A DNA stretch of 64,000 nt. It comes from Paenarthrobacter sp. A20. GTDB taxonomy: Bacteria > Actinomycetota > Actinomycetes > Actinomycetales > Micrococcaceae. The notes beneath the pieces are model-generated. The model had not been told where the DNA came from, did not search any database, and saw only the letters and a program-made list of their open reading frames with translations. The stretch lies in NCBI RefSeq assembly GCF_024168825.1, contig NZ_JALJWH010000001.1, positions 124,001 to 188,000 on the forward strand, given 5' to 3'. Both the position numbers and the translations under genes were made by a program. Below, piece after piece: positions 1 through 64,000 of this stretch. Within the stretch, counting starts at the first letter, position 1, and each line of letters starts with the position of its first letter.

Positions 1-760
1 TCAGGCTCAGGACTCCGCCTTGTGGGTCCTGGATGGTAGCGAGGGAGCCCGTCTCGGGATGGTCTTCCGCTTCCACCAGGACCTCTCCCCCGGCAGCTGC
101 CGCGGCTTCCACCGCCTTGCGCAGGTCCGCGACAGCAAAGTAGATCTGCCAGCCGGGCTCGTCCCCTTCGCCGGCAGGAACGACGCCGGCCACCTCGTCA
201 CCGTTGACCATCAGCGTGCTGTAGCTGCCGCCGTCGTCCTGGGGATATTCAGTGACCTCGTGCGCGAAGAGCTCTTGGAAAAAGCCGACGGCGGCCTGTG
301 GCTCAGGCGTCAACAGTTCAGCCCACGCCAACGCACCGGGCTCGTTGAACAAGTGGCTCCCTCTATGCGTTCCAGCCTGCCAGATTCCAGTGGTTCCGCC
401 GCCAGGTGGTTCGATGAACGCCAGGACCCCAGTGTCCGCGACAGCCTCGGGGCCGAACTGGAGCTTCCCTCCAGCATGGACCGCGTCGTCAGCAATCTCT
501 TCAGTATCCGTAGCCGCGATGTACACGTTCCACTGGCCGTGCGTTCCGGCAGCTTCCTGCATGGGGTTCTGCGGGGCGATCACGGCCACCAGCTGATCCT
601 TTACGAAGGCCTGCGCGTAGCTTCGGCCATCCGGCGTGGGCAGGTCCTGGTAGCTCCAGCCGAACACGTGCTGATAGAAATCCTTGGCCGCAGCAACATC
701 CCTTGTCTGCAGGTCCGCCCAGCATGGCTCACCGCTGGCGTACCGCTTCCGTGACGTCAT
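1..760 (-). CDS. VOC family (glyoxalase-fold) protein, 3' end cut by window
   Basis: About 253 codons are visible, reading leftwards off the window edge. The ATG at 760 overlaps the stop of the next gene upstream (ATGA, 757-760), so the two are probably translationally coupled. The N-terminus reads EPCWADLQTRDVAAAKDFY followed by VFGW, the typical opening of a VOC module. A second module begins near residue 125 (NEPGALAWAELLTPEP). Two-module proteins of this type resemble the mycobacterial Cfp30B/27-kDa antigen group and usually run about 255-265 residues, so only a few codons should be missing. The catalytic role is not deducible: the fold serves lyases, dioxygenases and binding proteins. 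It is clearly related to its neighbour, suggesting tandem duplication. Confidence 0.85.
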   Translation of the reverse strand, partial: MTSRKRYASGEPCWADLQTRDVAAAKDFYQHVFGWSYQDLPTPDGRSYAQAFVKDQLVAVIAPQNPMQEAAGTHGQWNVYIAATDTEEIADDAVHAGGKLQFGPEAVADTGVLAFIEPPGGGTTGIWQAGTHRGSHLFNEPGALAWAELLTPEPQAAVGFFQELFAHEVTEYPQDDGGSYSTLMVNGDEVAGVVPAGEGDEPGWQIYFAVADLRKAVEAAAAAGGEVLVEAEDHPETGSLATIQDPQGGVLSL

Positions 761-1539
761 GCTGCGAGGCCAGACATGATGCTGAAGGCTGCACCCGCCG
801 GGTCCATGAGGACTGCCATGCGCCCCACCCCCGGAACGTCAAAAGCCGGTGCAATGACATGGCTGCCCAACTCAACTGCCTGCGCAACCGTGGCATCGAT
901 GTCCACCACGTTGAAATATGTCATCCAGAACGGCGACAACCCCTCGATGGGAAGCTTCAGCGCGCCCGCCACAGCCCTCCCGTCCACCAGCAGATTCGTG
1001 TATTCTTGCAGGTCCCCCGCAGGCGCCGTGTTGCTGGTGCAGCCAGTGACGGCCTCATAGAAAGCCACTGCCTTGGGGACGTCATTGGTCTGGAGTTCAT
1101 TCCAAACCATGGTGCCGGGCTCGTTGAACAGGCCCGATCCGGGGTGGTTGCCGGCCTCCCAGAACCCGATCTGGGCTCCGGTGGGATCTGTGGCGAAGAA
1201 CATACGCCCTGAGCCGTTGGGGACGGAGTCAGGAGGGAACACAAGGGCACCGCCCGCGGCCTCCACACGCCGGGCGGCCTCGTCAGCCGAATCAACTGCA
1301 AGGTAGTTTGCCCAGTACGAAGGCATTCCTTCTGGAGCATCTGGCAGCTGTTGCATCATGCCGGCGACGTATCGGCCCTTGAGCTTGGCCATGTAATAGG
1401 TCATGCCGTTCCCGGCGTCCATGGCGTCCAGCTCCCATCCGAAGAGGTCGCTGTAGAACTTCCTGGAAACGTCAATGTCGGTGGAGGAAAGGTCCACCCA
1501 ACATGGTGTCCCTTGCTTGTAGCTGTCGGCCTCCGGCAT
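757..1539 (-). CDS. VOC family (glyoxalase-fold) protein
   Basis: This 260-residue protein has two VOC modules. The first starts GTPCWVDLSSTDIDVSRKFY and includes FGWELD; the second starts near NEPGTMVWNELQTNDVPKAV. I chose the ATG at 1539 (MPEADSYKQ) because it has a well-placed AAAGGA ribosome site and matches the family N-terminus; a longer open frame exists upstream but has no such support. Its stop overlaps the start of the homologous gene at 760, so the two form an operon. Members of the group are soluble cytoplasmic proteins often annotated as glyoxalase or bleomycin-resistance-like; no substrate can be assigned. Confidence 0.88.
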   Translation of the reverse strand: MPEADSYKQGTPCWVDLSSTDIDVSRKFYSDLFGWELDAMDAGNGMTYYMAKLKGRYVAGMMQQLPDAPEGMPSYWANYLAVDSADEAARRVEAAGGALVFPPDSVPNGSGRMFFATDPTGAQIGFWEAGNHPGSGLFNEPGTMVWNELQTNDVPKAVAFYEAVTGCTSNTAPAGDLQEYTNLLVDGRAVAGALKLPIEGLSPFWMTYFNVVDIDATVAQAVELGSHVIAPAFDVPGVGRMAVLMDPAGAAFSIMSGLAA

Positions 1540-1577
1540 GGTGTTCCTTTCGATGCGCTCGAAACTCCAGCCTACGC

Positions 1578-1631
1578 AAAAAAGGGCCCTCAGGGTACGC
1601 CAATGAATGACGTGCCCTGAGGTCCCTTTTT
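1578..1631 (-). terminator. Rho-independent terminator after the DUF3073 gene
   Basis: Two 12-bp arms (1584-1595 and 1615-1626) pair with one mismatch and are flanked by an A run on the left and a T run on the right, so it could act in both directions. It lies downstream of the leftward DUF3073 gene and upstream of the VOC pair. Confidence 0.75.
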
Positions 1632-1723
1632 CAAAGATATACGGCATCCGAAAATGCGCGATGACCTTGAAGTACGATGGCGGTCCGCAACTCAGTGCCT
1701 ACGGCACCTGTTGGTTGCGACAG

Positions 1724-1948
1724 CTATCCGATTCGGCGGGTGTCAACCTCGTCGTCATCGTCTTCCGCGTACTTGTCCTCATAAGCCGAATAGTCCGGCT
1801 CCGGGGGATCTTCGGGGAAGTGGCTCTTTACACGACTGGACGGACCCGTGAGCTCCCGCTCAAGTGCCGAATAGTCAGTGTTCGGGGAGTAGTACTTAAT
1901 GTCCCGAGCCTGCTTGGTAGCTTTTGCCTTTTGACGGCCGCGCCCCAT
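1724..1948 (-). CDS. DUF3073 domain protein
   Basis: This 74-residue protein begins MGRGRQKAKATKQARDIKY, the hallmark of the actinobacterial DUF3073 family. A very basic N-terminus is followed by YSP and DYSALERELTG segments and an acidic tail (EDDDDE). The start at 1948 follows AAGGGGG and matches the family; an in-frame ATG further upstream is possible but not needed. Function is unknown. The basic head and acidic tail suggest a small nucleic-acid- or protein-binding factor, which is inference. It is monocistronic and ends at the terminator near 1600. Confidence 0.88.
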   Translation of the reverse strand: MGRGRQKAKATKQARDIKYYSPNTDYSALERELTGPSSRVKSHFPEDPPEPDYSAYEDKYAEDDDDEVDTRRIG

Positions 1949-2190
1949 GGCGTGACCCCCTTTTGTACTTGGACCGGAGGTGGTCACCTTGGCTATCGGT
2001 GAGGCCCCGGAATGTTTGGTCAATTTGTCGTATGTCTAGATTACATGCTTTCAGGGGTGCCTGCGCGCCACCTCAGCCCCGCGTCCGGGCCGACTCCTGC
2101 CAAATCCAAGCCCGAACACCTCCCAGGGACCCGAAAATTGGGTAGAGTCTGCCTCAATGCGGCGTCACAGCAGGAAGGCACACCCCGGAA

Positions 2191-3036
2191 ATGAGCCAGG
2201 ACAACACTCCGCCACGCGATGGTTCACCACGCGACAAGGACGATGATAAGACTCCACCCGCGCCCGAATCTCCACCGCTGGCAGCCGGTGAGCAACCGCC
2301 TGCAGCTCCGTGGGCGCCGCCTTCGGGCCTCCAACCGGACCCTGCTCCCGAGCTCGACCCTGACTTTGTGCCGGACCCCGCGGCCCAGCCCGATCCCGCC
2401 CTACCGCCCACCGAAGCGCAGGCGCCCTCTTATCCCAGCGCTTATCCAGGGCAAGAGGGCCAGCCACCCTACCCGGGCCAGCCGCCCTACCCGGACCAGG
2501 AGCTGCCCCCGGAAGCCCAAGGCGATCCAGTTAAGCGCCAGCGCCTGGTCATCGGCGGCATCGTGGTGGGCGTGCTGGTCCTTATTGGTGTTGTGATCTG
2601 GGTGCTGCTCAACCTGCTGGGAACCCGTCCCGAGGCCAATGTCACCACTCCGAGCGCCACGGCAACCCCGGGACCCCTCCCCCGGGATGCGAATTCCAAA
2701 GACTTCCAGGTGGGCGACTGCTTCGCCGACTTTGATCCCAATGCCAGCGAAGCACGGGCCGTCGCCTGCGATACCGAACACTCGGCCCAACTCATTGGAG
2801 TCCACGTGTACCCGGGCGACGATTCGTTCCCGGGAACCAATGCCCTGCGGGACAAGGGACGCGAGGTGTGCAAGGCCTCAGTGGCGAATCTCAACGCGGC
2901 AGCCGACAACTACGTGCTGCTTCAACAGAACGTCTACCCGAGCACCACAAGCTGGGATCGGGGCGACCGCCGCGTTGATTGCTTCATCGTGGTGGACTCA
3001 GGAAACTCCATCAAGGAAGACCTCCTTCAGAAGTAG
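2191..3036 (+). CDS. Septum-formation-domain membrane protein
   Basis: The 281-residue protein has a long Pro/Asp/Glu-rich, low-complexity cytoplasmic N-terminus (residues 1-108, with PYPGQ-type repeats). One transmembrane segment follows (about 115-137, VIGGIVVGVLVLIGVVIW), then an extracellular domain. That domain carries VGDCFADFD, VACDTEHSAQ and a late RRVDCF segment, a cysteine pattern typical of the actinobacterial septum formation domain. Topology is therefore N-in with the domain outside. A -10 box TAGAGT lies about 50 nt upstream. It converges on clpB with only 14 bp between stops. The precise role is unknown; the domain name comes from family annotation, not from anything visible here. 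Confidence 0.78.
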   Translation: MSQDNTPPRDGSPRDKDDDKTPPAPESPPLAAGEQPPAAPWAPPSGLQPDPAPELDPDFVPDPAAQPDPALPPTEAQAPSYPSAYPGQEGQPPYPGQPPYPDQELPPEAQGDPVKRQRLVIGGIVVGVLVLIGVVIWVLLNLLGTRPEANVTTPSATATPGPLPRDANSKDFQVGDCFADFDPNASEARAVACDTEHSAQLIGVHVYPGDDSFPGTNALRDKGREVCKASVANLNAAADNYVLLQQNVYPSTTSWDRGDRRVDCFIVVDSGNSIKEDLLQK

Positions 3037-3050
3037 TCCACCAACCATCG

Positions 3051-5708
3051 CTATTTCCTACGGACTGTGAGCCCGGCACCCACCGGTATACCGCCGTCGG
3101 GACCTGCCAGTGCTTCCAGGCCGTCAATGGTGAGCTCGTCCAGGTCAGCTGCGGTGTCCACCAGCACGGTGTCGCCATCGCTGATCTCGCCCGCAAGGAT
3201 CTCCTTGGCCAGGCGATCACCGATCTCACGCTGAACCAGCCTGCGCAGCGGCCGGGCGCCGTAGGCGGGGTCGAATCCGGACATGGCCAACCACGCCCGC
3301 GCCCCCTCGGTCACCTCAAGGCTCAGGCGACGATCCCGGAGCCGGTTGCTCAGCTCGGCCACGTGCAGCTCCACGATTCGCGCGAGTTCCTCCACGGACA
3401 ACGGATCGAAGAGCACGATCTCGTCCAGGCGGTTCAGGAACTCCGGCTTGAACGATGCCTGCACCACAGCCATCACAGCCTCACGCTTGGCTCTGGCATC
3501 CATTGTCGGGTCAACCAGGAACTGGCTTCCGGAGTTTGAGGTCAGCACCAGGATGGTGTTGCGGAAGTCCACGGTCCGGCCCTGGCCGTCGGTGAGCCGA
3601 CCGTCGTCGAGGACCTGCAGGAGGATATCGAAGACCTCCGGGTGCGCCTTCTCAACCTCGTCCAGCAACACCACGGAGTACGGCCTGCGGCGAACAGCCT
3701 CAGTCAGCTGGCCGCCCTCCTCATAGCCCACGTATCCCGGAGGGGCTCCCACCAGGCGGGCTACCGAGTGCTTCTCGCTGTACTCGGACATGTCGATCCG
3801 GATCATGGCGCGTTCGTCGTCAAAGAGGAAGTCAGCCAAGGCCTTGGCCAGTTCCGTCTTGCCAACGCCGGTGGGACCCAGGAACAGGAACGAACCTGTG
3901 GGGCGGTTGGGGTCGCTGATCCCGGCACGGGCACGACGCACAGCGTCGGACACGGCCTGGACAGCCTTTGACTGCCCGATCAAGCGCTTGCCCAGCTCTT
4001 CCTCCATGTGGAGGAGTTTCTGGGATTCGCCTTGCAGCATTCGCCCGGCAGGGATACCCGTCCACGCGGAGATGACCTCGGCGATGTCATCGGCAGTCAC
4101 GTCCTCAGCCACCATGAGCTCGGGCTTCGAATCACTCCGTGCCGATTCCTCCTCAGCGGCGGCGCTCAGTTCCCGTTCCAGGGCGGGCAGCTCGCCATAG
4201 AGGATCCGCGACGCCGATTCGAGGTCGCCTTCGCGCTGGGCCTTGTCCGCAACCGAACGCAGTTCGTCGATCTTGGCCTTGAGGTCACCGACGCGGTTGA
4301 GGCCGGCTTTCTCAGCCTCCCAGCGCGCGTTCAAGGCACTGAGTTCCTCGTTCTTGTCGGCTTTATCCGCGCGCAGGGCAGCCAGGCGTTCCACCGACGC
4401 TGGATCGGTCTCGCCCTGCAGGGCCAGCTCTTCCATGGTCAAACGGTCGACGGCGCGGCGGAGCTGGTCGATCTCCTCCGGCGCGGAGTCGATCTCCATG
4501 CGGAGCCGGGACGCTGCCTCGTCCACGAGGTCGATGGCCTTGTCCGGCAGCTGGCGGCCGGAGATGTAGCGGTTGGATAGAGTCGCCGCAGCCACAAGGG
4601 CGGAGTCAGCGATGGCCACCTTGTGGTGGGCCTCGTAACGCTCCTTCAAGCCACGAAGAATACCGATGGTGTCCTCGACGCTGGGTTCACCGACGTAGAC
4701 CTGCTGGAACCGGCGCTCCAAGGCAGGGTCCTTCTCGATGTTCTCGCGGTATTCGTCCAGCGTGGTGGCACCGATGAGGCGGAGCTCGCCACGTGCCAGC
4801 ATGGGCTTGAGCATGTTGCCGGCATCCATGGCGCTGTCCCCCGTGGCCCCCGCACCAACTACCGTGTGGATTTCGTCAATGAACGTGACGATCTGGCCGT
4901 TGGAGTTCTTGATTTCCTCCAGCACGGCCTTCAGGCGTTCTTCGAACTCGCCGCGGTACTTGGCGCCGGCCACCATGGAGGCGAGGTCCAGCGCAATGAG
5001 CGTCTTGCCCCGGAGGCTCTCCGGGACATCGCCGGCGACCATGCGCTGGGCGAGTCCTTCCACCACGGCGGTCTTGCCGACGCCGGGCTCGCCAATCAGC
5101 ACAGGGTTGTTCTTGGTGCGGCGGCTCAGGACCTGGACCACGCGCCGGATCTCGCTGTCACGGCCAATGACCGGGTCCAGCTTGCCGGATCGGGCCACTG
5201 CAGTGAGGTCCGTACCGAACTTCTCCAAGGCCTGGAAGGTGTTTTCCGGATCCGGAGAGTTGACGTTCCGGTCGCCCCGGACACCCGGCAGGGCGGCGAG
5301 CAGCGCTTCATGGGAGGCACCGGCGTCGCGCATTAACTTGCCAACGGCGTCGCTTCCGGCCGAGAGGCCCAACAACAGGTGCTCGGTGGACACGAAGGAA
5401 TCGCCGAGCTTGTCGGCTTCGTTCTGGGCGGCCTGGATGGCCTGCATGGACTGGCGCGAGAGCTGTGCCTGCTGGACAGAACTCCCCGAGGAAGAAGGCA
5501 GCGCTTTGATGGCCGAACTTGCCTGCACGCTCACGGCGTCCGGATCCGCACCGGTGGCACGCAGCAGGGCCACGGCCACGCCATCACGCTGGTCCATGAG
5601 GGCCTTCAAGAGGTGTGCCGGTTCAAGCTGCGGGTTACCGGCAGTTGAGGCGTTCATGGCGGCCGCAGAAAGGGCCTCCTGGCTTTTGGTGGTGAATTTG
5701 ACGTCCAA
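3051..5708 (-). CDS. clpB: ATP-dependent chaperone ClpB
   Basis: This is the 885-residue Hsp100 disaggregase, which works with DnaK to rescue aggregated proteins in the cytoplasm. The order is Clp-N repeats ([20 protein letters not shown]), first AAA+ module with Walker A GEPGVGKT near residue 208, an M-domain coiled coil (about 410-530), then the second AAA+ module with GPTGVGKT near 612 and [16 protein letters not shown] start it at a TTG (5708) because GAAAGGGAG sits 5 nt upstream and the family begins exactly at DVKFTTKSQ; the longer upstream frame runs through the HAIR operator and is not coding. A HAIR box at 5744-5772 implies HspR control and heat-shock induction. Confidence 0.97.
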
Positions 5709-5743
5709 AGAGTGCTCCCTTTCTGGAGTTGAACCAATACTTT

Positions 5744-5772
5744 CAAAGTTGAGTCTACTACGCTCAACTTTG
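5744..5772 (-). promoter_or_regulatory. HAIR box (HspR operator) upstream of clpB
   Basis: Two perfect 10-bp arms, CAAAGTTGAG (5744-5753) and CTCAACTTTG (5763-5772), are separated by 9 bp. The core TTGAGT-N7-GCTCAA matches the HAIR consensus CTTGAGT-N7-ACTCAAG recognised by HspR. It sits about 35-65 bp before the clpB start. Confidence 0.85.
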
Positions 5773-5846
5773 ATTTTTGGCCCACTGTGTTCCATGTTTG
5801 CCCACGGCGAAACAGGTGTCCAGAGCCACCGGCTTGGCAAGCAGCT

Positions 5847-5858
5847 TAGGCTGGGGGC
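5847..5858 (+). promoter_or_regulatory. Probable leaderless -10 box of the PPOX gene
   Basis: TAGGCT (5847-5852) lies 6 nt before the ATG at 5859 and there is no Shine-Dalgarno site other than a G run. This geometry predicts transcription starting at or next to the start codon. Confidence 0.5.
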
Positions 5859-6476
5859 ATGGACGCCATTTCAAGTGCTGACGAACTCGAAGAATTGATC
5901 GGACTGCCGCTTGAACGCGTGCGCCGGAAGGTGCGAACAGCGCTCAGCGATTTCGACAGGCAATGGCTGGCCGCCAGCCCCTTCTGCGTGATCTCGACGA
6001 CGGACGCACAGGGGCGCGTTGACGCCTCACCCAAAGGCGACCCCGCTGGATTTATCCTCGTCCTGGACCAGCACACTATTGCCATCCCGGAACGGCCGGG
6101 CAACAAGCTCGCCTTCGGCTTCCACAACATCCTGGAGAACCCGAACGTCGGCATTCTCTCCGTGGTCCCGGGCCGCACGGATACCCTGCGGATCAACGGG
6201 ACCGCGCAAATTGTCCGCGACGCCGACTTCTTCGACCTGATGGTGGTCAAAGGCCACCGGCCGCGCGCCGCCGTCGTGGTCTCAGTGGAGGAAGTGTTCA
6301 CGCACTGCGGCAAGGCCTTCATGCGAAGCGGACTCTGGCAACCCGAGACCTGGGAGACCGGCGACCTGCCGAGCATCGCGGTGCTTTCACAGGCCTACAC
6401 GCAACCGGAAACTCCGCTGGAAGAGCTGGAGACCTATTACGGACCGTCCTACGCGGAGAAGATGTATCGGGAGTAG
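5859..6476 (+). CDS. PPOX-type flavoprotein (MSMEG_1061-like)
   Basis: This 205-residue protein belongs to the pyridoxamine 5'-phosphate oxidase-like split-barrel flavoproteins. Diagnostic segments are [40 protein letters not shown] and [10 protein letters not shown], followed by [12 protein letters not shown]. In the MSMEG_1061 group such proteins bind FMN or F420 and reduce or oxidise small molecules; the substrate here cannot be read from sequence. The start follows a -10 box by 6 nt, so the mRNA is probably leaderless. It ends 6 bp before the convergent modC stop. Confidence 0.85.
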
Positions 6477-6482
6477 ACAGGC

Positions 6483-7553
6483 TCAGGCCGGATAGACCGC
6501 AACCAGCGCAGACTTGACCACAAACCGCACGTCCATGCCCGGGACAAGTCCAAGGTCGGCGGACGCCGCGGGGGTGATGTCGGCGGACAATGCTTGGGCC
6601 GGACCGCCCGCGGCGCGGACCCGGATCTGGTCCCCATGCGGCTCAAGGTCCGTGATGGTGACGGCAAACGAATTGCGGGGGCTTCCGTGCACCTCGCCAA
6701 GGAAGACGGAAACGCTCGACGGCGGGAACGCCGCCACGCCTGCCTGTCCGGGCAGGGGTGACCAGCCCGGATCATGCTGGCCGGCGAAAACCCGGCCATC
6801 CGGCGTCGTGATTCCCTCCTCGGTGATGGTGCCGGTGACGAGGTTCAGGCCCGCCAAACCAGCTGCGAAATGGCTCCTGGGCCGTTCAAGGACCTGACGG
6901 GTGGGGCCTTCCTCTGCGATCCGGCCCTTTTCCACCACGATGACACGGTCGGCCAGCATGTAGGCGTCCAGGACATCGTGGGTGACGATGATGGCCTTCC
7001 GATCCTTCAAAACGCGTTTGAGCACGCGGCGAAGCAACGGTGCCGCATGGATATCGAGGGCGGCCATGGGCTCATCGAGAAGGAGGAGCTCGGGCTCGGC
7101 GGCCAAAGCGCGGGCCACTGCCACACGTTGGGCCTGCCCGCCGGATAGTTGCGAGGGCTTTCGGTTGGCCAGGGGCAGGGCGTCCACTTCGGCAAGCCAG
7201 TGCTGCGCGGTTTCCCGTGCCGCCACTTTGGAAGCTCCGGCACTCCGCGGACCGAACGCCACGTTGTCCAGGGCGTTCAGGTGCGGAAACAGCAGCGCCT
7301 CCTGGGCCAGCAGCGCAGTCCCGCGGAGGTGGGGCGGGCTCCAATGGCGAGTACCGGCGTCGAGGTTGAACAGCTGTTTGTCTGCGATCCGTGCCGAACC
7401 GGAATCCGGTCGCAACAGCCCGGAAATCACACCCAGCAAAGTGGATTTGCCCGCACCGTTGGGACCGAGGATGGCCACAGTTTCGCCGTCGGCGAGGCTG
7501 AGTGACATGTCGAAGTCCCTGGCGCGGAGGCTGGCTTGCAGTTCGAAGCTCAT
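6483..7553 (-). CDS. modC: Molybdate ABC transporter ATPase ModC
   Basis: This 356-residue ATPase powers molybdate import with ModA and ModB at the inner face of the membrane. Walker [10 protein letters not shown] is at residues 30-38, the signature [15 protein letters not shown] at about 131-145, and Walker [13 protein letters not shown] follows. The C-terminal third carries a TOBE-type oxyanion-binding domain, typical of ModC. It overlaps the modB stop by 4 nt (7550-7553), so it is the last gene of the regulator-modA-modB-modC operon. The stop lies against the convergent PPOX gene with no room for a long terminator. Confidence 0.95.
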
Positions 7554-8362
7554 GCTGGGACCTCCGAAGGTGTGCTGCTGCGCCGGCGTCCATAACTGAG
7601 CCCCACCACAGCCACCGCGACAGCCACCAGGACCAGGGACAGCGCGACGGCAGCGTCGGCGTCGGTCTCCCGTTGAAGATAAATCTCCAGCGGCAGCGTG
7701 CGCGTCACCCCTTCAAGGCTTCCGGCAAACGTCAGCGTCGCGCCGAACTCCCCCAGGCTGCGCGCGAACGACAACACGGCTCCCGACGCCAGCCCCGGCA
7801 GGACCAGCGGAAGCGTGACACGGCGCAGGACCGTGGTGGGTCGGGCCCCGAGTGTCGCCGCGACGGCCTCATATTTGTTTCCAGCTGATCGCAGGGCACC
7901 CTCCAAGCTGACCACCAGGAAGGGCAAGGCTACGAACGTTTGGGCCAACACCACCGCGGTGGTGGAAAACGCAATCTGGATGCCCGCTACCTCCAGGGAC
8001 TTCCCCAGGAGGCCCTGCCGCCCAAACGTGTACAGGAGCGCGATGCCGCCGACGACGGGTGGCAGCACCAGCGGCAAGAGGACGAAGGCCCTCAGGAGCC
8101 GCTGGCCCCGGAACTCGCCCCGGGCCAGCACCAACGCCAATGGAACTCCCAGCACGACGCACAGCAGAGTACTGGCGGCCGAGGTTCGCAAGCTCAATCC
8201 CAGGGCGGCCAGCGAGGATTCGGACGTGACGAGCGGGATGAACTGCGGCCAGTTCACCTTGGCGAGCATTGCCGCCAACGGGAGGACAACCAGGAGTCCA
8301 CCCACGGCTGCAATGGCGTAGATCCAACGCGGGATGCCTTGATAGCCGGTGGTGCTCTTCAT
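7550..8362 (-). CDS. modB: Molybdate ABC transporter permease ModB
   Basis: A 270-residue integral membrane protein with about six hydrophobic segments. It has the binding-protein-dependent transport signature around [20 protein letters not shown], the EAA loop that contacts ModC, and a [11 protein letters not shown] segment typical of ModB. It forms the channel of the molybdate importer. The stop overlaps modC by 4 nt, while 38 bp separate it from modA upstream. The call is strong because of the gene order and the flanking ModA and ModC. Confidence 0.94.
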
Positions 8363-8400
8363 GTTCCCCTTACAGCTGTGCGTTCAGTGGCAAAGCCAGG

Positions 8401-9207
8401 CTACGGTGCGCCAAATCCGGCGTCGCCCAGAACCTTCTTGCCTGCTTCACTGGTGACCGCGGCGATGAAGGCCGCTGCCAGTTCCTTGTTCTGGCTGGAG
8501 CTTACCGTGGCGATCGGATACGTATTGACGGCCTTGTCCGACTCCGGGAAGGGCACACCCTTGACCTTGTCGCCGGCCCCCTTGATGTCCGTGACGTAGA
8601 CCAGACCGGCATCGGCCTCGCCCGAGGTGACTTTGCCGAGGACATCGGTCACCGAAGATTCCTCACTGACGGGGGTCAGCGTGATGCCGCTGGCCTTCGC
8701 AACCGTGTCTGTTGCCGCGCCGCAAGGAACCTGGCTGGCGCAGGTGACGACTTTAACGCCGGGCTTGGCGAGGTCTGCGAAGGAAGAGATCGACGCCGGG
8801 TTGCTGGGCGGGACTGCGATCTCCAGGACGTTGGTGGCGAAGTTCGTAGCGGCACCGTCCAGCAGTTTGGCGTCGGCCAGCTTTGTCATGTTCTTGGTGT
8901 CGGCGGAAGCGAAGATGTCGGCAGGAGCGCCCTGGCTGATCTGCGTGACCAGGTCGGAGGAGCCGGCAAAGCTCAGGGTTACCTTGGTGCCGGGGTTCCT
9001 GGCTTCGAAGTCCTTGGCCAGTTGAGTAAAGGTTGACTTGAGGGAGGCTGCCGCAAAGACGGTCACTGTTCCGCTCAACTGGGACGTGCTGCCGGTGCTC
9101 GATGGTGTTGCGGCGGGTGCCGTGGTGCCGCAGGCCGCGAGCGCGCTGGCCAACCCGACCGCAACCGATATGGCCAGAATGCTCTTCTTCAGGTGGAGGG
9201 TCCTCAT
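8401..9207 (-). CDS. modA: Molybdate-binding lipoprotein ModA
   Basis: A 268-residue solute-binding protein that captures molybdate outside the cell. It begins with a lipoprotein signal peptide whose lipobox LAAC places the lipidated Cys at residue 26, followed by a Ser/Thr/Ala linker. The mature part starts GTVTVFAAASLKSTFTQLAKDFE and includes FAGSSDLVTQISQGAPADIFA, classic ModA motifs for oxyanion binding. The ATG at 9207 overlaps the stop of the upstream HTH-TOBE gene (ATGA), so expression is coupled to that regulator. Confidence 0.95.
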   Translation of the reverse strand: MRTLHLKKSILAISVAVGLASALAACGTTAPAATPSSTGSTSQLSGTVTVFAAASLKSTFTQLAKDFEARNPGTKVTLSFAGSSDLVTQISQGAPADIFASADTKNMTKLADAKLLDGAATNFATNVLEIAVPPSNPASISSFADLAKPGVKVVTCASQVPCGAATDTVAKASGITLTPVSEESSVTDVLGKVTSGEADAGLVYVTDIKGAGDKVKGVPFPESDKAVNTYPIATVSSSQNKELAAAFIAAVTSEAGKKVLGDAGFGAP

Positions 9208-9614
9208 ATGATGCTCTTTCCCTGCGGAGTTTCGATAATGACGGTGGTGGCCTTAACCACGGCGGTGGCGACTGAACCGAGTTCCAGCCCGAGTTCCCGG
9301 ACGGCTTCGCTGCTCATGAGGGACACCACCCGGAACGGACCACACTGCAGCTCTACTTGGGCCATGACCTTGTCCGCGGTGATTCCTGTGACCAGGCCGA
9401 CGAAACGGTTCCGCGCCGAACTTCCCGACCGCGAGGGGTCGTCAGGGAGGTGGGACTGGTCGCGGGCAAGCGTGGCGAGTTCCAATCCGTCCACGGCGAG
9501 GCGTCCAGCTGGGTCCTTCTGGGCGGTCAGCGTTCCGTTTTCCGTCCAACGCCTCACGGTGTCGTCGCTGACACCTAGGAAGCGGGCGGCTTCGGAAATT
9601 CGTATTTGCGGCAT
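9204..9614 (-). CDS. HTH-TOBE transcriptional regulator of molybdate uptake
   Basis: A 136-residue protein with an N-terminal excisionase/MerR-like helix-turn-helix (IRISEAARFLGVSDDTVRRW, residues 4-23) and a C-terminal molybdopterin-binding-like TOBE domain (RNRFVGLVTGITADKVMAQV onward). This is the domain set expected of a one-component molybdate sensor. It is first in the operon with modABC and overlaps modA by 4 nt, so it probably autoregulates the cluster. I start at MPQIRISEAAR (9614): a TACACT -10 box lies 6 nt upstream, which fits a leaderless transcript; the longer frame has no ribosome site. Confidence 0.85.
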   Translation of the reverse strand: MPQIRISEAARFLGVSDDTVRRWTENGTLTAQKDPAGRLAVDGLELATLARDQSHLPDDPSRSGSSARNRFVGLVTGITADKVMAQVELQCGPFRVVSLMSSEAVRELGLELGSVATAVVKATTVIIETPQGKSII

Positions 9615-9626
9615 GGAATGAGTGTA
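9615..9626 (-). promoter_or_regulatory. Probable leaderless -10 box of the mod operon
   Basis: TACACT on the minus strand (9626-9621) sits 6 nt before the ATG at 9614. The preceding region (to about 9690) holds repeated GTTTG/GTTCCG-like words that could be the regulator's own binding sites; this is inference. Confidence 0.5.
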
Positions 9627-9845
9627 GTTCCGTGTTTGCGGTTCTGATGCCTTGTTTGTTCCGCATACGAAATATGACTTGATGCCCGGATTCAAGTTAT
9701 TGCGCCCCGTCGCACCGGTCAGCATGGGTGCGTCAGGCGCGAACGGCGCGGCCGCCGTCGTACTTCTTTGCGCTACCCATGGTTCACAGGGACCCGCCGC
9801 CGTACCCTGTTCTGGGGGAGAGTTTCACATTCAAAGGAACGTCCC

Positions 9846-11180
9846 ATGGAATGGATTCGTCCGGACAACCCGGACTATGACGAAGCCCGTAAACTCTTCA
9901 ATGCGATGATCGACCGCAAGCCTGCCGTCATTGCAAAATGTTCCGGTCCCGGCGAGGTTGCCGAGGCCCTCAGCTACGCGCGGAACCACAATTTGGACGT
10001 AGCGGTGCGATCAGGCGGACACTCGGTGGCCGGTATGTCCACCAACGACAACGGGTTGGTCATTGACGTCCGCCCCATGAAATCGATCAGCGTCAACCCA
10101 GAAGCGAAGACCGCCACCGCCGGCGCCGGACTCACGTGGGGCGAATTCGACCGCGCAACGCAACAGTACGGCCTGGCCGTCACCGGCGGCCGCGCGTCCA
10201 CCACCGGACTCTCCGGATTCACGTTGGGCGGCGGCTCGGGATGGCTGGAGCGTTCGTACGGTTTCGCGTGCGACAACCTGCTCGCCGTGGACCTGGTCAC
10301 CGCCTCCGGCGATCGTGTGACCGCAAGCGCCGGAGAAAACCCGGAGCTGTTTTGGGCACTCCATGGCGGCGGCGGGAACTTCGGAGTGGCCACGTCCTTG
10401 ACCTTCAAACTGCACGATCTTGGGCCCACCGTCATGGCCGGCCTGATGCTGTTTCCCGGTGAGGATGCCACGGATTTGTCCCGGGCCTACCGACAGCTTG
10501 CCCTTGACGCGCCCGACGCCGTCGGAACAGCGCTCGTGTACCTCACCGCACCCCCGGAAGAGTTCGTCCCGGAAAACATGGTGGGCAAGCTCGCCGTCGG
10601 CATGGCCTATCTTTACGCCGGGGATATGGAGGCCGGTGAAGAGCACGCGAAGCCGTTCCGCGATCTTGGCCCCGCTGTGGACCTGGTCTCTCCCATGGGC
10701 TACGCGGACTTCCAGTGCATGATCGATGACCCTCCGGACCTCTACAACTACTGGAGCGCCGACTACCACAACGAGCTCAGCGATGATGCGCTCGATCTCC
10801 TGGTTGATTCGGCGCAGCGGCTCCCTGGTCCCCATTCGCAGCAACTGGTGGCCCGTTGGGGCGGGGCTGTTTCCGGGCCTGCCGCGGCTGAGACGCCCTT
10901 GCAGCACCGCGGAGCGGCATGGGTCAGCCATCCCTTCGGTTTATCCGAGACACGGGAGGGCGGCCAGGACGCCAAAGCATGGGTCAAGCAGTTCCGGCAG
11001 GACATCGCCCCGCACACCACAGGCGGAGTGTGGCTGAACTTCATCGGCGACGAAGGCCAGGACCGGATCATGGCGGCCTATGGGGAGCAGAACTATCGCC
11101 GGCTGTCCTTGGTGAAACGTGAGTTCGATCCTGACAACGTGTTCCGCGGCAACCAGAACATCCTGCCCGCGGAACGCTGA
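9846..11180 (+). CDS. FAD-linked oxidase with berberine-bridge domain
   Basis: This 444-residue protein is a soluble flavoenzyme of the FAD-binding-4/BBE family. The PP-loop region reads VRSGGHSVAGMSTNDNG, whose His is the usual 8-alpha covalent flavin attachment site, and TGGRASTTGLSGFTLGGGSG follows. The C-terminal BBE segment is NYRRLSLVKREFDPDNVFRG. Relatives oxidise sugars, alkaloids or other alcohols using oxygen; the substrate is unknown here. The ATG at 9846 has an AAAGGA site 6-7 nt upstream; an ATG further left in the same frame lacks one. The TACCCT at about 9802 is a plausible -10 box. Confidence 0.88.
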   Translation: MEWIRPDNPDYDEARKLFNAMIDRKPAVIAKCSGPGEVAEALSYARNHNLDVAVRSGGHSVAGMSTNDNGLVIDVRPMKSISVNPEAKTATAGAGLTWGEFDRATQQYGLAVTGGRASTTGLSGFTLGGGSGWLERSYGFACDNLLAVDLVTASGDRVTASAGENPELFWALHGGGGNFGVATSLTFKLHDLGPTVMAGLMLFPGEDATDLSRAYRQLALDAPDAVGTALVYLTAPPEEFVPENMVGKLAVGMAYLYAGDMEAGEEHAKPFRDLGPAVDLVSPMGYADFQCMIDDPPDLYNYWSADYHNELSDDALDLLVDSAQRLPGPHSQQLVARWGGAVSGPAAAETPLQHRGAAWVSHPFGLSETREGGQDAKAWVKQFRQDIAPHTTGGVWLNFIGDEGQDRIMAAYGEQNYRRLSLVKREFDPDNVFRGNQNILPAER

Positions 11181-11192
11181 TTCTCCTACGCT

Positions 11193-11287
11193 CCTTCCCA
11201 GTTGCCGTGAACAGCGCGGGCAGTGAAGCCCGTATTTCCGGGGCGCAGCACGGCGGTAGACGCCCCGATGGCCGGCAACTGGGAAGG
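11193..11287. repeat. 95-bp palindromic element with cloverleaf-like fold
   Basis: The outer arms CCTTCCCAGTTGCCG (11193-11207) and CGGCAACTGGGAAGG (11273-11287) are perfect 15-bp inverted repeats. Inside are two further hairpins: CGGGC/GCCCG (11217-11232) and CGGGGCG/CGCCCCG (11239-11267). It fills the gap between the FAD oxidase and the DUF4031-HD gene. There is no coding capacity and no T run, so it is not a simple terminator. It looks like a MITE or structured intergenic repeat. Confidence 0.7.
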
Positions 11288-11299
11288 ATCGCCTGGGAC

Positions 11300-11311
11300 T
11301 ACACTTTGGCA
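11300..11311 (+). promoter_or_regulatory. Probable leaderless -10 box of the DUF4031-HD gene
   Basis: TACACT (11300-11305) is followed by 6 nt and then the ATG at 11312. The -35 region would fall in the right arm of the 95-bp palindrome. Confidence 0.5.
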
Positions 11312-12181
11312 ATGGCCATCTACGTCGATCCGCCCCTGTGGCCAGCGCACGGGACCGTATTTTCGCACCTGGTTTCGGACACGTCGCTGGACGAGCTCCA
11401 CGCGTTCGCAGCCGCCGCGGGGGTTCCGGAGCGAGCCTTCGACGGGGACCACTACGACGTTCCGGAACGCCGCTATGACGATCTCGTGCTCGCCGGTGCA
11501 ATCCCGGTGGAGGCTCGGGTGCTGGTCCGAAAACTCATCGCCAGCGGCCTGCGGATTCCTGCGAGGGAGCGGAGTAAAGCCTTGACAGTTCCTCTGATGG
11601 AGCGTTGGAACAGTATCTTCCCCGGCCATGAGGAGCTGGGGCTTGAGCTGTTGGAGCGGTGGGGCGAGGACGGCAGGAAGTATCACAGCCGCACACATCT
11701 CCTGGCAGTTCTGGAAGCACTGGACGTCCTGACCGAACCGGCGCTGCCTGCGCGGACCGTCTCCTTGGCGGCGTGGTTCCACGATGCCGTTTATGAAGGT
11801 GTTGCCGGGAAGGATGAGGAGGACTCAGCCCTGCTGGCCGAGGACCGTCTCATGGCTGCCGGTTTGGCTCCCGCCGATGTGGCCGAGGTGGCGCGGCTGG
11901 TCCGGCTCACGTCCAGCCACTCCCCAGAGCCTGGCGACCACGCCGGGGCACTCCTCTGCGACGCCGACCTCTCCGTCCTCGGCGGCGACGAACAGGCCTA
12001 CGCACGCTACCTGGCCGCCGTCCGGGAAGACTACGCCTACGTCAGCGACGACGACTTCGCGACCGGTCGCGCCGCCGTCGTACGCCATCTCCAAAGCCTT
12101 GACCCGCTGTTCCACGGCGAACGCGCCAAGGATCTGTGGCTGGACGCTGCCCGGCGCAACCTCGCCGGCGAAATGGCGTGA
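11312..12181 (+). CDS. DUF4031-HD phosphohydrolase fusion protein
   Basis: This 289-residue protein joins two domains. Residues 1-90 are DUF4031-like (MAIYVDPPLWPAHG, DHYDVPERRYDDLVLAGA). Residues 105-289 form an HD-type metal-dependent phosphohydrolase domain with YHSRTHLLAVLEAL, AAWFHDAVYE and CDADLSVLGGDE, which supply the His and Asp ligands. HD proteins of this class usually cleave phosphate esters of nucleotides; the substrate is unknown. The start was chosen at the family N-terminus, 6 nt after a TACACT box, rather than at the upstream in-frame codons inside the palindrome. Confidence 0.82.
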   Translation: MAIYVDPPLWPAHGTVFSHLVSDTSLDELHAFAAAAGVPERAFDGDHYDVPERRYDDLVLAGAIPVEARVLVRKLIASGLRIPARERSKALTVPLMERWNSIFPGHEELGLELLERWGEDGRKYHSRTHLLAVLEALDVLTEPALPARTVSLAAWFHDAVYEGVAGKDEEDSALLAEDRLMAAGLAPADVAEVARLVRLTSSHSPEPGDHAGALLCDADLSVLGGDEQAYARYLAAVREDYAYVSDDDFATGRAAVVRHLQSLDPLFHGERAKDLWLDAARRNLAGEMA

Positions 12182-12254
12182 GCAGTCCGCCACCGGCTTG
12201 CAGCCGGGCTCTGTTGGTCACCCGCCAAGGCTATCGGCGCGTGTGGCTTCGGGC

Positions 12255-12266
12255 TAGCATGGAGGT
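12255..12266 (+). promoter_or_regulatory. Probable leaderless -10 box of the sialidase gene
   Basis: TAGCAT (12255-12260) lies 6 nt before the GTG at 12267. The intervening GGAGGT abuts the start too closely to be an effective Shine-Dalgarno site for it. Confidence 0.45.
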
Positions 12267-13937
12267 GTGACCTCCTACCTCTTGAGCTCTTCCCGCCCTG
12301 GAATGCCCTTGGCCGTCCCCGACATTGAGCATGTTCTGGCTCTCCGGGGCATCGGCGGTTACCGTCAGTACCGCATCCCGGCGCTTGCCGTCAGCACGCG
12401 GGGCACCGTGTTGGCCGCCTACGACGGCCGGCCCAACTTGGACGATCTCCCCAATCCCATCGATCTCCTCCTGCGCCGCAGCTACGACAACGGGGTCACC
12501 TGGGAGTCGCAGCAGCTGGTCCGCGCAGGATCGGGACTCCACGGCTTCGGGGACCCGAGCCTGCTGGTGGACGCCGAAACCGGCCGCATCTTCATGTTCC
12601 ATTCCGCCGGGACGCACGCGGGCTTCTTCGAGGCCGTCTCCGGTTTGGAGCCCGATGACGACGTCCAGCACGCAGATGTCAGCTTCTCCGACGACGACGG
12701 CGACACCTGGCAGCACCGTCGGCTCACCTCGCAGCTCAAAGTGCGCGGAGCAACAGGCCTTTTCGCCGCGGCGGGACAAGGAATCCAGATGCATGCCGGG
12801 CCGTACAGGGGACGGTTGGTGCAGCAGTTTGTGCTGTTAGTGGACGGCGACATCATGGCTGCATCTGCATTCAGCGACGACCATGGCGATACCTGGGCCC
12901 TGGGTGACCTGATTGGAGCGGGTCCCGCCGGGATAGGGCCCAACGAAAACAAAGTTGTGTGCTTGGACGATGGCCGGCTGCTCCTGCATTCACGGGCCAC
13001 GCCCTGCAGATTGTCCGCCGAGTCCGAGGACGGCGGTCAGACGTGGAGCCCGCTGCAGGCTATTCCGGATTTGCCGGACCCCAGCGACAACGGTTCCTTG
13101 GCGCGCTTCGACGGTCTGCCAAGTGTTGCTGCCCTTGCCACGCCGGAGACTTCATCCTGGCTGCTCGCGAGCAACAACCACGACCCGCATCTGCGTCGCA
13201 ACACCGTCCTAGGCCTCTCCCCCGACAACGGCGCCACCTGGCCCGCCAAGCTGTTGCTCTGCGGCGGCAGTTCGGCGTACTCGACGGTGACGCGGCTACC
13301 GGATGGGAACATCGGGGTTCTCTATGAAAGGCAGGGGTACCGGGAGATCGTGTTCGCATCGATCCCTGCCGAGCAGCTCACTAAGCAGCTTTCCGCTCCA
13401 CCCCGGGCTGTTCCGGATGCTTCGGAACCGGCCGGCTTGGTCTTTGACATGGAGTTACGCTCTGTCACCCCAGGCAGGCCCGCGGTGTGGCAGAACGCCG
13501 GCGACTTCCACGTGATCCCCTCCAACAGCGACGGTGAATGGGATGTGCAGACCTGGAAGGAAATCGGCCAAGGCTACGCTGGGGACCAGGTTCTTGGCAC
13601 GCGGGAGGCGCAGGACCTCAACTACGGCCCCATCGTCCCCGGCTACAAGGCCGGGGACATCCTTGCCTTCACCGGGCGAGTCCGCAATGTCGGCACCGGG
13701 ACGGCTACCGGCGTCGTACTACTCGGACCGCACGACAACCCCGGTGACTTCCCACCCGCGGACCTGCCGCCCGGCGAGCACGTTCTCTACTTCACGCCGA
13801 CGTACACCATCACGGCGTCGGACAACGGGCACAGCACGCTGGAACTCGCGTTCACTGCAGAGGCCGACGGCGGGACGGTGCGAAGGGATCGGACGTTCAG
13901 TCTCGATCTGCGCACCGGCGCGGTTTCTGCTTCTTAG
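12267..13937 (+). CDS. Sialidase-family protein (BNR/Asp-box), no signal peptide
   Basis: A 556-residue glycosidase-like protein. The catalytic six-bladed propeller spans about residues 18-375. It shows the RIPAL arginine motif (YRQYRIPALAVS) and five Asp boxes: SYDNGVTW, SDDDGDTW, SDDHGDTW, SEDGGQTW and SPDNGATW. Late residues SAYSTVTRLPDGNIGVLYE supply the expected Tyr and Glu. A C-terminal beta-rich module (about 400-556, GDILAFTGRVRNVGTGTATG) resembles a CARDB/NEW-type Ig-like domain. It should cleave terminal sialic acids or a related sugar, but I see no secretion signal, so it may act inside the cell or leave by another route. The start is a GTG 6 nt after TAGCAT; MPLAVPD at residue 12 is the alternative. 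Confidence 0.82.
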   Translation: MTSYLLSSSRPGMPLAVPDIEHVLALRGIGGYRQYRIPALAVSTRGTVLAAYDGRPNLDDLPNPIDLLLRRSYDNGVTWESQQLVRAGSGLHGFGDPSLLVDAETGRIFMFHSAGTHAGFFEAVSGLEPDDDVQHADVSFSDDDGDTWQHRRLTSQLKVRGATGLFAAAGQGIQMHAGPYRGRLVQQFVLLVDGDIMAASAFSDDHGDTWALGDLIGAGPAGIGPNENKVVCLDDGRLLLHSRATPCRLSAESEDGGQTWSPLQAIPDLPDPSDNGSLARFDGLPSVAALATPETSSWLLASNNHDPHLRRNTVLGLSPDNGATWPAKLLLCGGSSAYSTVTRLPDGNIGVLYERQGYREIVFASIPAEQLTKQLSAPPRAVPDASEPAGLVFDMELRSVTPGRPAVWQNAGDFHVIPSNSDGEWDVQTWKEIGQGYAGDQVLGTREAQDLNYGPIVPGYKAGDILAFTGRVRNVGTGTATGVVLLGPHDNPGDFPPADLPPGEHVLYFTPTYTITASDNGHSTLELAFTAEADGGTVRRDRTFSLDLRTGAVSAS

Positions 13938-14335
13938 CGGTAGGTGCTGACGAACGGCTGGCTGGTAGGGACAATCTGCTTGCCGAGCGGCATCAGCGAC
14001 ACCGGGATCAGCTTCAGGTTGGCGATCGCCAGCGGGATGCCAATGATGGTGATGGCCATTGCAACTGCGGTGACCACGTGACCGATAGCGATCCAGATGC
14101 CCGCCACCAGCAACCAGATAACGTTGCCGAGAAGCGCGAAGACACCTGTGCCGCCCGGCTTCTCAACCACCATCCGACCGAAGGGCCACAGGCAATATGC
14201 GCCAATCCGGAACGAAGCTATGCCCCACGGGATGGTCACGATGAGCACGCAGCAAATGATGCCGGCCGCGAAATAACCCAAGGCCAGCCAAAACCCACCG
14301 AAGACAAGCCAGATGACGTTAAGGATCGTTTTCAT
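13934..14335 (-). CDS. YccF family inner-membrane protein
   Basis: A 133-residue membrane protein with four hydrophobic stretches in a duplicated arrangement. The repeated units NVIWLVFGGFWLALGY and NVIWLLVAGIWIAIGH, each followed by a TIPWG or IGIPLA turn, are diagnostic of YccF (DUF307). Function is unknown. I start at MKTILNVIW (14335); an ATG three codons upstream (MGT) is equally possible. Its stop overlaps the sialidase stop from the other strand by 3 nt. Confidence 0.88.
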   Translation of the reverse strand: MKTILNVIWLVFGGFWLALGYFAAGIICCVLIVTIPWGIASFRIGAYCLWPFGRMVVEKPGGTGVFALLGNVIWLLVAGIWIAIGHVVTAVAMAITIIGIPLAIANLKLIPVSLMPLGKQIVPTSQPFVSTYR

Positions 14336-14423
14336 AGTCCCCATTCTCCCCTGCGGGCCCGACAAAAAGCGTAGGGGTCTGCCCTGATTCTTCCCTGACT
14401 CATCGCCGGGTTCGTACGCAGGG

Positions 14424-14873
14424 CTAGGCCAGGAGCGCGTCCAGCTTGTCGAACGAAGTGCCCCAGCCATCGCGGGTCATGTCTACCCACTCTTCCGATT
14501 CGAACGGACCCTGAGTGACGTTCATGCGTGTACGGCCGTTGAGGTCTTCGAATTCAAGGCGCATTTCTTCGAATTCGTGATCGGCGTCCGGAGCAGCTTT
14601 GGCTGTTGCGACCAAGAGGGCCGGCGTGTCCAACTCGGTGATCACGGCTTCAATGGGGGCCGACTGCTCGCCATTCTCGTCCGACCACACCATGACGACC
14701 TGCCAGATACCGCCCACCCGGGGCTCGACGATGATCTTGTCGCGGGGAGCGTCCACTTCCACGGGTCCGAACCACTGGGTGAGCTTGTCCGGCTCCATCC
14801 ACGCTTCGAAAACCTTCTCACGGGGGGCGTCGAACTCGCGGCTCATGGTCAGGGTGAAGTGTTCCGTGCTCAT
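14424..14873 (-). CDS. SRPBCC/AHSA1 domain protein
   Basis: A 149-residue single-domain protein of the START-like AHSA1 group. It begins LTMSREFDAPREKVFEAWME, followed by LTQWFGPVEVDAPRDKI and late GWGTSFDKLDALL, the standard family pattern. Members bind hydrophobic ligands or act as co-chaperone-like factors; no ligand can be named. AGGAG precedes the ATG at 14873. Between it and trpF, which is transcribed in the same direction, lies the 14968-15104 repeat array, so the two are unlikely to form a simple operon. Confidence 0.88.
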   Translation of the reverse strand: MSTEHFTLTMSREFDAPREKVFEAWMEPDKLTQWFGPVEVDAPRDKIIVEPRVGGIWQVVMVWSDENGEQSAPIEAVITELDTPALLVATAKAAPDADHEFEEMRLEFEDLNGRTRMNVTQGPFESEEWVDMTRDGWGTSFDKLDALLA

Positions 14874-14967
14874 GCTTGGCTCCTGGTTTCCGTGGTTCTC
14901 GATGCGTTTCAGCGGTGGACCTGCTGTTGGGAGCGATTCTAGGGGGTGCCAGTGACAAGTCCGATGC

Positions 14968-15104
14968 TCTCTCACCTAATCACCCGTTTTCATCAACCAT
15001 CTCTCACCTGATCACCGCAGGGACGGCTGGAGGTGAGAGAGCGACCACCGAAAGCTAACGGAAGGTGAGAGAGGAACGGCCTTAAACCCGCGGAAGGTGA
15101 GAGA
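14968..15104. repeat. Array of a 10-bp motif with exact 32-bp spacing
   Basis: TCTCTCACCT occurs at 14968 and 15000, and its complement AGGTGAGAGA at 15031, 15063 and 15095. Same-strand neighbours are exactly 32 bp apart; the turn-around step is 31 bp. The 21-22 bp between motifs differ in sequence. The last copy ends 4 bp before the trpF stop. A second array of the same design is at 58258-58385. The opposing copies could form long-range hairpins. No known element is recognised. Confidence 0.85.
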
Positions 15105-15107
15105 GGA

Positions 15108-15704
15108 TCAGGCTTTGGCGGCGTGGACGAAGGCGCGGATTTTGGCCAGGTCCTTCACTCCGCGCGATGCCTCGACGCCAGAAGAAACGTCCACTCCCCA
15201 AGCTCCGGCAACAGCGGCAGCGAAGGCGACGTTGCCGGGTTCAAGTCCACCTGCCAGCAGCCACTCCCTGCCGTCGAGGCCCTTCTCCCGCACGGACGCG
15301 TAGTCCCAGGACTCCCCCGAACCCGGCACGGCGGCGTCGATCAGGAACACTTCCTCGCCCAGGTCAGCGAACTCGTCCCGGGCGGCTCCCATGGTGACTG
15401 CGCGGATGAGCCGCATCCCGGCGTCGTGCACGGTTTTGACGTCGTTGGCAGTCCGGTGACCATGGAGCTGTACCCACCCAAGCCCTGCGTCACGGGCGAT
15501 GGCGACGGCATCAGCTGCGGCCTCGTGCCGGAAGACACCCACTGCCTGAACACCCGGCGGCACCAAGGGCAGCAGGATACGCACCTGTTCAGGGCTGACT
15601 TCACGGGGGCTGGTGGTGAGGACGAAGCCGACGGCGTCCGCACCGGCGTCGACGGCTTCCCGCACGGATTCGGGCGTGCTCAATCCGCACACTTTGACGA
15701 ACAT
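15108..15704 (-). CDS. trpF: Phosphoribosylanthranilate isomerase
   Basis: This 198-residue TIM-barrel enzyme converts N-(5'-phosphoribosyl)anthranilate to the CdRP intermediate in tryptophan synthesis. Diagnostic motifs are FVKVCGLSTPESVREAVDAG with the catalytic Cys, ADAVGFVLTTSPREVSPEQ, WVQLHGHR, and LAGGLEPGNV near the phosphate site, with GVDVSSGVE at the end. I start at MFVKVCG (15704) because GGAGG lies 7 nt upstream; an ATG six codons earlier has no ribosome site. It is separate from other trp genes here. The final motif copy of the repeat array abuts its stop codon. Confidence 0.94.
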   Translation of the reverse strand: MFVKVCGLSTPESVREAVDAGADAVGFVLTTSPREVSPEQVRILLPLVPPGVQAVGVFRHEAAADAVAIARDAGLGWVQLHGHRTANDVKTVHDAGMRLIRAVTMGAARDEFADLGEEVFLIDAAVPGSGESWDYASVREKGLDGREWLLAGGLEPGNVAFAAAVAGAWGVDVSSGVEASRGVKDLAKIRAFVHAAKA

Positions 15705-15789
15705 TCCCGTGCCTCCAGCCATACTCACAACGTTTTCCACATATGACGTTAGCAAGCCGCAATGCCAACGCAGAACCGGTGTCCACCAC

Positions 15790-15801
15790 TAGGCTGGTCG
15801 G
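15790..15801 (+). promoter_or_regulatory. Probable leaderless -10 box of hutD
   Basis: TAGGCT (15790-15795) is followed by 6 nt and the ATG at 15802. Confidence 0.5.
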
Positions 15802-16428
15802 ATGGAGATCATCCGCTTTGCCGACATCCATCCTGAACCATGGCGCAATGGGGGCGGGGTGACCCGTGAACTGGCCAGCCATCCGAAAGCCGCTTCGGCC
15901 CAGGACGGGGCATGGGATTGGCGCGTCAGCATCGCCGACGTCTCCAAAGCCGGAGAATTCTCCACCTTCCCGGGCATGGAGCGCGTGATCACCATCATCG
16001 AAGGCGAACTGCTGCTCCTCACTGTGGACGGAGCCGAGCACCCTCTGGAGAAGTACCGGCCGTTCCGGTTCTCGGGCGAGGCCGCATCGGGAGCCACCCT
16101 CCCTACTGGTGACATCCGGGATCTCAACGTCATTGCGCGCAAAGGCGCGTTCAAGGGCTACACCTCCATCGTGGAGATCTCCAAGAAGCGCGCACACCCG
16201 GTTTTCGAGGGCCAGCTTGCCATCCTGCTCGAGGGCAAAGCCACAGTTGCGCCGGGCGCCGCTGTGGAGGAAGAGTCCGACGGCGACGCCCCGGCACCCA
16301 GCGCGGCCGAACCCGTCGAGCTGTCACGGTACGACGCCGTAGTCGGCTCCGATACCCGGAGTCCGGAGATCTCGGGCCGCGGATTCATCGCTGTCATCTC
16401 GATCGACCACGTGGAGGCCCACGCCTGA
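15802..16428 (+). CDS. HutD family protein
   Basis: This 208-residue cupin-like protein matches HutD. The start reads MEIIRFADIHPEPWRNGGGV, then WDWRVSIADVSKAGEFSTFP and a FSGEAASGATLPTGDIRDLN segment; HutD proteins commonly carry the same PWRNGGG and DWR..IA patterns. HutD is often linked to histidine utilisation and is proposed to buffer flux through that pathway, but no hut genes are nearby, so the role here is open. An Ala/Pro/Glu-rich insert (about 155-175) is atypical. The start follows a TAGGCT box by 6 nt, so the mRNA is probably leaderless. Confidence 0.88.
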   Translation: MEIIRFADIHPEPWRNGGGVTRELASHPKAASAQDGAWDWRVSIADVSKAGEFSTFPGMERVITIIEGELLLLTVDGAEHPLEKYRPFRFSGEAASGATLPTGDIRDLNVIARKGAFKGYTSIVEISKKRAHPVFEGQLAILLEGKATVAPGAAVEEESDGDAPAPSAAEPVELSRYDAVVGSDTRSPEISGRGFIAVISIDHVEAHA

Positions 16429-16507
16429 GGTGGTGACGTTAACCACCAGAGGTGGCCACCCCGCGCGGGAGTTGCTAGCCTGAAATGAAGGTTCCGCTCT
16501 GGAACCT

Positions 16508-16548
16508 CCGGACGACGGTTCAGTACCCGGAATGCGACAAGACTGGCC
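16508..16548 (+). ncRNA. Guanidine-III (ykkC-III) riboswitch
   Basis: The 41-nt leader carries the three conserved blocks of class III guanidine aptamers in order: CCGGACGA (16508-16515), GTACCCGG (16523-16530) and GACAAGAC (16536-16543). The loop GGTTCAGT can pair with ACTGGCC at the 3' end with one bulge, giving the expected H-type pseudoknot. The AAAGGA ribosome site begins 1 nt after the aptamer, so control is probably translational. A separate GGTTCC/GGAACC hairpin lies just upstream (about 16489-16506), and TAGCCT near 16478 is a likely -10 box. It precedes two SMR genes, the normal target. Confidence 0.92.
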
Positions 16549-16560
16549 AAAGGAAATGTC

Positions 16561-16875
16561 ATGTCGTGGATAATTCTCATTCTTTCCGGAGCACTCGAGG
16601 CCGTCTGGGCCGCAGCGCTCCACCGGTCCAAGGGCTTCCGTAAACCCGTCCCCACAGTCGTTTTCCTGGTGTCGGTCGTCGCCAGCATGGCCGGACTCGC
16701 CATCGCGATGCAGTCCATCCCCACGGGCACGGCTTATGCAGTGTGGGTTGGCGTCGGTGTCGTACTGACCGCAACGTACGCGATGGTCACCAAGGTTGAA
16801 CGTGCGACGACGGCCCGGCTGCTCCTGCTTGCTGGAATCGGCGCGTGTGTGGTCGGCCTGAAGGTGGTGGCATAG
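16561..16875 (+). CDS. SMR guanidinium exporter subunit (Gdx/SugE type)
   Basis: A 104-residue four-helix small multidrug resistance protein. The essential Glu is residue 13 (LSGALEAVWAAAL), and the GTAYAVWVGVGVV motif near 60-75 is the Gdx/SugE signature that distinguishes guanidinium exporters from EmrE-like drug pumps. It should exchange guanidinium for protons in the membrane. It is directly downstream of a guanidine-III riboswitch and 2 bp upstream of a second SMR gene. Paired SMR genes commonly make a heterodimer with fixed opposing topologies, which is likely here. Confidence 0.93.
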   Translation: MSWIILILSGALEAVWAAALHRSKGFRKPVPTVVFLVSVVASMAGLAIAMQSIPTGTAYAVWVGVGVVLTATYAMVTKVERATTARLLLLAGIGACVVGLKVVA

Positions 16876-16877
16876 CC

Positions 16878-17252
16878 ATGACTGCTAAGACAAAGAACAC
16901 CGGCAACGGCATCTCCTGGGCAATCCTCTTGGCATCGGCACTGCTCGAAGCCGTGTGGGCCACCGCTTTGGGCCTCTCCAATGGTTTCACGCAGCTCATG
17001 CCCACCGTGGTCTTCACGATTACTGCGGTGTTGAGCATGCTCGGACTGGGCATCGCGGTCAAACGAATCCCCTTGGGAACTGCCTACGCGGTGTGGGTGG
17101 GCATCGGCGCAGCTCTCACTGTTGGCTGGGCCATGATCACGGGCGTGGAGTCCGCGAGCCCGCTGAAGCTGCTCTTCATCGCGGGAATCGTGGGCTGTGC
17201 TGCCGGTTTGAAGGCCTTGCCTGCCGATAAGTCCGTGGCCAAAGCCGAGTAG
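16878..17252 (+). CDS. SMR guanidinium exporter, second subunit
   Basis: A 124-residue SMR protein homologous to its upstream neighbour, with the essential Glu at residue 24 (LASALLEAVWATALGLS) and GTAYAVWVGIGAALTVGW. It has an extra, lysine-rich N-terminus of about 11 residues and a charged C-terminal tail (DKSVAKAE), which could set the inverted orientation needed for a heterodimer with the first subunit; that is inference. The ATG starts 2 bp after the previous stop, so both are translated from the riboswitch-controlled mRNA. Confidence 0.92.
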   Translation: MTAKTKNTGNGISWAILLASALLEAVWATALGLSNGFTQLMPTVVFTITAVLSMLGLGIAVKRIPLGTAYAVWVGIGAALTVGWAMITGVESASPLKLLFIAGIVGCAAGLKALPADKSVAKAE

Positions 17253-17281
17253 CGAACACCCCACCGCGGTCGCTGGTCCAT

Positions 17282-17346
17282 TTCGATGGCCCGCTGCGCA
17301 TGAGACGTCTCCTACCATCGAATGCGCAGCAAGCCGTCGAATTGGG
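17282..17346. repeat. 65-bp imperfect palindrome, copy 1
   Basis: It begins TTCGATGGCCCGCTGCGCAT and ends CGTCGAATTGGG. An inner stem GCTGCGCAT/ATGCGCAGC is perfect and a GAGACGTCTC palindrome lies between. A copy of identical length with the same ends but a diverged centre is at 46199-46263. It lies in the 213-bp gap between the SMR pair and the aldo/keto reductase. Confidence 0.7.
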
Positions 17347-17465
17347 GCAGGGCAACACCGCACACTTACTCCAAGTCGGGGGGCCCAGCAGGAATACCCA
17401 CCGCGGCCACAGAGTTCACGCCAACAAAGGGCCCTCTGGAACACCTACGCGCATTGGAGAAGTTC

Positions 17466-18473
17466 ATGACTGCAGTTCAACTCGGCGATGGCCTCAAGGT
17501 AAGCCCCCTCGGTTTCGGCGGGATGGCCCTGACCCCTGTCTACGGCGGCATCGATCCCCAGGAAGGGCTCAAAACGCTGAGGCACGCCGTGGATGCGGGC
17601 ATCACGTTCATCGACACCGCCGATGTATACGGCGCCGGAAGCAACGAGGAACTCGTGGGCAAGCTCCTGAAAGAGCGCCGTGACGAAATCCAAGTGGCCA
17701 CGAAATTCGGAATTGAGGGCAACCCCGCGGACGGGTACACGGGAGTCCGCGGGGATGCGCCCTACGTCAGGCAAGCGGCAGAAGCGAGCCTCCGCCGCCT
17801 GGACACTGACGTGATTGACCTCTACTACCTGCACCGCCGCGACCTCCGCGTTCCGATAGTGGAAACCGTGGAGGCCATGGCGGAGCTGGTCCGTGAGGGC
17901 AAGGTCCGGCACCTCGGACTGTCCGAAGTGACAGCCGAGGAGCTCAGGCAGGCCAACGCCGTCCATCCCATTGCCGCAGTCCAGAGTGAATGGTCAATCT
18001 GGAGCAGGGATGTTGAGCTCAACGTTGTTCCTGCAGCCAAGGAACTTGGCGTTGGGTTCGTGCCGTATTCGCCGCTGGGCCGAGGGTTCCTCACGGGAAC
18101 CGTCAGCGCGGGTGACCTCGGCGAGAATGACTTCCGCCATAAGATCCCCCGTTTTGGCGACGAGGCACTTGATGCAAACCAGGCCGTCGTGGCCGCGGTT
18201 CGCGAGGTAGCCAGCGGGCTGGATGCAACTCCTGCCCAGGTAGCCCTGGCTTGGCTGTTCACCCAAGGTCAGCGCCTCGGGATTTCCGTGGTTCCCATCC
18301 CCGGCACGCGCAAAACGCACCGGATCGACGAGAACCTGGGGGCACTGTCCCTGCAACTGGGGACAGCACAACGTGAGGTGCTCGACCAAGCCGCGGCCGC
18401 CGTCGTGGGTTCACGCTCGGCCGACCCCAACTGGGTATCGCAGGGCCGCGAAGGCAACCCGGCAACTGCATAG
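17466..18473 (+). CDS. Aldo/keto reductase
   Basis: A 335-residue NADPH-dependent TIM-barrel oxidoreductase. The catalytic tetrad is visible: Asp and Tyr in FIDTADVYGAGSNEELVGK, Lys in VATKFG, and His in LYYLHRRD. The cofactor-binding end SVVPIPGTRKTHRIDEN is intact. It resembles the AKR13/YghZ-like group, which reduces aldehydes; the physiological substrate is not evident. GGAGAAG precedes the ATG at 17466. The open frame extends left through the 65-bp palindrome, which I take as non-coding. The MBL hydrolase gene begins 9 bp downstream but has its own promoter. Confidence 0.92.
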   Translation: MTAVQLGDGLKVSPLGFGGMALTPVYGGIDPQEGLKTLRHAVDAGITFIDTADVYGAGSNEELVGKLLKERRDEIQVATKFGIEGNPADGYTGVRGDAPYVRQAAEASLRRLDTDVIDLYYLHRRDLRVPIVETVEAMAELVREGKVRHLGLSEVTAEELRQANAVHPIAAVQSEWSIWSRDVELNVVPAAKELGVGFVPYSPLGRGFLTGTVSAGDLGENDFRHKIPRFGDEALDANQAVVAAVREVASGLDATPAQVALAWLFTQGQRLGISVVPIPGTRKTHRIDENLGALSLQLGTAQREVLDQAAAAVVGSRSADPNWVSQGREGNPATA

Positions 18474-18482
18474 ACTGACACG
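18471..18482 (+). promoter_or_regulatory. Probable leaderless -10 box of the MBL hydrolase gene
   Basis: TAGACT (18471-18476) overlaps the aldo/keto reductase stop codon region and lies 6 nt before the ATG at 18483. Confidence 0.5.
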
Positions 18483-19133
18483 ATGGATTCGCTTATTCAC
18501 TCATTGCGTGACGTCACTATCCGCAGCATTTCGGTCAGCGAGATGAACAACAACGTCTACCTGTTGACCTCAAAGTCCACAGGTGGGCAGCTGCTGATCG
18601 ACGCAGCAGACGACCTCCCGGCTATTCAGCAAATGCTGGAAGACAGTGCTGCCGATTCGTCGGCCCCCACCAAACTGGTCAGGATCGCCACCACTCACCA
18701 GCACTGGGACCACGTCCGGGCCCTGCCGGAATTGGTCGCCGTTACCGGCGCGACCACCTCAGCCGGAGCGGACGACGCCGATGCGTTGCCGGTTCCAGTG
18801 GACGTCCGGCTTAGTCATGGCGACGTTGAGCGCTTTGACGACTTCGAGATCTCAGCAGTCCACTTGCGTGGACACACCCCGGGCTCGATCGCTTTCGTGT
18901 ACCAGGATCCAGACGGGCCTGCCCACATTTTCAGTGGAGACTCGCTGTTTCCGGGAGGCGTCGGCAACACACAGAAAGATCCTGCACGCTTCACTTCACT
19001 GTTGAACGACGTGTCGGAACGACTGTTCGACGCCTATCCGGACGAAACCGTGGTGCACCCTGGCCATGGATTGCCCACGACCCTTGGCGCCGAGCGGCCA
19101 CACCTTGAGGAGTGGCGCGCCCGAGGCTGGTGA
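18483..19133 (+). CDS. MBL-fold metallo-hydrolase
   Basis: A 216-residue glyoxalase II-like metallo-beta-lactamase-fold hydrolase. The metal motif THQHWDH (about residues 76-82) replaces the first-position HxHxDH His pattern with HQHWDH, which still fits H-x-H-x-D-H. Further ligands are in HLRGHTPGS, FSGDSLFPGG and VVHPGHG. It likely hydrolyses a thioester or related ester in the cytoplasm. There is no signal peptide. It ends 4 bp before the convergent helicase stop. Confidence 0.87.
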   Translation: MDSLIHSLRDVTIRSISVSEMNNNVYLLTSKSTGGQLLIDAADDLPAIQQMLEDSAADSSAPTKLVRIATTHQHWDHVRALPELVAVTGATTSAGADDADALPVPVDVRLSHGDVERFDDFEISAVHLRGHTPGSIAFVYQDPDGPAHIFSGDSLFPGGVGNTQKDPARFTSLLNDVSERLFDAYPDETVVHPGHGLPTTLGAERPHLEEWRARGW

Positions 19134-19137
19134 GTCG

Positions 19138-20868
19138 TTAGCGGCCGCGACGCTCGTTGGAAGCGGGAGCCGATGCACGACGCGGGCCACTGCGGGCCGG
19201 ACGACCTGCGCCGGAGCCACCGCGACCGGAGTTGCCGGAGGCACCCGAACCGTAGGATCCACCGGACGTAGCGCCCGTGGCGGAAGACCATACGGCCTTG
19301 TTTCCACCGGTGCGGGTGCTCGTGGTGGATGCCGTGCGCGGAGCCGAAGCTGAGCGCTGGCCGGTAGCCGGACGACCGCTGCGGCCGTTCTGCCCCTGCG
19401 AGCCGGGAACGTCGTTGCGGTGCGTGGAAGCTGCCTTGCCGCGACCACGTGAGCTGCGGGCGACGTCGTCGTTCGCTGCTGCGCGGCGATCGGCACGGTT
19501 GGTGTCCGTACGAACCGGCTCAGCCCCAACCTTGCCGCGTCCGCCGCGACCGCCACGGCCACCCGCGGTGGGAGCAGCCTGCGTGGAACGGCGTGCGCGC
19601 TTGCGCTGGGCGTTGGCGCCGGTGGACGTGCCGCCACCCTGCGGGGCTTTCGCCGCGAGGAGAGCTGCACGGGTGCGGGGGTCAACCTTGTCCGCGATGT
19701 CGCCCACCAGGTCAGCAACCAACGGGGAGTTGGCGGTCACGCGTTCAAACGAAACGTCAACGCCGGCAGCCTTCATGAGCTTCTTGACGTCGCTCTGCTG
19801 CTCGGGGAGCGTCAGGGTGACCACGGTGCCATCGGAACCTGCGCGGGCCGTACGGCCTGAGCGGTGCAGGTACGCCTTGTGCTCTGTGGGCGGGTCCACG
19901 TGGATAACGAGTTCGACGTCGTCAACGTGCACGCCGCGGGCTGCGACGTCGGTGGCCACCAGGACGCGGACGTCACCGTTGGAGAACTCGGCAAGGTTAC
20001 GGTCGCGGGCGTTCTGCGACAGGTTGCCGTGGAGGTCGACGGCGGGGATGCCGGCGTCGGTCAGGGTCTTGGCAAGCTTGCGGGCGTGGTGCTTGGTCCG
20101 CATGAAGAGGACGCGGCGGCCGGCGCCGGAGGCCAGTTCGACGATGAGCTGCTTCTTGACGGTCTGGTCGTTGACCACCAGGACGTGGTGCTCCATGGTG
20201 GTGACAGCGGCCTGGGGATCGTCCACGGAGTGCGTCAGCGGGTTGGACAGGTAACGGTTGACCAGCTTGTCAACACCGTTGTCCAGCGTTGCGGAGAAGA
20301 GCAGGCGCTGACCCTGGGTGGGGGTCATGTCCATAAGCTTCTTGACGACCGGGAGGAAGCCGAGGTCGGCCATGTGGTCGGCCTCGTCCAGCACGGTGAC
20401 CTCAACGGCTTCGAGGGTCAGGATGCGCTGGCGGATCAGGTCTTCGAGGCGGCCCGGGCAGGCGATGACGATGTCGACGCCGGCGCGCAGCGCCTTTTCC
20501 TGGCGTGCCTGGGAGATGCCACCGTAGATGACCGTGGTGTTCAGGCCCATGGCCTTGGCCAGCGGTTCAATGGTGGCGTTGATCTGGGTTGCCAGTTCAC
20601 GGGTCGGTGCAAGGACCAGGCCCATGGGGCGGCCCGGCTTGCGGAAGTGCTTTGCTTCGCGCTCGGCCAAGCGGGCCACGAGCGGGATGGCGAAAGCAAT
20701 GGTCTTACCGGAGCCGGTGCGGCCACGGCCCAGGACGTCGCGGCCTGCGAGGGTGTCCGGGAGGGTCTTCACCTGGATGGGGAATGCCTCTTCGATGCCA
20801 TCTGCGGCGAGGGATTCAGCAATGGGCTTGGGCGTGCCAAGGGCAGCAAAAGTAGTCATAAACTTCAT
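19138..20868 (-). CDS. DEAD-box RNA helicase
   Basis: A 576-residue ATP-dependent RNA helicase. The core (about 1-380) shows the Q motif (FPIQVKTLPDTLAGRDVLGR), motif I GRTGSGKT, Ia PTRELATQI, II as DEAD (VLDEADHMAD), III SAT, and motif VI HRSGRTARAG. The C-terminal 170 residues form an Arg/Gly/Ser-rich tail of low complexity (GGRGGRGGRG type), a probable RNA-binding extension. I start at MKFMTTF (20868); MTTF at 20859 is the alternative. The 340-bp region upstream implies a long structured leader, common for cold-induced helicase genes. Confidence 0.93.
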   Translation of the reverse strand: MKFMTTFAALGTPKPIAESLAADGIEEAFPIQVKTLPDTLAGRDVLGRGRTGSGKTIAFAIPLVARLAEREAKHFRKPGRPMGLVLAPTRELATQINATIEPLAKAMGLNTTVIYGGISQARQEKALRAGVDIVIACPGRLEDLIRQRILTLEAVEVTVLDEADHMADLGFLPVVKKLMDMTPTQGQRLLFSATLDNGVDKLVNRYLSNPLTHSVDDPQAAVTTMEHHVLVVNDQTVKKQLIVELASGAGRRVLFMRTKHHARKLAKTLTDAGIPAVDLHGNLSQNARDRNLAEFSNGDVRVLVATDVAARGVHVDDVELVIHVDPPTEHKAYLHRSGRTARAGSDGTVVTLTLPEQQSDVKKLMKAAGVDVSFERVTANSPLVADLVGDIADKVDPRTRAALLAAKAPQGGGTSTGANAQRKRARRSTQAAPTAGGRGGRGGRGKVGAEPVRTDTNRADRRAAANDDVARSSRGRGKAASTHRNDVPGSQGQNGRSGRPATGQRSASAPRTASTTSTRTGGNKAVWSSATGATSGGSYGSGASGNSGRGGSGAGRPARSGPRRASAPASNERRGR

Positions 20869-21210
20869 GTCTTTCGGGCGGTGTCCAAGTGCGGACATCG
20901 GCCCCCGACGCCGGTTGGGCCAGGGGTTCGCCGAGGAAAAGTCAGGTGATCTACCGGTTCGCTGCAACAGCGGTGGCCGGGACCAAATAGAACGCGTTCA
21001 TCGACGCAGGATGTGCCTCTCACATGAAAAATGCCCCGTCGCGCAGCCTTTCAGGCCACCTGCTTCAGGGCGTCACCGCACATCAAGTGTTCCTAGCTTA
21101 GCAGTGTTTCCACGATGGACCCTCATCGGGGCAGCTCGGGGCCCTTCTTGTGGGGCCCGCTTTGCGCCCTTCCGGGCTCGCGAAGCGCGCAGAGCAGGCC
21201 CCACAACGGG
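20869..21210. other. Gene-free region: long helicase leader and a terminator-like palindrome
   Basis: I see no protein gene here. On the minus strand, TAAGCT near 21100 could be the -10 box of the helicase, giving a leader of roughly 220 nt. It contains small hairpins such as CCTGaagCAGG and GCCTgaaAGGC (about 21040-21070). The right part holds the palindrome at 21148-21208. Confidence 0.5.
21148..21208. repeat. Terminator-like palindromic repeat, copy 1
   Basis: Arms around TTGTGGGGCCCGCTTTGCGC and GCGCAGAGCAGGCCCCACAA pair with few mismatches. It begins 3 bp beyond the stop of the leftward MFS gene, so it probably ends that transcript. A related copy is at 27618-27679. Confidence 0.7.
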
Positions 21211-22611
21211 TCAGGAGTGGCGCGTGAGCTCGGGTTCAGCGCTCGAGGCGTCGGATTCGGATGCGGCAGCCCGGGCGGCGACGCGCGGCGCAATCAGAAC
21301 CCCGACGACGGCGATCACCGCCGTCAGCGCGAAGACCCCCGCAAACGAGTTCGTCGTCGTAAATGCAGCGAAGACGAGTCCCGTGGCGGCGAGGGACAGC
21401 GCGCCGCCGAGGGAATCGGAGATGGACATGGCGGCGCTGTTGAAACCTTGGTTTTCCGGGGTGGAAAGGGCCAACGTCATCACAGACAGCCTTGGGTACA
21501 TGAGCCCCATGCCGCCACCAGCCAGGATCCAACCAGCAATGGCCACGGACGCGGGCAGAGCGAACGCTGCGGTCACCAGGGTGGAGATCACGGCAATCAG
21601 CACCAGGGCAGCACCGACTTTCACGGCAAGGTCGTCGGCCAGCTTGGCGCCCAACCGCCCTTGGATGGCCGACGCTCCGGCCCACGCCAGCGCGGCACCG
21701 GTCAGTGTGAGCCCGGCGAACGTCGGCGTGAACGCGTAGCGCTCCGTCAGCAGGTACGGCAGGTACACCTCGGCCCCGAAGAATGCTGCCGAGGCAAGCC
21801 CGCGAACCAGGATCACGCTGGGAAGGCCGCGACGTGCAGTCAACGTTCCGCGCGGCACCAGCGGGCGGACAGCCACCAACGCAATGACAAGGGCGACGAC
21901 GGCGATCACCCCGCCCACGCCCGGCACCTCCGCGGACAGGTTCAGTCCCAGGACGGCCAAGGCTGCCAGCGCTGCCCATCCCATGCGACCGAAGGCCCAG
22001 GGGACGGGTTCGGCAGCGGGTTCGGAGTCCATTCCCCGCACAGCCGGAACCACCATCAGCAATGCCGGAACAACCAGCCCAACAACACCCAGGAACACCC
22101 AATGCCAGCTGCTGAGCTGGGCAACAACACCTGCCGCAAACGGGCCAACCAGGGAAGGGACCACCCAGGACGCGGCAAAGGCGGCAAAGATTTTAGGGTG
22201 CAGCGCCGGCGGGTACACGCGTGCCACCAACACGTAGAGGGCCACGGTCATCGCGCCGCCGCCCAGTCCCTGCACCAACCGTCCGAGCACCAGGATTTCC
22301 ATGGTTCCTGCCGTGCCAGCGATCAGCAGTCCCGCCACAAACAACGCCACGGAGGAGTACAGGGGCGCCGCCGGACCACGACGATCGGACCAGTTGCCCG
22401 CCGCCACCATGCCCATCACACCCGTTGCCAGCGGGCCCGCGAAGGCCAGTGCATACAGGCTGGCGCCGTCCAGGTCGCGGCTCACGAGCGGCATGATGGT
22501 GGTCACCGCGAGGGACTCGAACGCGCTGAGGAATACGAGCGCGCAAGCCCCCACGGTGGCGAGCAAGTATGGGCGGCGCAGTATCCCGGCCGTTGAGGTG
22601 TCAGAGGTCAT
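21211..22611 (-). CDS. MFS drug-efflux-type transporter, probable SoxR target
   Basis: A 466-residue transporter with 12-14 hydrophobic segments. It has the MFS loop motif NWSDRRGPAAPLY between helices 2 and 3 and LVLGRLVQGLGGG, a drug:H+ antiporter-2-like pattern. Its promoter has a SoxR-type operator in a 19-bp spacer (22619-22649), and soxR is divergent, so it is likely induced by redox-cycling compounds and exports them. The ATG at 22611 is 7 nt after the -10 box, so the mRNA is probably leaderless. The exported compound is unknown. Confidence 0.88.
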   Translation of the reverse strand: MTSDTSTAGILRRPYLLATVGACALVFLSAFESLAVTTIMPLVSRDLDGASLYALAFAGPLATGVMGMVAAGNWSDRRGPAAPLYSSVALFVAGLLIAGTAGTMEILVLGRLVQGLGGGAMTVALYVLVARVYPPALHPKIFAAFAASWVVPSLVGPFAAGVVAQLSSWHWVFLGVVGLVVPALLMVVPAVRGMDSEPAAEPVPWAFGRMGWAALAALAVLGLNLSAEVPGVGGVIAVVALVIALVAVRPLVPRGTLTARRGLPSVILVRGLASAAFFGAEVYLPYLLTERYAFTPTFAGLTLTGAALAWAGASAIQGRLGAKLADDLAVKVGAALVLIAVISTLVTAAFALPASVAIAGWILAGGGMGLMYPRLSVMTLALSTPENQGFNSAAMSISDSLGGALSLAATGLVFAAFTTTNSFAGVFALTAVIAVVGVLIAPRVAARAAASESDASSAEPELTRHS

Positions 22612-22618
22612 GGACGTC

Positions 22619-22649
22619 AGCCTAGAACCTCAACTAATGTTGAGGTCAA
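22619..22649 (-). promoter_or_regulatory. SoxR-type promoter with 19-bp spacer
   Basis: Minus strand: -35 TTGACC (22649-22644), a 19-bp spacer, -10 TAGGCT (22624-22619), then 7 nt to the ATG. The 18-bp palindrome CCTCAACTAATGTTGAGG (22628-22645) lies in the spacer. MerR-family activators, including SoxR, use overlong spacers of this kind. Confidence 0.85.
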
Positions 22650-22679
22650 TCCACCACCCCTGCCAACGGAGGCAACGCC

Positions 22680-23135
22680 ATGCCGCCAGTCGATACCCAC
22701 CGGCCCCTCACTATCGGTGAGCTGTCCGAGCGGAGTGGAGTGTCGCCGTCGGCCCTCCATTTCTACGAACGCAACGGACTCATCGAAGCGGAGCGGACAG
22801 CAGGCAACCAGCGGCGGTATCGCCGCGACACGCTGCGGCGCGTCGCATTCATCAAGACCTCGCAGCGCGTCGGCCTGCCGCTCAAGGACATCCGCGAGGC
22901 CTTGGACTCCTTGCCCGACGGGCGAACCCCTACCAAGCGCGACTGGACCAAATTGTCCCTGCGGTGGCGCAAGGAACTCGACGAGCGGATCGCGGCCTTG
23001 CAGCACCTCCGCAACGACCTGGACGGATGCATCGGCTGTGGTTGCCTGAGCCTGAAGTCGTGCACGTTGCAGAACCCGTCGGACGAGCTGGGCGCTTCAG
23101 GGGCCGGAGCCCAGCGGTGGAACTTGCCGGAATAG
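22680..23135 (+). CDS. soxR: Redox-sensing MerR-family regulator SoxR
   Basis: A 151-residue [2Fe-2S] transcription factor. The MerR helix-turn-helix is residues 10-30 (LTIGELSERSGVSPSALHFY), followed by the wing and a dimerisation helix. The cluster Cys are 117, 120, 122 and 128 in CIGCGCLSLKSC, the exact C-x2-C-x-C-x5-C SoxR spacing. Oxidation of the cluster by redox-active molecules activates transcription. It is divergent from the MFS gene and the shared 68-bp gap contains the operator, so that gene is the prime target. The C-terminal extension of about 20 residues is longer than in E. coli. Confidence 0.95.
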   Translation: MPPVDTHRPLTIGELSERSGVSPSALHFYERNGLIEAERTAGNQRRYRRDTLRRVAFIKTSQRVGLPLKDIREALDSLPDGRTPTKRDWTKLSLRWRKELDERIAALQHLRNDLDGCIGCGCLSLKSCTLQNPSDELGASGAGAQRWNLPE

Positions 23136-23180
23136 CAACAAGCGTTGCCTTTCGCACGCGGCTCACGGCACGCTTGGCTT

Positions 23181-23891
23181 ATGACTGAACACACTCACGA
23201 CGCCGGCACTCACCAACGCGGACACCAGCACGAGGGAGCCCAGCAGGGCGGCCTGAACCTCCATGAGGACGCGGACAATGCCGTGGACATGTGGGACGGA
23301 ATGTATCGGGAGCGGTCAAGGGTGTGGAGCGGGAATCCGAACCCGCAACTCGTGGCAGAAGCGGAGGGCCTGAAGCCGGGCAAGGCACTGGACCTGGGCT
23401 GCGGAGAGGGCGGTGATGCCCTGTGGCTCGCAGGGCAGGGCTGGACGGTCACCGCGTTGGATGTGTCCGCCGTCGCGCTTGAACGGGCAGCCGCACACGC
23501 AACGGAGACCGATCATGCGGACCGGATCACCTGGCAGCAGCAGGACCTTACTGAGTGGGAACCGGAGCCGGTCTTCGATCTGGTCTCGGCGCAGTTCCTG
23601 CACTCGCCCCTGCTGCCATGGCGCGAGTCCGTGGCAATGGCAGCGGCCGCTGTGGCACCGGGCGGCACTTTGCTGGTGGTGGGGCATCACCCACACGGGC
23701 TGCCGTCGTGGAGCCACCACCACGACTCCGGCATGTTCTTCACGCCCGAGCAGTTGGCCGGCGAGCTGCGCCTGGATCGCGAGCCGTGGTTCGTCAATAT
23801 CCTCACTGACCGCGAACGTACGATTACCGGTCCCAACGGCGAGTCCGGCACCACCTTGGACACCGTCCTGAGGGCAACCAAGCACGCCTAG
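23181..23891 (+). CDS. Class I SAM-dependent methyltransferase
   Basis: A 236-residue methyltransferase. Motif I is LDLGCGEGGDALWLA (about residues 72-86), followed by VTALDVSAVALERA and the acidic FDLVSAQFLH segment. The N-terminal 30 residues are His/Gln-rich (THDAGTHQRGHQHEG), which suggests metal binding. This arrangement resembles thiopurine/tellurite-resistance-like methyltransferases, but the acceptor is unknown. It lies 45 bp after soxR on the same strand and could be cotranscribed. Its stop overlaps the convergent Lrp-gene stop by 4 nt. Confidence 0.85.
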   Translation: MTEHTHDAGTHQRGHQHEGAQQGGLNLHEDADNAVDMWDGMYRERSRVWSGNPNPQLVAEAEGLKPGKALDLGCGEGGDALWLAGQGWTVTALDVSAVALERAAAHATETDHADRITWQQQDLTEWEPEPVFDLVSAQFLHSPLLPWRESVAMAAAAVAPGGTLLVVGHHPHGLPSWSHHHDSGMFFTPEQLAGELRLDREPWFVNILTDRERTITGPNGESGTTLDTVLRATKHA

Positions 23892-24925
23892 ATACCATCG
23901 GGCAGCAGCTCCCCGTAGGGCGGAACCACTGTTCCGGTGGCGGTCGAGTCCGGGTTCAGCATCCACCCGACGCGCTTTGCCGTGTTCAACATGACCACGC
24001 TCTCCACCAGGACTATGCCCGGAATGCGCTGCTGGATGGTGAGCTCCATTTCCATGACATCGGCCAGCGAGCGCAGCCACATGATCATGGTGAAGTTGGT
24101 GCGGCCCGTGGTGGACGCGGAGAAGCGTATGTTCCGGATAGCTCTCAGTTCCGTGGCGGCGGCTTCGTGTTCGCCCGCAGGAACGTTCGCGAACCATTGG
24201 ACTGTGATGGGGAAGCCGGAAAACTGCTGGGCAATTTCGCAGCGGAAGGACAGCATCCGGCTGTTGAGGACCCGCCCCAGTTGGCGCTGAACCGTGGCGG
24301 GGTTGCGTCCCAGCGCGCGGGCGATCTCCGCCGCCGTTGCGCGGCCGTCACGCGCCAGGAACGGGATCAGCGCCAGGTGGCTTTCCGGGAGCGGGACCAC
24401 GATGGTGTCGGGCGCTGAAGGGTTGGCCGACTCGGGTCCGGCGAGCGCCCGCAGTGCCTGTTGTTCCGTCTTGGTCAGGAGGTTGAGCCGCCAGGCGTAG
24501 CCGCTGGTGTGGATCCGCGTGCAGAGTGCCGTGTGGTACTTGATGAGGCCCCGGATTTCCTTGAGCCTCGGCAACAAATGCGTGCTGAACTGTTCAAGGT
24601 CCTGGGTGATGACCGTCAGGGTGAGGTCGCGGTTGCTGGCGGCTTCCTCCACGGTGATGACCTCGGGAAGTTGGGCAACCGCGGCCGTGACGTCCGGCCT
24701 GAGGTGCATTTCGCAGTCGATATCCACCATGGCCAGGCACATGTCCTTCGGATCCCCCATGAGGTGGGCCGTTGTCCACGCCGCTCCGGCCGCCCGCAAG
24801 CGCTCCCATCGGGACGCCAGGGTGGTGGCGTGGACGCCGAGGACTTCGCCGGCGTCGGACCAGCTGATCCGGGGTGATATCTGCAAGGCGTTGATCAGCC
24901 GCAGATCTTCTTCACTGAGCTCCAT
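23888..24925 (-). CDS. Lrp/AsnC-type regulator, double-length
   Basis: A 345-residue protein containing two tandem Lrp/AsnC units. The first helix-turn-helix is near residues 5-45 (LSEEDLRLINALQISPRISW) and the second near 185-225 (DGRATAAEIARALGRNPATV), each followed by a RAM-like ligand-binding fold. A single polypeptide thus mimics a dimer. It is divergent from the M20 peptidase/MHS transporter operon, so it probably senses their substrate and controls them. The start at 24925 lies 6 nt after a GAGAAT box. Confidence 0.88.
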   Translation of the reverse strand: MELSEEDLRLINALQISPRISWSDAGEVLGVHATTLASRWERLRAAGAAWTTAHLMGDPKDMCLAMVDIDCEMHLRPDVTAAVAQLPEVITVEEAASNRDLTLTVITQDLEQFSTHLLPRLKEIRGLIKYHTALCTRIHTSGYAWRLNLLTKTEQQALRALAGPESANPSAPDTIVVPLPESHLALIPFLARDGRATAAEIARALGRNPATVQRQLGRVLNSRMLSFRCEIAQQFSGFPITVQWFANVPAGEHEAAATELRAIRNIRFSASTTGRTNFTMIMWLRSLADVMEMELTIQQRIPGIVLVESVVMLNTAKRVGWMLNPDSTATGTVVPPYGELLPDGI

Positions 24926-24937
24926 GAGCCGATTCTC
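24926..24937 (-). promoter_or_regulatory. Possible leaderless -10 box of the Lrp-type gene
   Basis: GAGAAT on the minus strand (24937-24932) lies 6 nt before the ATG at 24925. The 141-bp divergent gap (24926-25066) should hold the Lrp sites, but I cannot define them. Confidence 0.4.
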
Positions 24938-25066
24938 TCAGAGTGCTGCATGATTCCTGTCATATCCATAGGTCATGCGCATATTTCCAGATGTTTTGAG
25001 CAGTGTGAAACAGGTCACCCCAGAATGGCCTAAGGAACATATTCACCGGATAGACCAGGAGCACAG

Positions 25067-26284
25067 ATGACCATCGCTGCCGACGCCAAGGAACTACGGG
25101 ACGACATCGTCCGCCTCCGCCACGACCTCCACCGCGAACCGGAAATCGGCCTGCAGCTCCCCCGGACCCAGGAGAAGGTACTCAAGGCGCTGGACGGACT
25201 GCCGTACGAGATCACCCTGGGCCAGGAAACGACGTCGGTCACCGCGGTTCTGCGGGGCGGCGCGGCTCACGCTTCAGCTGAGACGCCCGTGGTGCTGCTG
25301 CGTGCCGACATGGACGGACTTCCGGTACAGGAAACCACCGGCGTGGACTACACCTCCCGTGTGGATGGCGCCATGCACGCTTGCGGGCATGACCTCCACA
25401 CCTCCATGCTCGCTGGCGCTGCCACCCTCCTGGCTGAACGCCGCGATCAGTTGGCCGGCGATGTGATCCTCATGTTCCAGCCCGGCGAAGAGGGCTTCGA
25501 CGGCGCGAGCTACATGATCAAGGAAGGTGTCCTTGACGCTGCCGGTCGCCGCGCGGACACCGCCTACGGAATGCACGTGTTCTCCTCGCTGGAACCGCAC
25601 GGCCAGTTCGTCACCAAGCCGGGTGTGATGCTCAGTTCTTCGGACGGACTCGTGGTGACAGTGCTGGGCGCCGGAGGCCACGGCTCTGCCCCCTACTCGG
25701 CAAAGGACCCCGTCACGGCAGCCGCCGAGATGGTCACCGCCCTGCAGGTCATGGTCACGCGCCAGTTCAACATGTTCGATCCCGTCGTCCTGACCGTCGG
25801 CGTTCTGCACGCAGGAACAAAGCGCAACGTGATTCCTGAGACCGCCCGCATCGAAGCCACCATCAGGACCTTCTCCGAAGAGTCCCGCCGGAAGATGATG
25901 GAAGCAGTACCCCGGCTGCTGCACGGCATTGCCGCAGCCCACGGTTTGGAGGCGGACGTGCACTACCAGGAGGAATACCCCCTCACCATCAACGACGAGG
26001 ACGAGACCACCACCGCCGAGAAGGTGATCGCCGGAATGTTCGGCGAGTCCAGGCACACTCGGATGGCCACTCCGCTCAGCGGTTCCGAGGACTTCTCCCG
26101 CGTCCTGGCCGAAGTTCCCGGCACGTTTGTGGGCCTCAGCGCCGTTGCCCCCGGCGCCGACCACACGACGTCGCCGTTCAACCACTCGCCCTACGCACTG
26201 TTCGACGACGGCGTCCTCACCGACGGCGCCGCACTGTATGCAGAGCTCGCCGTATCCCGTATCGCCGCCCTCGCCGGCAACTAA
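25067..26284 (+). CDS. M20 family amidohydrolase/metallopeptidase
   Basis: A 405-residue zinc-dependent hydrolase of the M20D (IAA-amino acid hydrolase/hippuricase-like) group. Metal and catalytic motifs are RLRHDLHREPEIG, MHACGHDLHTSML, FQPGEEGFDGA, YGMHVFS and the late SGSEDFSRVL and FNHSPYALFDD. It cleaves N-acyl amino acids or similar amides in the cytoplasm. AGGAG precedes the ATG at 25067. It is followed after 26 bp by an MHS transporter, which likely imports its substrate, and both are opposite the Lrp-type regulator. Confidence 0.92.
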   Translation: MTIAADAKELRDDIVRLRHDLHREPEIGLQLPRTQEKVLKALDGLPYEITLGQETTSVTAVLRGGAAHASAETPVVLLRADMDGLPVQETTGVDYTSRVDGAMHACGHDLHTSMLAGAATLLAERRDQLAGDVILMFQPGEEGFDGASYMIKEGVLDAAGRRADTAYGMHVFSSLEPHGQFVTKPGVMLSSSDGLVVTVLGAGGHGSAPYSAKDPVTAAAEMVTALQVMVTRQFNMFDPVVLTVGVLHAGTKRNVIPETARIEATIRTFSEESRRKMMEAVPRLLHGIAAAHGLEADVHYQEEYPLTINDEDETTTAEKVIAGMFGESRHTRMATPLSGSEDFSRVLAEVPGTFVGLSAVAPGADHTTSPFNHSPYALFDDGVLTDGAALYAELAVSRIAALAGN

Positions 26285-26310
26285 CTCCCCTCCCCACTTT
26301 GGAGAACCAC

Positions 26311-27603
26311 ATGACCACCACCGTAGGAACGTCCCCCGACGTCAAGGTCCACAAGTCGCACATGCGCACGCTGGTCGGCACCGGCATCGGCAACGCCGTT
26401 GAATGGTACGACTGGGCAATCTACGCCACGTTCTCGCCATTCATCGCGAGTGCCCTGTTCAGCCAGGCAGACCCAACGTCAGCTGTGCTGTCCACCTTGG
26501 CGATCTTCGCCGTCGGGTTCGTTGCCCGTCCGTTCGGCGGGTTCGTGTTCGGCTGGATCGGCGACCGGATCGGGCGCAAGACGTCCATGACCGTCGCCGT
26601 TGCACTGGGCGCGGTGGGCAGCCTCCTCATCGGTATCGCACCGACCTTCGCTGCAGTTGGTGCCTTCGCCTCGGTAATGCTGCTGGTGGCCCGGCTCATC
26701 CAGGGCCTCGCCCACGGTGGTGAGTTGCCGTCGTCGCAAACGTACTTGTCCGAGATGGCACCCAAGGAACACCGCGGCTTCTGGGCGACCCTCATCTACA
26801 CCTCCGGCACGGCAGGCATCCTGGCCGGCACCCTGCTGGGCGCGATCCTGACCAACGTCCTGAGCAAGGACGAAATGAACGCCTGGGGCTGGCGTATCCC
26901 GTTCCTGATCGGCGGCGCACTGGGCATCTACGCGTTGTTCATGCGGGCCAAGATGAAGGAAACCGAGGCTTTCGAGGCCGAGGCTCCGAACGAGAAGCGC
27001 CTGCCGATCCTGCCGCAGATCATCAAGTACCGCAAGCAGGCTTTCCAGGTCATCGGCCTCACTGTGGGCCTGACCGTTGTCTACTACATCTGGGGCGTGG
27101 TGGCGCCGAGCTACGCAGCAACATCCTTGAAGATGGACCGCGGTGAAGCCCTGTGGGCCGGTGTGATCGCCAACGTGGTATTCATCGCTGCCCTTCCCTT
27201 CTGGGGCAAGCTGTCGGACCGCATCGGCCGCAAGCCCGTGATCATCGTCTCTGCCGCCGGCGCCGCCCTGCTGCACTTCCCCATGACGTGGCTGCTCAAG
27301 GACTCGCCGTGGCAGCTCGCAGTGTCCATGTCCGTGATGCTGTTCTTCATCGCCGGCAGCGCTGCAATCGTCCCGGCGGTCTACGCAGAACTGTTCCCGA
27401 CGCACATCCGCACCATCGGCGTCGGCGTTCCGTACTCCATCTGCGTCGCTGTCTTCGGTGGCACGGCTCCGTACCTGCAGACGTGGCTCGGCACCATCGG
27501 GCAGGGCTACCTGTTCAACGTCTATGCGGTGATCCTGCTGCTGGTGGGCATCGCGTTCGCCTTCTCCATCCCGGAGACGAAGGGCAAGGACCTGACCGTC
27601 TAG
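26311..27603 (+). CDS. MHS-type MFS transporter
   Basis: A 430-residue 12-helix transporter of the metabolite:H+ symporter group, related to shikimate, proline/betaine and alpha-ketoglutarate carriers. Diagnostic sequences are GNAVEWYDWAIYA at the start of helix 1, RPFGGFVFGWIGDRIGRKTS in the 2-3 loop, and KLSDRIGRKPV in the 8-9 loop. GGAGA precedes the ATG at 26311. It is cotranscribed with the M20 hydrolase, so an amidated or acylated organic acid is a reasonable guess for the substrate. Confidence 0.92.
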   Translation: MTTTVGTSPDVKVHKSHMRTLVGTGIGNAVEWYDWAIYATFSPFIASALFSQADPTSAVLSTLAIFAVGFVARPFGGFVFGWIGDRIGRKTSMTVAVALGAVGSLLIGIAPTFAAVGAFASVMLLVARLIQGLAHGGELPSSQTYLSEMAPKEHRGFWATLIYTSGTAGILAGTLLGAILTNVLSKDEMNAWGWRIPFLIGGALGIYALFMRAKMKETEAFEAEAPNEKRLPILPQIIKYRKQAFQVIGLTVGLTVVYYIWGVVAPSYAATSLKMDRGEALWAGVIANVVFIAALPFWGKLSDRIGRKPVIIVSAAGAALLHFPMTWLLKDSPWQLAVSMSVMLFFIAGSAAIVPAVYAELFPTHIRTIGVGVPYSICVAVFGGTAPYLQTWLGTIGQGYLFNVYAVILLLVGIAFAFSIPETKGKDLTV

Positions 27604-27617
27604 CTACTCCGGCTTTC

Positions 27618-27679
27618 GTTGCGAGGCCCGCTCTGCGCTCTTCCCTGGGTTTTTGGGATGCAGAGTGGGCCTCACAACG
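27618..27679. terminator. Bidirectional terminator-like palindrome, repeat copy 2
   Basis: Arms 27618-27637 and 27660-27679 (20 bp each) pair with two G-U type mismatches. It fills the gap between two convergent MFS genes and abuts the leftward stop at 27680. It shares the core GGCCCGCT(T/C)TGCGC with the repeat at 21148-21208. Confidence 0.75.
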
Positions 27680-28957
27680 TTAAACGAAGCGGTCGCGGCC
27701 TGCCCGGTATCCGAAGAACGCGGCCAAGGATCCCACCACCAGGAACAGGATCCCGGCTGCCGCGAATCCGCCCGTTGCCTGGTGCAGTTGGCCTACCATC
27801 AACGTGCCCAGTGAACCCACCCCGTAGCCAACTCCCTGCATCATCCCGGACAGGTGCGCGGCAGTGTGGGCGTCGCGGGTGCGGACCATGATCATGGTCA
27901 AGGCCACGGCAGTCAGCGATCCTTGTCCCAGCCCGTTCAACCCGGTCCATACCCAGATGAGCTCGGTGGGGCCAAAGATCGTGAGCGCGAAACCACCGCC
28001 GGTCATGAGGGCCACCACCATGTTGATGATGCGCTGGTCCTTGAAACGCGTGGCCAGCGCCGGGGCAAACAGTGAGCCGAGCATCTGCAGCACAATCGAC
28101 ACCGAGACGATCAGCCCGGCCGTGCTCCCGTCGATCCCCCGGTCGCGCAGGATGGGCGCCATCCAGGCGAACACGCTGAACGACATCATGGCCTGCAGCA
28201 CCATAAACAGGGTCACCTGCCAGGCCACGGCTGACCGCCACACGTTCACGCCGCCGTGGACTGCCTGGTGCCTGACCGACGGCTGGCGGATTGCCAACGG
28301 CAGGAAAAGCAGAAGTACGACGGCGGCCGGCACCGCCCAGAACCACAGCGCCGAGGTCCAGTGGCCGGTTGCCGTAAACACCGGATACGTGAACCCCGCG
28401 CCAAGGGCAGCCGAAGCGCAGATCGCAGTGGTGTACAGGCCGCCCATCAAGCCAAGCCGGTGCGGGAAGTCCCTTTTGACGACACCCGGAAGGAGGACGT
28501 TGCAAAGCGCTATTGCGGCACCGCAGGCAGCTGTTCCGGCCAGAAGTGCGGGCAAGTGACCCATGCCCGGGAACTCCACGGGCCGCAGCAGCAAGCCCAT
28601 CGTGAGGACTGCCATGGCCCCCAAAAGCACGCGTTCAGCACCGAACCTCCGGGCGAGGATGGGGGCAAGCGGCGCGAAGACGCCCAGCAAGGTGACCGGC
28701 ACCGTGGTGAGGACCACCAGCGACCAGCCCGGCAGGCCGGCGTCGGACGTTATTTCCGGAAGGACGGCGGAGAAGCTCGAGAAGACCGTGCGGAGATTCA
28801 GGCCGATCAGGACCAGACAGATGCCGAGGTACACGAGCCCGCGCTTGCCCCGTAGTTGCGTGGGGTCCGCGGCTGGCTCGTCGTCGATCTCGGCGTCCAC
28901 CGCAATGTCAGGGAGCACGGATTTCTCCGGGTAGCCGGGGGTCTTGGAGGAGGTCAC
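27680..28957 (-). CDS. MFS transporter, CynX/NimT-like
   Basis: A 425-residue transporter with a 40-residue acidic cytoplasmic N-terminus and 12 hydrophobic segments. The opening helix VYLGICLVLIGLNLRTVFSS with LPEITSDAGL matches the CynX/NimT (cyanate or nitroimidazole-type) subfamily. Its natural substrate is unknown. I start at a GTG (28957, MTSSKTPGYPEKS after initiation) with AGGA just upstream; a much longer frame to the left has no coding signs. It ends at the shared palindromic terminator. Confidence 0.85.
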   Translation of the reverse strand: MTSSKTPGYPEKSVLPDIAVDAEIDDEPAADPTQLRGKRGLVYLGICLVLIGLNLRTVFSSFSAVLPEITSDAGLPGWSLVVLTTVPVTLLGVFAPLAPILARRFGAERVLLGAMAVLTMGLLLRPVEFPGMGHLPALLAGTAACGAAIALCNVLLPGVVKRDFPHRLGLMGGLYTTAICASAALGAGFTYPVFTATGHWTSALWFWAVPAAVVLLLFLPLAIRQPSVRHQAVHGGVNVWRSAVAWQVTLFMVLQAMMSFSVFAWMAPILRDRGIDGSTAGLIVSVSIVLQMLGSLFAPALATRFKDQRIINMVVALMTGGGFALTIFGPTELIWVWTGLNGLGQGSLTAVALTMIMVRTRDAHTAAHLSGMMQGVGYGVGSLGTLMVGQLHQATGGFAAAGILFLVVGSLAAFFGYRAGRDRFV

Positions 28958-29148
28958 ACGTCCTATTCTGTCAGCCACGGGTCTGGGATGCCTGATGGGG
29001 TCATCTCTGCGAGCATGCACTGCGTTCCCAGCCCGTGGTGGACAGCAATACGGGGGCATCCTCGTGGGCAGTAGACCATGCCGCGATGGCCCAGATACCT
29101 GGGCCATTCGGGGAGGGGAATCTATAGTTGTTTCACAAAGGGGGCGCC

Positions 29149-29349
29149 ATGGAGTTGCTAGGGGTGGCAATTGCGGCAGGATTGCTGATCGTTGCGTCGA
29201 TCGCGGTTTATCTGCGGAGGAGGACGAAGCAGCGGCGGCCGGTCGATTCGGATCCGGAGTCGGAACGTGCACTCCGGGATTTCCGCCGTGGAAAGACCCT
29301 TGGTCAGTCCCAGTACGGCGGGCTGGATAACACGGGCCACTGGAGGTAG
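29149..29349 (+). CDS. Small membrane protein of unknown function
   Basis: A 66-residue protein with one N-terminal transmembrane segment (about 3-22, LLGVAIAAGLLIVASIAVYL), a basic stop-transfer patch RRRTKQRR, and a soluble tail ending YGGLDNTGHWR. AAAGGGGG precedes the ATG at 29149, and TATAGT at about 29122 is a plausible -10 box. I do not recognise a family. The coding call rests on ribosome site, promoter and topology. Confidence 0.65.
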   Translation: MELLGVAIAAGLLIVASIAVYLRRRTKQRRPVDSDPESERALRDFRRGKTLGQSQYGGLDNTGHWR

Positions 29350-29493
29350 CCGGGTATAGACCGGAAACGGAGCGAAAGCGCGAAGGCGTTGGTGTCATCA
29401 CTGGACGCCATCAGCGAGATGGAGCCCAGCGTGCATTGCGGCGTACCGGGCACTCAGCGGCGGGCTCTGCAGAGCCGCCAGCCGGAACCAAAG

Positions 29494-29506
29494 TATTCTG
29501 GAAGCG
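29494..29506 (+). promoter_or_regulatory. Probable leaderless -10 box of trmB
   Basis: TATTCT (29494-29499) lies 7 nt before the ATG at 29507. A CGGGCTCTGCAGAGCCGCC palindrome sits around 29460-29480. Confidence 0.5.
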
Positions 29507-30412
29507 ATGAGTGAAACCCCAGATTCCCCGCGACCAGTCACGCCCGGCAGCCAGGCCTCCTTCGGCACCTACGGTGGCCGCCCGGTGAGCTTCGTGCGCC
29601 GAGGCACCCGTTTGCAGGGCCGCAGGCAGGCAGCGTGGGAAGAGCACGCCGAGCGCTGGGCCATCCAAGTTCCCCGGCACGTCGCCAACACCTCCGTACA
29701 CCCGGACTACACCTTCGACGCCGAGGCCGTCTTCGGGCGCAAGGCACCCCTCATTGTGGAGATCGGTTCGGGTTTAGGTGACGCCGTGGTTCACGCTGCC
29801 GAGCAGAACCCGGACAAGGACTTCCTCGCGGTCGAGGTCTACACGCCCGGTTTGGCCAACACCATCATCAAGATCAACAGCCGCGGGCTGACCAATGTGC
29901 GTGTGGTGGAAGCCAACGCTCCCGAGGTTCTGGAGTCGATGCTCCCCGAAGGTTCGGTCAGCGAACTCTGGGTGTTCTTCCCGGATCCTTGGCACAAGGC
30001 CCGTCACCACAAGCGCCGGCTCATCCAGCCGGCTTTCGCTTCCGTCGCAGCCAAGGCCCTGGAAAAGGGTGGCTACTGGCGAATTGCCACGGACTGGTCC
30101 AATTACGCAGTGCACGTCCGCGAAGTGCTGGCGGATTCCACTGAGTTCGAGAACATGCATGAAGGCGAGCGCAGCGGCGAGGAAAGCCCGCTGACGCAAG
30201 TGTGGCAATCCGGCGTCGAATCCGTAGTCGGCGGTGCCCCGGTCAGGGAAGGCCGTGCGCCCGTCAGCACCGAACACACTGGCCCGAACGAAGGTGTGGA
30301 CCAGGAAGGCGGCTGGGCTCCACGATTCGAAGGCCGCATTCGGACGAGTTTCGAAAACAAAGCCCACGAGGCCGGACGCATGATCTTCGACCTTACCTAC
30401 CGCAAGATCTAG
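29507..30412 (+). CDS. trmB: tRNA (guanine-N7-)-methyltransferase TrmB
   Basis: A 301-residue enzyme that makes m7G46 in tRNA. The SAM site is LIVEIGSGLGDAVVHAAEQN, and the hallmark active-site segment is WVFFPDPWHKARHHKRRLIQ; a WRIATDW motif follows. It is longer than the usual 230-260 residues because of an N-terminal Pro/Arg-rich extension of about 45 residues and an insertion near 230-270 rich in Gly and Glu. Both are seen in actinobacterial versions. It is probably leaderless. The following DUF4190-like gene starts 21 bp later. Confidence 0.95.
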   Translation: MSETPDSPRPVTPGSQASFGTYGGRPVSFVRRGTRLQGRRQAAWEEHAERWAIQVPRHVANTSVHPDYTFDAEAVFGRKAPLIVEIGSGLGDAVVHAAEQNPDKDFLAVEVYTPGLANTIIKINSRGLTNVRVVEANAPEVLESMLPEGSVSELWVFFPDPWHKARHHKRRLIQPAFASVAAKALEKGGYWRIATDWSNYAVHVREVLADSTEFENMHEGERSGEESPLTQVWQSGVESVVGGAPVREGRAPVSTEHTGPNEGVDQEGGWAPRFEGRIRTSFENKAHEAGRMIFDLTYRKI

Positions 30413-30433
30413 CCACGGACTTTTGGGGGAACC

Positions 30434-30826
30434 ATGAGCTACCAGCCACCGATCGACTACTACCAGCAGCCCCAACGAACGGGTAATCGCGGCTTGGGTG
30501 CCGGCATCACGAGCATCATTGCCGCTGTCCTTTCACCCATCGCGGCTGTCGTCAGCATTCCCCTGGGCATCGCGGCCATCGCTTCGGCTATGAGCCGCTA
30601 CAACCAGGGCAACGACGCGTGGTGGGTCGGTGCGCTGGTGCTGGCGGGCGTCGCGGTGGTGCTCGCCGTCCTTGCTGTGGTCTGTGGGCTGATCGCCGTA
30701 TTTCGCGCCGGGCGCATGAACGCGGGGCGCATCACGGGCATCATCGGACTGGCGATTATGGCGGTCAACATCTTTGGCATCGTGTTCATGGTGTTCCTGG
30801 TGCTTGGCTCGGGCCAGGGGTTCTGA
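30434..30826 (+). CDS. DUF4190-like small membrane protein
   Basis: A 130-residue protein with a Tyr/Gln-rich cytoplasmic N-terminus (SYQPPIDYYQQPQ) and three hydrophobic segments. The first is followed by LGIAAIASAMSRY and the others by RAGRMNAGRITGIIGLAIMA, a pattern like DUF4190/DUF4064 proteins. Function unknown. GGGGGAACC precedes the ATG. Its stop overlaps the next gene's start (TGATG at 30824-30828), so the two are coupled. Confidence 0.75.
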   Translation: MSYQPPIDYYQQPQRTGNRGLGAGITSIIAAVLSPIAAVVSIPLGIAAIASAMSRYNQGNDAWWVGALVLAGVAVVLAVLAVVCGLIAVFRAGRMNAGRITGIIGLAIMAVNIFGIVFMVFLVLGSGQGF

Positions 30827-31335
30827 TGCCGCAAGTCCGCGCGGAGCGTTTCATTCGGCTTGACCCTGAAACCGCCTTTGCCCTCTCCCAGACCACAGGC
30901 GAATTCCGGCTCACATGGGACCCATTCATCTCCGCGCAGGGTTTCCTGGACGGAGCCACGTCAGCTGGCAAAGGCGTGCGGACCCGGACTGTTTCACGCA
31001 TGGGCTTGAAGATGGTCAGCGAGTACGTCTCCTACACACCGCCCAGGAACGTCGGCATGACTATGGTCTCCGGGCCGTGGTTCTTCGAGAACTTCGGCGG
31101 TGGCTGGCGGTTCACACCAGACGACGGCGGCACACGGGCAGTCTGGAAGTACACCTTTTCCTGCCGCCCGGCTTTCCTGAAGCCCGTGGCTGAGAGGATT
31201 GGGAGCTGGCTGCTGGGCCGGGAGATCGAGCGGCGTATTGAAGCGTTCGCCCGGGCCTGCGAGAACCCGGCGCTGGTGGCAGAACTCCGCTCGCAAGGCG
31301 AAGGCGTGCCCGGCAACGGAGTCACAGAGCACTAA
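30826..31335 (+). CDS. SRPBCC family protein
   Basis: A 169-residue START-like polyketide cyclase/dehydrase-type protein. It begins MPQVRAERFIRLDPETAFAL, with DPFISAQGFLDG and a W-rich core (PWFFENFGGGWRFTP), and ends in a long helix (AERIGSWLLGREIERRIEAF). Such proteins bind lipids or aromatic ligands; the ligand is unknown. Start and stop overlap with the membrane protein upstream (TGATG) suggests a joint function at the membrane. Confidence 0.8.
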   Translation: MPQVRAERFIRLDPETAFALSQTTGEFRLTWDPFISAQGFLDGATSAGKGVRTRTVSRMGLKMVSEYVSYTPPRNVGMTMVSGPWFFENFGGGWRFTPDDGGTRAVWKYTFSCRPAFLKPVAERIGSWLLGREIERRIEAFARACENPALVAELRSQGEGVPGNGVTEH

Positions 31336-31340
31336 GCCCT

Positions 31341-32015
31341 CTACGGCACCGAAATCGAGGCCACCGTCTTCTCTGCCTCGTCGCGAAGCTCAACGCCGGC
31401 AATCCCAGCCAATTGCACCGGAGTGGCGCCGGTGATCTTGATCCGGCCACTCGCGGTGGCCGTCCAGCCACAAGTGCGTTCCTCGGCGCCATCCCTGCCC
31501 TTCACCCAAAGGTAAAGTGTCCCTTCCAGCGGCATGGACCGGCCCTCGACCTCGAGCTCGGTGCCCCAATTCTTCTTCACCATGCCCACGGTCAGTTGCA
31601 ATCCACTGTCCGACTGCACCGAGTAGCTCGCATCCGGTTTCGGTGGCTGGTTCAACAGCGGCCCGGCGAGGAAACCAACAGCCAGGCAGGCAGCGGCCAC
31701 TGCACCCACCAAAGCCGCCCACCGGCGTCGTGATTTCCGCCTGCGGACGGACAAGTCCACCAGGACGTTCTCGGGAAGCACCTCGGGTTTCGGCTCCAGA
31801 GGCGAGAGCCCGTTCGGACCCCCAGCGACAGTGAGGGCAACCGCGTCAGCGGCAGGAACGGCGTCGAGCAATGCAGGCAGGCTTTCGAGTTCCTCGAGTT
31901 CGCGTCGGCACTCTGCGCAGGTGGCGAGGTGGTCCTCAAACGTGCGGGCTTCCTCGGGCTCGAGCCCACCCAGCAGGTAGGCGCCCAGTAATTGGTGGAC
32001 GGAGTTGCCGTTCAT
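31341..32015 (-). CDS. Anti-sigma factor (RskA-like)
   Basis: A 224-residue membrane anti-sigma factor. The cytoplasmic zinc-finger helix unit has His-x3-Cys-x2-Cys in FEDHLATCAECRRELEEL (about residues 25-42). One transmembrane segment lies near 98-120 (WAALVGAVAAACLAVGFLAG), followed by an extracellular RskA-type domain (SVQSDSGLQLTVGMVKKNWG). It should hold the neighbouring ECF sigma factor at the membrane until a signal triggers release or proteolysis. The ATG overlaps the sigma stop by 4 nt (32012-32015). Confidence 0.92.
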   Translation of the reverse strand: MNGNSVHQLLGAYLLGGLEPEEARTFEDHLATCAECRRELEELESLPALLDAVPAADAVALTVAGGPNGLSPLEPKPEVLPENVLVDLSVRRRKSRRRWAALVGAVAAACLAVGFLAGPLLNQPPKPDASYSVQSDSGLQLTVGMVKKNWGTELEVEGRSMPLEGTLYLWVKGRDGAEERTCGWTATASGRIKITGATPVQLAGIAGVELRDEAEKTVASISVP

Positions 32016-32509
32016 CGTTCCACCCCCATTTCATCAAGGATTGTTCGGAGGGCTTTCACAGCATAGAAAGCCCGGGATTTCACGGTTCCCGCCGGGATGT
32101 TCAGCTGCAGCGCTGCCTCGCTGACGGTGAATCGTTGGTAGTGAAGGGCCACCAGGACCTCACGGTGCTCGTGACTGAGCCGGAGCAACGCCTCTTCCAT
32201 GAGCACCCGGTTCAGGAGTTCGTCGACGCGTTCCCTCGCCGCATGATCCGGAAGGTCCTGCTCACCGGCTTCGACAGGGCGACGCTGCGCTTTCCGATAG
32301 TTGTCGATGATGACGTTCCGCGCCGTCCGGAAGAGGTAGCTTCGCAAGCTTCCCGTGATTTGCGGGGCGTGCTGCCACACCTTGAGGATGGTTTCCTGCA
32401 CGACGTCGTCGGCCTGGTGGGCATCGGATGTGCAGCTGAGAACGAAGCGTTTCAGTGCAGTGCCGTGGTCACGATAGATCGCTGCCACGACGTCCTCGTC
32501 CAACGGCAT
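32012..32509 (-). CDS. ECF sigma factor (SigK-like)
   Basis: A 165-residue ECF sigma factor. Region 2 includes FVLSCTSDAHQADDVVQETI and the -10-recognising LRSYLFRTARNVIIDNYRKA; region 4 includes REVLVALHYQRFTVSEAALQ and GTVKSRAFYAVKALR. It should direct RNA polymerase to the matching promoters at 32550-32613. I start at MPLDEDV (32509) because GGGAGGT is 3-4 nt upstream; a GTG two codons earlier is the alternative. It heads an operon with its anti-sigma factor and drives itself. Confidence 0.93.
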   Translation of the reverse strand: MPLDEDVVAAIYRDHGTALKRFVLSCTSDAHQADDVVQETILKVWQHAPQITGSLRSYLFRTARNVIIDNYRKAQRRPVEAGEQDLPDHAARERVDELLNRVLMEEALLRLSHEHREVLVALHYQRFTVSEAALQLNIPAGTVKSRAFYAVKALRTILDEMGVER

Positions 32510-32549
32510 AGACACCTCCCTCGCACTCTTTCCGCTGTCCCTTCGCCTA

Positions 32550-32578
32550 TACGACGACGCGCATCCGGAAAAGGTTCA
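32550..32578 (-). promoter_or_regulatory. ECF promoter of the sigma/anti-sigma operon
   Basis: Minus strand: -35 TGAACC (32578-32573), 16-bp spacer, -10 CGTCGTA (32556-32550). It is identical in elements and spacing to the divergent promoter at 32585-32613. Transcription should start near 32541, about 30 nt before the sigma gene. Confidence 0.85.
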
Positions 32579-32584
32579 GGTCCA

Positions 32585-32613
32585 TGAACCATTCTTCCCC
32601 CCTCGGCGTCGTA
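32585..32613 (+). promoter_or_regulatory. ECF promoter of the COG4315 lipoprotein gene
   Basis: -35 TGAACC (32585-32590), 16-bp spacer, -10 CGTCGTA (32607-32613), mirroring the sigma operon promoter. Transcription should start near 32620, about 40 nt before the ATG. Confidence 0.85.
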
Positions 32614-32660
32614 GGGGTTAGCGCCGGCCCATCCCGGCCGGCTCGTCAAAGGAGCTGGAC

Positions 32661-33164
32661 ATGAAGAAACCACTTAGCTTTGGATTCGCAGCATTGGTCC
32701 TGACTGCCGCATTGGCGGGGTGCGGCGGAAGCCCGGGAACCACCACGTCCACTCCTCCCGCAGCTACCTCCTCCGCGGCACCTCCCTCCAGCGCACCGGC
32801 CACCGCGGCCGCCGGAGCCGAAATGACGGTTGCATCCTCCAGCGCAGGTCAGATTGTGGTGGACAGCAAAGGCATGAGCCTCTACTTCTTCACCAAGGAC
32901 GTCAAGGACTCGGGAACCAGCGCGTGCACGGAAGCCTGCCTGGCGGCTTGGCCTATTTTCACCACGACGTCGGACGCCCCCACTGTTGATGGCGTCACCG
33001 GCACAGTGGGAACCATCTCTTCGCCGGACGGCAAGGAGCACGTGACGCTCAACGGCATGCCCCTGTACTACTACGCCAAGGACAAGGCGCCCGGCGACGT
33101 CACGGGCCAGGGCGTGGGCGGCGTCTGGTACTTGGTGAGCCCGGCTGGGGAGATGATCAAATAG
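32661..33164 (+). CDS. COG4315 lipoprotein with Yx(FWY)xxD motifs
   Basis: A 167-residue surface lipoprotein. The signal peptide ends in LAGC with the lipidated Cys at residue 21, followed by a 30-residue Ser/Thr/Pro/Ala linker. Two repeats carry the family signature: YFFTKD (about 75) and YYYAKD (about 136), and CTEACLAAWP provides a conserved Cys pair. COG4315 proteins are secreted repeat proteins of unknown function, often near ECF sigma genes. GGAG precedes the ATG. Its promoter matches that of the divergent sigma factor, so it is the best candidate for the regulon's effector. Confidence 0.92.
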   Translation: MKKPLSFGFAALVLTAALAGCGGSPGTTTSTPPAATSSAAPPSSAPATAAAGAEMTVASSSAGQIVVDSKGMSLYFFTKDVKDSGTSACTEACLAAWPIFTTTSDAPTVDGVTGTVGTISSPDGKEHVTLNGMPLYYYAKDKAPGDVTGQGVGGVWYLVSPAGEMIK

Positions 33165-33269
33165 CCCTTTGCCGTTGCGGTCTGCCCCAACGGTCGCCGT
33201 CTTCAGGCGAAGTCGCGCGAACGACGAACCATCTCAGCTAGACTGCAAAGCCACTCAGTGGGGAGAGAA

Positions 33270-33479
33270 ATGGCAGAACAGAAAGCAAACGTCCGACGCC
33301 CGACCCTGGCGGCCCTCATCACGCAGGAGGTCGCCTGGCTCCTCGGGTTCCTGGCCATGATGCTCAATGCAGCCGACCATGGTCCCAACTGGATTTGGAT
33401 CGGCCTGCTTACCTTGTGGCAGGCCATGATCGTCTGGCAGTTGGTCAAACTCCGGCGCGGTCAGCGCCGATCCACGTAG
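33270..33479 (+). CDS. Small two-helix membrane protein
   Basis: A 69-residue protein with two predicted transmembrane helices (about 17-34, VAWLLGFLAMMLNA; and 42-60, WIWIGLLTLWQAMIVWQL) and basic termini (KANVRRP and KLRRGQRRST), so both ends should be cytoplasmic. GGGGAGAG precedes the ATG at 33270 and TAGACT at about 33239 is a good -10 box. Family not recognised. Confidence 0.7.
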   Translation: MAEQKANVRRPTLAALITQEVAWLLGFLAMMLNAADHGPNWIWIGLLTLWQAMIVWQLVKLRRGQRRST

Positions 33480-33508
33480 CCTGAAATCGCCGGAAACGCG
33501 TCGAGACC

Positions 33509-33543
33509 GCCGGAACGCTACGGCGATTCCGCAGCGTTCCGGC
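33509..33543. terminator. Inverted repeat between convergent genes
   Basis: Perfect 11-bp arms GCCGGAACGCT (33509-33519) and AGCGTTCCGGC (33533-33543) with a 13-bp loop. It lies between two convergent genes and has no T run, so it is a weak terminator candidate or a small repeat. A third, diverged arm (ATCGCCGGAAACGC) is at 33486-33499. Confidence 0.5.
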
Positions 33544-33563
33544 GATCAGCCGCGGCGAAAGGT

Positions 33564-34412
33564 TTAAGCGTCCGCGAATTCCTCGGACTCTTCGAACTCC
33601 ACGGCTGCGATGATTTCCTTCGTTTCCGGGTGGATCATGAAGGCCTCGTCGTCGTCCTCCACCATGATGTAGTCGCCGTGGTCCGTGGCGAAGTGCCAGG
33701 CCAGGGTCTTCACGCCGTCGTGCTCGTAGTTGGGATCGCCCATGGTGATCTTTTCCAAGGCATATCCGGCCACGTCGCACAGTTCGCGGATGATGACCTC
33801 AAACTCGGGGGCGTTGGCGAGGGCTTCTTCCTCGGCCTCGACCTGGCGCTCGGCGAGGTCCGGAATCAACGCGACGCGCTCGGCGATGTGCAATTCGATT
33901 TCTTCGTCTGTCAGGACCAGCAGGCCCGACTGGTCGCGGAGGTACGCAGCGTTGAGGTCGATGATGTCCTCTTCCTCGAGCAGGGCTTCGAACTCGCCGT
34001 CGAGCTCGTCCAGCACAACCACCGAAGAAGGCGGAGTTTCGGACTCGTCCAGTTCGCCGTCGAGGTATGCCTCTGCTTCGTCCTCTGTCAGCGCATCGAA
34101 CGTGGCCGCGGTGCGGTTGAAAAGGTCAAGGTGCCGGGTGGCCCCCATCCCTTCGAGACCGGCGCGGACATAGGCGTCCACTTCTTCACGCTCCGGCGCG
34201 GTGAAGACGTATTGGGCAAATCCGCCGGACAGCGCCTGCGTCAGGTAGAAATCCACAAAGAAACTGTTGAGCGCAGCGGGTGCGATTTCGTCGCTGTTGA
34301 GGAGCTCCTGATACATCTGGTTCACGACGTTGACGTTGGAATCCACAACATCCGCATTGCCGGCTTCGAAGCTGGTCTTGTTCAGGACGACGGGGTACTC
34401 GTTGGTAGTCAT
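33564..34412 (-). CDS. Acidic protein with DMP19-like N-terminal domain
   Basis: A 282-residue very acidic soluble protein. Residues 25-75 (NQMYQELLNSDEIAPAALNS, then FFVDFYLTQALSGGFAQYVF) resemble the DMP19/DUF4375 fold, whose members include DNA mimics. The middle (100-150) is almost wholly acidic (DEAEAYLDGELDESE). The C-terminal half has a HFATDHGDYIMVEDDDEAFM segment suggestive of a separate beta domain. I cannot assign a function; mimicry of DNA is possible but unproven. It is divergent from the SNF2 helicase across 165 bp. AGTGAGGATTCCCC precedes the ATG. Confidence 0.65.
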   Translation of the reverse strand: MTTNEYPVVLNKTSFEAGNADVVDSNVNVVNQMYQELLNSDEIAPAALNSFFVDFYLTQALSGGFAQYVFTAPEREEVDAYVRAGLEGMGATRHLDLFNRTAATFDALTEDEAEAYLDGELDESETPPSSVVVLDELDGEFEALLEEEDIIDLNAAYLRDQSGLLVLTDEEIELHIAERVALIPDLAERQVEAEEEALANAPEFEVIIRELCDVAGYALEKITMGDPNYEHDGVKTLAWHFATDHGDYIMVEDDDEAFMIHPETKEIIAAVEFEESEEFADA

Positions 34413-34577
34413 GGGGAATCCTCACTGCTGAAAGCTGATGGTGCTCCGGACACTTTCAACGTACGCGTGGGAGCGGCGCGGCAATCGAGGATGAGGTTAA
34501 CGGAGGGCGAAGTTTGGGAGCCGTTTTCTGCTGACTAAGATTGAACAGATAACCTCCTGCCGAAAGTAGCCCTACGC

Positions 34578-37500
34578 ATGCCGTCCCACACAGACGAAAA
34601 CTGGGAACTGGCCATTCAGACTCCTGCCATAACGGACCGCTCGCTCGCGGCCGGACTGGCCTATGCCATGGGCAGCCGCGTGAACGGGATTTCTTTCGAC
34701 GCCGCCACGGGCCTCCTGATGGGCAAAGTCCGCGGCACCGGCCCACAGCCGTATTCGACGTCGGCGAAACTGGTCCGTAAGCCCAGCGGCTGGAGCTGCA
34801 CCGTGGGTATCTGCAGTTGCCCGGTCCGCAAGGATTGCAAGCACGTCGCCGCACTGCTCTTCACGGCCGAAGACCACCCCACCATTCGTGCCCAGCTCCT
34901 GTCACAGGCTCCCGGGATCCAGACGTCGCGGGTGGGTTCGGGCCAGCAGGGAGGCTCGGCACGTCCCGCTTGGGAACAAGCCCTCAACAGGCTGATCGCG
35001 AAACCCGGCACGGCCCCCAGCGCTGCAGGTATCCAGCTTGCGCTGCAGTTCGAAGTGGAAGAGCCCGCCGCCCACTTCTCCTACACAGGCCGCCGTGACC
35101 CCATGCGCAGCGTCCGCCAGCTCAAAGCCCGTCCCGTCATGATGGGTGCCAAGGGCAAATGGATCCGGGGCGACGTCTCCTGGAACAACCTCAGCTACGT
35201 CAGCTTCCGGCGCGAATTCAATGAAGTCCACGTCGAATGGCTTCAGACTTTCCTCGCCGCACACGGTTCCAGCAACGGCCGGCAACAACCGTCCGGGGCC
35301 ATGTGGCTGAGCCTGAACGACTTCGCGGCCAAGAATCTTTGGACCCTCCTTTCCGATGCCACCAAGGCGGGCATTCCGCTCATTCACTCGGCTGGTAGCG
35401 AACCCGTCCGCGTTGAGTCGCAGGCCGCCGTCGTCGGACTGAGTCTGGCGCGCCTGGACGCGAACGGGACGGAAAGCACAACCCCCGACGGCGGCCTGCA
35501 GCTCGCGCCGTCAGTCACCGTAGCCGGGGAGCCGGTTGATGCCGCGACCGTGGGCTTCCTTGGCAAGCCGGCCAACGGAATCTTCTTCACGCATTCCGGG
35601 GAAACGTTGCCGGGAGTACCGCAGCAGAAGAACCTCATCACGCTGGCCCCGATCGAGGGCGGCATCACTGACGAACTGCTCGAGTTCGTCATGGACGGCC
35701 AGACACTTCAGATTCCGGCCGAGGACGAAAGCCGGTTCCTGACCTCGTTCTACCCCAAACTGCGGCAGTCCACACCGGTCCAGGCCGCTGATGAATCCGT
35801 TGAGCTGCCCACCTTGGCGGTCCCCACGCTGTCCCTGCTGGCCAATTACGGCAACGACCACAAGGTCCGGCTGCACTGGGAGTGGCACTACAAGTCCGGC
35901 ACGCTGGTCACGGCACAGCCCCTATGGCGGCACCCCGATGACCGCGGCTACCGCGACGATCCTGAGGAAGCCCGCATCCTGGAATCGCTGGGCCGGCCGT
36001 GGGACGTTGTTTCAGCGCTGGCCGAGTCTGCCACGGGCGGTTGGGGTACACCGCGCCTCGCTGCATCGGTGGAACTTGGTGGTCTGGACACCCTGGCGTT
36101 CACCGAAGAGGTGCTGCCCGCACTCAGGGAACTGCCCGACGTCGTGGTCGAAACCTCCGGTGACATCGCTGATTACCGTGAGGCCGCCGAGGCACCCGTG
36201 GTGTCCATTTCCACCAAGGAAACGGCCAGCGGCGACTGGTTCGACCTCGGCATCGTGATCACCCTCGAAGGCGAACCCGTCTCCTTCGCCGCAGTGTTCT
36301 CAGCCCTTGCAGCCGGGATGAGCCGCATGCTGCTGCCCAGCGGCGCGTACTTCTCGCTGGACCTGCCCGAGCTGCACCAGCTGCGCGCACTGATCGACGA
36401 AGCCCGCTCCCTGCAGGACAACCCGGACAACAAGGACGGCACCCTGCAGATCAGCCGCTTCCAGGCCGGGCTCTGGGACGAGCTCGCCCAGCTGGGGATC
36501 GTGGACGAACAAGCGGCCGCGTGGCGTGAGGCTGTGGGCGGATTGCTCGACGACGGCGTGACCGGCCTGCCGCTGCCGGCCGGCCTTAACGCTGAGCTGC
36601 GTCCGTACCAGTTGGAGGGTTTCAACTGGCTGAGCTTCCTGTACAAGCACAGCCTCGGCGGTGTGCTTGCTGACGACATGGGCCTGGGTAAGACTGTGCA
36701 GGCCATTGCGCTGATTTGCGCGGCGAAGGACCTGGCAGCGGAGACTGCCGCTGCCGCCCAGGGTGACTCTGTTGAGGTAACTCCGCGCGCTCCCTTCCTG
36801 GTGGTTGCCCCGACGAGTGTCGTGAGCAACTGGGCGTTGGAAGCGCAGCGGTTCGCTCCCGGGCTCGTGGTGCGGACCGTCGGTGAAACTTTCGCCAAGA
36901 GTGGCCAGTCCCCTGTCGAAGCTCTGGCGGGCGCCGACGTCGTTATTACGTCTTATGCCCTGTTCCGCATTGATTACGATGCCTACGCGTCGTTCCACTG
37001 GGCAGGACTGATGCTGGACGAGGCGCAGTTCGTCAAGAACCACCAGTCCAAGGCCTACCAGTGCGCGCGCAAACTGCCAGCCCGTTTCAAGCTGGCCATC
37101 ACGGGCACGCCGCTGGAGAACAACCTCATGGAGTTCTGGGCGCTGACGTCCATCGTGGCGCCGGGACTGTTCCCGAGCCCCAAGCGGTTCGCCGAGAACT
37201 ACCAAAAGCCGGTCGAGAAAAACGGTGACTCGGCGCAGCTGGGCAAGCTCCGCCGTCGTGTCCGTCCACTCATGATGCGCCGCACCAAAGAGCAGGTCAT
37301 CAAGGACCTGCCGCCCAAGCAGGAACAGATCCTTGAGGTGGTGCTGAACCCGCGGCACCAGAAGGTCTACCAGACGCACCTGCAACGCGAGCGGCAGAAG
37401 ATCCTGGGGCTGATCGATGACGTGAACAAGAACCGCTTCACGATTTTCCAGTCGTTGACGTTGCTGCGGCAGCTGAGTCTGGACGCGTCACTAGTGGATT

Positions 37501-38027
37501 CTTCGTTGTCCGGCGTGCGGTCCTCGAAGCTCGATGTGTTGTTCGAGCAACTGGAGGACGTCATTTCCGAGGGCCACCGGACGCTGATCTTCAGCCAATT
37601 CACGGGGTTCCTTGGGAAGGTCCGCGAGCGCCTGGACGAAGAGGGCGTGGAGTACTGCTACCTCGATGGCAGCACCCGGAACCGTGGTGATGTGGTGAGC
37701 GAGTTCAAGAACGGTGCCGCTCCGGTGTTCCTGATCTCGCTGAAGGCCGGTGGCTTCGGGCTCAACCTGACCGAGGCCGACTACGTGTTCCTGCTGGATC
37801 CTTGGTGGAACCCGGCGTCGGAGGCACAGGCTGTGGACCGCACGCACCGCATCGGGCAGGCCCGGAACGTCATGGTCTACCGGCTGGTTGCCAAGGACAC
37901 CATCGAGGAGAAGGTCATGGCGTTGAAGGCCAAGAAGTCGCAGCTGTTTGCAGATGTGATGGAGGGCGACGCGCTTGCCGGTGGCTCGTTGACGGCGGAT
38001 GACCTGGCGGCGCTGTTCGCGGAGTGA
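34578..38027 (+). CDS. SNF2-family helicase with SWIM zinc finger
   Basis: A 1149-residue ATP-dependent DNA translocase. The N-terminal SWIM finger has Cys79, Cys81, Cys87 and His89 (CSCPVRKDCKH). A long middle region (about 100-660) precedes the SNF2 core: LADDMGLGKTVQ (Walker A) near 700, LDEAQFVKNHQSKAYQCARK (DEAQ box) near 810, then the helicase C domain with LKAGGFGLNLTEADYV and RTHRIGQARNVMVYRL near 1090. It may remodel protein-DNA complexes or RNA polymerase. The nearest upstream AT-rich TAAGAT (about 34535) is a likely -10 box. It is convergent with the alpha/beta hydrolase gene. Confidence 0.92.
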   Translation: MPSHTDENWELAIQTPAITDRSLAAGLAYAMGSRVNGISFDAATGLLMGKVRGTGPQPYSTSAKLVRKPSGWSCTVGICSCPVRKDCKHVAALLFTAEDHPTIRAQLLSQAPGIQTSRVGSGQQGGSARPAWEQALNRLIAKPGTAPSAAGIQLALQFEVEEPAAHFSYTGRRDPMRSVRQLKARPVMMGAKGKWIRGDVSWNNLSYVSFRREFNEVHVEWLQTFLAAHGSSNGRQQPSGAMWLSLNDFAAKNLWTLLSDATKAGIPLIHSAGSEPVRVESQAAVVGLSLARLDANGTESTTPDGGLQLAPSVTVAGEPVDAATVGFLGKPANGIFFTHSGETLPGVPQQKNLITLAPIEGGITDELLEFVMDGQTLQIPAEDESRFLTSFYPKLRQSTPVQAADESVELPTLAVPTLSLLANYGNDHKVRLHWEWHYKSGTLVTAQPLWRHPDDRGYRDDPEEARILESLGRPWDVVSALAESATGGWGTPRLAASVELGGLDTLAFTEEVLPALRELPDVVVETSGDIADYREAAEAPVVSISTKETASGDWFDLGIVITLEGEPVSFAAVFSALAAGMSRMLLPSGAYFSLDLPELHQLRALIDEARSLQDNPDNKDGTLQISRFQAGLWDELAQLGIVDEQAAAWREAVGGLLDDGVTGLPLPAGLNAELRPYQLEGFNWLSFLYKHSLGGVLADDMGLGKTVQAIALICAAKDLAAETAAAAQGDSVEVTPRAPFLVVAPTSVVSNWALEAQRFAPGLVVRTVGETFAKSGQSPVEALAGADVVITSYALFRIDYDAYASFHWAGLMLDEAQFVKNHQSKAYQCARKLPARFKLAITGTPLENNLMEFWALTSIVAPGLFPSPKRFAENYQKPVEKNGDSAQLGKLRRRVRPLMMRRTKEQVIKDLPPKQEQILEVVLNPRHQKVYQTHLQRERQKILGLIDDVNKNRFTIFQSLTLLRQLSLDASLVDSSLSGVRSSKLDVLFEQLEDVISEGHRTLIFSQFTGFLGKVRERLDEEGVEYCYLDGSTRNRGDVVSEFKNGAAPVFLISLKAGGFGLNLTEADYVFLLDPWWNPASEAQAVDRTHRIGQARNVMVYRLVAKDTIEEKVMALKAKKSQLFADVMEGDALAGGSLTADDLAALFAE

Positions 38028-38051
38028 CCTCCCCGAACAGCGCGCGCTGGT

Positions 38052-38792
38052 TCAGTCGACCCGTGTGGAAGCTGACTGAATGATCTTGGCGAGGTCGCGG
38101 GGGCGGCTCCACATGGGCCAGTGCCCCGTGGGGAGGTCAATGACGTCGAGATTTTCGATGTTCGCGACTTCAGCAAACATGGGATGGCCCGTTCTGGCTA
38201 GTTCCAGCACCTGCGCGCCAGGGATCGAGCAGCACACCAGGGTGGTCCGGATCTGGCGACGGGCATCGTTCATGAGTTCGACGGGCTGACGCAGCACGGG
38301 GCCAGGCTCCGGGACGGCCCGGGCACGAAAACGCTCGAGGACTTCCATGCTCAGGCCTTCGAGACTTGCCTGCTGTGCGAGGACTTCGAAGGACGGCAGC
38401 GGGAGCTCCATCACCCCTTCCGGGAGATCCGGGGCGAACACGCTCCCTGTTGCCAGAGGACCTGAGTCGACCCACACCACCCGATGAACAAGCTCAGGGT
38501 GTCGGTCAAGGACAAGGCTGACAGGGCCGTTCGCCCCACTGTGAGCCACGATAGTAGCGGGCCGATCTTCGGAAACCCCGTAGTGCGCAAGAATTTCCAG
38601 GACGGCCGCAGCTTGATCGTCGAGGGTCTTCGTATCCCGCTCAGGATCGTCCCCATCGAGACCGGGGAGCGTCACCGCAACTGCGCGGGAGTGGTCCGTT
38701 TCCAAATGTTCAAGGACTTCATCCCACGCCCAAGCGCCCAGCCAGTGGCCGGCGATAAGGATGATGCCCGGACTGCTTGTAGTAGTTGTCAT
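38052..38792 (-). CDS. Alpha/beta hydrolase
   Basis: A 246-residue alpha/beta-fold protein. It begins GIILIAGHWLGAWAWDEVLE (oxyanion HG region), and the nucleophile elbow is VAHSGAN (Ser near residue 104), with late DLPTGHWPMWS supplying the His. This resembles the methylesterase/hydroxynitrile lyase-like group (MhpC/EST). The substrate is unknown. It is divergent from a WYL regulator; TATGTCA repeats between them may be the regulator's site. Confidence 0.85.
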   Translation of the reverse strand: MTTTTSSPGIILIAGHWLGAWAWDEVLEHLETDHSRAVAVTLPGLDGDDPERDTKTLDDQAAAVLEILAHYGVSEDRPATIVAHSGANGPVSLVLDRHPELVHRVVWVDSGPLATGSVFAPDLPEGVMELPLPSFEVLAQQASLEGLSMEVLERFRARAVPEPGPVLRQPVELMNDARRQIRTTLVCCSIPGAQVLELARTGHPMFAEVANIENLDVIDLPTGHWPMWSRPRDLAKIIQSASTRVD

Positions 38793-38824
38793 GTCACTAC
38801 CCTCGCAGGCGCTACGGACAAAGG

Positions 38825-38843
38825 TATGTCACTATTTATGTCA
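38825..38843. promoter_or_regulatory. Tandem TATGTCA repeats, possible operator
   Basis: TATGTCA occurs at 38825-38831 and 38837-38843, 12 bp apart, with a further TGTCA pair at 38787-38796. They lie in the gap between the hydrolase and the WYL regulator and are good candidates for its binding site. Confidence 0.45.
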
Positions 38844-38865
38844 TGAATTTGATGCGGGCTGACAG

Positions 38866-39564
38866 GTGAAGCGTGCAGAACGCCTCCATGCTCTCTCCGA
38901 GTTGCTGCGTCGCAGCGGAGCGCGGGGGGTCTCCGCCGAGCGGCTGGCCGGAGAGTTCGAGGTATCCGTGCGCACAGTCAAGAGGGACCTGGATGCGTTG
39001 GAGAGCAGCGGTGCGCCCGTATGGTCGCGCCCAGGACCTGGTGGTGGGTACGGGTTGGCCGCTGGCGCTTCCCTGCCGCCTGTCAGCCTGTCCCCAGCGC
39101 AGGCCGTTGCGCTCATGGCAGCCGTGTCCGCTGCACCCGACGCCCCTTATGCCGATCTGGCAGCAGCCGGGATCCGGAAGATCGTAGATGTCCTCGATCC
39201 CAAGACCCGGGCAAGAGCCGACGAACTGGCGGGCCGGGTCTGGGTGAATGCGGCTGCCGCTTCTTCGCGCACCATCAGGTCGGCTCTGGAGGAGGCGATG
39301 TCCGAGCAACGAGTCATCCGCATGCGCTACACCTCGGGAGATGGGAGCACCACCACCCGCGACGTCGAACCCGTGCTGTTCGCCTCAACGAACGGCCAGT
39401 GGTACTTGGTTGGATGGTGTCGACTTCGCGACGCCATGCGGTGGTTCACCGTAGCCCGCATCGAGCGAGCCAGCGTCACCAAGACGGCTTGCAGCGGCCA
39501 CACCATCCACGAGGTCGGGGAACCTCCCGCGAACGCCAGACCTGTGCGCGGTCGGGGCGTGTGA
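38866..39564 (+). CDS. HTH-WYL (YafY-type) transcriptional regulator
   Basis: A 232-residue regulator. The N-terminal winged helix (HALSELLRRSGARGVSAERL, then VSVRTVKRDLDAL) is followed by a GGGYGLAAG turn, and the WYL domain spans about 145-205 (VIRMRYTSGDG ... GQWYLVGWCRLRDAMRWFTV). WYL domains sense ligands, often nucleotides. The start is a GTG (38866); no ATG is available near the HTH. It probably controls the divergent alpha/beta hydrolase. Confidence 0.88.
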   Translation: MKRAERLHALSELLRRSGARGVSAERLAGEFEVSVRTVKRDLDALESSGAPVWSRPGPGGGYGLAAGASLPPVSLSPAQAVALMAAVSAAPDAPYADLAAAGIRKIVDVLDPKTRARADELAGRVWVNAAAASSRTIRSALEEAMSEQRVIRMRYTSGDGSTTTRDVEPVLFASTNGQWYLVGWCRLRDAMRWFTVARIERASVTKTACSGHTIHEVGEPPANARPVRGRGV

Positions 39565-39595
39565 GTCGCTCCATCAATCCCTCAGGTCAGTTCAG

Positions 39596-40768
39596 TCAGT
39601 CGTCCAGCCGTACTCCCCGTAGCAGGAGCATCGTTCCGCCCACTGCGACGGCCGATGCCAGGAACACGCCTGCGGCGCCGAGCCCTACCGCCACCACGCC
39701 GATGACGCTGGGCAGCACCACTTGGCCCACCCTGTTCCCGGCAAGCCGCAAGGCAAGCGCCCGCCCGCGCTGGCCTTCCGGCGCTTGGGCTGAGAGCCAG
39801 GACATCGTCAGGGGCTGGCCGATTCCCAGCCCCAATCCGAGGAACGCCATCACGACGAAGAGCAACCACTCGGGCATCGGTATGGCGGCCACCCCCAGGG
39901 CTGCTGTGGAGATGGCCAGGCTCAGGATCAGCAACTTCATGCGCCCCAGCTTGCGGGACATGCTGCCGAGCCCCAGCCGGGACACCATGGAGAACACCGC
40001 CCTGACAGTGAGCAGGAGGCCCACAGTTGCAGCCGTGAGGCCTCGTTCGGCGCCAAGTGCAGGCAGGTAGACAACTGTCAGGTCCACGACAGCCAGAACG
40101 GTGGCGCTCGTTGCCAGGGCACGGACAACGCCCGGAGTTCTGAGGAGCGATACGGCGCTGCCCTTTGGGCCGCCCTTGGGTGTGCGCCTACCTCGGCTGA
40201 CCTTTGAAGAGATCACGAACGTGGTCAGGAACATCACCAGGCTCATCGCCGCCGCGAGCAGGAAGATCGCCTGCGTATTCGGCCGAACGGAAGCACCGCC
40301 CACCACGGAAATGGCCAACGGACCGAGAGCCTGGCCCAGGGATGCGGCAAAGGTCAGGTACCCGAAAGCAGAATCCAGACGAGACGACGCCGCGTTGTTC
40401 GCGACCACCGCTTGCTGCCCCACCACACAGGCCAACTGACCTGCGCCAAGGAGCGCTGTGCCGGCCACGAGCGCCGGAACCGAGGTCCCCCAGAACAACA
40501 GAAACGCAGAACAACCCAGTACGACGGCGGCCCCGATCGCCATGAGCCGGCGCTCACCAAGGCGGTCCACCAGTCCGCCGATGGGCAGGGCGAGCAGCAG
40601 GGGAAACACAGCGTAGCTGGCGGCGAGCAGGCCCAGTGCGAAGCCGGGAACATCAAGTTCCAGTGCGCGGTAGGTGGTGGCCGGCCGGACCAGGAACGTG
40701 ACGGCCTGGATGAGCGTCGAGTGGATCAGGAGGGCCGTGGAGGAACGCCTTCCGAGTTCGCCGATCAT
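39596..40768 (-). CDS. MFS transporter
   Basis: A 390-residue transporter with about 12 hydrophobic helices. The 2-3 loop reads GGLVDRLGERRLM and a second GLGSMSRKLGRMKL loop follows helix 8, the internal MFS repeat. It lacks a recognisable subfamily motif; an efflux or sugar-type function is possible. Its start overlaps the stop of the GntR regulator by 4 nt (40765-40768), so the regulator and transporter form an operon. Confidence 0.86.
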   Translation of the reverse strand: MIGELGRRSSTALLIHSTLIQAVTFLVRPATTYRALELDVPGFALGLLAASYAVFPLLLALPIGGLVDRLGERRLMAIGAAVVLGCSAFLLFWGTSVPALVAGTALLGAGQLACVVGQQAVVANNAASSRLDSAFGYLTFAASLGQALGPLAISVVGGASVRPNTQAIFLLAAAMSLVMFLTTFVISSKVSRGRRTPKGGPKGSAVSLLRTPGVVRALATSATVLAVVDLTVVYLPALGAERGLTAATVGLLLTVRAVFSMVSRLGLGSMSRKLGRMKLLILSLAISTAALGVAAIPMPEWLLFVVMAFLGLGLGIGQPLTMSWLSAQAPEGQRGRALALRLAGNRVGQVVLPSVIGVVAVGLGAAGVFLASAVAVGGTMLLLRGVRLDD

Positions 40769-41430
40769 TCGACCAGGAGGCCGGAGCTGGAGATGACCCG
40801 CAAGGTCTCATCCCGTGCGCCGATGACATGGTGGAAGGCGACTTTGGCTGCCTTCTCCGCATCCTTTGAAGCGATCGCCTCGACCAAAAGCCGGTGATTG
40901 GAGAGTGCTTCGTCGCGGCGTTCGGGAGCGTTGTTGGTGAAGTATCGGTAGCGCTCAACTTGGCTGGCGATCTGCTCATGGAAGCGCTGGGCCCAGGAGT
41001 TCCCGGCGATCCTGGCGATCGCAGCATGCAGGGCAACCCCGTACTTCATGGCTTCGTCGGCAAACTCCACCATCGCAGCGTTGCGGGCCAGAATCCCGCG
41101 GAGTTCTTCAAGGTCCGCTGCGGTGGCATTGGCGCAGGCCTCCCGTGCCATCAGGGATTCCAACGCAGCGCGAACGTCGTACAGCTCGGAAATCACCTTC
41201 TCATCCAGCGCGGGAACCAGGACTCCTCCGGTGGATTGCTGTTCCAGCAGGCTCTCGGAGATCAGGCGACGGATGGCTTCGCGAAGCGGCGTGCGGCTGA
41301 CTTGCAAGGCAGTGGCCATGGCGGGCTCATAGATGCGCTCACCCGGTTTCAGCTCGAGGCTGAGGATCCGGCGCTTCAACTCGCCATAGACAAGGTGCGC
41401 CCCCGTGTTTCGTGGTTGTGGATCTGCCAT
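40765..41430 (-). CDS. GntR-family regulator (FadR subfamily, FCD domain)
   Basis: A 221-residue repressor. The winged helix is LVYGELKRRILSLELKPGER to LREAIRRLISESLLEQQS, and the all-helical FCD ligand-binding domain follows with Asp/His metal-site residues (VRAALESLMAREA, FHEQIA, NHRLLVEAIA). I start at MADPQPRNTG (41430); the longer upstream frame passes through the operator and palindrome. The TGTATA-N4-TATACA operator 35 bp upstream suggests autoregulation. The downstream MFS gene is the likely target. Confidence 0.92.
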   Translation of the reverse strand: MADPQPRNTGAHLVYGELKRRILSLELKPGERIYEPAMATALQVSRTPLREAIRRLISESLLEQQSTGGVLVPALDEKVISELYDVRAALESLMAREACANATAADLEELRGILARNAAMVEFADEAMKYGVALHAAIARIAGNSWAQRFHEQIASQVERYRYFTNNAPERRDEALSNHRLLVEAIASKDAEKAAKVAFHHVIGARDETLRVISSSGLLVE

Positions 41431-41464
41431 GTGGTGCCGCCCTGCCGAGGAAAGAAGGTGTACT

Positions 41465-41480
41465 TGTATACATCTATACA
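41465..41480. promoter_or_regulatory. GntR operator TGTATA-N4-TATACA
   Basis: A perfect palindrome TGTATACATCTATACA (41465-41480) lies 35 bp before the GntR start. A related GTATAC word flanks it on the left (near 41461-41470). The size and symmetry suit a FadR-type dimer. Confidence 0.7.
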
Positions 41481-41505
41481 CTCCCGGATGAGCAGCACAC
41501 AACAA

Positions 41506-41574
41506 AAGCAACGCGGGGTCACTTACGGCCGCTTCAAGCGCCAAAAAGGGGCCGTAAGTGACCCCGCGTTGCTT
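41506..41574. repeat. Perfect 25-bp inverted repeat
   Basis: Arms AAGCAACGCGGGGTCACTTA... (41506-41530) and its exact complement (41550-41574) flank a 19-bp loop. It lies in the 290-bp gap between the divergent GntR and GH30 genes. There is no T run and no coding capacity. A long perfect stem between divergent promoters is unusual for a terminator. Confidence 0.85.
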
Positions 41575-41720
41575 GAATGCAGGTGACCACTTCCGACCAA
41601 CCCCGTTCGAGCCTGTTCGAGTGCCTTGTGACGCTCCTAGCCGCCTCATAGTGTCGGCTTGCCCGGCCTTCCCGGAAGTCAGGCAAGCACCCAATGACAC
41701 CCCGACGATGAGGTCCACCC

Positions 41721-44700
41721 ATGGCGTTTTCCGCACGAAGAATCCGAAGGCCAGTGGCAGTCCTGGCAGCAGCTGTGACTGCAGCCGCCGGCCTGGCACT
41801 CATGCCCGCAACCACACCCCAGGCACAAGCAGACGATGCAACAGCGGTCACCATCACCCCGAACCCCGCCACCCGAGGCGAAGCCTTCGAAGGGTGGGGA
41901 ACCAGCCTGGTCTGGTTCGCGAATGCGACGGCGGGCTACTCCCCCGAGCTACGTGAGGAGCTGTACCAGAAAGTTTTCGGGGAGGACGGACTCAACCTCA
42001 ACATCGCCCGTTACAACGTGGGCGGCGGCAATGCGTCAGACGTAGCCAACTACCTCAACGATGGCAGCGCTGTGGAGGGATGGTGGAAGCCGGTGGCTGA
42101 GGCGCAACCCGGCCAGCCGACGTCGAACCTTTACAACCCGGACGGAACCGTGGACAAGACGCAGGCCAACAAGCTCGCGTTCTTGAGCGAGTGGGATCCG
42201 GACGATCCCGCGTCCTACAACCCCGACGCCGATAAGAACCAGCGTTGGTGGGTGGAACGCCTCGCCGCAGACCAGCAGATCACGCATTGGGAAGCGTTCA
42301 GCAATTCCCCTCCCTGGTTCATGACCAAGAGCGGCTACGTCTCCGGCCAGGTGAACACCGCCAAGGGCGAAAACCTGCTCCCCGAAGCGGAAGCCAAGTT
42401 CGCCGCCTACATGAGGAACGCCGTCGAGCTCCTCGAAAAAGGCAGCGGCATCACAGTGGACACCATCGATCCGTTCAACGAGCCGAACTCCGGCTACTGG
42501 GGCACGGACATCAACGCAGCCACCGGCAAGCCGCCCACCACGTACACCCAAAAGCAGGAGGGTGCGCTGATCTACCCGGCCGCCCAGGACCGCGTGACCA
42601 AGCTGCTGGCCGCCGAACTGGAAAAGGGCAGCACGGACGCCGTCATCTCCGCGATGGACGAGACGGATCCCACCAAGTTCATGACCAACTGGAACGGCTA
42701 CAGCCAGGAAGCCAAGGACGCTGTTGCGCAGCTCAACGTCCACACCTACGGCACCAACGATCGTCGTCGTGTCCGCGACCTCGCCAGCTCCACGGATAAG
42801 CCGCTGTGGATGAGCGAAGTGGGCGGATTCTGGACCGGCAACCCGGTGCTCGGCGACTCCACCAGTGGCTGGGACCGTTCCAACATCACCAACGGCCTGG
42901 GCATCGCCGGCCGGATGGTCAACGATCTCCGTGAACTCGACCCCAACGCGTGGGTCTTCTGGCAGCCCGTGGAGGACACGTACAAGCAGGAGAAGGCAGA
43001 CAAGGGCTGGGGCTCCATCTACATCGACTTCGACTGCAACTACGAAGGCCGCGAAGGATTCTCCAACCGCCGCATCAACGACGGCGCGTCCCAGGAACAA
43101 GCCAAGTGCAAGGTCCTGACCAACCAGAAATACAACACCACCAGGAACTTCACCCACTACATCCGGCCCGGCGACTTCCTCATCCAGAACGACAACGCCA
43201 AGACCGCCAGCGCCCTCCGCGCCGACGGCAACGGCGCAACGCTGGTCCACTTCAATGACACCCCGACGGCGGAAAAGGTCACCATCGACCTCAGCCGCTT
43301 CGGCAGCATCGCACCCGGCGCCAAAGTCACACCCGTGGTCACCACGAAATCGCCGCTGGACGATATCGAGAAGAATGCACTGGTAGCCGGCGCACCTGTC
43401 GCCGTTGACACGGTAGCCAAGTCCGCCACGCTCGAGGTTCCCGCCGCGTCTGTGGTGACGTTCGTCGTCGACGGCGTCAGTGGAGTTTCAGAGGATGCCG
43501 CACCTGTGCAGGACGGCCACAGCTACCACCTCAGCGGTGAGGCGAGCAGCAAGTACCTGACCGGGCGTGCGAACGGAACTGCCTCGATCGAGGAACTGGG
43601 CACCGACGCGGCAGGCGTGGCGCCGCAGATGTGGACGTTCAACGCCGTGAGTGCAGACGAGTTCGCGAACGATCGTCGATGGGTAGTTTCCAGTGCGGAC
43701 GGACGGGTCCTTACAGGCAATGGAGGCGTGCTGAACGGCGGCCAGTCCGGTGCCGCTTCCCTTGCTTCCCTGACGTTGGATGAAGCTAAGGCGACTCCTT
43801 CTGCACAGTGGATCGTCACGACTGAGAACGGCAAGCAGTGGTCCCTGGTCAACGCCGGTGCCGCGATTGCCCTGCAGGTTTCGGGCAACCAGACCGCTGC
43901 TGGAACGTCAGTGGCACTTGCTTCATCTACCGGCACCACCGCAACCGCCTCGGCAAGCCCGCATCAAGCGTGGGCCTTCACGGACATCGCTGACTTGAAG
44001 CTCCTGGGTGTTTCGCCCGTTGAACTGAGTACGCTCACAGGTGTTGCGCCCACCCTCCCTTCTACAGTGACTCCGCTGTATGAGGCGGGTCCGGGCAAGC
44101 CGCTGACCGTTACGTGGTCCGCAGTTGACCCCTCGGCCTGGCAGAAGGATGGGAAGGTGACGCTTCGCGGCTCCGGCGTAGATCCCTACGGCCAGGCTTT
44201 TGACGACGCGCTCCTCACTGTGACGGTTGGGCAGTACGTCGCCACAGATCCCGCATCCGTGACCGTGGGTGTTGGTTCCACGCTCGCTTCGGTGCAGGCG
44301 GCTGCCCCGGTGACAGTCCCCGGCCAAATCGGCGACGGGCCCGCCCGCAACCCGATTCCTGTTACGTGGGACTGGGCTTCGCTGTCTGAATCTGCACTGC
44401 AAACGGTCGGCTCGGTGACCATTCCTGGCAAGGCCGGCTCACTGTCCGCGACCCTCACTGTCGTGGTGGTGGATAGGGTCCCGAGCGGCAACATCTGCAA
44501 GGACGATCCCGCCACCGTCGCGACGGCCAGCTACACCGAGGGCTCGTACATCGCGAAGAACACTTGCGATGCCAACGCCTCCACCCGTTGGTCCAACTGG
44601 GTGAGTGGCGGCCGTGCGGGTGACAGTCTCAGCTACGCTTTCAGCCGTGACTACACCGTTTCATCCGTGACCGTCACGTCCGCGGAGAAAGCTGCTGCGA

Positions 44701-45239
44701 GCCTCAAGGTGCAGTACCAGGACGCCTCCGGAGCGTGGAAGGACACTTCGGCCGGGACCATCACTGGACTCTCGACTTCTGCGCCCACGACAGTTCGATT
44801 CGACCCCGTGACCACCCGCGGCATCCGCGTCTCGTTCGTGACCACGGCTTCATACACCAAGGTCGCCGAGGTAGCCATCGCGGGTTCACGTTTGGCTGAC
44901 GGCGGACTCGCCGACCTCGGCAGGCTCCTCGTCAACCAAGCGTCCGTCGTCGGATTCTCCCCGGCGACCACCGACTACCGGGTGCTGACCGCGACGGCGA
45001 CCCCCGCCGTCGTCGGCTACCCGCTGGACACGAACGCGAAGGTGACGGTCCAGCAGCCCACCGCTGGGAACCCGACGGCGGTAGTCACCGTGACGGCGCC
45101 GGACGGCACCACGAAGGAATATCGCGTGACTGTTTCTACCGGCAAGGACGCGTGCAAGAACGGCGGCTGGAAGACGAGCCCGTCGCCCGTGTTCACGAAT
45201 CAGGGGCAGTGCGTGAGCTTCTTCGCGGCTGGGAAGTAG
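41721..45239 (+). CDS. Secreted multidomain GH30 glycosidase (endo-beta-1,6-galactanase-like)
   Basis: An 1172-residue secreted enzyme. The signal peptide ends near residue 37 (AQADD). The GH30 catalytic domain (about 50-590) carries the acid/base Glu in DPFNEPNSGYWG near residue 252 and the nucleophile Glu in LWMSEVGGF near 364. Next come a ricin-like lectin domain (about 595-760), two Big_4-type Ig-like units (TWSAVDPSAWQKDGKVTLRG near 800-840 and VTWDWASLSESALQTVGSV near 880-900), and an F5/8-type CBM32 (about 924-1055). A beta-rich C-terminus ends in a Cys pair (CKNGGW...QGQCVSFF). It should cut galactan side chains of plant arabinogalactan. Confidence 0.87.
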   Translation: MAFSARRIRRPVAVLAAAVTAAAGLALMPATTPQAQADDATAVTITPNPATRGEAFEGWGTSLVWFANATAGYSPELREELYQKVFGEDGLNLNIARYNVGGGNASDVANYLNDGSAVEGWWKPVAEAQPGQPTSNLYNPDGTVDKTQANKLAFLSEWDPDDPASYNPDADKNQRWWVERLAADQQITHWEAFSNSPPWFMTKSGYVSGQVNTAKGENLLPEAEAKFAAYMRNAVELLEKGSGITVDTIDPFNEPNSGYWGTDINAATGKPPTTYTQKQEGALIYPAAQDRVTKLLAAELEKGSTDAVISAMDETDPTKFMTNWNGYSQEAKDAVAQLNVHTYGTNDRRRVRDLASSTDKPLWMSEVGGFWTGNPVLGDSTSGWDRSNITNGLGIAGRMVNDLRELDPNAWVFWQPVEDTYKQEKADKGWGSIYIDFDCNYEGREGFSNRRINDGASQEQAKCKVLTNQKYNTTRNFTHYIRPGDFLIQNDNAKTASALRADGNGATLVHFNDTPTAEKVTIDLSRFGSIAPGAKVTPVVTTKSPLDDIEKNALVAGAPVAVDTVAKSATLEVPAASVVTFVVDGVSGVSEDAAPVQDGHSYHLSGEASSKYLTGRANGTASIEELGTDAAGVAPQMWTFNAVSADEFANDRRWVVSSADGRVLTGNGGVLNGGQSGAASLASLTLDEAKATPSAQWIVTTENGKQWSLVNAGAAIALQVSGNQTAAGTSVALASSTGTTATASASPHQAWAFTDIADLKLLGVSPVELSTLTGVAPTLPSTVTPLYEAGPGKPLTVTWSAVDPSAWQKDGKVTLRGSGVDPYGQAFDDALLTVTVGQYVATDPASVTVGVGSTLASVQAAAPVTVPGQIGDGPARNPIPVTWDWASLSESALQTVGSVTIPGKAGSLSATLTVVVVDRVPSGNICKDDPATVATASYTEGSYIAKNTCDANASTRWSNWVSGGRAGDSLSYAFSRDYTVSSVTVTSAEKAAASLKVQYQDASGAWKDTSAGTITGLSTSAPTTVRFDPVTTRGIRVSFVTTASYTKVAEVAIAGSRLADGGLADLGRLLVNQASVVGFSPATTDYRVLTATATPAVVGYPLDTNAKVTVQQPTAGNPTAVVTVTAPDGTTKEYRVTVSTGKDACKNGGWKTSPSPVFTNQGQCVSFFAAGK

Positions 45240-45255
45240 GGAATTCTGAGATAGT

Positions 45256-45299
45256 GAGGCCCCTCGGGATTTCGATCCTGAGGGGCCTCGCTGTGTTTT
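45256..45299 (+). terminator. Rho-independent terminator after the GH30 gene
   Basis: Arms 45256-45270 and 45275-45289 form a 15-bp stem with one G-U pair and a TTCG tetraloop, followed by a T-rich GTGTTTTC tract. It separates the GH30 gene from the convergent GNAT gene. Confidence 0.92.
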
Positions 45300-45363
45300 C
45301 ACCGACGTGGGATGAGTACGCTCAAATGAACAAGCGGTTGGCCGCCAAAGCCGTCTGAGCTAC

Positions 45364-46164
45364 TCAGCCGCGCACCCAGCGGTACGGCGTCGTGGTGGAG
45401 ACCTTGAGCAGCCCGGAGCGTTCCAGGATTGGCCGGGAGAATTCGGTGGAGTCGCTGTGGATGAGGGTCTTTCCCATCTCGAGTGCGGCTTGCGCGCGGC
45501 GGGCCGTCAACGCCCTGTAGATCCCCCGGCCGCGCCATACTTCTCTGGTGGCACCACCCCAGATACCGGCGAAGGCCGTGCCGGGCACTGGCTCCAAGCG
45601 TCCTGCGCTGACGATTTGTCCGTCCACCTCCGCCACCCACAACTGCATCCCGTCATCGAGGGAGAGTCTGCGAAGCAGGGCATCGGCCATCTCATCTGAG
45701 ACCGGCTCACCGAAGACCTCGTCCTGCATGGCGCTCATCGCCCGCACGTCCGGCTCGTCCGTGATCTGCCGTAACGTCACGCCCTCGGGAAGTGGCACAG
45801 CTGTGCTCAAAGCCTTCGCTTCCCCGATCATGATTGATTCGGGGTCGTCCTGGGTAAAGCCGTTTGCGATGAGGGCCTCGTGCAGACCCGGCGCGTGATC
45901 ATGCCCGCGGGATTTCCATTCCACCCTGGTGATGCCAGGTTCCGCGCGGAAGTAGGCGGTTGCCTCGGCAACGAGCCGTCTGACGGTTTGTGCATCCGCG
46001 TCGCCCAGATCCTTGTACGTGACGAAACCCCGCCCCTTCATAAAAGTCACCAAGCGCACGGGTCCGTGCTGGGTCACTTTGAGGGCACTTGGGGTCTCTG
46101 CGTCGGTGCGGAGGTCCTGGTCATAGGCCGCGAGGAAGCGTTCTCGATCGTCGGTTTGGCTCAT
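45364..46164 (-). CDS. GNAT family N-acetyltransferase
   Basis: A 266-residue acetyltransferase. The acetyl-CoA binding motif A is WRGRGIYRALTARRAQAALE (R-x-x-G-x-G/A type), preceded by the beta-4 strand AGIWGGATRE. The N-terminal 90 residues form a separate module of unclear role (LVTFMKGRGFVTYKDLGDAD). The acceptor is unknown. Its start lies 35 bp from a 65-bp repeat and it is monocistronic. Confidence 0.86.
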   Translation of the reverse strand: MSQTDDRERFLAAYDQDLRTDAETPSALKVTQHGPVRLVTFMKGRGFVTYKDLGDADAQTVRRLVAEATAYFRAEPGITRVEWKSRGHDHAPGLHEALIANGFTQDDPESIMIGEAKALSTAVPLPEGVTLRQITDEPDVRAMSAMQDEVFGEPVSDEMADALLRRLSLDDGMQLWVAEVDGQIVSAGRLEPVPGTAFAGIWGGATREVWRGRGIYRALTARRAQAALEMGKTLIHSDSTEFSRPILERSGLLKVSTTTPYRWVRG

Positions 46165-46198
46165 CCCGCGAGCCTACTGCAGGGGTGGGCTCGCCCGA

Positions 46199-46263
46199 TT
46201 CGATGGCTCGCTGCACACAAGACGGTAGGAGCCGTCTAACCCGTAGCTAGGCGTCGAATTGGG
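46199..46263. repeat. 65-bp imperfect palindrome, copy 2
   Basis: It shares the ends of the 17282-17346 copy (TTCGATGG...CGTCGAATTGGG) at the same 65-bp length, with a different centre holding AGACGG/CCGTCT arms. Its right end overlaps the last codons and stop of the DUF2264 gene. Confidence 0.7.
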
Positions 46264-48154
46264 CACGCCACAGCCGGGAGCGCTCCACGGAGGTGCCGTC
46301 CGAGAAAACGAACCGGCCGCCTCCTTCGTCGGCAATGAACGTGACACCCGCATCCGTCGAAGCACCTCCGTCATCGGCGAGGACGACGACGGCGGCGTAG
46401 TCGCCGTCGTGCGCGGTGCCCGAGGTCCCCACCCACGGAATGGTGAGCTCTGAACCCATGGGGTGCGCGCCGGAGCGGACGAACGTCCCGGACGAATCCA
46501 ACGCCAGGCCGAAACCTGGGACCGGCAGCACAGAGCTCATCACCGAAGACGCAGCATCCACCGGCCAACCGCCGATCCGAAGCGCGCTACCCGAGGAAGA
46601 ACCGGAAGCCCCGGAAACACGCACCAACCTAAGCTCAACGGCCCCCCGCGTCACCGACACCACGGTGACCGACGGTCCGGGAGTCGCAACGCCGGCCACG
46701 CCGCTGCCGTGATCAGGGCCGGCGTCGGGGTCGGGTTCAATCCAGTGAGCGGTGAACCGGGAAGCTCCCACCTGAACCCCGCCCTCGGAGTAGGACCCGA
46801 GGTACTCAAAACCCGTCCGATGCGTCAGCCGACCAGAAGCGTCAACGAAGGCCACCGCATTGTCCATTGACTCTGCCGTGAGGTCCGGGAACGTGTGCGT
46901 CGAGTACCCCATCCGCGCGTACAGCGGTGAGTCAGCCACCAAGGCACCAACAACGGCGTGGTCCGTGGCATGGTTCCTGATCCGGACCACGCCGTCGGCT
47001 CGAGTCCCGTCAACCTGCCAACCCGGCGCCTCGATGAGCCGCTGGGTCTCGGCCACTTCAACGGGCAGCGGAGCCTCAACGGAAGTCCACGCCGGGTGAT
47101 CCGCGGGCAGCGCCAGGCCGAGCATCCCCTTCGCGGCCCAGTACGGTGAGCCCGCCCCGGAGTAGGCCTGCTTCATGCCGGCGAACTCGCCGTGCCAGCC
47201 GATGGACAGCAACCCGTCCTCCGTGATGGAGCCGTGCCGTACAAAGTAGTCGAGCATCCCGGATGCTGCCCGGCGCGCCATGCCTGGGGCCAAGCGGGTG
47301 TGCCCGGACAACTCCCCTACCCAGAACGGCGCTGCGGCCGCGAACCGGTAGATCAAACTCCGGCCTTGAATGAGCGGGGCACCGTTCGCGCCAACAAGGT
47401 AGGCGGCGTCGTCCAGGAAATCCGCCAGCCGATCGCCGTCGAGCGCCTTGCGGGCAGCAACCCGGGGATCCGAAGGCGCCATCAAGGCCCAGAGCTGCGG
47501 ATACACCTGGAAGGCCCAGCCGACGTAGTGGTCGTACGCCCGCTCCGGCCCGTCCGCGAACCAGCCACCGCCCCGGTAGAGCGAGTCGTGGACGGCGAGT
47601 CCGGCGTCGATGTCCTCATCCGAATACCGGCCACCAACTGAAGCCAGGAATGTCTCCACCACAATCTGGAACCACACCCAGTTGATGGGCGGATATTCCT
47701 CGCCAATGACGGTCTCGAACCACGCGATAAGTTGCTCCTGGACGCGTTCGGGCAGCTTGTCCCAGAGAACGTCGCGGGTCAGCGCCAAACCAACAGCCAA
47801 CGACGCCGCCTCGACCTTCGCCTGCCCCAGCTCGCCTGGCGTCGGCCAGCGGTCGGGATTCGCGGGGTTGGTCCCGGCATCGAGACCGGCGGCATACCAC
47901 TCGGCGATCCACCCGGTGCTGGCCGGGTCGCCCGCAATCCGGAAGGAAGCCAGCAGGAAGGTCCGGGCGAAGGCCTCCAGCGAATCGCTCCGCGGGCCGT
48001 ACCGGCTGTTGGCGCCGGGCAGGTGGATGTTGGCGTGGTCCCCGGTGCCAAAGCGGTGAGCCGAACGCAGGAGGTAGTCCGCGTAGGCGCACCAGTGCTC
48101 GCGGGTCAGGCCGGTGAAAGGGGAGAGATCGTGATCCAGGGGTGGCAGGAGCAT
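46247..48154 (-). CDS. DUF2264 domain protein
   Basis: A 635-residue protein matching DUF2264. It begins SPFTGLTREHWCAYADYLL, with SRYGPRSDSLEAFARTF and PPINWVWFQIVVETF, an alpha/alpha-barrel pattern. The C-terminal third is beta-rich. There is no signal peptide, so it acts in the cytoplasm. The fold and its neighbours suggest a role on imported acidic oligosaccharides, but I cannot name a reaction. Its ATG overlaps the regulator stop by one base (TGATG). The last codons lie in the 65-bp repeat. Confidence 0.82.
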   Translation of the reverse strand: MLLPPLDHDLSPFTGLTREHWCAYADYLLRSAHRFGTGDHANIHLPGANSRYGPRSDSLEAFARTFLLASFRIAGDPASTGWIAEWYAAGLDAGTNPANPDRWPTPGELGQAKVEAASLAVGLALTRDVLWDKLPERVQEQLIAWFETVIGEEYPPINWVWFQIVVETFLASVGGRYSDEDIDAGLAVHDSLYRGGGWFADGPERAYDHYVGWAFQVYPQLWALMAPSDPRVAARKALDGDRLADFLDDAAYLVGANGAPLIQGRSLIYRFAAAAPFWVGELSGHTRLAPGMARRAASGMLDYFVRHGSITEDGLLSIGWHGEFAGMKQAYSGAGSPYWAAKGMLGLALPADHPAWTSVEAPLPVEVAETQRLIEAPGWQVDGTRADGVVRIRNHATDHAVVGALVADSPLYARMGYSTHTFPDLTAESMDNAVAFVDASGRLTHRTGFEYLGSYSEGGVQVGASRFTAHWIEPDPDAGPDHGSGVAGVATPGPSVTVVSVTRGAVELRLVRVSGASGSSSGSALRIGGWPVDAASSVMSSVLPVPGFGLALDSSGTFVRSGAHPMGSELTIPWVGTSGTAHDGDYAAVVVLADDGGASTDAGVTFIADEGGGRFVFSDGTSVERSRLWRAQFDA

Positions 48155-49302
48155 CAGAGCGAATCCTCCAGGACCACTCCAGCGAACCCTCGCGGTGCGC
48201 CCACGGATGATTCCCGGACAATGAGCTCCGGGTTCAAGTCAATGCGATGCACGGGGCGCATCCTTCCTTCGGCCAAGCGTGCCGCCATGAGCTGCACCGC
48301 CACCTTGCCGACGTAGCTTTTGGGAGGCCGAACCGCGGAGATGGCGGGCTCGGCAAGGTAGGCAACTTCGTCGTCGTATCCCACGATCGCCATGCTGCCG
48401 GGAACGTCCACGCCGCGGTCCACGCAGTGCTGCACGAACGCCACGGCCTGGGTGTCCGAATGCACCAGCATGGCGGTGGTCCCTGTGGAGCGGCACAGCT
48501 CCAGGACATGATCAAAGTGTTTCGAACGGTCCCCGTTGTCCAGCTTGGCCGAGTCCTCATGGATGGACTTTTCCAGCGGGATCTTCAACGCAGCGAGGGC
48601 CTGCTTCCAGCCACGGACCACATGCGGGCTGGTGGGACTGCTGGAATCGGTGAGGCAGCCAATCATCCGGTGCCCCTCCTGCCAGAGATGCCGCACGGCC
48701 ATCCCTGCGCCGAACGAGTGATCGGTCGCGACCCACTCGAGCCGGTGCGACGGGATCTCCAACGGCGCCCGGCGTTCGGCCATGATCACCGGAATGGGCA
48801 GGGCATTGAGCCACCTCAGCAACTCCTTGCCGTGCGTTCCACCCATGTCCGGGGCCACGATCAGCCCGTCGATGTTCTGGGTATCCAGCAGCGCCTGTAC
48901 CTGGCGGCGGTTGTCGGCGGCGTCGTACGCGGAGCCCCGGACCAGGATGCGGAGGTTCTGCACTTCGGCCTCGCCGCGGGCACCGGAAATCACTTGCGGC
49001 CAGTAGTAATCCAGCGAGGGCACCACCATGCCGATGGAGTAACTGTGTGCCGCCGGCCTCCCCACAGCCACCGAGCGATCCAACGGGCTGGGGAGCGTCG
49101 CGCCGCCGTGGACACGGGAGACCAATCCTTCGTCGGCGAGGGTGTTCACGTCGCGTCGGATGGTCAGCTCGCTGACGCCCAGTTTCGCCGCGATATCGCG
49201 GACGGTGATGGCTCCGTGTGCCCGCAACTCCTCCATGAGCCGTTCCCGCCGCTGCAGCGAAAACAACGATTTCCCGGCTTCCGGGCTTGATTCGTTAGTC
49301 AT
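48154..49302 (-). CDS. DeoR-HTH/LacI-type hybrid regulator
   Basis: A 382-residue regulator with mixed architecture. Residues 14-70 are a DeoR-family winged helix (LQRRERLMEELRAHGAITVR, then LGVSELTIRRDVNTLADEGL). The rest is a LacI/periplasmic-binding-like sensor (SIGMVVPSLDYYWPQVISGA, GLIVAPDMGGTH). It sits between the heparinase-like and DUF2264 genes, overlapping the former by 8 nt and the latter by 1 nt, so it is the operon's own regulator and probably also controls the divergent ABC transporter genes. The sugar inducer is unknown. Confidence 0.88.
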   Translation of the reverse strand: MTNESSPEAGKSLFSLQRRERLMEELRAHGAITVRDIAAKLGVSELTIRRDVNTLADEGLVSRVHGGATLPSPLDRSVAVGRPAAHSYSIGMVVPSLDYYWPQVISGARGEAEVQNLRILVRGSAYDAADNRRQVQALLDTQNIDGLIVAPDMGGTHGKELLRWLNALPIPVIMAERRAPLEIPSHRLEWVATDHSFGAGMAVRHLWQEGHRMIGCLTDSSSPTSPHVVRGWKQALAALKIPLEKSIHEDSAKLDNGDRSKHFDHVLELCRSTGTTAMLVHSDTQAVAFVQHCVDRGVDVPGSMAIVGYDDEVAYLAEPAISAVRPPKSYVGKVAVQLMAARLAEGRMRPVHRIDLNPELIVRESSVGAPRGFAGVVLEDSL

Positions 49303-51280
49303 TTGTGGCCTCCACTGTGAGGGTGAATGCGCCTGAAGCGCGGGTTTCTTCGGGCATGCGGAACCGGAGTCGGGTGAGCTTTTGGCCCCAGATGTCGCTG
49401 AGGAGCGGATCGTCCAGGTGCCATTCGTCTACGAGCACGACGGCGGTTGCCGGCTTCCAGCGCAGGTGCAGCCCCACGTGGCTGCTGACTGTCGGAATTC
49501 CGACAGAGGTGATGGTCGCCGTCGCGTCTGTACCCACGCGGACGGTGCCGGCAACCAGGTAGGTGATGTCGACGTCGTGGGTTCCTGCAGACTGGTGGGT
49601 TCCTACAGGCGGGGGCGCTGGCAGGTTCCAACGATCATCAATCACTACGGACCCGGGTTCGCGGTTCATCACTGAGGTGCGGATCCATTGCTCGGCGTCA
49701 CCCAGTCCGTAGGCGGCGCCGAGACCCAAAGCGAGAGTGGGCTCCTCTGTGGTGGGCTCCTGAAGGAGGACTGCGGCGAAGGAAGATCCTGTCCCCTGTT
49801 CCAGCCCGAAGGGTGCGGGGACGCTGTGCCAAGCGCTCTGCATCGCGCGGATCTGGTAGCGATCAGGTCCGAACGTTTGCGCCGTGTACGTGGGTTGGCC
49901 GGCATCGACGAGCAGGGGCACTCCGTCCACGGCGACCACGACGGAGCCGACGTCCCGGTGGTTGTGGTGCTCGCCGTTGTGCCCGCCCTTGGCCGCGAGG
50001 GTGAGCCCGTCCGTGGAACCGGGGTTCTGGCGGGCGACCATGATCTGCACCGAGGGCAGGTACGTCCCCCAACTAGGTCGCAGTAAACGTCCCAATGGAC
50101 CCTCAGTGCGACGTTTCCTGTCACCTAGTTGGGTGCGGGAGGCGAGTTGGGTGAGGACGCGGCCCAGGCCCGCCGCGGCGTTGGGTTCGGGTTCGACGGC
50201 GGCAAAGGCGGCGGCGTGCGCGGCGGCCTCGGAGTCGCCCAGCCGGACGGCCCAGCGATGCAGCATGCCCCACGGGAGTCCTTCATGCGCCCGGGCGGGG
50301 CCATCAGCGACGTTGAGGAACCAGCGGCCACCAAGGTGCATCCGGCTCGGGAAGGCAACCAGCGCGCGGATCACCGGCAGGTCCGGATTCAGGGCACCGC
50401 CGCTTGCTTCCTCCAACAGCGCAAGGCCTTCCAGCGCCCGGCCGGCCCCGTTCCACCAGTAAGCGAACCCTTCGTCGATGGCACCGTCTGCGGGAATGGA
50501 GGCGAGGAAGCGGTCCAGTCCCTCGATGCAGCGGGCAATAACCTGGGCCTGCCCATCAGGGTCATCAACCAGCAGCAAGGCCGCGGCGATGATGTTCGAG
50601 TGGATCCATGGGTTCCAGTTGTGGACGTCGCCGTGCAACCCCAGCCAGTGCCAGTCGAGCCGGTCCAGGAAGGGCCGAATGACGCGTTCGTTCGTCTCAA
50701 GCCGGATGCGCTTGCGGAGGCCAGGCGCCCTGTCATCAAGGGCATCTCCCAGCACCAGGTCCAGCCACGCGAGTTGGGCCACGACTTCCCCGGCGCCGAG
50801 GTCCAGATAGGAACGCGTGCGGTCCGGGACTACTTCGCCGTTGCGGGTGAACACGTCGTCGTGCGCCGCCCAGCTCCACGAGCTCTGCTCACAGAGAAGG
50901 TAGGCGCCGTCAATCACCTCGTCGAGCCAACCCGGCTCGCCCAGGGCTGCCATGACGACGGCGCGCGTCAGGCGCTGCTGCCGGCTCGCCACGAGCCCCT
51001 CGTACGCCGTGCGGTTGCCGTCGCGGAAGTACCGGGCGTAGTGGGACACGAGCGGTTGGGGCCAGGGTGTCCCCCGCTCCACGTCCGCTTGGGTGCGCAG
51101 CTCCGAGAGGGAACGTGAAGCAGCGAGCCGCCATCCGGCGTCGGACGCTGGACGAACGGTGAGCCGGTCCCGGGAGCCGCGGAGCGACTCGACCAGGGAG
51201 GGCTCGTTGGCCAACAGGCCCCAAGCGCTCCGTAGCGGGCGACGAGGTGGCGCTACAACGGCAGCGTTGCCGGTTGCCAT
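49295..51280 (-). CDS. Heparinase II/III-like protein with in-frame repeat insertion
   Basis: A 661-residue protein of the heparinase II/III-type polysaccharide lyase family. The N-terminal alpha/alpha-toroid includes HWLGLHGDVHNWNPWIHSNI. The C-terminal beta-sandwich starts near 420 and holds GGHNGEHHNHRDVGSVVVAV, whose His residues bind metal or substrate. There is no signal peptide, so it acts on imported oligosaccharides. Residues about 383-405 (TQLGDRKRRTEGPLGRLLRP) are encoded by a 66-bp palindromic repeat (50068-50133) between the domains, in frame and absent from family expectation. It is first in the operon; an 8-nt overlap joins it to the regulator. Confidence 0.85.
   Translation of the reverse strand: MATGNAAVVAPPRRPLRSAWGLLANEPSLVESLRGSRDRLTVRPASDAGWRLAASRSLSELRTQADVERGTPWPQPLVSHYARYFRDGNRTAYEGLVASRQQRLTRAVVMAALGEPGWLDEVIDGAYLLCEQSSWSWAAHDDVFTRNGEVVPDRTRSYLDLGAGEVVAQLAWLDLVLGDALDDRAPGLRKRIRLETNERVIRPFLDRLDWHWLGLHGDVHNWNPWIHSNIIAAALLLVDDPDGQAQVIARCIEGLDRFLASIPADGAIDEGFAYWWNGAGRALEGLALLEEASGGALNPDLPVIRALVAFPSRMHLGGRWFLNVADGPARAHEGLPWGMLHRWAVRLGDSEAAAHAAAFAAVEPEPNAAAGLGRVLTQLASRTQLGDRKRRTEGPLGRLLRPSWGTYLPSVQIMVARQNPGSTDGLTLAAKGGHNGEHHNHRDVGSVVVAVDGVPLLVDAGQPTYTAQTFGPDRYQIRAMQSAWHSVPAPFGLEQGTGSSFAAVLLQEPTTEEPTLALGLGAAYGLGDAEQWIRTSVMNREPGSVVIDDRWNLPAPPPVGTHQSAGTHDVDITYLVAGTVRVGTDATATITSVGIPTVSSHVGLHLRWKPATAVVLVDEWHLDDPLLSDIWGQKLTRLRFRMPEETRASGAFTLTVEATND
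50068..50133. repeat. 66-bp palindromic repeat inside a coding sequence
   Basis: Outer arms CCCAACTAGGT (50068-50078) and ACCTAGTTGGG (50123-50133) are perfect 11-bp inverted repeats, and inner arms AAACGTC/GACGTTT pair as well. The length, 66 bp, is 22 codons, so the reading frame of the heparinase-like gene is kept. It resembles intergenic palindromes rather than coding sequence. Confidence 0.85.
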
Positions 51281-51442
51281 AGGGATTCTTCTCTCAGTTG
51301 TTCGAGTTTGAACGTTTCAGATCAAGCTCGATTGAGTTGAATGAACTGTCTTGTTTATGAGTATGTACTGATTATTAGATGTGATGCAACACATAAATCA
51401 CGGTCGAACAGACCAACGAAATCCGAAGGGAGGATCCCCTCA
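51281..51442. promoter_or_regulatory. Divergent control region of the polysaccharide locus
   Basis: This 162-bp gap is clearly more AT-rich than its surroundings. It separates the heparinase/regulator/DUF2264 operon from the dehydrogenase and transporter genes and must hold both promoters. Words such as GTTCGAGTTTGAAC and GATTGAGTTGAATGAAC (51310-51350) are possible binding sites of the DeoR-LacI hybrid; I cannot define the exact operator. Confidence 0.5.
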
Positions 51443-52456
51443 ATGTCGCTCAAGCCCCAGGCACTGCTGGTCATGAATAGCGGAACCTTTGCTGACCAGT
51501 TCGATTCCACGCGACTGGAGCGGCTGGCTGGACTGGTCGATCTTGGTGACGAACCCTGGACGGATTCCCTGGACGCCCCCAAGCTTGCGGGCCGCTTGGA
51601 AGAGGTGGAAATCCTCCTTACCAGCTGGGGAGTTCCGCAGCTCAATGCAGAGCGTCTGGAGCGCATGCCCAAGCTCCGGGCGGTCTTCCACTGTGCAGGT
51701 ACAGTGCGCAGCTTCGTGAGCGAAGAACTCTGGGATCGCGGCATTACAGTGACCAACGGCGCCGACGCCAACGCCATCCCGGTCGCCGAATTCACGTTCG
51801 CGTCGATCGTCCTGGCAGGCAAAAAGGCCCACGTACTGGCCAACGATGCCCGCACCTTCCGCGCTGACTGGAGCTACATCGGAGATCGCGGCGAACTGGG
51901 CAACATCGGCCGCGTAGTGGGCGTCATCGGCTTCTCCCGGATTGGACGTCGGGTGGTTCAACTGGTCCAGCAACTCCAGGACGTGACGTGCCTGGTCAGC
52001 GATCCCTACGCCGATCCTCTTGAGGTGGCGGCTGCGGGCGGCACATTGGTCACGCTCGAAGAACTCCTGCCGGTCTCGGACGTGGTCACCATCCACGCCC
52101 CTGCGCTGCCGGAAACCCGCAACATGATCAGCACGGCAGAGCTCAGCGCCATGAAGGACCACGCAACGCTCATCAACACTGCGCGCGGCTCATTGATTGA
52201 CACGGCCGCCCTCGAGAAAGAGTGCGCCACCGGACGAATCACAGCCCTGTTGGACGTCACGGAGCCCGAGCCGCTGCCGGCAGAGTCCACGCTGTACGAC
52301 CTCCCCAATGTGATCCTCACACCGCATATCGCCGGCTCACTCGGAACTGAAACCCGGCGGATGTCCGATGCCGCACTGGACGACCTCGAACGATACCTCG
52401 CCGGCAAGGACCTCCAGGCCCAAGTAGTCCACGCGGACCTCGGCCTCAGCGCCTAG
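51443..52456 (+). CDS. D-isomer-specific 2-hydroxyacid dehydrogenase
   Basis: A 337-residue NAD(P)-dependent dehydrogenase. The Rossmann motif is VVGVIGFSRIGRRVVQLVQQ, where the usual Gly-x-Gly-x2-Gly is partly altered (FSRIG). Catalytic residues are Arg in NTARGSLIDT, Glu in DVTEPEPLPA, and His in LTPHIAGSLG. It interconverts a 2-hydroxyacid and a 2-ketoacid, plausibly derived from sugar acids. GGGAGGATC precedes the ATG at 51443; the longer frame upstream lies in the control region. It is first in the rightward gene set. Confidence 0.9.
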   Translation: MSLKPQALLVMNSGTFADQFDSTRLERLAGLVDLGDEPWTDSLDAPKLAGRLEEVEILLTSWGVPQLNAERLERMPKLRAVFHCAGTVRSFVSEELWDRGITVTNGADANAIPVAEFTFASIVLAGKKAHVLANDARTFRADWSYIGDRGELGNIGRVVGVIGFSRIGRRVVQLVQQLQDVTCLVSDPYADPLEVAAAGGTLVTLEELLPVSDVVTIHAPALPETRNMISTAELSAMKDHATLINTARGSLIDTAALEKECATGRITALLDVTEPEPLPAESTLYDLPNVILTPHIAGSLGTETRRMSDAALDDLERYLAGKDLQAQVVHADLGLSA

Positions 52457-52517
52457 CCCCGTCAAACCCACAGCCGCAGCCGCGGCAGACTTAAGAACCC
52501 CCACTAAGGAGAACGCA

Positions 52518-53798
52518 ATGAAGCGCACAACCCTCGCCGCAATCGCCCTTGCGGTGACTGCAGGGCTTGGACTCACTGGCTGTGCAGGCGCAGCCGGTCC
52601 GGCCGAACAACCGGCAGCCAACGGCAAGACCAAGCTGACCGTCTCGGTCTGGAACTACGAGGGCACCCCCGAGTTCAAGGCCCTCTTCGACGGCTACGAG
52701 GCCGCCAACCCCACCGTGGACATTGAACCCGTGGACATCCTGGCTGATGACTACCCGCAGAAGGTGACCACCATGCTTGCCGGTGGCGACACCACTGACG
52801 TCCTCACCATGAAGAACGTGATCGACTACTCCCGCTACGCCAATAACGGCCAGCTTCAGGAGATCAACAGCGTGGTGGACAAGGTGGGCAAGGACAACCT
52901 CGCCGGCCTGGACGCCTTCGACATGGACGGCAAATACTTCGCGGCTCCCTACCGCCAGGACTTCTGGCTCCTGTACTACAACAAGGACCTGTTCAAGGCT
53001 GCCGGTATCGAAGAGCCCAAGGACCTGACGTGGGAGAAGTACACGGAGATCGCCAAGAAACTCACCACCGAAGCTGAAGGCAAGAAGGTCTACGGCACCT
53101 ACCACCACATCTGGCGTTCCGTGGTCCAGGCCATCGCAGCGGCCCAGAACGGTGCTGACCAGAACAGCGGCGACTACGGCTTCATGGAGGACCAGTACAA
53201 CACCGCCTTGGACCTCCAGAAGTCCGGCACCACCCTGGACTTCGGCACCGCCAAGAGCCAGAAGACCAGCTACCGCACCATGTTCGAGACCGGCCAGGCT
53301 GCCATGATGCCCATGGGCACCTGGTACACGGCAGGCATCCTGCAGGCCAAGAAGGACGGCAAGACCAACGTCAACTGGGGCCTGGCTCCACTGCCGCAGA
53401 AGAACGACGACGGCAAGGTCACCACGTTCGGTTCGCCCACGGCCTTCGCCGTGAACAAGAACGCCACCCACTCCGATGAGGCCAAGAAGTTCATCGAGTG
53501 GGCTGCCGGTGAAGAGGGCGCCAAGGCCATCTCCAAGATCGGTGTCGTCCCTGCCCTGCAAAACGAGTCAGTCACCGCCGAGTACTTCAAGCTGGACGGC
53601 CTGCCTACCGACGAGCTCTCCAAGAAGGCTTTCGCCCCGGATCAGACCGCCCTGGAAATGCCCGTCAGCGACAAGTCTGCCGCTACGGACAAGATCCTCA
53701 ACCAGGAGCACGACCTCATCATGGTCGGCGAGCGCTCCGTCACTGATGGCATCGCAGAGATGGGCAAGCGCGTCACCAGCGAAGTCCTGGGCAAGTAA
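52518..53798 (+). CDS. Sugar ABC transporter solute-binding lipoprotein
   Basis: A 426-residue family 1 extracellular solute-binding protein. The signal peptide ends in LTGC with the lipidated Cys at residue 22. The mature part starts KTKLTVSVWNYEGTPEFKAL, and has YRQDFWLLYYNKDLFKAAGI and MPMGTWYTAGILQAK, typical sugar-binder segments. It delivers oligosaccharides to the two permeases downstream. AAGGAG precedes the ATG. A strong stem-loop follows the stop. The neighbouring GH35 and heparinase-like genes suggest galactan- or uronate-containing oligosaccharides. Confidence 0.93.
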   Translation: MKRTTLAAIALAVTAGLGLTGCAGAAGPAEQPAANGKTKLTVSVWNYEGTPEFKALFDGYEAANPTVDIEPVDILADDYPQKVTTMLAGGDTTDVLTMKNVIDYSRYANNGQLQEINSVVDKVGKDNLAGLDAFDMDGKYFAAPYRQDFWLLYYNKDLFKAAGIEEPKDLTWEKYTEIAKKLTTEAEGKKVYGTYHHIWRSVVQAIAAAQNGADQNSGDYGFMEDQYNTALDLQKSGTTLDFGTAKSQKTSYRTMFETGQAAMMPMGTWYTAGILQAKKDGKTNVNWGLAPLPQKNDDGKVTTFGSPTAFAVNKNATHSDEAKKFIEWAAGEEGAKAISKIGVVPALQNESVTAEYFKLDGLPTDELSKKAFAPDQTALEMPVSDKSAATDKILNQEHDLIMVGERSVTDGIAEMGKRVTSEVLGK

Positions 53799-53815
53799 GG
53801 CCAGGCAAGCATCTG

Positions 53816-53851
53816 GTTCCGGTGCTGCGTCCCTGGACGCCGCACCGGAAC
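53816..53851 (+). other. Stem-loop between solute-binding protein and permease genes
   Basis: GTTCCGGTGC (53816-53825) pairs with GCACCGGAAC (53842-53851), and an inner GCGTC/GACGC stem closes a CCTG loop. There is no T run, so it is not a terminator. Such stems often protect the upstream binding-protein mRNA and lower permease expression. Confidence 0.75.
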
Positions 53852-53912
53852 TGGACCCGAATTCTCCGGATCCTGAAATGGAGGAACGCCCCCGTCCCGG
53901 GGAGCGGTCATC

Positions 53913-54839
53913 ATGACTACAGAAACAATCACCCAGGCGCCTGCCCCCGTGCACAGCCGCGGCAACAGGAAGCAAGCCAGGCGTAACACGCTGATCGGCT
54001 GGACGTTCATCCTTCCGAACTTCCTTGGCTTCCTGGCCTTCACCCTCATTCCAGTCGTGGCCGCTTTCGCGCTCTCCTTCATGGAATGGACCTCGTTCAG
54101 CGCTCCCAAGTGGGTTGGCCTGGCCAACTTCGAGCGGATGTTCGCGTCCGACTCCTTCTGGATCGCGCTGCGGAACACCTTGGTCTACGCCTTGGGCCAC
54201 GTCCCGCTCACCATGGCACTCGCGCTCATCCTGGCGATGCTGCTGAACCGCAAGCTCAAGGGCATCGGTTTCTTCCGGGTAGCCATCTTCTTCCCCTACA
54301 TCACCTCCTTGGTGGCTGTCGCCGTCGTCTGGAACATGCTGTTCAGCCCCGACAGCGGCCCCATCAACCAGTTCCTCGGCGCCATCGGTATCGCCAACCC
54401 GCCGGGCTGGACGTCCAGTTCCGACTGGGCCATGCCGGCTGTCATCATCACCAGCGTGTGGCGGGACATGGGCTACTACATGGTCCTGTACTTGGCCGGC
54501 CTGCAGGCGATCCCCACCGAGCTGTACGAAGCCGCCGAAGTTGACGGCGCCAGTGCTTGGCAGCGTTTCTGGAACGTCACCATCCCATCGCTGCGTCCCA
54601 CCACGTTCTTTGTGGTGGTCATGCTGACGGTCTCCAGCTTCAAGGTGTTCGACCTGATCGTGGTCATGACCAACGGTGGCCCCGGACGTTCCACCACAGT
54701 GCTGTCCCAGCTGATCTACCAGGAGGGCATCGGCGAAGGTAAGTTCGGCTACTCCTCGGCCATTTCGCTGGTCCTGTTCATCATCGTGCTGACGGTTACC
54801 GTCCTGCAGTTCAAGATCCAACAGCGGAGGGAACGCTGA
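53913..54839 (+). CDS. Sugar ABC transporter permease, first subunit
   Basis: A 308-residue permease with six hydrophobic helices. The EAA loop is YEAAEVDGASAWQRFWNVTI, typical of carbohydrate-uptake permeases of the MalF type. It begins RKQARRNTLIGWTFILPNFL. It pairs with the next gene; the stop overlaps its ATG by one base (TGATG, 54839). No ABC ATPase is found in this locus, so both must use a shared MsiK/UgpC-type ATPase encoded elsewhere. Confidence 0.93.
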   Translation: MTTETITQAPAPVHSRGNRKQARRNTLIGWTFILPNFLGFLAFTLIPVVAAFALSFMEWTSFSAPKWVGLANFERMFASDSFWIALRNTLVYALGHVPLTMALALILAMLLNRKLKGIGFFRVAIFFPYITSLVAVAVVWNMLFSPDSGPINQFLGAIGIANPPGWTSSSDWAMPAVIITSVWRDMGYYMVLYLAGLQAIPTELYEAAEVDGASAWQRFWNVTIPSLRPTTFFVVVMLTVSSFKVFDLIVVMTNGGPGRSTTVLSQLIYQEGIGEGKFGYSSAISLVLFIIVLTVTVLQFKIQQRRER

Positions 54840-55780
54840 TGACCAACATGGCCGAAGACCTCAAAGCCACTCACGTGACGGACGCAGCAGCGTTCCCGGA
54901 CGGGGCACCTACTGCGGAAGACCGCCGTCGAACCGACCGCAAACGCTCCCCGCGCGAACAGAAGAAGCGGACCGCGAACATCGTGATCTACGGTGTGCTG
55001 GTGGTCCTGGTGGCGGCGCTCATGGTGCCGTTCATCTGGATGCTTTCCTCGTCGTTGAAGGAGAACAACCAAGTCCTTACCGTTCCCATCCAGTGGATTC
55101 CGCAGGAGTTCGTGTGGAGCAACTACACGGACATCTGGACCCGCATCCCCATGATGGGCTACCTGCAGAATTCGTTGTACCTTGCCGTAATCATCACCTG
55201 TCTGCAGGTCCTCACGGGCTCGCTGGCCGCCTACGGCTTCTCGAAGGTCCGCTTCCCGGGCCGCGATGTCCTGTTCCTGGCCTACATCGGCACCATTGCT
55301 GTTCCGTGGCAGGCCTACATGGTGCCGCAGTACATCATGATGCAGAACCTTGGCCTCACCAACAGCTTCAACGCGTTGATTCTCCTGCAGGCATTCGGTG
55401 CCTTCGGCGTGTTCCTGATGCGCCAGTACTACATGACCATCCCGGACGAACTCTGCGAAGCGGCCCGCATCGATGGCCTGAGCGAATACGGCATCTGGGC
55501 ACGCGTCATCCTGCCACTGTCCAAGCCCGCCCTCGCCAGCCTGGCGTTGCTCACGTTCGTGAACACGTGGAACGACTACATGGGTCCGTTCATCTACCTC
55601 ACGTCCAACCGCCTCTGGACCGTCCAACTGGGCCTGCGGTCCTTCGTGGGCCAGTTCGACGCTGAGTACGCCATGATCATGACCGGCTCCGTGATCTCCG
55701 TGATCCCGATCCTCATCATCTTCCTCATCGGCCAGCGTTACTTCATCCAAGGCATCGCGACGAGCGGAATGAAAGGATGA
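54839..55780 (+). CDS. Sugar ABC transporter permease, second subunit
   Basis: A 313-residue MalG-type permease. A 35-residue charged cytoplasmic N-terminus precedes six helices. The EAA loop is CEAARIDGLSEYGIWARVIL, and the C-terminus has MTGSVISVIPILIIFLIGQR. It completes the importer with the upstream permease and solute-binding protein. Its stop overlaps the YesL-like gene by 4 nt (55777-55780). Confidence 0.93.
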   Translation: MTNMAEDLKATHVTDAAAFPDGAPTAEDRRRTDRKRSPREQKKRTANIVIYGVLVVLVAALMVPFIWMLSSSLKENNQVLTVPIQWIPQEFVWSNYTDIWTRIPMMGYLQNSLYLAVIITCLQVLTGSLAAYGFSKVRFPGRDVLFLAYIGTIAVPWQAYMVPQYIMMQNLGLTNSFNALILLQAFGAFGVFLMRQYYMTIPDELCEAARIDGLSEYGIWARVILPLSKPALASLALLTFVNTWNDYMGPFIYLTSNRLWTVQLGLRSFVGQFDAEYAMIMTGSVISVIPILIIFLIGQRYFIQGIATSGMKG

Positions 55781-56484
55781 GTAGTGTGAGCGCTAAACCG
55801 CGGCGATGGGCCGGGCCAGGATTTGAAACCTTCGGGAGCATTTTCGGGTTCATTTACACCTTCCTGGCCGGCAACGCACTGCTCGCCGTGGCCAACGCGC
55901 CGCTGGTCCTCAGCCTCTCCCTGGTGGCCGACCCCGCCGCTGCGTGGCCGTTCTTCCTGGCCCTCTCGGTCACCATCGCACCGTCGCTCGCCGGCATCTT
56001 CGCCGCGTTCAAGGCATTGAACGACGACGGCGGCGCGGTCAAGCCGGTGGCCGCTTTCCTTCGGGGATACAAGCGCAGTTTCGCGAAAGCCGCACTGCTC
56101 GGCGTGGGTGCCGTGGCCCTGCTGATGTTCCTTGGCGTGGACCTTGCCGTCCTCCAGAACAATGTCCAGACCATTCCAGGCGCCGCCCTGCTGGTGCCGC
56201 TGATCGTCGTAGCGGCCGCCGTGACGGTGAGCCTTACCGTCACGGCGATTGCCGGCGTCGTACTTCTGCCTGAGGCGAAGCTGAAAAGCGTCCTCAAGGC
56301 TTCGCTTTATCTGGTGGCGCAGCGCTGGTACCTCAGCCTGGCCATGCTGGTCCTGCTGGGGATCATCGTGTCCGCCGCCGTGATGCAGCCGGTGCTGGGT
56401 ATCGCGTTGGCGCCGGCACCGCTGCTGTTCGTGACCTGGAGCAATGCCTCGTACGCTTTCCACGCCGTGCTGCGTTCCGCGTAG
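55777..56484 (+). CDS. YesL/DUF624-like membrane protein
   Basis: A 235-residue membrane protein with five or six hydrophobic segments. Its opening FGSIFGFIYTFLAGNALLAV and PSLAGIFAAFKALNDDG match the YesL/DUF624 family, often encoded in rhamnogalacturonan and other oligosaccharide transport clusters. The function is unknown; an accessory role in uptake is likely. The ATG overlaps the permease stop (ATGA), and the GH35 gene follows after 18 bp. Confidence 0.82.
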   Translation: MSSVSAKPRRWAGPGFETFGSIFGFIYTFLAGNALLAVANAPLVLSLSLVADPAAAWPFFLALSVTIAPSLAGIFAAFKALNDDGGAVKPVAAFLRGYKRSFAKAALLGVGAVALLMFLGVDLAVLQNNVQTIPGAALLVPLIVVAAAVTVSLTVTAIAGVVLLPEAKLKSVLKASLYLVAQRWYLSLAMLVLLGIIVSAAVMQPVLGIALAPAPLLFVTWSNASYAFHAVLRSA

Positions 56485-56502
56485 ACCCTGTTAGGACCTT
56501 TC

Positions 56503-58254
56503 TTGAGCAACTTCGCAATCGGCGATCAGGACTTCCTCCTGGACGATCAGCCGTTCCGCATCCTCTCCGGAGCCATCCACTACTTCCGGGTTCACCCCGA
56601 CCTGTGGGCCGACCGGATCCATAAGGCCCGGCTGATGGGGTTGAACACCATCGAGACGTATGTGCCGTGGAATGAGCACTCGCCCGAGCCGGGTGTCTTT
56701 TTGGCCGACGGCGGGCTGGATCTTGGGCGCTTCCTGGACCTGGTGGCCGCTTCCGGGATGCACGCCATTGTCCGGCCCGGCCCCTACATTTGCGCCGAGT
56801 GGGACAACGGAGGGTTGCCCGCGTGGCTGTTCACCGACCCCACTGTGGGCGTCCGCAGCAGCGAACCCGGCTACTTGGCGGCTGTCTCTTCCTACATGGA
56901 GTCCGTGCTGGCTTTGGTGGTGCCCCGGCAGATCACGCGGGGCGGTCCGGTGATCATGTTCCAGATTGAGAACGAGTACGGCGCCTACGGGAACGACAAG
57001 GAGTACCTGCAGCATCTGGTGGACCTGTCCAAGCGCTCGGGTGTTGATGTTCCGCTGTTCACCTGCGACCAGCCGTTCGGGACCATGATCGAGGACGGTT
57101 CATTGCCCGAACTGCATAAGACCGGGACGTTTGGTTCACGTTCCCTTGAGCGGCTTGGGTTTTTGCGGGAGCGGCAGCCCACGGGACCGCTGATGTGCGC
57201 CGAGTTCTGGAACGGCTGGTTCGACAACTGGGGAACGCACCACCACACCACCGACGCCGCTGCTTCCGCCGCCGAACTGGATGCCCTGCTCACTGCCGGG
57301 GCTTCAGTGAACATCTACATGTTCCACGGCGGGACGAACTTCGGCTTCACCAACGGCGCTAACGACAAGGGCATTTACGAGCCCACCATCACGTCCTATG
57401 ACTATGACGCTCCCCTCTCTGAGGACGGGTACCCGACGGCCAAGTACTTCGCGTTCCGGGACGTGATCGCCAAGCACTTCCCGGTTCCTTCTGAGGTGCC
57501 TGCCGTGAGGGTTCCGGTTCCCGCTTCTTCGCTCACTGTGTCCGAATCCGTATCCTTGCTGGATGTTCCGGTTGCCACGCAGCTGGTTCCTGGCTCCGTT
57601 CCACCTGTGGAAATCACTGGCCAGTACCGGGGCTTCTACCTCTATGAGAAGTCCTTGGAAACCGGTGGCGTCCTGTCCTTTGCTGAAATCCGGGACCGCG
57701 CGCAGTTCTTCCTGGATGGAGTGCCCGTCGGTGTCCTGAGCCGGGAATTGGGTGAGCTCTCTGTTGCCATCCCCGCTGGTGGCCGCTTGCAGGTTCTCCT
57801 GGAGGATCAAGGCCGGGTGAACTACGGGCAGAGGATCGGCGAGGCCAAGGGGTTGATGGGGCCCGCGCTGCTGAACGGCGTGGAGGTACTGGACTGGGTG
57901 GTCGGCGCTGTTGACTTGGCTTCGCTTGATGCGTTCCGATCAGCAGCGGCTGACCTGCCGCCCGGTGTCGTCTCCGCCGGCGTAGCTGGTCCGTCGGTTT
58001 CGTTCGCGACCTTCGACGCCGATGGCCCCGGGGATAGATTCATTCGTTTGGACGGCTGGACCAAGGGAAATGCCTTCATCAACGGCTTCAACCTGGGCCG
58101 TTACTGGAGCCGCGGACCACAGCGCACGCTGTACGTTCCCGGTCCCCTGATCCGCAAAGGCGCCAACGAGCTCGCCATCCTGGAACTGCATGGAAGCGCG
58201 ACGCGCGAGGTAAGTTTCGCCGTCGAGCCTGACCTGGGCCCCGACGAAAAGTAG
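56503..58254 (+). CDS. GH35 beta-galactosidase
   Basis: A 583-residue cytoplasmic glycosidase. The TIM barrel carries the acid/base Glu in FQIENEYGAYGN (near residue 154) and the nucleophile Glu in CAEFWNGWFDNWG (near 232); HGGTNFGFTNGAN is another family mark. Two beta-sandwich regions follow (DWVVGAVDLASLDAF; ended by FNLGRYWSRGPQRTLYVP). It releases galactose from non-reducing ends of imported oligosaccharides. The start is a TTG (56503) with AGGA 6-7 nt upstream and no in-frame ATG near the fold's start. It is last in the rightward gene set. Confidence 0.93.
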   Translation: MSNFAIGDQDFLLDDQPFRILSGAIHYFRVHPDLWADRIHKARLMGLNTIETYVPWNEHSPEPGVFLADGGLDLGRFLDLVAASGMHAIVRPGPYICAEWDNGGLPAWLFTDPTVGVRSSEPGYLAAVSSYMESVLALVVPRQITRGGPVIMFQIENEYGAYGNDKEYLQHLVDLSKRSGVDVPLFTCDQPFGTMIEDGSLPELHKTGTFGSRSLERLGFLRERQPTGPLMCAEFWNGWFDNWGTHHHTTDAAASAAELDALLTAGASVNIYMFHGGTNFGFTNGANDKGIYEPTITSYDYDAPLSEDGYPTAKYFAFRDVIAKHFPVPSEVPAVRVPVPASSLTVSESVSLLDVPVATQLVPGSVPPVEITGQYRGFYLYEKSLETGGVLSFAEIRDRAQFFLDGVPVGVLSRELGELSVAIPAGGRLQVLLEDQGRVNYGQRIGEAKGLMGPALLNGVEVLDWVVGAVDLASLDAFRSAAADLPPGVVSAGVAGPSVSFATFDADGPGDRFIRLDGWTKGNAFINGFNLGRYWSRGPQRTLYVPGPLIRKGANELAILELHGSATREVSFAVEPDLGPDEK

Positions 58255-58257
58255 CCC

Positions 58258-58385
58258 TCTCTCACCTAATGCGCCCTTGGCGCGGACCGTCTCTCACCTC
58301 CAGCGCCCATCCCCCAAACCCTCTATCACTTGCTTGAAAGAAGGGAGAGAGGGCCCGGCATAAACGGCCCAACGGTGAGAGAGGG
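58258..58385. repeat. Second array of the 32-bp-spaced 10-bp motif
   Basis: TCTCTCACCT occurs at 58258 and 58290, and a variant TCTATCACTT at 58322, all 32 bp apart. Opposite-strand variants AAGGGAGAGA (58341) and CGGTGAGAGA (58373) are also 32 bp apart. The layout matches the array at 14968-15104, with a shorter 19-bp turn-around step. It lies 4 bp past the GH35 stop. Confidence 0.85.
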
Positions 58386-58403
58386 TCGATCGGGGGACGC
58401 GAA

Positions 58404-58431
58404 AAGGGACCGGTTCTTCAACCGGTCCCTT
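58404..58431. terminator. Hairpin terminator between convergent genes
   Basis: Arms AAGGGACCGGTT and AACCGGTCCCTT (12 bp each) are perfect complements around a CTTC loop. An A run on the left suits the leftward gene and TTCT on the right suits the rightward one, so it is likely bidirectional. Confidence 0.75.
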
Positions 58432-58471
58432 CTGCGAGTTCAGCGACTGCGTGTTCAGCGCGCGGGCGTCA

Positions 58472-58813
58472 TTAGCCGCGGCAGAGCTCGCCGTACTTGG
58501 TGCCTGCTTCCTGATAGGCAGCGCCGAGCTCGCCCAGCTTTGCTTCATCCGGGGTTTCCTTGGCCTGCTCATCCAGGAACTCCAGGATGGCCGTGACAAC
58601 CGGCTTCATGTCGGTGGAAGCCACGGGCTCGATAGGCCGGATTGCGTTGGCCACGCGGATGGTGGCGGTCTTGCTCGCGTTCTGGGGAATGCCGGCTGCG
58701 GCGACGCCAACGCGGTCACAGGTTTCCGCGGTGGTCAGCTGCTGCTGGGCGGAACAAGCGGATGCCGAGGCGATGAGCCCGGCGGCGATCAGGACAGTGG
58801 TGAGTTTCTTCAT
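58472..58813 (-). CDS. Small lipoprotein of unknown function
   Basis: A 113-residue putative lipoprotein. The signal peptide MKKLTTVLIAAGLIASASAC gives a candidate lipid-anchored Cys at residue 20, though the lipobox (ASAC) lacks the usual Leu at -3. Two further Cys (CDRV near 32 and the C-terminal ELCRG) could form a disulfide. The rest is helical (KPVVTAILEFLDEQAKETPD). GAGGGA precedes the ATG at 58813. Family not recognised. Confidence 0.75.
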   Translation of the reverse strand: MKKLTTVLIAAGLIASASACSAQQQLTTAETCDRVGVAAAGIPQNASKTATIRVANAIRPIEPVASTDMKPVVTAILEFLDEQAKETPDEAKLGELGAAYQEAGTKYGELCRG

Positions 58814-58915
58814 GATTCCCTCAGTGGTCGACGTCCCTTTGATTGTAATCAGAGCCGGGGCCCAGCAACGCATTAGGTCCGGCTTGCCCGCCATCGAATC
58901 CGCCGTCGAATCCCT

Positions 58916-60634
58916 TTACAGCGCCGGCGTCCGGGGCGGAGCCGTGCGCCGCGAACCCGTTGCTTCGAAGGCGGCAGCCAGCGTCAGCAGTGCCGTGTCG
59001 TCGTAGGCGCGGCCTGCGAAAGTGAGGCCCACGGGCATGCCGATATCCGCCATCGTTCCCATCGGCACGGTGACCGTGGGGATGCCCAAGTGCCTCGGGG
59101 CGAGGTTGCCGTTGGCCACCCACACACCGTTGCGCCAACCGAGGTCCGCGGAGGCCGGGTTGACGTCCATGTCGGCAGGTCCGACGTCGGCCGCTGCCGG
59201 GAACAGGACCGCGTCCAGTCCGAGCCCGTCCATCCAGTCCTCCAGGTCAACGCGCCGGGTCTCCTCCAGGCCGCGCACTCCGCCTTCCAGCTCGGGGATC
59301 TCGGTGAATCGGGAGACACCGTACTCACGGACCTGCCGGGGATAGCCGGAAATATGGTCGTCGAATCCGGTGTAACGGTCCGCCAGCGCGCCCTTCGGGT
59401 GCGGGAAGATCCTAGCGCCGTCCACGTCGGCCAGCCGGTTAAGGGAGGGATCACCGTTGGCCTGCAGAAAGTCGTCCCATGCCCAGGCCGACAGGTCCTC
59501 GATCTCACGCTTGAGGTACTCGGAGCTGACCAGGCCGCGGGTGGCGATGGTGGGCGCGCCGGGTCGGTCGCCTTCATAGTTGGAGACCACAGGGAAGTCC
59601 ACCAGCACAACTTCAGCCCCGGCAGCTTCAAGGTCGCCCTTCGCGGCCTCCCACAGGGCTATCACCGAAGCCCGCGTCTCAATGCGTTGCCCGGTGGGCC
59701 CGCCGATCCCCGGCTGCTCGCTGGTCCCGGCGTCCGGGTCTGCGTTGATATACATGCGCGGCACACCGAAGCGCTTGCCCCGCAAAGCCAGCCCTCCGCC
59801 GTCGACCGTTTCCGGAGACAGCGCAACATACGACTCCGGCCGGACCTCGGACGACTTCGGGAGCTGAACCCAAGGCTGCGCCCGCCAGAAGTCGCCGCGC
59901 GTCTCTGCGTCGTCGGCCACGATCACGTCCAGCAGTTCCAGCATGTCGGCCATCGTGCGCGTGTGCGGCACCACGACGTCCATGGTGGGAACCAGCGGCC
60001 AGTTTCCGCGCACCGAGATGACGCCGCGCGAGGGCGTGTAAGCGCACAAAGCATTGTTCGACGCCGGTGCGCGGCCACTTGACCATGTCTCCTCACCAAG
60101 GCCGAAGGCTCCGAAGCTGGCCGCTGTCGCGGTGCCGGAACCGTTGGAGGAGCCGGAGCCGAAAGCCGCCGTCAGGAACTCTGCGTTATAGGGGCTCTCG
60201 GCGCGCCCGTACACACCACGCTGCATGCCGCCGTTGGCCATGGGCGGCATGTTGGTCAGGCCAATCAGCACCGCCCCGGCATCGCGGAGCCGCTCGATGG
60301 TGAACGCATCACGCTGCGCCACCAGATGCTCAAAAGCGGGCGAACCTGCCGCGGCAGTGAGTCCCTTGGCCAGGTAACTGTCCTTGGCCGTGTACGGGAT
60401 GCCGTCCAAGGGACCCCTCACAGCGCCCTGGGCCCGGCGTTCGTCCGAGGCCCGAGCATCCGCCATCGCATCGGGGTTCATGACCACCATTGAGTTGAGC
60501 TTGATGCCGTTGCGGTCGAAGGCCTCGATGCGGTCAAGGTACGCCTGGGTCAGTTCCTCGCTGGTCACCTCGCCCGACTCAAGTGCCCCGCGCAGTTGCG
60601 CGATGGATGCCTCAACGACGTCGAAGCGGGCCAT
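58916..60634 (-). CDS. Amidase (amidase signature family)
   Basis: A 572-residue amide hydrolase. The catalytic Lys is in GIPYTAKDSYLAKGL. The Ser/Gly-rich stretch GSGSSNGSGTATAASFG (near residue 161) holds the cis-Ser, and the nucleophile Ser lies in ETWSSGRAPASN (near 188), a variant of the usual GTDTGGSIRxPA. The substrate is not deducible. Its ATG overlaps the stop of the agmatine deiminase gene by one base (TAATG), so it may hydrolyse the carbamoyl product, though a nitrilase-type enzyme usually does that. Confidence 0.9.
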   Translation of the reverse strand: MARFDVVEASIAQLRGALESGEVTSEELTQAYLDRIEAFDRNGIKLNSMVVMNPDAMADARASDERRAQGAVRGPLDGIPYTAKDSYLAKGLTAAAGSPAFEHLVAQRDAFTIERLRDAGAVLIGLTNMPPMANGGMQRGVYGRAESPYNAEFLTAAFGSGSSNGSGTATAASFGAFGLGEETWSSGRAPASNNALCAYTPSRGVISVRGNWPLVPTMDVVVPHTRTMADMLELLDVIVADDAETRGDFWRAQPWVQLPKSSEVRPESYVALSPETVDGGGLALRGKRFGVPRMYINADPDAGTSEQPGIGGPTGQRIETRASVIALWEAAKGDLEAAGAEVVLVDFPVVSNYEGDRPGAPTIATRGLVSSEYLKREIEDLSAWAWDDFLQANGDPSLNRLADVDGARIFPHPKGALADRYTGFDDHISGYPRQVREYGVSRFTEIPELEGGVRGLEETRRVDLEDWMDGLGLDAVLFPAAADVGPADMDVNPASADLGWRNGVWVANGNLAPRHLGIPTVTVPMGTMADIGMPVGLTFAGRAYDDTALLTLAAAFEATGSRRTAPPRTPAL

Positions 60635-61692
60635 TACGCGGCACCTCCGGTGAACGGCGCTCCGCTGAGACGCGGCTGCTGCTGGGTGATGCAGTGGATA
60701 CCGCCACCGCGGGCCAGGATGGGCCGGGCGTCCACAGTGACCACGCGGCGGCCAGGGTAAGCCTCAGCCAAAATTTCTGCCGCAAGGGAATCAGCACGTT
60801 CTTCTCCATAGCCGCAGGCGATCACGCCGCCATTAACCACCAAGTGGTTGACGTAGCTCCAGTCCACAAAGCCGTCGTCGTCGCGCAGCGTTTCCGGAGC
60901 CGGCAGCGGCACAATCTCGAACGGCTTGTCCGCCGCATCTGTCTGGGTTTCCAGGAATGCCTGGAGCGTGCGGCTGACCTCGTAGTCCGGGTGCTCGGGG
61001 TTGGTCTGGGAGTGCAGCAGGATACGGCCGGGAGTGGGGAGGGTGGCCACCATGTCGATGTGACCGCGCGTGCCCAGGTCCTCATAGTCGCGGGTCAGTC
61101 CCCGGGGTACCCAAATGACCTTGGTGGCTCCGATGGTGCGGGCCAGTTCGGCTTCGACCGCCGCTTTGTCGGCATAGGGATTCCGGCCCGGATCCAGCTG
61201 GACCGTTTCGGTGATCAGCACAGTTCCTTCGCCGTCCACGTGGATGGCGCCGCCCTCGTTGACCAGCAGCGAGCTGACCAGTTCGGCGCCCGACTGCTCC
61301 GCGACGAAGCGGGCCATTCCGGCGCTCTTCTGCCATTCAGACCACGCCGGGGCACCCCACCCGTTGAAGATCCAGTCCACAGCGCCGAGCACGCCGGGAC
61401 GTTCGTCGTCCAGCACAAAGGTGGGTCCGACGTCGCGCATCCAGAACTCATCCAACGGCGCCTCAACCTGTTCGATTCCGTTGCCCAGCATGCGGGCAGC
61501 GCGCTCGCGCTCGCTCGGGTCCACCACCATGGTGACAGGTTCGAATTCGGCCACGGCATGGGCGACGGCGGTCCAGGCCTCGTAGGCCTCTTCGGCCGAG
61601 GCGGCGTCGTCGCCAAGGGTCAGGCCGGTGCGGGGAAACGCCATCCAGGTGCGTTCATGCGGTGCGGTTTCGGCCGGCATTCTCCAAGCCAT
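60634..61692 (-). CDS. aguA: Agmatine deiminase
   Basis: A 352-residue enzyme that converts agmatine to N-carbamoylputrescine and ammonia. Family motifs are FWMRDVGPTFV, NEGGAIHVDGEGTVL, RGHIDMVA, and the catalytic GGGIHCITQQQP with the Cys near residue 334. I start at MAWRMPAET (61692), where AAGGAG lies 8 nt upstream; a longer frame passes through the operator. It is followed immediately by the amidase gene. A TetR-type operator at 61724-61745 lies 32 bp upstream. Confidence 0.94.
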   Translation of the reverse strand: MAWRMPAETAPHERTWMAFPRTGLTLGDDAASAEEAYEAWTAVAHAVAEFEPVTMVVDPSERERAARMLGNGIEQVEAPLDEFWMRDVGPTFVLDDERPGVLGAVDWIFNGWGAPAWSEWQKSAGMARFVAEQSGAELVSSLLVNEGGAIHVDGEGTVLITETVQLDPGRNPYADKAAVEAELARTIGATKVIWVPRGLTRDYEDLGTRGHIDMVATLPTPGRILLHSQTNPEHPDYEVSRTLQAFLETQTDAADKPFEIVPLPAPETLRDDDGFVDWSYVNHLVVNGGVIACGYGEERADSLAAEILAEAYPGRRVVTVDARPILARGGGIHCITQQQPRLSGAPFTGGAA

Positions 61693-61723
61693 GGGTGACT
61701 CCTTCGTCCTTAGTGCAATTCTC

Positions 61724-61745
61724 TTGTTGATCACACGATCAACAA
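61724..61745. promoter_or_regulatory. TetR-type operator between deiminase and regulator genes
   Basis: Perfect 9-bp arms TTGTTGATC (61724-61732) and GATCAACAA (61737-61745) around ACAC. It is 32 bp before the deiminase ATG and 31 bp before the TetR ATG, so it can control both. Adjacent TAGACT (about 61762-61767) is a likely -10 box of the TetR gene. Confidence 0.8.
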
Positions 61746-61775
61746 TGCTGAAAAGGTAATCTAGACTGGTCCTTG

Positions 61776-62411
61776 ATGTCAAGCACTCCACAGAAGCGCG
61801 CGGTCCGGAAGTCACCGGCAGAACGCGCCGCAGAAATCACTGAAGCCGCCCGCGGGATCGCACTCGAGACGGGTCTCACAGCCCTGACGCTGCGCAATGT
61901 AGCCGCCCGGGTGGGGGTCGCTTCAGGCTTGGTGGCGCACTATCAGCCCAACATGGAAGCGCTCGTCTCCAGCACGTTCGCCACCATCGTGGCCGCGGAA
62001 ACACAGGAAATCGCAGGCTTGTTGAGTCAGCTCCCCGGCCCGTCCGAGCGGCTCAGCTTGCTGGTGGACACGCTCCTGGACAACAGCAGGCTGGACGTCA
62101 CGGCCATTTGGGTTGAAGCGTGGACGCTGGGACGCCGCAACGAAGCCCTGGCCGCGTCCGTCCGCGAACAAATGGACGCCTGGCAAAAGGTCTTCCGGGG
62201 AGTCGTGGAAGACGGGAACGCGACCGGAGCATTCAACGTTTCCGATGCCGCCGCCGTAGCCTGGCAGATCCTCGGCATGGTGGATGGCCTGAACGCGCAG
62301 GCCCTGGTCCGCTGGGACGGCGTCAACGACCGCGGCAGCCACCTCGCCCGCGCGGTGGAGGGAATGGTGGGGGCGGCTCCAGGATCCCTCGTCGCCAATC
62401 CCGCCCAGTAA
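61776..62411 (+). CDS. TetR/AcrR-family regulator (BetI-like)
   Basis: A 211-residue repressor. The helix-turn-helix is about residues 17-61 (AAEITEAARGIALETGLTAL, then LRNVAARVGVASGLVAHYQP), and the C-terminal ligand domain resembles BetI (IWVEAWTLGRRNEALAASVR). It is divergent from the agmatine deiminase/amidase operon, so agmatine or a product is the likely inducer. The ATG at 61776 is preceded by an in-frame TTG; either could be used. Confidence 0.9.
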   Translation: MSSTPQKRAVRKSPAERAAEITEAARGIALETGLTALTLRNVAARVGVASGLVAHYQPNMEALVSSTFATIVAAETQEIAGLLSQLPGPSERLSLLVDTLLDNSRLDVTAIWVEAWTLGRRNEALAASVREQMDAWQKVFRGVVEDGNATGAFNVSDAAAVAWQILGMVDGLNAQALVRWDGVNDRGSHLARAVEGMVGAAPGSLVANPAQ

Positions 62412-62428
62412 GCGGTGCCGGGCTTCGC

Positions 62429-63415
62429 TCAGCGCGCCAGGTGCACGCTGGCCCCTTCGAACCAACGATGAACAGGCGGGGCGTCAGGATCCTGGATGAT
62501 GGCGTCCAAAAGTTCCGTGGCAGCCTTCCCGTAAGCACGCGGCGCCAGGTCAATTGAGCTGATCAGCGGATTGCCGGTTTCCAACGCGGCCGCACCGGCA
62601 AAGGAGACCACATCCAAGTCCTTGCCCAGTGACAGGCCCCGGCTTTCCAGGACAATCTGACTTTGCGCAGCCTGTCCTTGCGCACCGCACACCAGCGCAT
62701 CGGCACGGCCAATGTCCACGGCTTGGGTGATGGCGGCTATCAGATCCCGCGGATTGGCATTGGCCCCGACCTCATGAACGAGCGGCTCCATGCCATTCCG
62801 AATGCACCAGTCGGTGTAAGTCCGGCGGGTATCGACAGCCCAGGATGATCCAATGGCGTCGTCAATGGCGAGCAGCGCCGGACGTCGCCGGCCCCGGGCC
62901 AGCAGGTGGTCCAGCACCTGGGTCTGCAGTTCTGCGTGATGGGCTTCCAAGGTTCCTTGCACCCGCTCCTCGCCAGGACCGCCGTAGCGGCCGACACTCA
63001 CCGTCGGGATGCCACTGGCAAGGAGAGCAGCCACAAGCGGCTCCCCCGGGGCGGGGTCGATGGCTATCACCCCATCCACCTGAAAAGCCATGCGCGGCGT
63101 GAGTTCGCGGGCAAAAAGGGTGACGTCGTAGTCAGCGGCAGCAGCGCCTTCCGTGACGCCAAAGGCGAAGTCCATGTAGAAGGCGAGGCTTCGGGCCACC
63201 GGAGGAATGTGGAGGCCGATAGTACCGATCCGGTTGACGCGCAGGCTGCGGGCGGCTCGATTGGTGACGTAGCCAAGGCGGTCAGCGGTTTCCTGGATCA
63301 GCTCGCGCTTCTCATCGGAGATACGGCCGGAGCCGCCCAATGCGCTGGACACTGTGGTCTTGGACAGGCCGAGCTCGCGCGCGATGTCCATGATGGTTGC
63401 CCGGGTTCTCGCCAT
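62429..63415 (-). CDS. LacI-family transcriptional regulator
   Basis: A 328-residue repressor. The LacI HTH is ATIMDIARELGLSKTTVSSA (residues 6-25), with hinge region YVTNRAARSLRVNR near 50-63, and a periplasmic-binding-like sugar domain. The end, LAPRAYGKAATELLDAI, is standard. It faces the symporter genes across 165 bp, which hold an 18-bp palindrome of LacI type. It therefore probably represses the small protein and symporter pair until its ligand arrives. Confidence 0.93.
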   Translation of the reverse strand: MARTRATIMDIARELGLSKTTVSSALGGSGRISDEKRELIQETADRLGYVTNRAARSLRVNRIGTIGLHIPPVARSLAFYMDFAFGVTEGAAAADYDVTLFARELTPRMAFQVDGVIAIDPAPGEPLVAALLASGIPTVSVGRYGGPGEERVQGTLEAHHAELQTQVLDHLLARGRRRPALLAIDDAIGSSWAVDTRRTYTDWCIRNGMEPLVHEVGANANPRDLIAAITQAVDIGRADALVCGAQGQAAQSQIVLESRGLSLGKDLDVVSFAGAAALETGNPLISSIDLAPRAYGKAATELLDAIIQDPDAPPVHRWFEGASVHLAR

Positions 63416-63471
63416 GACCTCATCCTAGGCGGCGCCCGGGCGACGCCGCTTCCCGGATCTTGGGGAAGCCC

Positions 63472-63524
63472 TTGACATCAACCCTGTGACGTCCCACACT
63501 TTTATTTGCGGGAACGTTCCCGCA
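63472..63524 (+). promoter_or_regulatory. Promoter with LacI operator for the symporter genes
   Basis: A -35 TTGACA (63472-63477) is followed about 17-19 bp later by CACACT/ACACTT as -10. The perfect 18-bp palindrome TGCGGGAACGTTCCCGCA (63507-63524) lies at the start-site region, so bound repressor would block initiation. Confidence 0.8.
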
Positions 63525-63580
63525 CATCGTCTCCTTCGCTTACATCCGGCCAACGACGCCCGGAGGAATGGATCCCCCCA

Positions 63581-63796
63581 ATGTCCCAAGCTGTCCTGAC
63601 TTCGGACCGCCGAAGCCACCTACGCAGGACGATCTTCGTGGTCGATATCCTGCTCCTGCTTGCCCCACCCGTGCACTGGTTGTTCAGCGATGGCCAAGCC
63701 ACCATTTGGTACTTCCTCGTAGCCAACGCGCTGGTGACCTTGTCACTCTTCGGCCTGTGGATGACGCGGGATGCTGACGACGAGGAAACGCCATGA
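63581..63796 (+). CDS. Small membrane protein paired with a sodium:solute symporter
   Basis: A 71-residue protein with two hydrophobic helices (about 18-35, TIFVVDILLLLAPPVHWLF; and 42-62, ATIWYFLVANALVTLSLFGL). It resembles the small DUF3311-like subunits encoded just before symporters. GGAGGA lies about 12 nt upstream of the ATG at 63581. Its stop overlaps the symporter start by 4 nt (ATGA at 63793), suggesting a two-component transporter. Confidence 0.75.
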   Translation: MSQAVLTSDRRSHLRRTIFVVDILLLLAPPVHWLFSDGQATIWYFLVANALVTLSLFGLWMTRDADDEETP

Positions 63797-64000
63797 ACAT
63801 GCTGATCGGTTACGGCGCCATCCTTCTGTTCACCGTGCTGGTGGTGGTTGTCATGAGCCGCGGCAGGCGCGTGGACAAATCCATGAGCGAATACGCCACC
63901 GGTGGCCGCTCCTTCAGTTCCTGGTTCGGCACGATGGCGTTCCTCAACACCTGGCTTGCCGGCACGATGTTCATTTCCTTTGCCGGGTTGACTGCCAGTG
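63793..64000 (+). CDS. Sodium:solute symporter, cut by window end
   Basis: About 69 codons are visible. After an initial helix (LIGYGAILLFTVLVVVVMSR), the segment KSMSEYATGGRSFSSWFGTM and FLNTWLAGTMFISFAGLTAS matches the N-terminus of solute:sodium symporters. The rest lies outside the window. It is coupled to the small protein upstream and under the LacI operator. Confidence 0.85.
   Translation, partial: MNMLIGYGAILLFTVLVVVVMSRGRRVDKSMSEYATGGRSFSSWFGTMAFLNTWLAGTMFISFAGLTAS

Follow-up and report, generated by a model that had tools for sequence, protein, structure and literature searches.

Among the dispersed repeats of genomes, MITEs are small inverted-repeat elements that encode nothing themselves and are not autonomous, and integron attC sites are defined by RYYYAAC...GTTRRRY core sites that go together with an integron integrase. 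REPs are palindromes of 20–40 bp that occur in many copies downstream of genes, are tied to RAYT genes, and in some cases provide stop codons (excerpts of PMC3733652 and PMC3116915). Rickettsia palindromic elements (RPEs) are found between genes and also fused in frame within protein genes (excerpts of PMC2229807 and PMC3733652); passages of PMC2229807 give lengths of 105–146 bp and intragenic insertions in 19 reading frames. In the mitochondria of Nematomorpha, long inverted repeats lie inside functional coding sequence (excerpt of PMC6649704).

Here we describe a family of 66-bp palindromes, one member of which is read in frame inside a gene in a 64,000-nucleotide stretch of DNA from Paenarthrobacter sp. 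A20 (the window). As a kind, the family stands with the REP-, RPE- and MITE-like palindromic repeats. The first-pass annotation had drawn a parallel with Rickettsia, and rightly so—a repeat-family element is read in frame inside a gene, as RPEs are—and the palindrome works like an RPE but probably belongs to a different family. What the two share is in-frame presence in a protein gene, here a single gene with the full element in 19 of 54 orthologue rows; measured against the RPE descriptions, the present family is set apart by its exact length of 66 bp, its other arm sequences, its genome-specific stem dialect, and a location inside an ORF for one copy in 43. The in-frame palindrome itself is less unusual than the way in which arms and stem are inherited separately. 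We think it probable that an ancestral in-frame copy sits in the linker of the gene and that its inner ~44 bp have been repeatedly overwritten by gene-conversion-like copying between copies.

A dispersed family of hairpins at gene 3′ ends

The palindrome occupies positions 50068–50133 and has the two perfect 11-bp arms first ascribed to it, CCCAACTAGGT and ACCTAGTTGGG. It lies wholly within a minus-strand ORF (49295–51280) and its 66 bp make 22 codons, which bears out the claim that it is in frame. The 661-aa product is called heparinase II/III-like from the names of its homologues and a weak Pfam match—Hepar_II_III_C at residues 429–487 (49820–49996, minus strand), located downstream of the palindrome within the gene. 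The earlier placing of the palindrome between two domains is plausible, but this match, which scores 20.9 bits against a cut-off of 24, is the sole Pfam sign of a domain. In the palindrome 25 of 33 positions are paired, and its folding beats 200 of 200 shuffles (z −4.4 as DNA and −5.3 as RNA). The element, to which no strand is assigned, comprises outer arms (element positions 1–11 and 56–66; 50068–50078 and 50123–50133), whose sequence depends on the chromosomal site rather than the genome, inner stem blocks (12–28 and 39–55; 50079–50095 and 50106–50122), which carry a genome-specific dialect, here type A, and a centre or loop (29–38; 50096–50105), where the genome signal is small. Just beyond the window edge, a hairpin of 67 bp (G000:C1:120592–120658; G000 is the genome of the window) has 27 of 33 positions paired and atypical ends, and is possibly a distant relative of the family. 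A different short direct repeat starting CTCTCTCACCTAAT has three copies in the window (14967–15009, 58257–58299 and 58289–58331).

Other copies, for which a search had been proposed, do exist: 36 places in the 5.38-Mb genome match a fixed-length pattern of 16 defined bases per end and 34 free positions (three mismatches or fewer allowed), against none for the reversed pattern used as control. With a covariance model trained on 26 copies the count is at least 43 places at E < 1e-5, a minimum, with 150 of 1145 candidates scored. All 36 pattern copies are on the main chromosome and none lies within 2.61–4.56 Mb (~39% of the chromosome), a region in which the covariance model finds one atypical place, at 4.01 Mb. 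GC skew over 20 samples was too noisy to be used for placing the chromosome origin.

By codon-score ORF calling, the heparinase copy is the one copy of the 43 found by the model that lies inside an ORF; an in-gene location is thus not typical of the family. Like REPs and REPINs, the family is extragenic and close to gene 3′ ends, with the heparinase copy as the exception: a gene 3′ end falls at −30 to +16 of the element boundary in 37 of the 43 copies, against 3.7% of 4000 random positions, and 15 of those 37 have gene 3′ ends on both sides. The stop codon lies within the element in 15 cases, at +9, +10 or +13, because frame f0 usually reads CCC AAC TGA, TAG or TAA. Frame f2, which the heparinase gene uses, is free of stops in 52 of 68, 44 of 78 and 20 of 26 orientations in three sets.

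The position at gene 3′ ends and the supply of stops resemble the GTAG REPs (PMC3733652, in excerpt), and GTAG is present here too, solely inside a frequent arm variant, CCCAAGTAGGT. REPIN-like transposition by a RAYT, a Y1 tyrosine transposase, is nevertheless very unlikely: the Y1_Tnp domain (PF01797) gave no match in the host genome and was not found in 20 of 21 genomes, G098 being the exception, and the control genomes were positive as expected. The element also differs from REPs and REPINs in being a single 66-bp hairpin, and at its ends the family has the conserved outermost bases CCCAAST...ASTTGGG in place of a GTAG or CGTC tag. With intrinsic terminators the family shares hairpins at gene 3′ ends, and some sites hold a different hairpin-like sequence in another genome (judged by eye); however, none of the 72 element ends of the 36 copies has a T-tract of five or more T in 8 nt after the hairpin.

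The family resembles MITEs in consisting of short inverted-repeat elements that are non-coding of their own, and departs from them in that target-site duplications are no more frequent than chance—of 36 copies, 31 have no flanking direct repeat, four have one of 2 bp and one has one of 3 bp, as at random positions. As to the core sites of attC, ACCCAAC/GTTGGGT agrees with many of the element ends (21 of 36 have A at −1 and 26 of 36 have T at +1), but CCCAAG is frequent as well. Inverted repeats are present, and an autonomous partner was not seen among 91 neighbouring ORFs, whose all-against-all comparison gave ten weak pairs only; the codon-score filter behind this comparison may miss genes of unusual composition. 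Two copies lie 1056 bp apart both in G000 (C1:2316429 and 2317485; L184) and in G287 (C1:1410806 and 1411862). Between the two in G000 is a 326-aa ORF, a candidate partner gene, whose product resembles a DUF559/AbiEi-type protein. A second close pair, with 1.9 kb between copies, was seen at G164:C1:2185063 and 2186925 (L223).

Matches at two mismatches or fewer occur in 14 of 197 genomes of the host's family and in three of 32 genera (nine of 12 genomes of the host's own genus, four of five of genus g28, and one genome of g26), with none for the reversed control anywhere; G039, G086 and G106 are among the relatives that gave no match. All 13 named genomes behind the orthologue loci hold copies, 8–74 each at three mismatches or fewer; among them are those of L081 and L083, in which the heparinase gene is without the palindrome though the family is present. 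Plasmids gave no match to an 82-bp query and viral contigs no exact pattern match; Rfam gave no match at E ≤ 1 around the window copy, and none at gathering score for eight loci with copies. No description of this family was found in searches of open-access papers, and a text search with six 11-mers of the family returned, among the matches listed, none on bacterial repeats; Arthrobacter livingstonensis appears in a table of PMC12306157. The family belongs to soil bacteria of the Paenarthrobacter/Arthrobacter type, and its copies normally sit right at gene 3′ ends.

Age and retention of the in-frame copy

The linker from GLGRVL to SVQIM was taken from 54 rows (32 from named loci, 21 from further genomes and one from the window), with some duplicates between the named and the further set. 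The full 66-bp palindrome is found in 19 of these rows (14 distinct sequences), and one further row, L276, has a palindrome with a 30-bp in-frame internal deletion, which speaks against an essential role of the palindrome in that gene. The first-pass annotation had expected the segment to be missing from some orthologues of related strains; it is missing from 34 of the 54 rows, but not within the Paenarthrobacter-type clade. Every sampled row of the clade around Paenarthrobacter carries the palindrome at the same place, one of them as a deleted remnant, and its entry is therefore ancestral. The palindrome predates these species and is not a fresh insertion, so the earlier suggestion of a recent movement into the gene finds no support. 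Nor do all orthologues carry the segment with a conserved sequence, as ancestral coding sequence had been expected to: its position is conserved and its sequence is not. What now varies at the heparinase site is the sequence of the stem.

It had also been proposed that the palindrome adds 22 codons to the gene, which the linkers do not bear out: they measure 38–50 aa with the intact palindrome and 34–57 aa without it, and since these ranges overlap, a net gain of 22 residues is not demonstrable. In trees of the combined and of the upstream flanks, the three palindrome-free rows included are set off from the rest by one branch (94/90 and 98/96); the downstream-flank tree does not group them and places L081, weakly supported, among the carriers. 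When the flanks are combined, the row nearest to this genome is that of Paenarthrobacter aurescens TC1.

Pairing has been preserved as the sequence varied: 372 of 462 cells are Watson–Crick, whereas 2000 re-deals of the right arms average 323.5 and reach 356 at most, in a control that ignores the relatedness of the rows. If the segment were ordinary ancestral coding sequence and its palindrome a coincidence, one would expect it in all sampled clade orthologues, with linker lengths like those of the outgroups, and both are seen; yet this explanation has almost no probability left, refuted as it is by the 36 genome copies (the family stands at no fewer than 35 other places) and by pairing that is maintained while the sequence changes. 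The coding palindromes of Nematomorpha differ—both arms there encode conserved protein regions, and here the setting is a variable linker and a dispersed family.

Sorted by eye, the 14 distinct heparinase-site sequences fall into three stem types, A, B and C, and six changes of type are required on the tree of 1,200 nt flanking the gene. The sharpest case is that of two sisters at 100/99, L074 from Arthrobacter sp. MYb23 (genome G199), which has type C, and L274 from genome G230, which has type A: they differ at 25 of 66 element positions, and their flanking windows are 89–98% identical right up to both element edges. A second pair of sisters at 100/99, L075 (type A) and L276 (a C-like remnant), also has unlike types. 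Gradual compensatory evolution at the heparinase site is rejected on account of the jump between L074 and L274, which successive compensating point mutations could hardly have produced. We also rejected the import of the palindrome within a longer tract; in this pair divergence does not rise beside the element.

Arms by site, stems by genome

The stem types are not spread evenly over genomes. In G230, 29 of the 34 copies listed at zero mismatches have type A in each half-site, and the 39 such copies in G199 comprise 26 B, 6 C, 5 A and 2 mixed. By eye, and among the copies listed, G202 is nearly all B (of 47), G200 is A in 9 of 10, G274 in 5 of 5, and G287 in 12 of 13 (23 exist); G205 is mostly C by eye, and G000 and TC1 are mixed. 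Six further genomes in the comparison had no copies among the matches listed. The heparinase copy matches the majority type of its genome in G230, G202, G200, G287 and G205, with the copy itself included in the counts of G230, G199, G202 and G200. In G199 it belongs to a minority type (C, with 6 of 39 copies), and in G274 the copy with the deletion is C-like against A in 5 of 5 copies listed; both are points against conversion between copies of one genome.

Within a copy, the half-sites are more alike than half-sites drawn at random from that genome (z 6.1 and 9.6). Template switching within one palindrome, in which a polymerase hops between the arms, may keep those arms alike; it is a known route for keeping stems paired (PMC8794818, in excerpt), and the arms are coupled here. 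As the sole process, with no exchange between copies, it is highly improbable, as it cannot give the dispersed copies of one genome a common dialect, and the inner stems have such a genome effect.

To compare copies site by site, ~140–370 kb around the gene were aligned from seven genomes, and sites, named here by their coordinates, were matched via both flanks. At the heparinase site G000, TC1, G230 and G287 have type A, G202 has B, and G199 and G205 have C. Intergenic site 54860 is also switched (D/C in G199, A in G230 and G287, B in G202), and each of the five genomes with a copy at site 207338 has type D there. Over 46 copies at 12 sites, the outer arms (1–11 and 56–66) have a site effect that none of 1000 shuffles reached, and a genome effect as low in 478 of 1000; for the inner stems (17–50) no shuffle in 1000 reached either the genome or the site effect. 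The genome effect of the inner stems remains at 3 in 1000 after the heparinase site and two old sites are left out. Position by position, the genome excess is found mainly at 12–28 of each half and is about zero at 1–11 and 29–33 (27 copies, five genomes); with all seven genomes (39 copies) the signal is weaker and its shape unchanged. Outer arms thus follow the chromosomal site, and inner stems follow both site and genome.

The footprint of the switches can be read from same-site pairs, of which those with an inner-block identity below 0.65 were called switched, a definition by threshold that we count against conversion. Outer identity is 0.87 in 39 switched pairs and 0.86 in 39 unswitched ones, over a background of 0.80; centre identity is 0.74, 0.91 and 0.73, respectively. 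On average, this is the footprint expected from replacing one contiguous inner segment with the arms retained. The fit is good at 102717, the heparinase site and 54860 (outer 0.90–0.98, centre 0.66–0.72) and poor at 871929 and 300724, where outer identity is 0.75, under background; in the switched pairs at 871929 and 1809094 the centre is retained (0.93 and 0.85). Given this unevenness, some sites may have changed their arms too, or their half-site blocks alone. In switched heparinase pairs the centre (50096–50105) is closer to the reverse complement of the other copy (0.80) than to its direct form (0.67), as would follow from an occasional inversion of the inner part at this site.

A DNA- or RNA-binding factor that reads positions 12–28 of each half, and whose specificity drifts between lineages, with selection pulling all sites, that of the heparinase gene among them, to a new dialect by point mutation, would account for a genome signal limited to those positions, for similar half-sites within a copy, for the centres kept at 871929 and 1809094, and for copies at gene 3′ ends. 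We consider it unlikely: it sits poorly with the 25 differences between L074 and L274 inside flanks that are 89–98% identical, with a centre at background in the switched pairs of three of the six sites that have switches, and with the mixed dialects inside one genome (G199).

Copies also come and go between close genomes. G199 and G230 are 93–97% identical in long matches, and of their three shared copies one is near-identical and two are stem-swapped; for three G199 copies unshared with G230, the counterpart is a near-clean empty site (23863), 21 bp of different sequence (942) or a terminator-like sequence (46179). Between G000 and TC1, the counterparts of three unshared copies are different, hairpin-like sequences of 77–89 bp, and 266751 faces ~1 kb; short gaps opposite some copies are also found in G000, TC1 and G287. 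That several unshared sites hold unrelated sequence in the other genome, and not a clean empty site, counts against conversion. At window positions 21166–21213, TC1, G199 and G202 have a type B copy and this genome has another hairpin-like sequence.

The unshared copies, the near-clean empty counterpart of 23863 and the short gaps are what one would expect if some transposase repeatedly removed an element precisely and put another into the same favoured site. We regard this as improbable, since full replacement would erase the inheritance of outer arms by site, and at 54860 G199 and G230 agree in the flanks and the outer 11 bp and differ in the inner stem; flanking direct repeats at no more than chance level in 36 copies also speak against it.

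Proposed exchange between copies and its meaning

Gene-conversion-like copying between copies is the reading that we favour, and its course may be sketched as follows. One family copy would have entered the heparinase linker, presumably by insertion, in the ancestor of the Paenarthrobacter-type clade; it would have used the element's usually stop-free reading frame and then stayed as coding sequence. Its inner ~44 bp would have been overwritten several times by the inner stems of other family members, with the outer 11-bp arms left in place, and the exact length of 66 bp would preserve the frame at every exchange. Copying within the genome is the likely cause of the type switches, and the simplest process would be one that works via annealing of the conserved arms or via single-stranded hairpins, an enzymology that we infer. 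Further points count against this account: the outer arms are very short homology for ordinary recombination, and no donor–acceptor pair of copies was identified for a stem exchange. A more tentative idea, to which we give distinctly less credence, is that dispersed hairpin cassettes trade their inner ~44 bp through a new kind of non-RAYT machinery, which would use the fixed outer arms for docking.

For dispersed palindromes in bacteria, it is usually difficult to distinguish homogenisation from transposition; site-specific outer arms and genome-specific inner stems in one family let the two be separated site by site. The copy in a conserved gene shows the exchange as a jump of ~20 linker residues between close strains, and the system offers a test bed for how hairpin repeats spread, keep their symmetry, and turn into coding sequence. 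If exchange by docking arms were true, the palindromes of each genome would evolve as a single population—and the heparinase gene would hold one socket, its linker rewritten in frame at each stem exchange.
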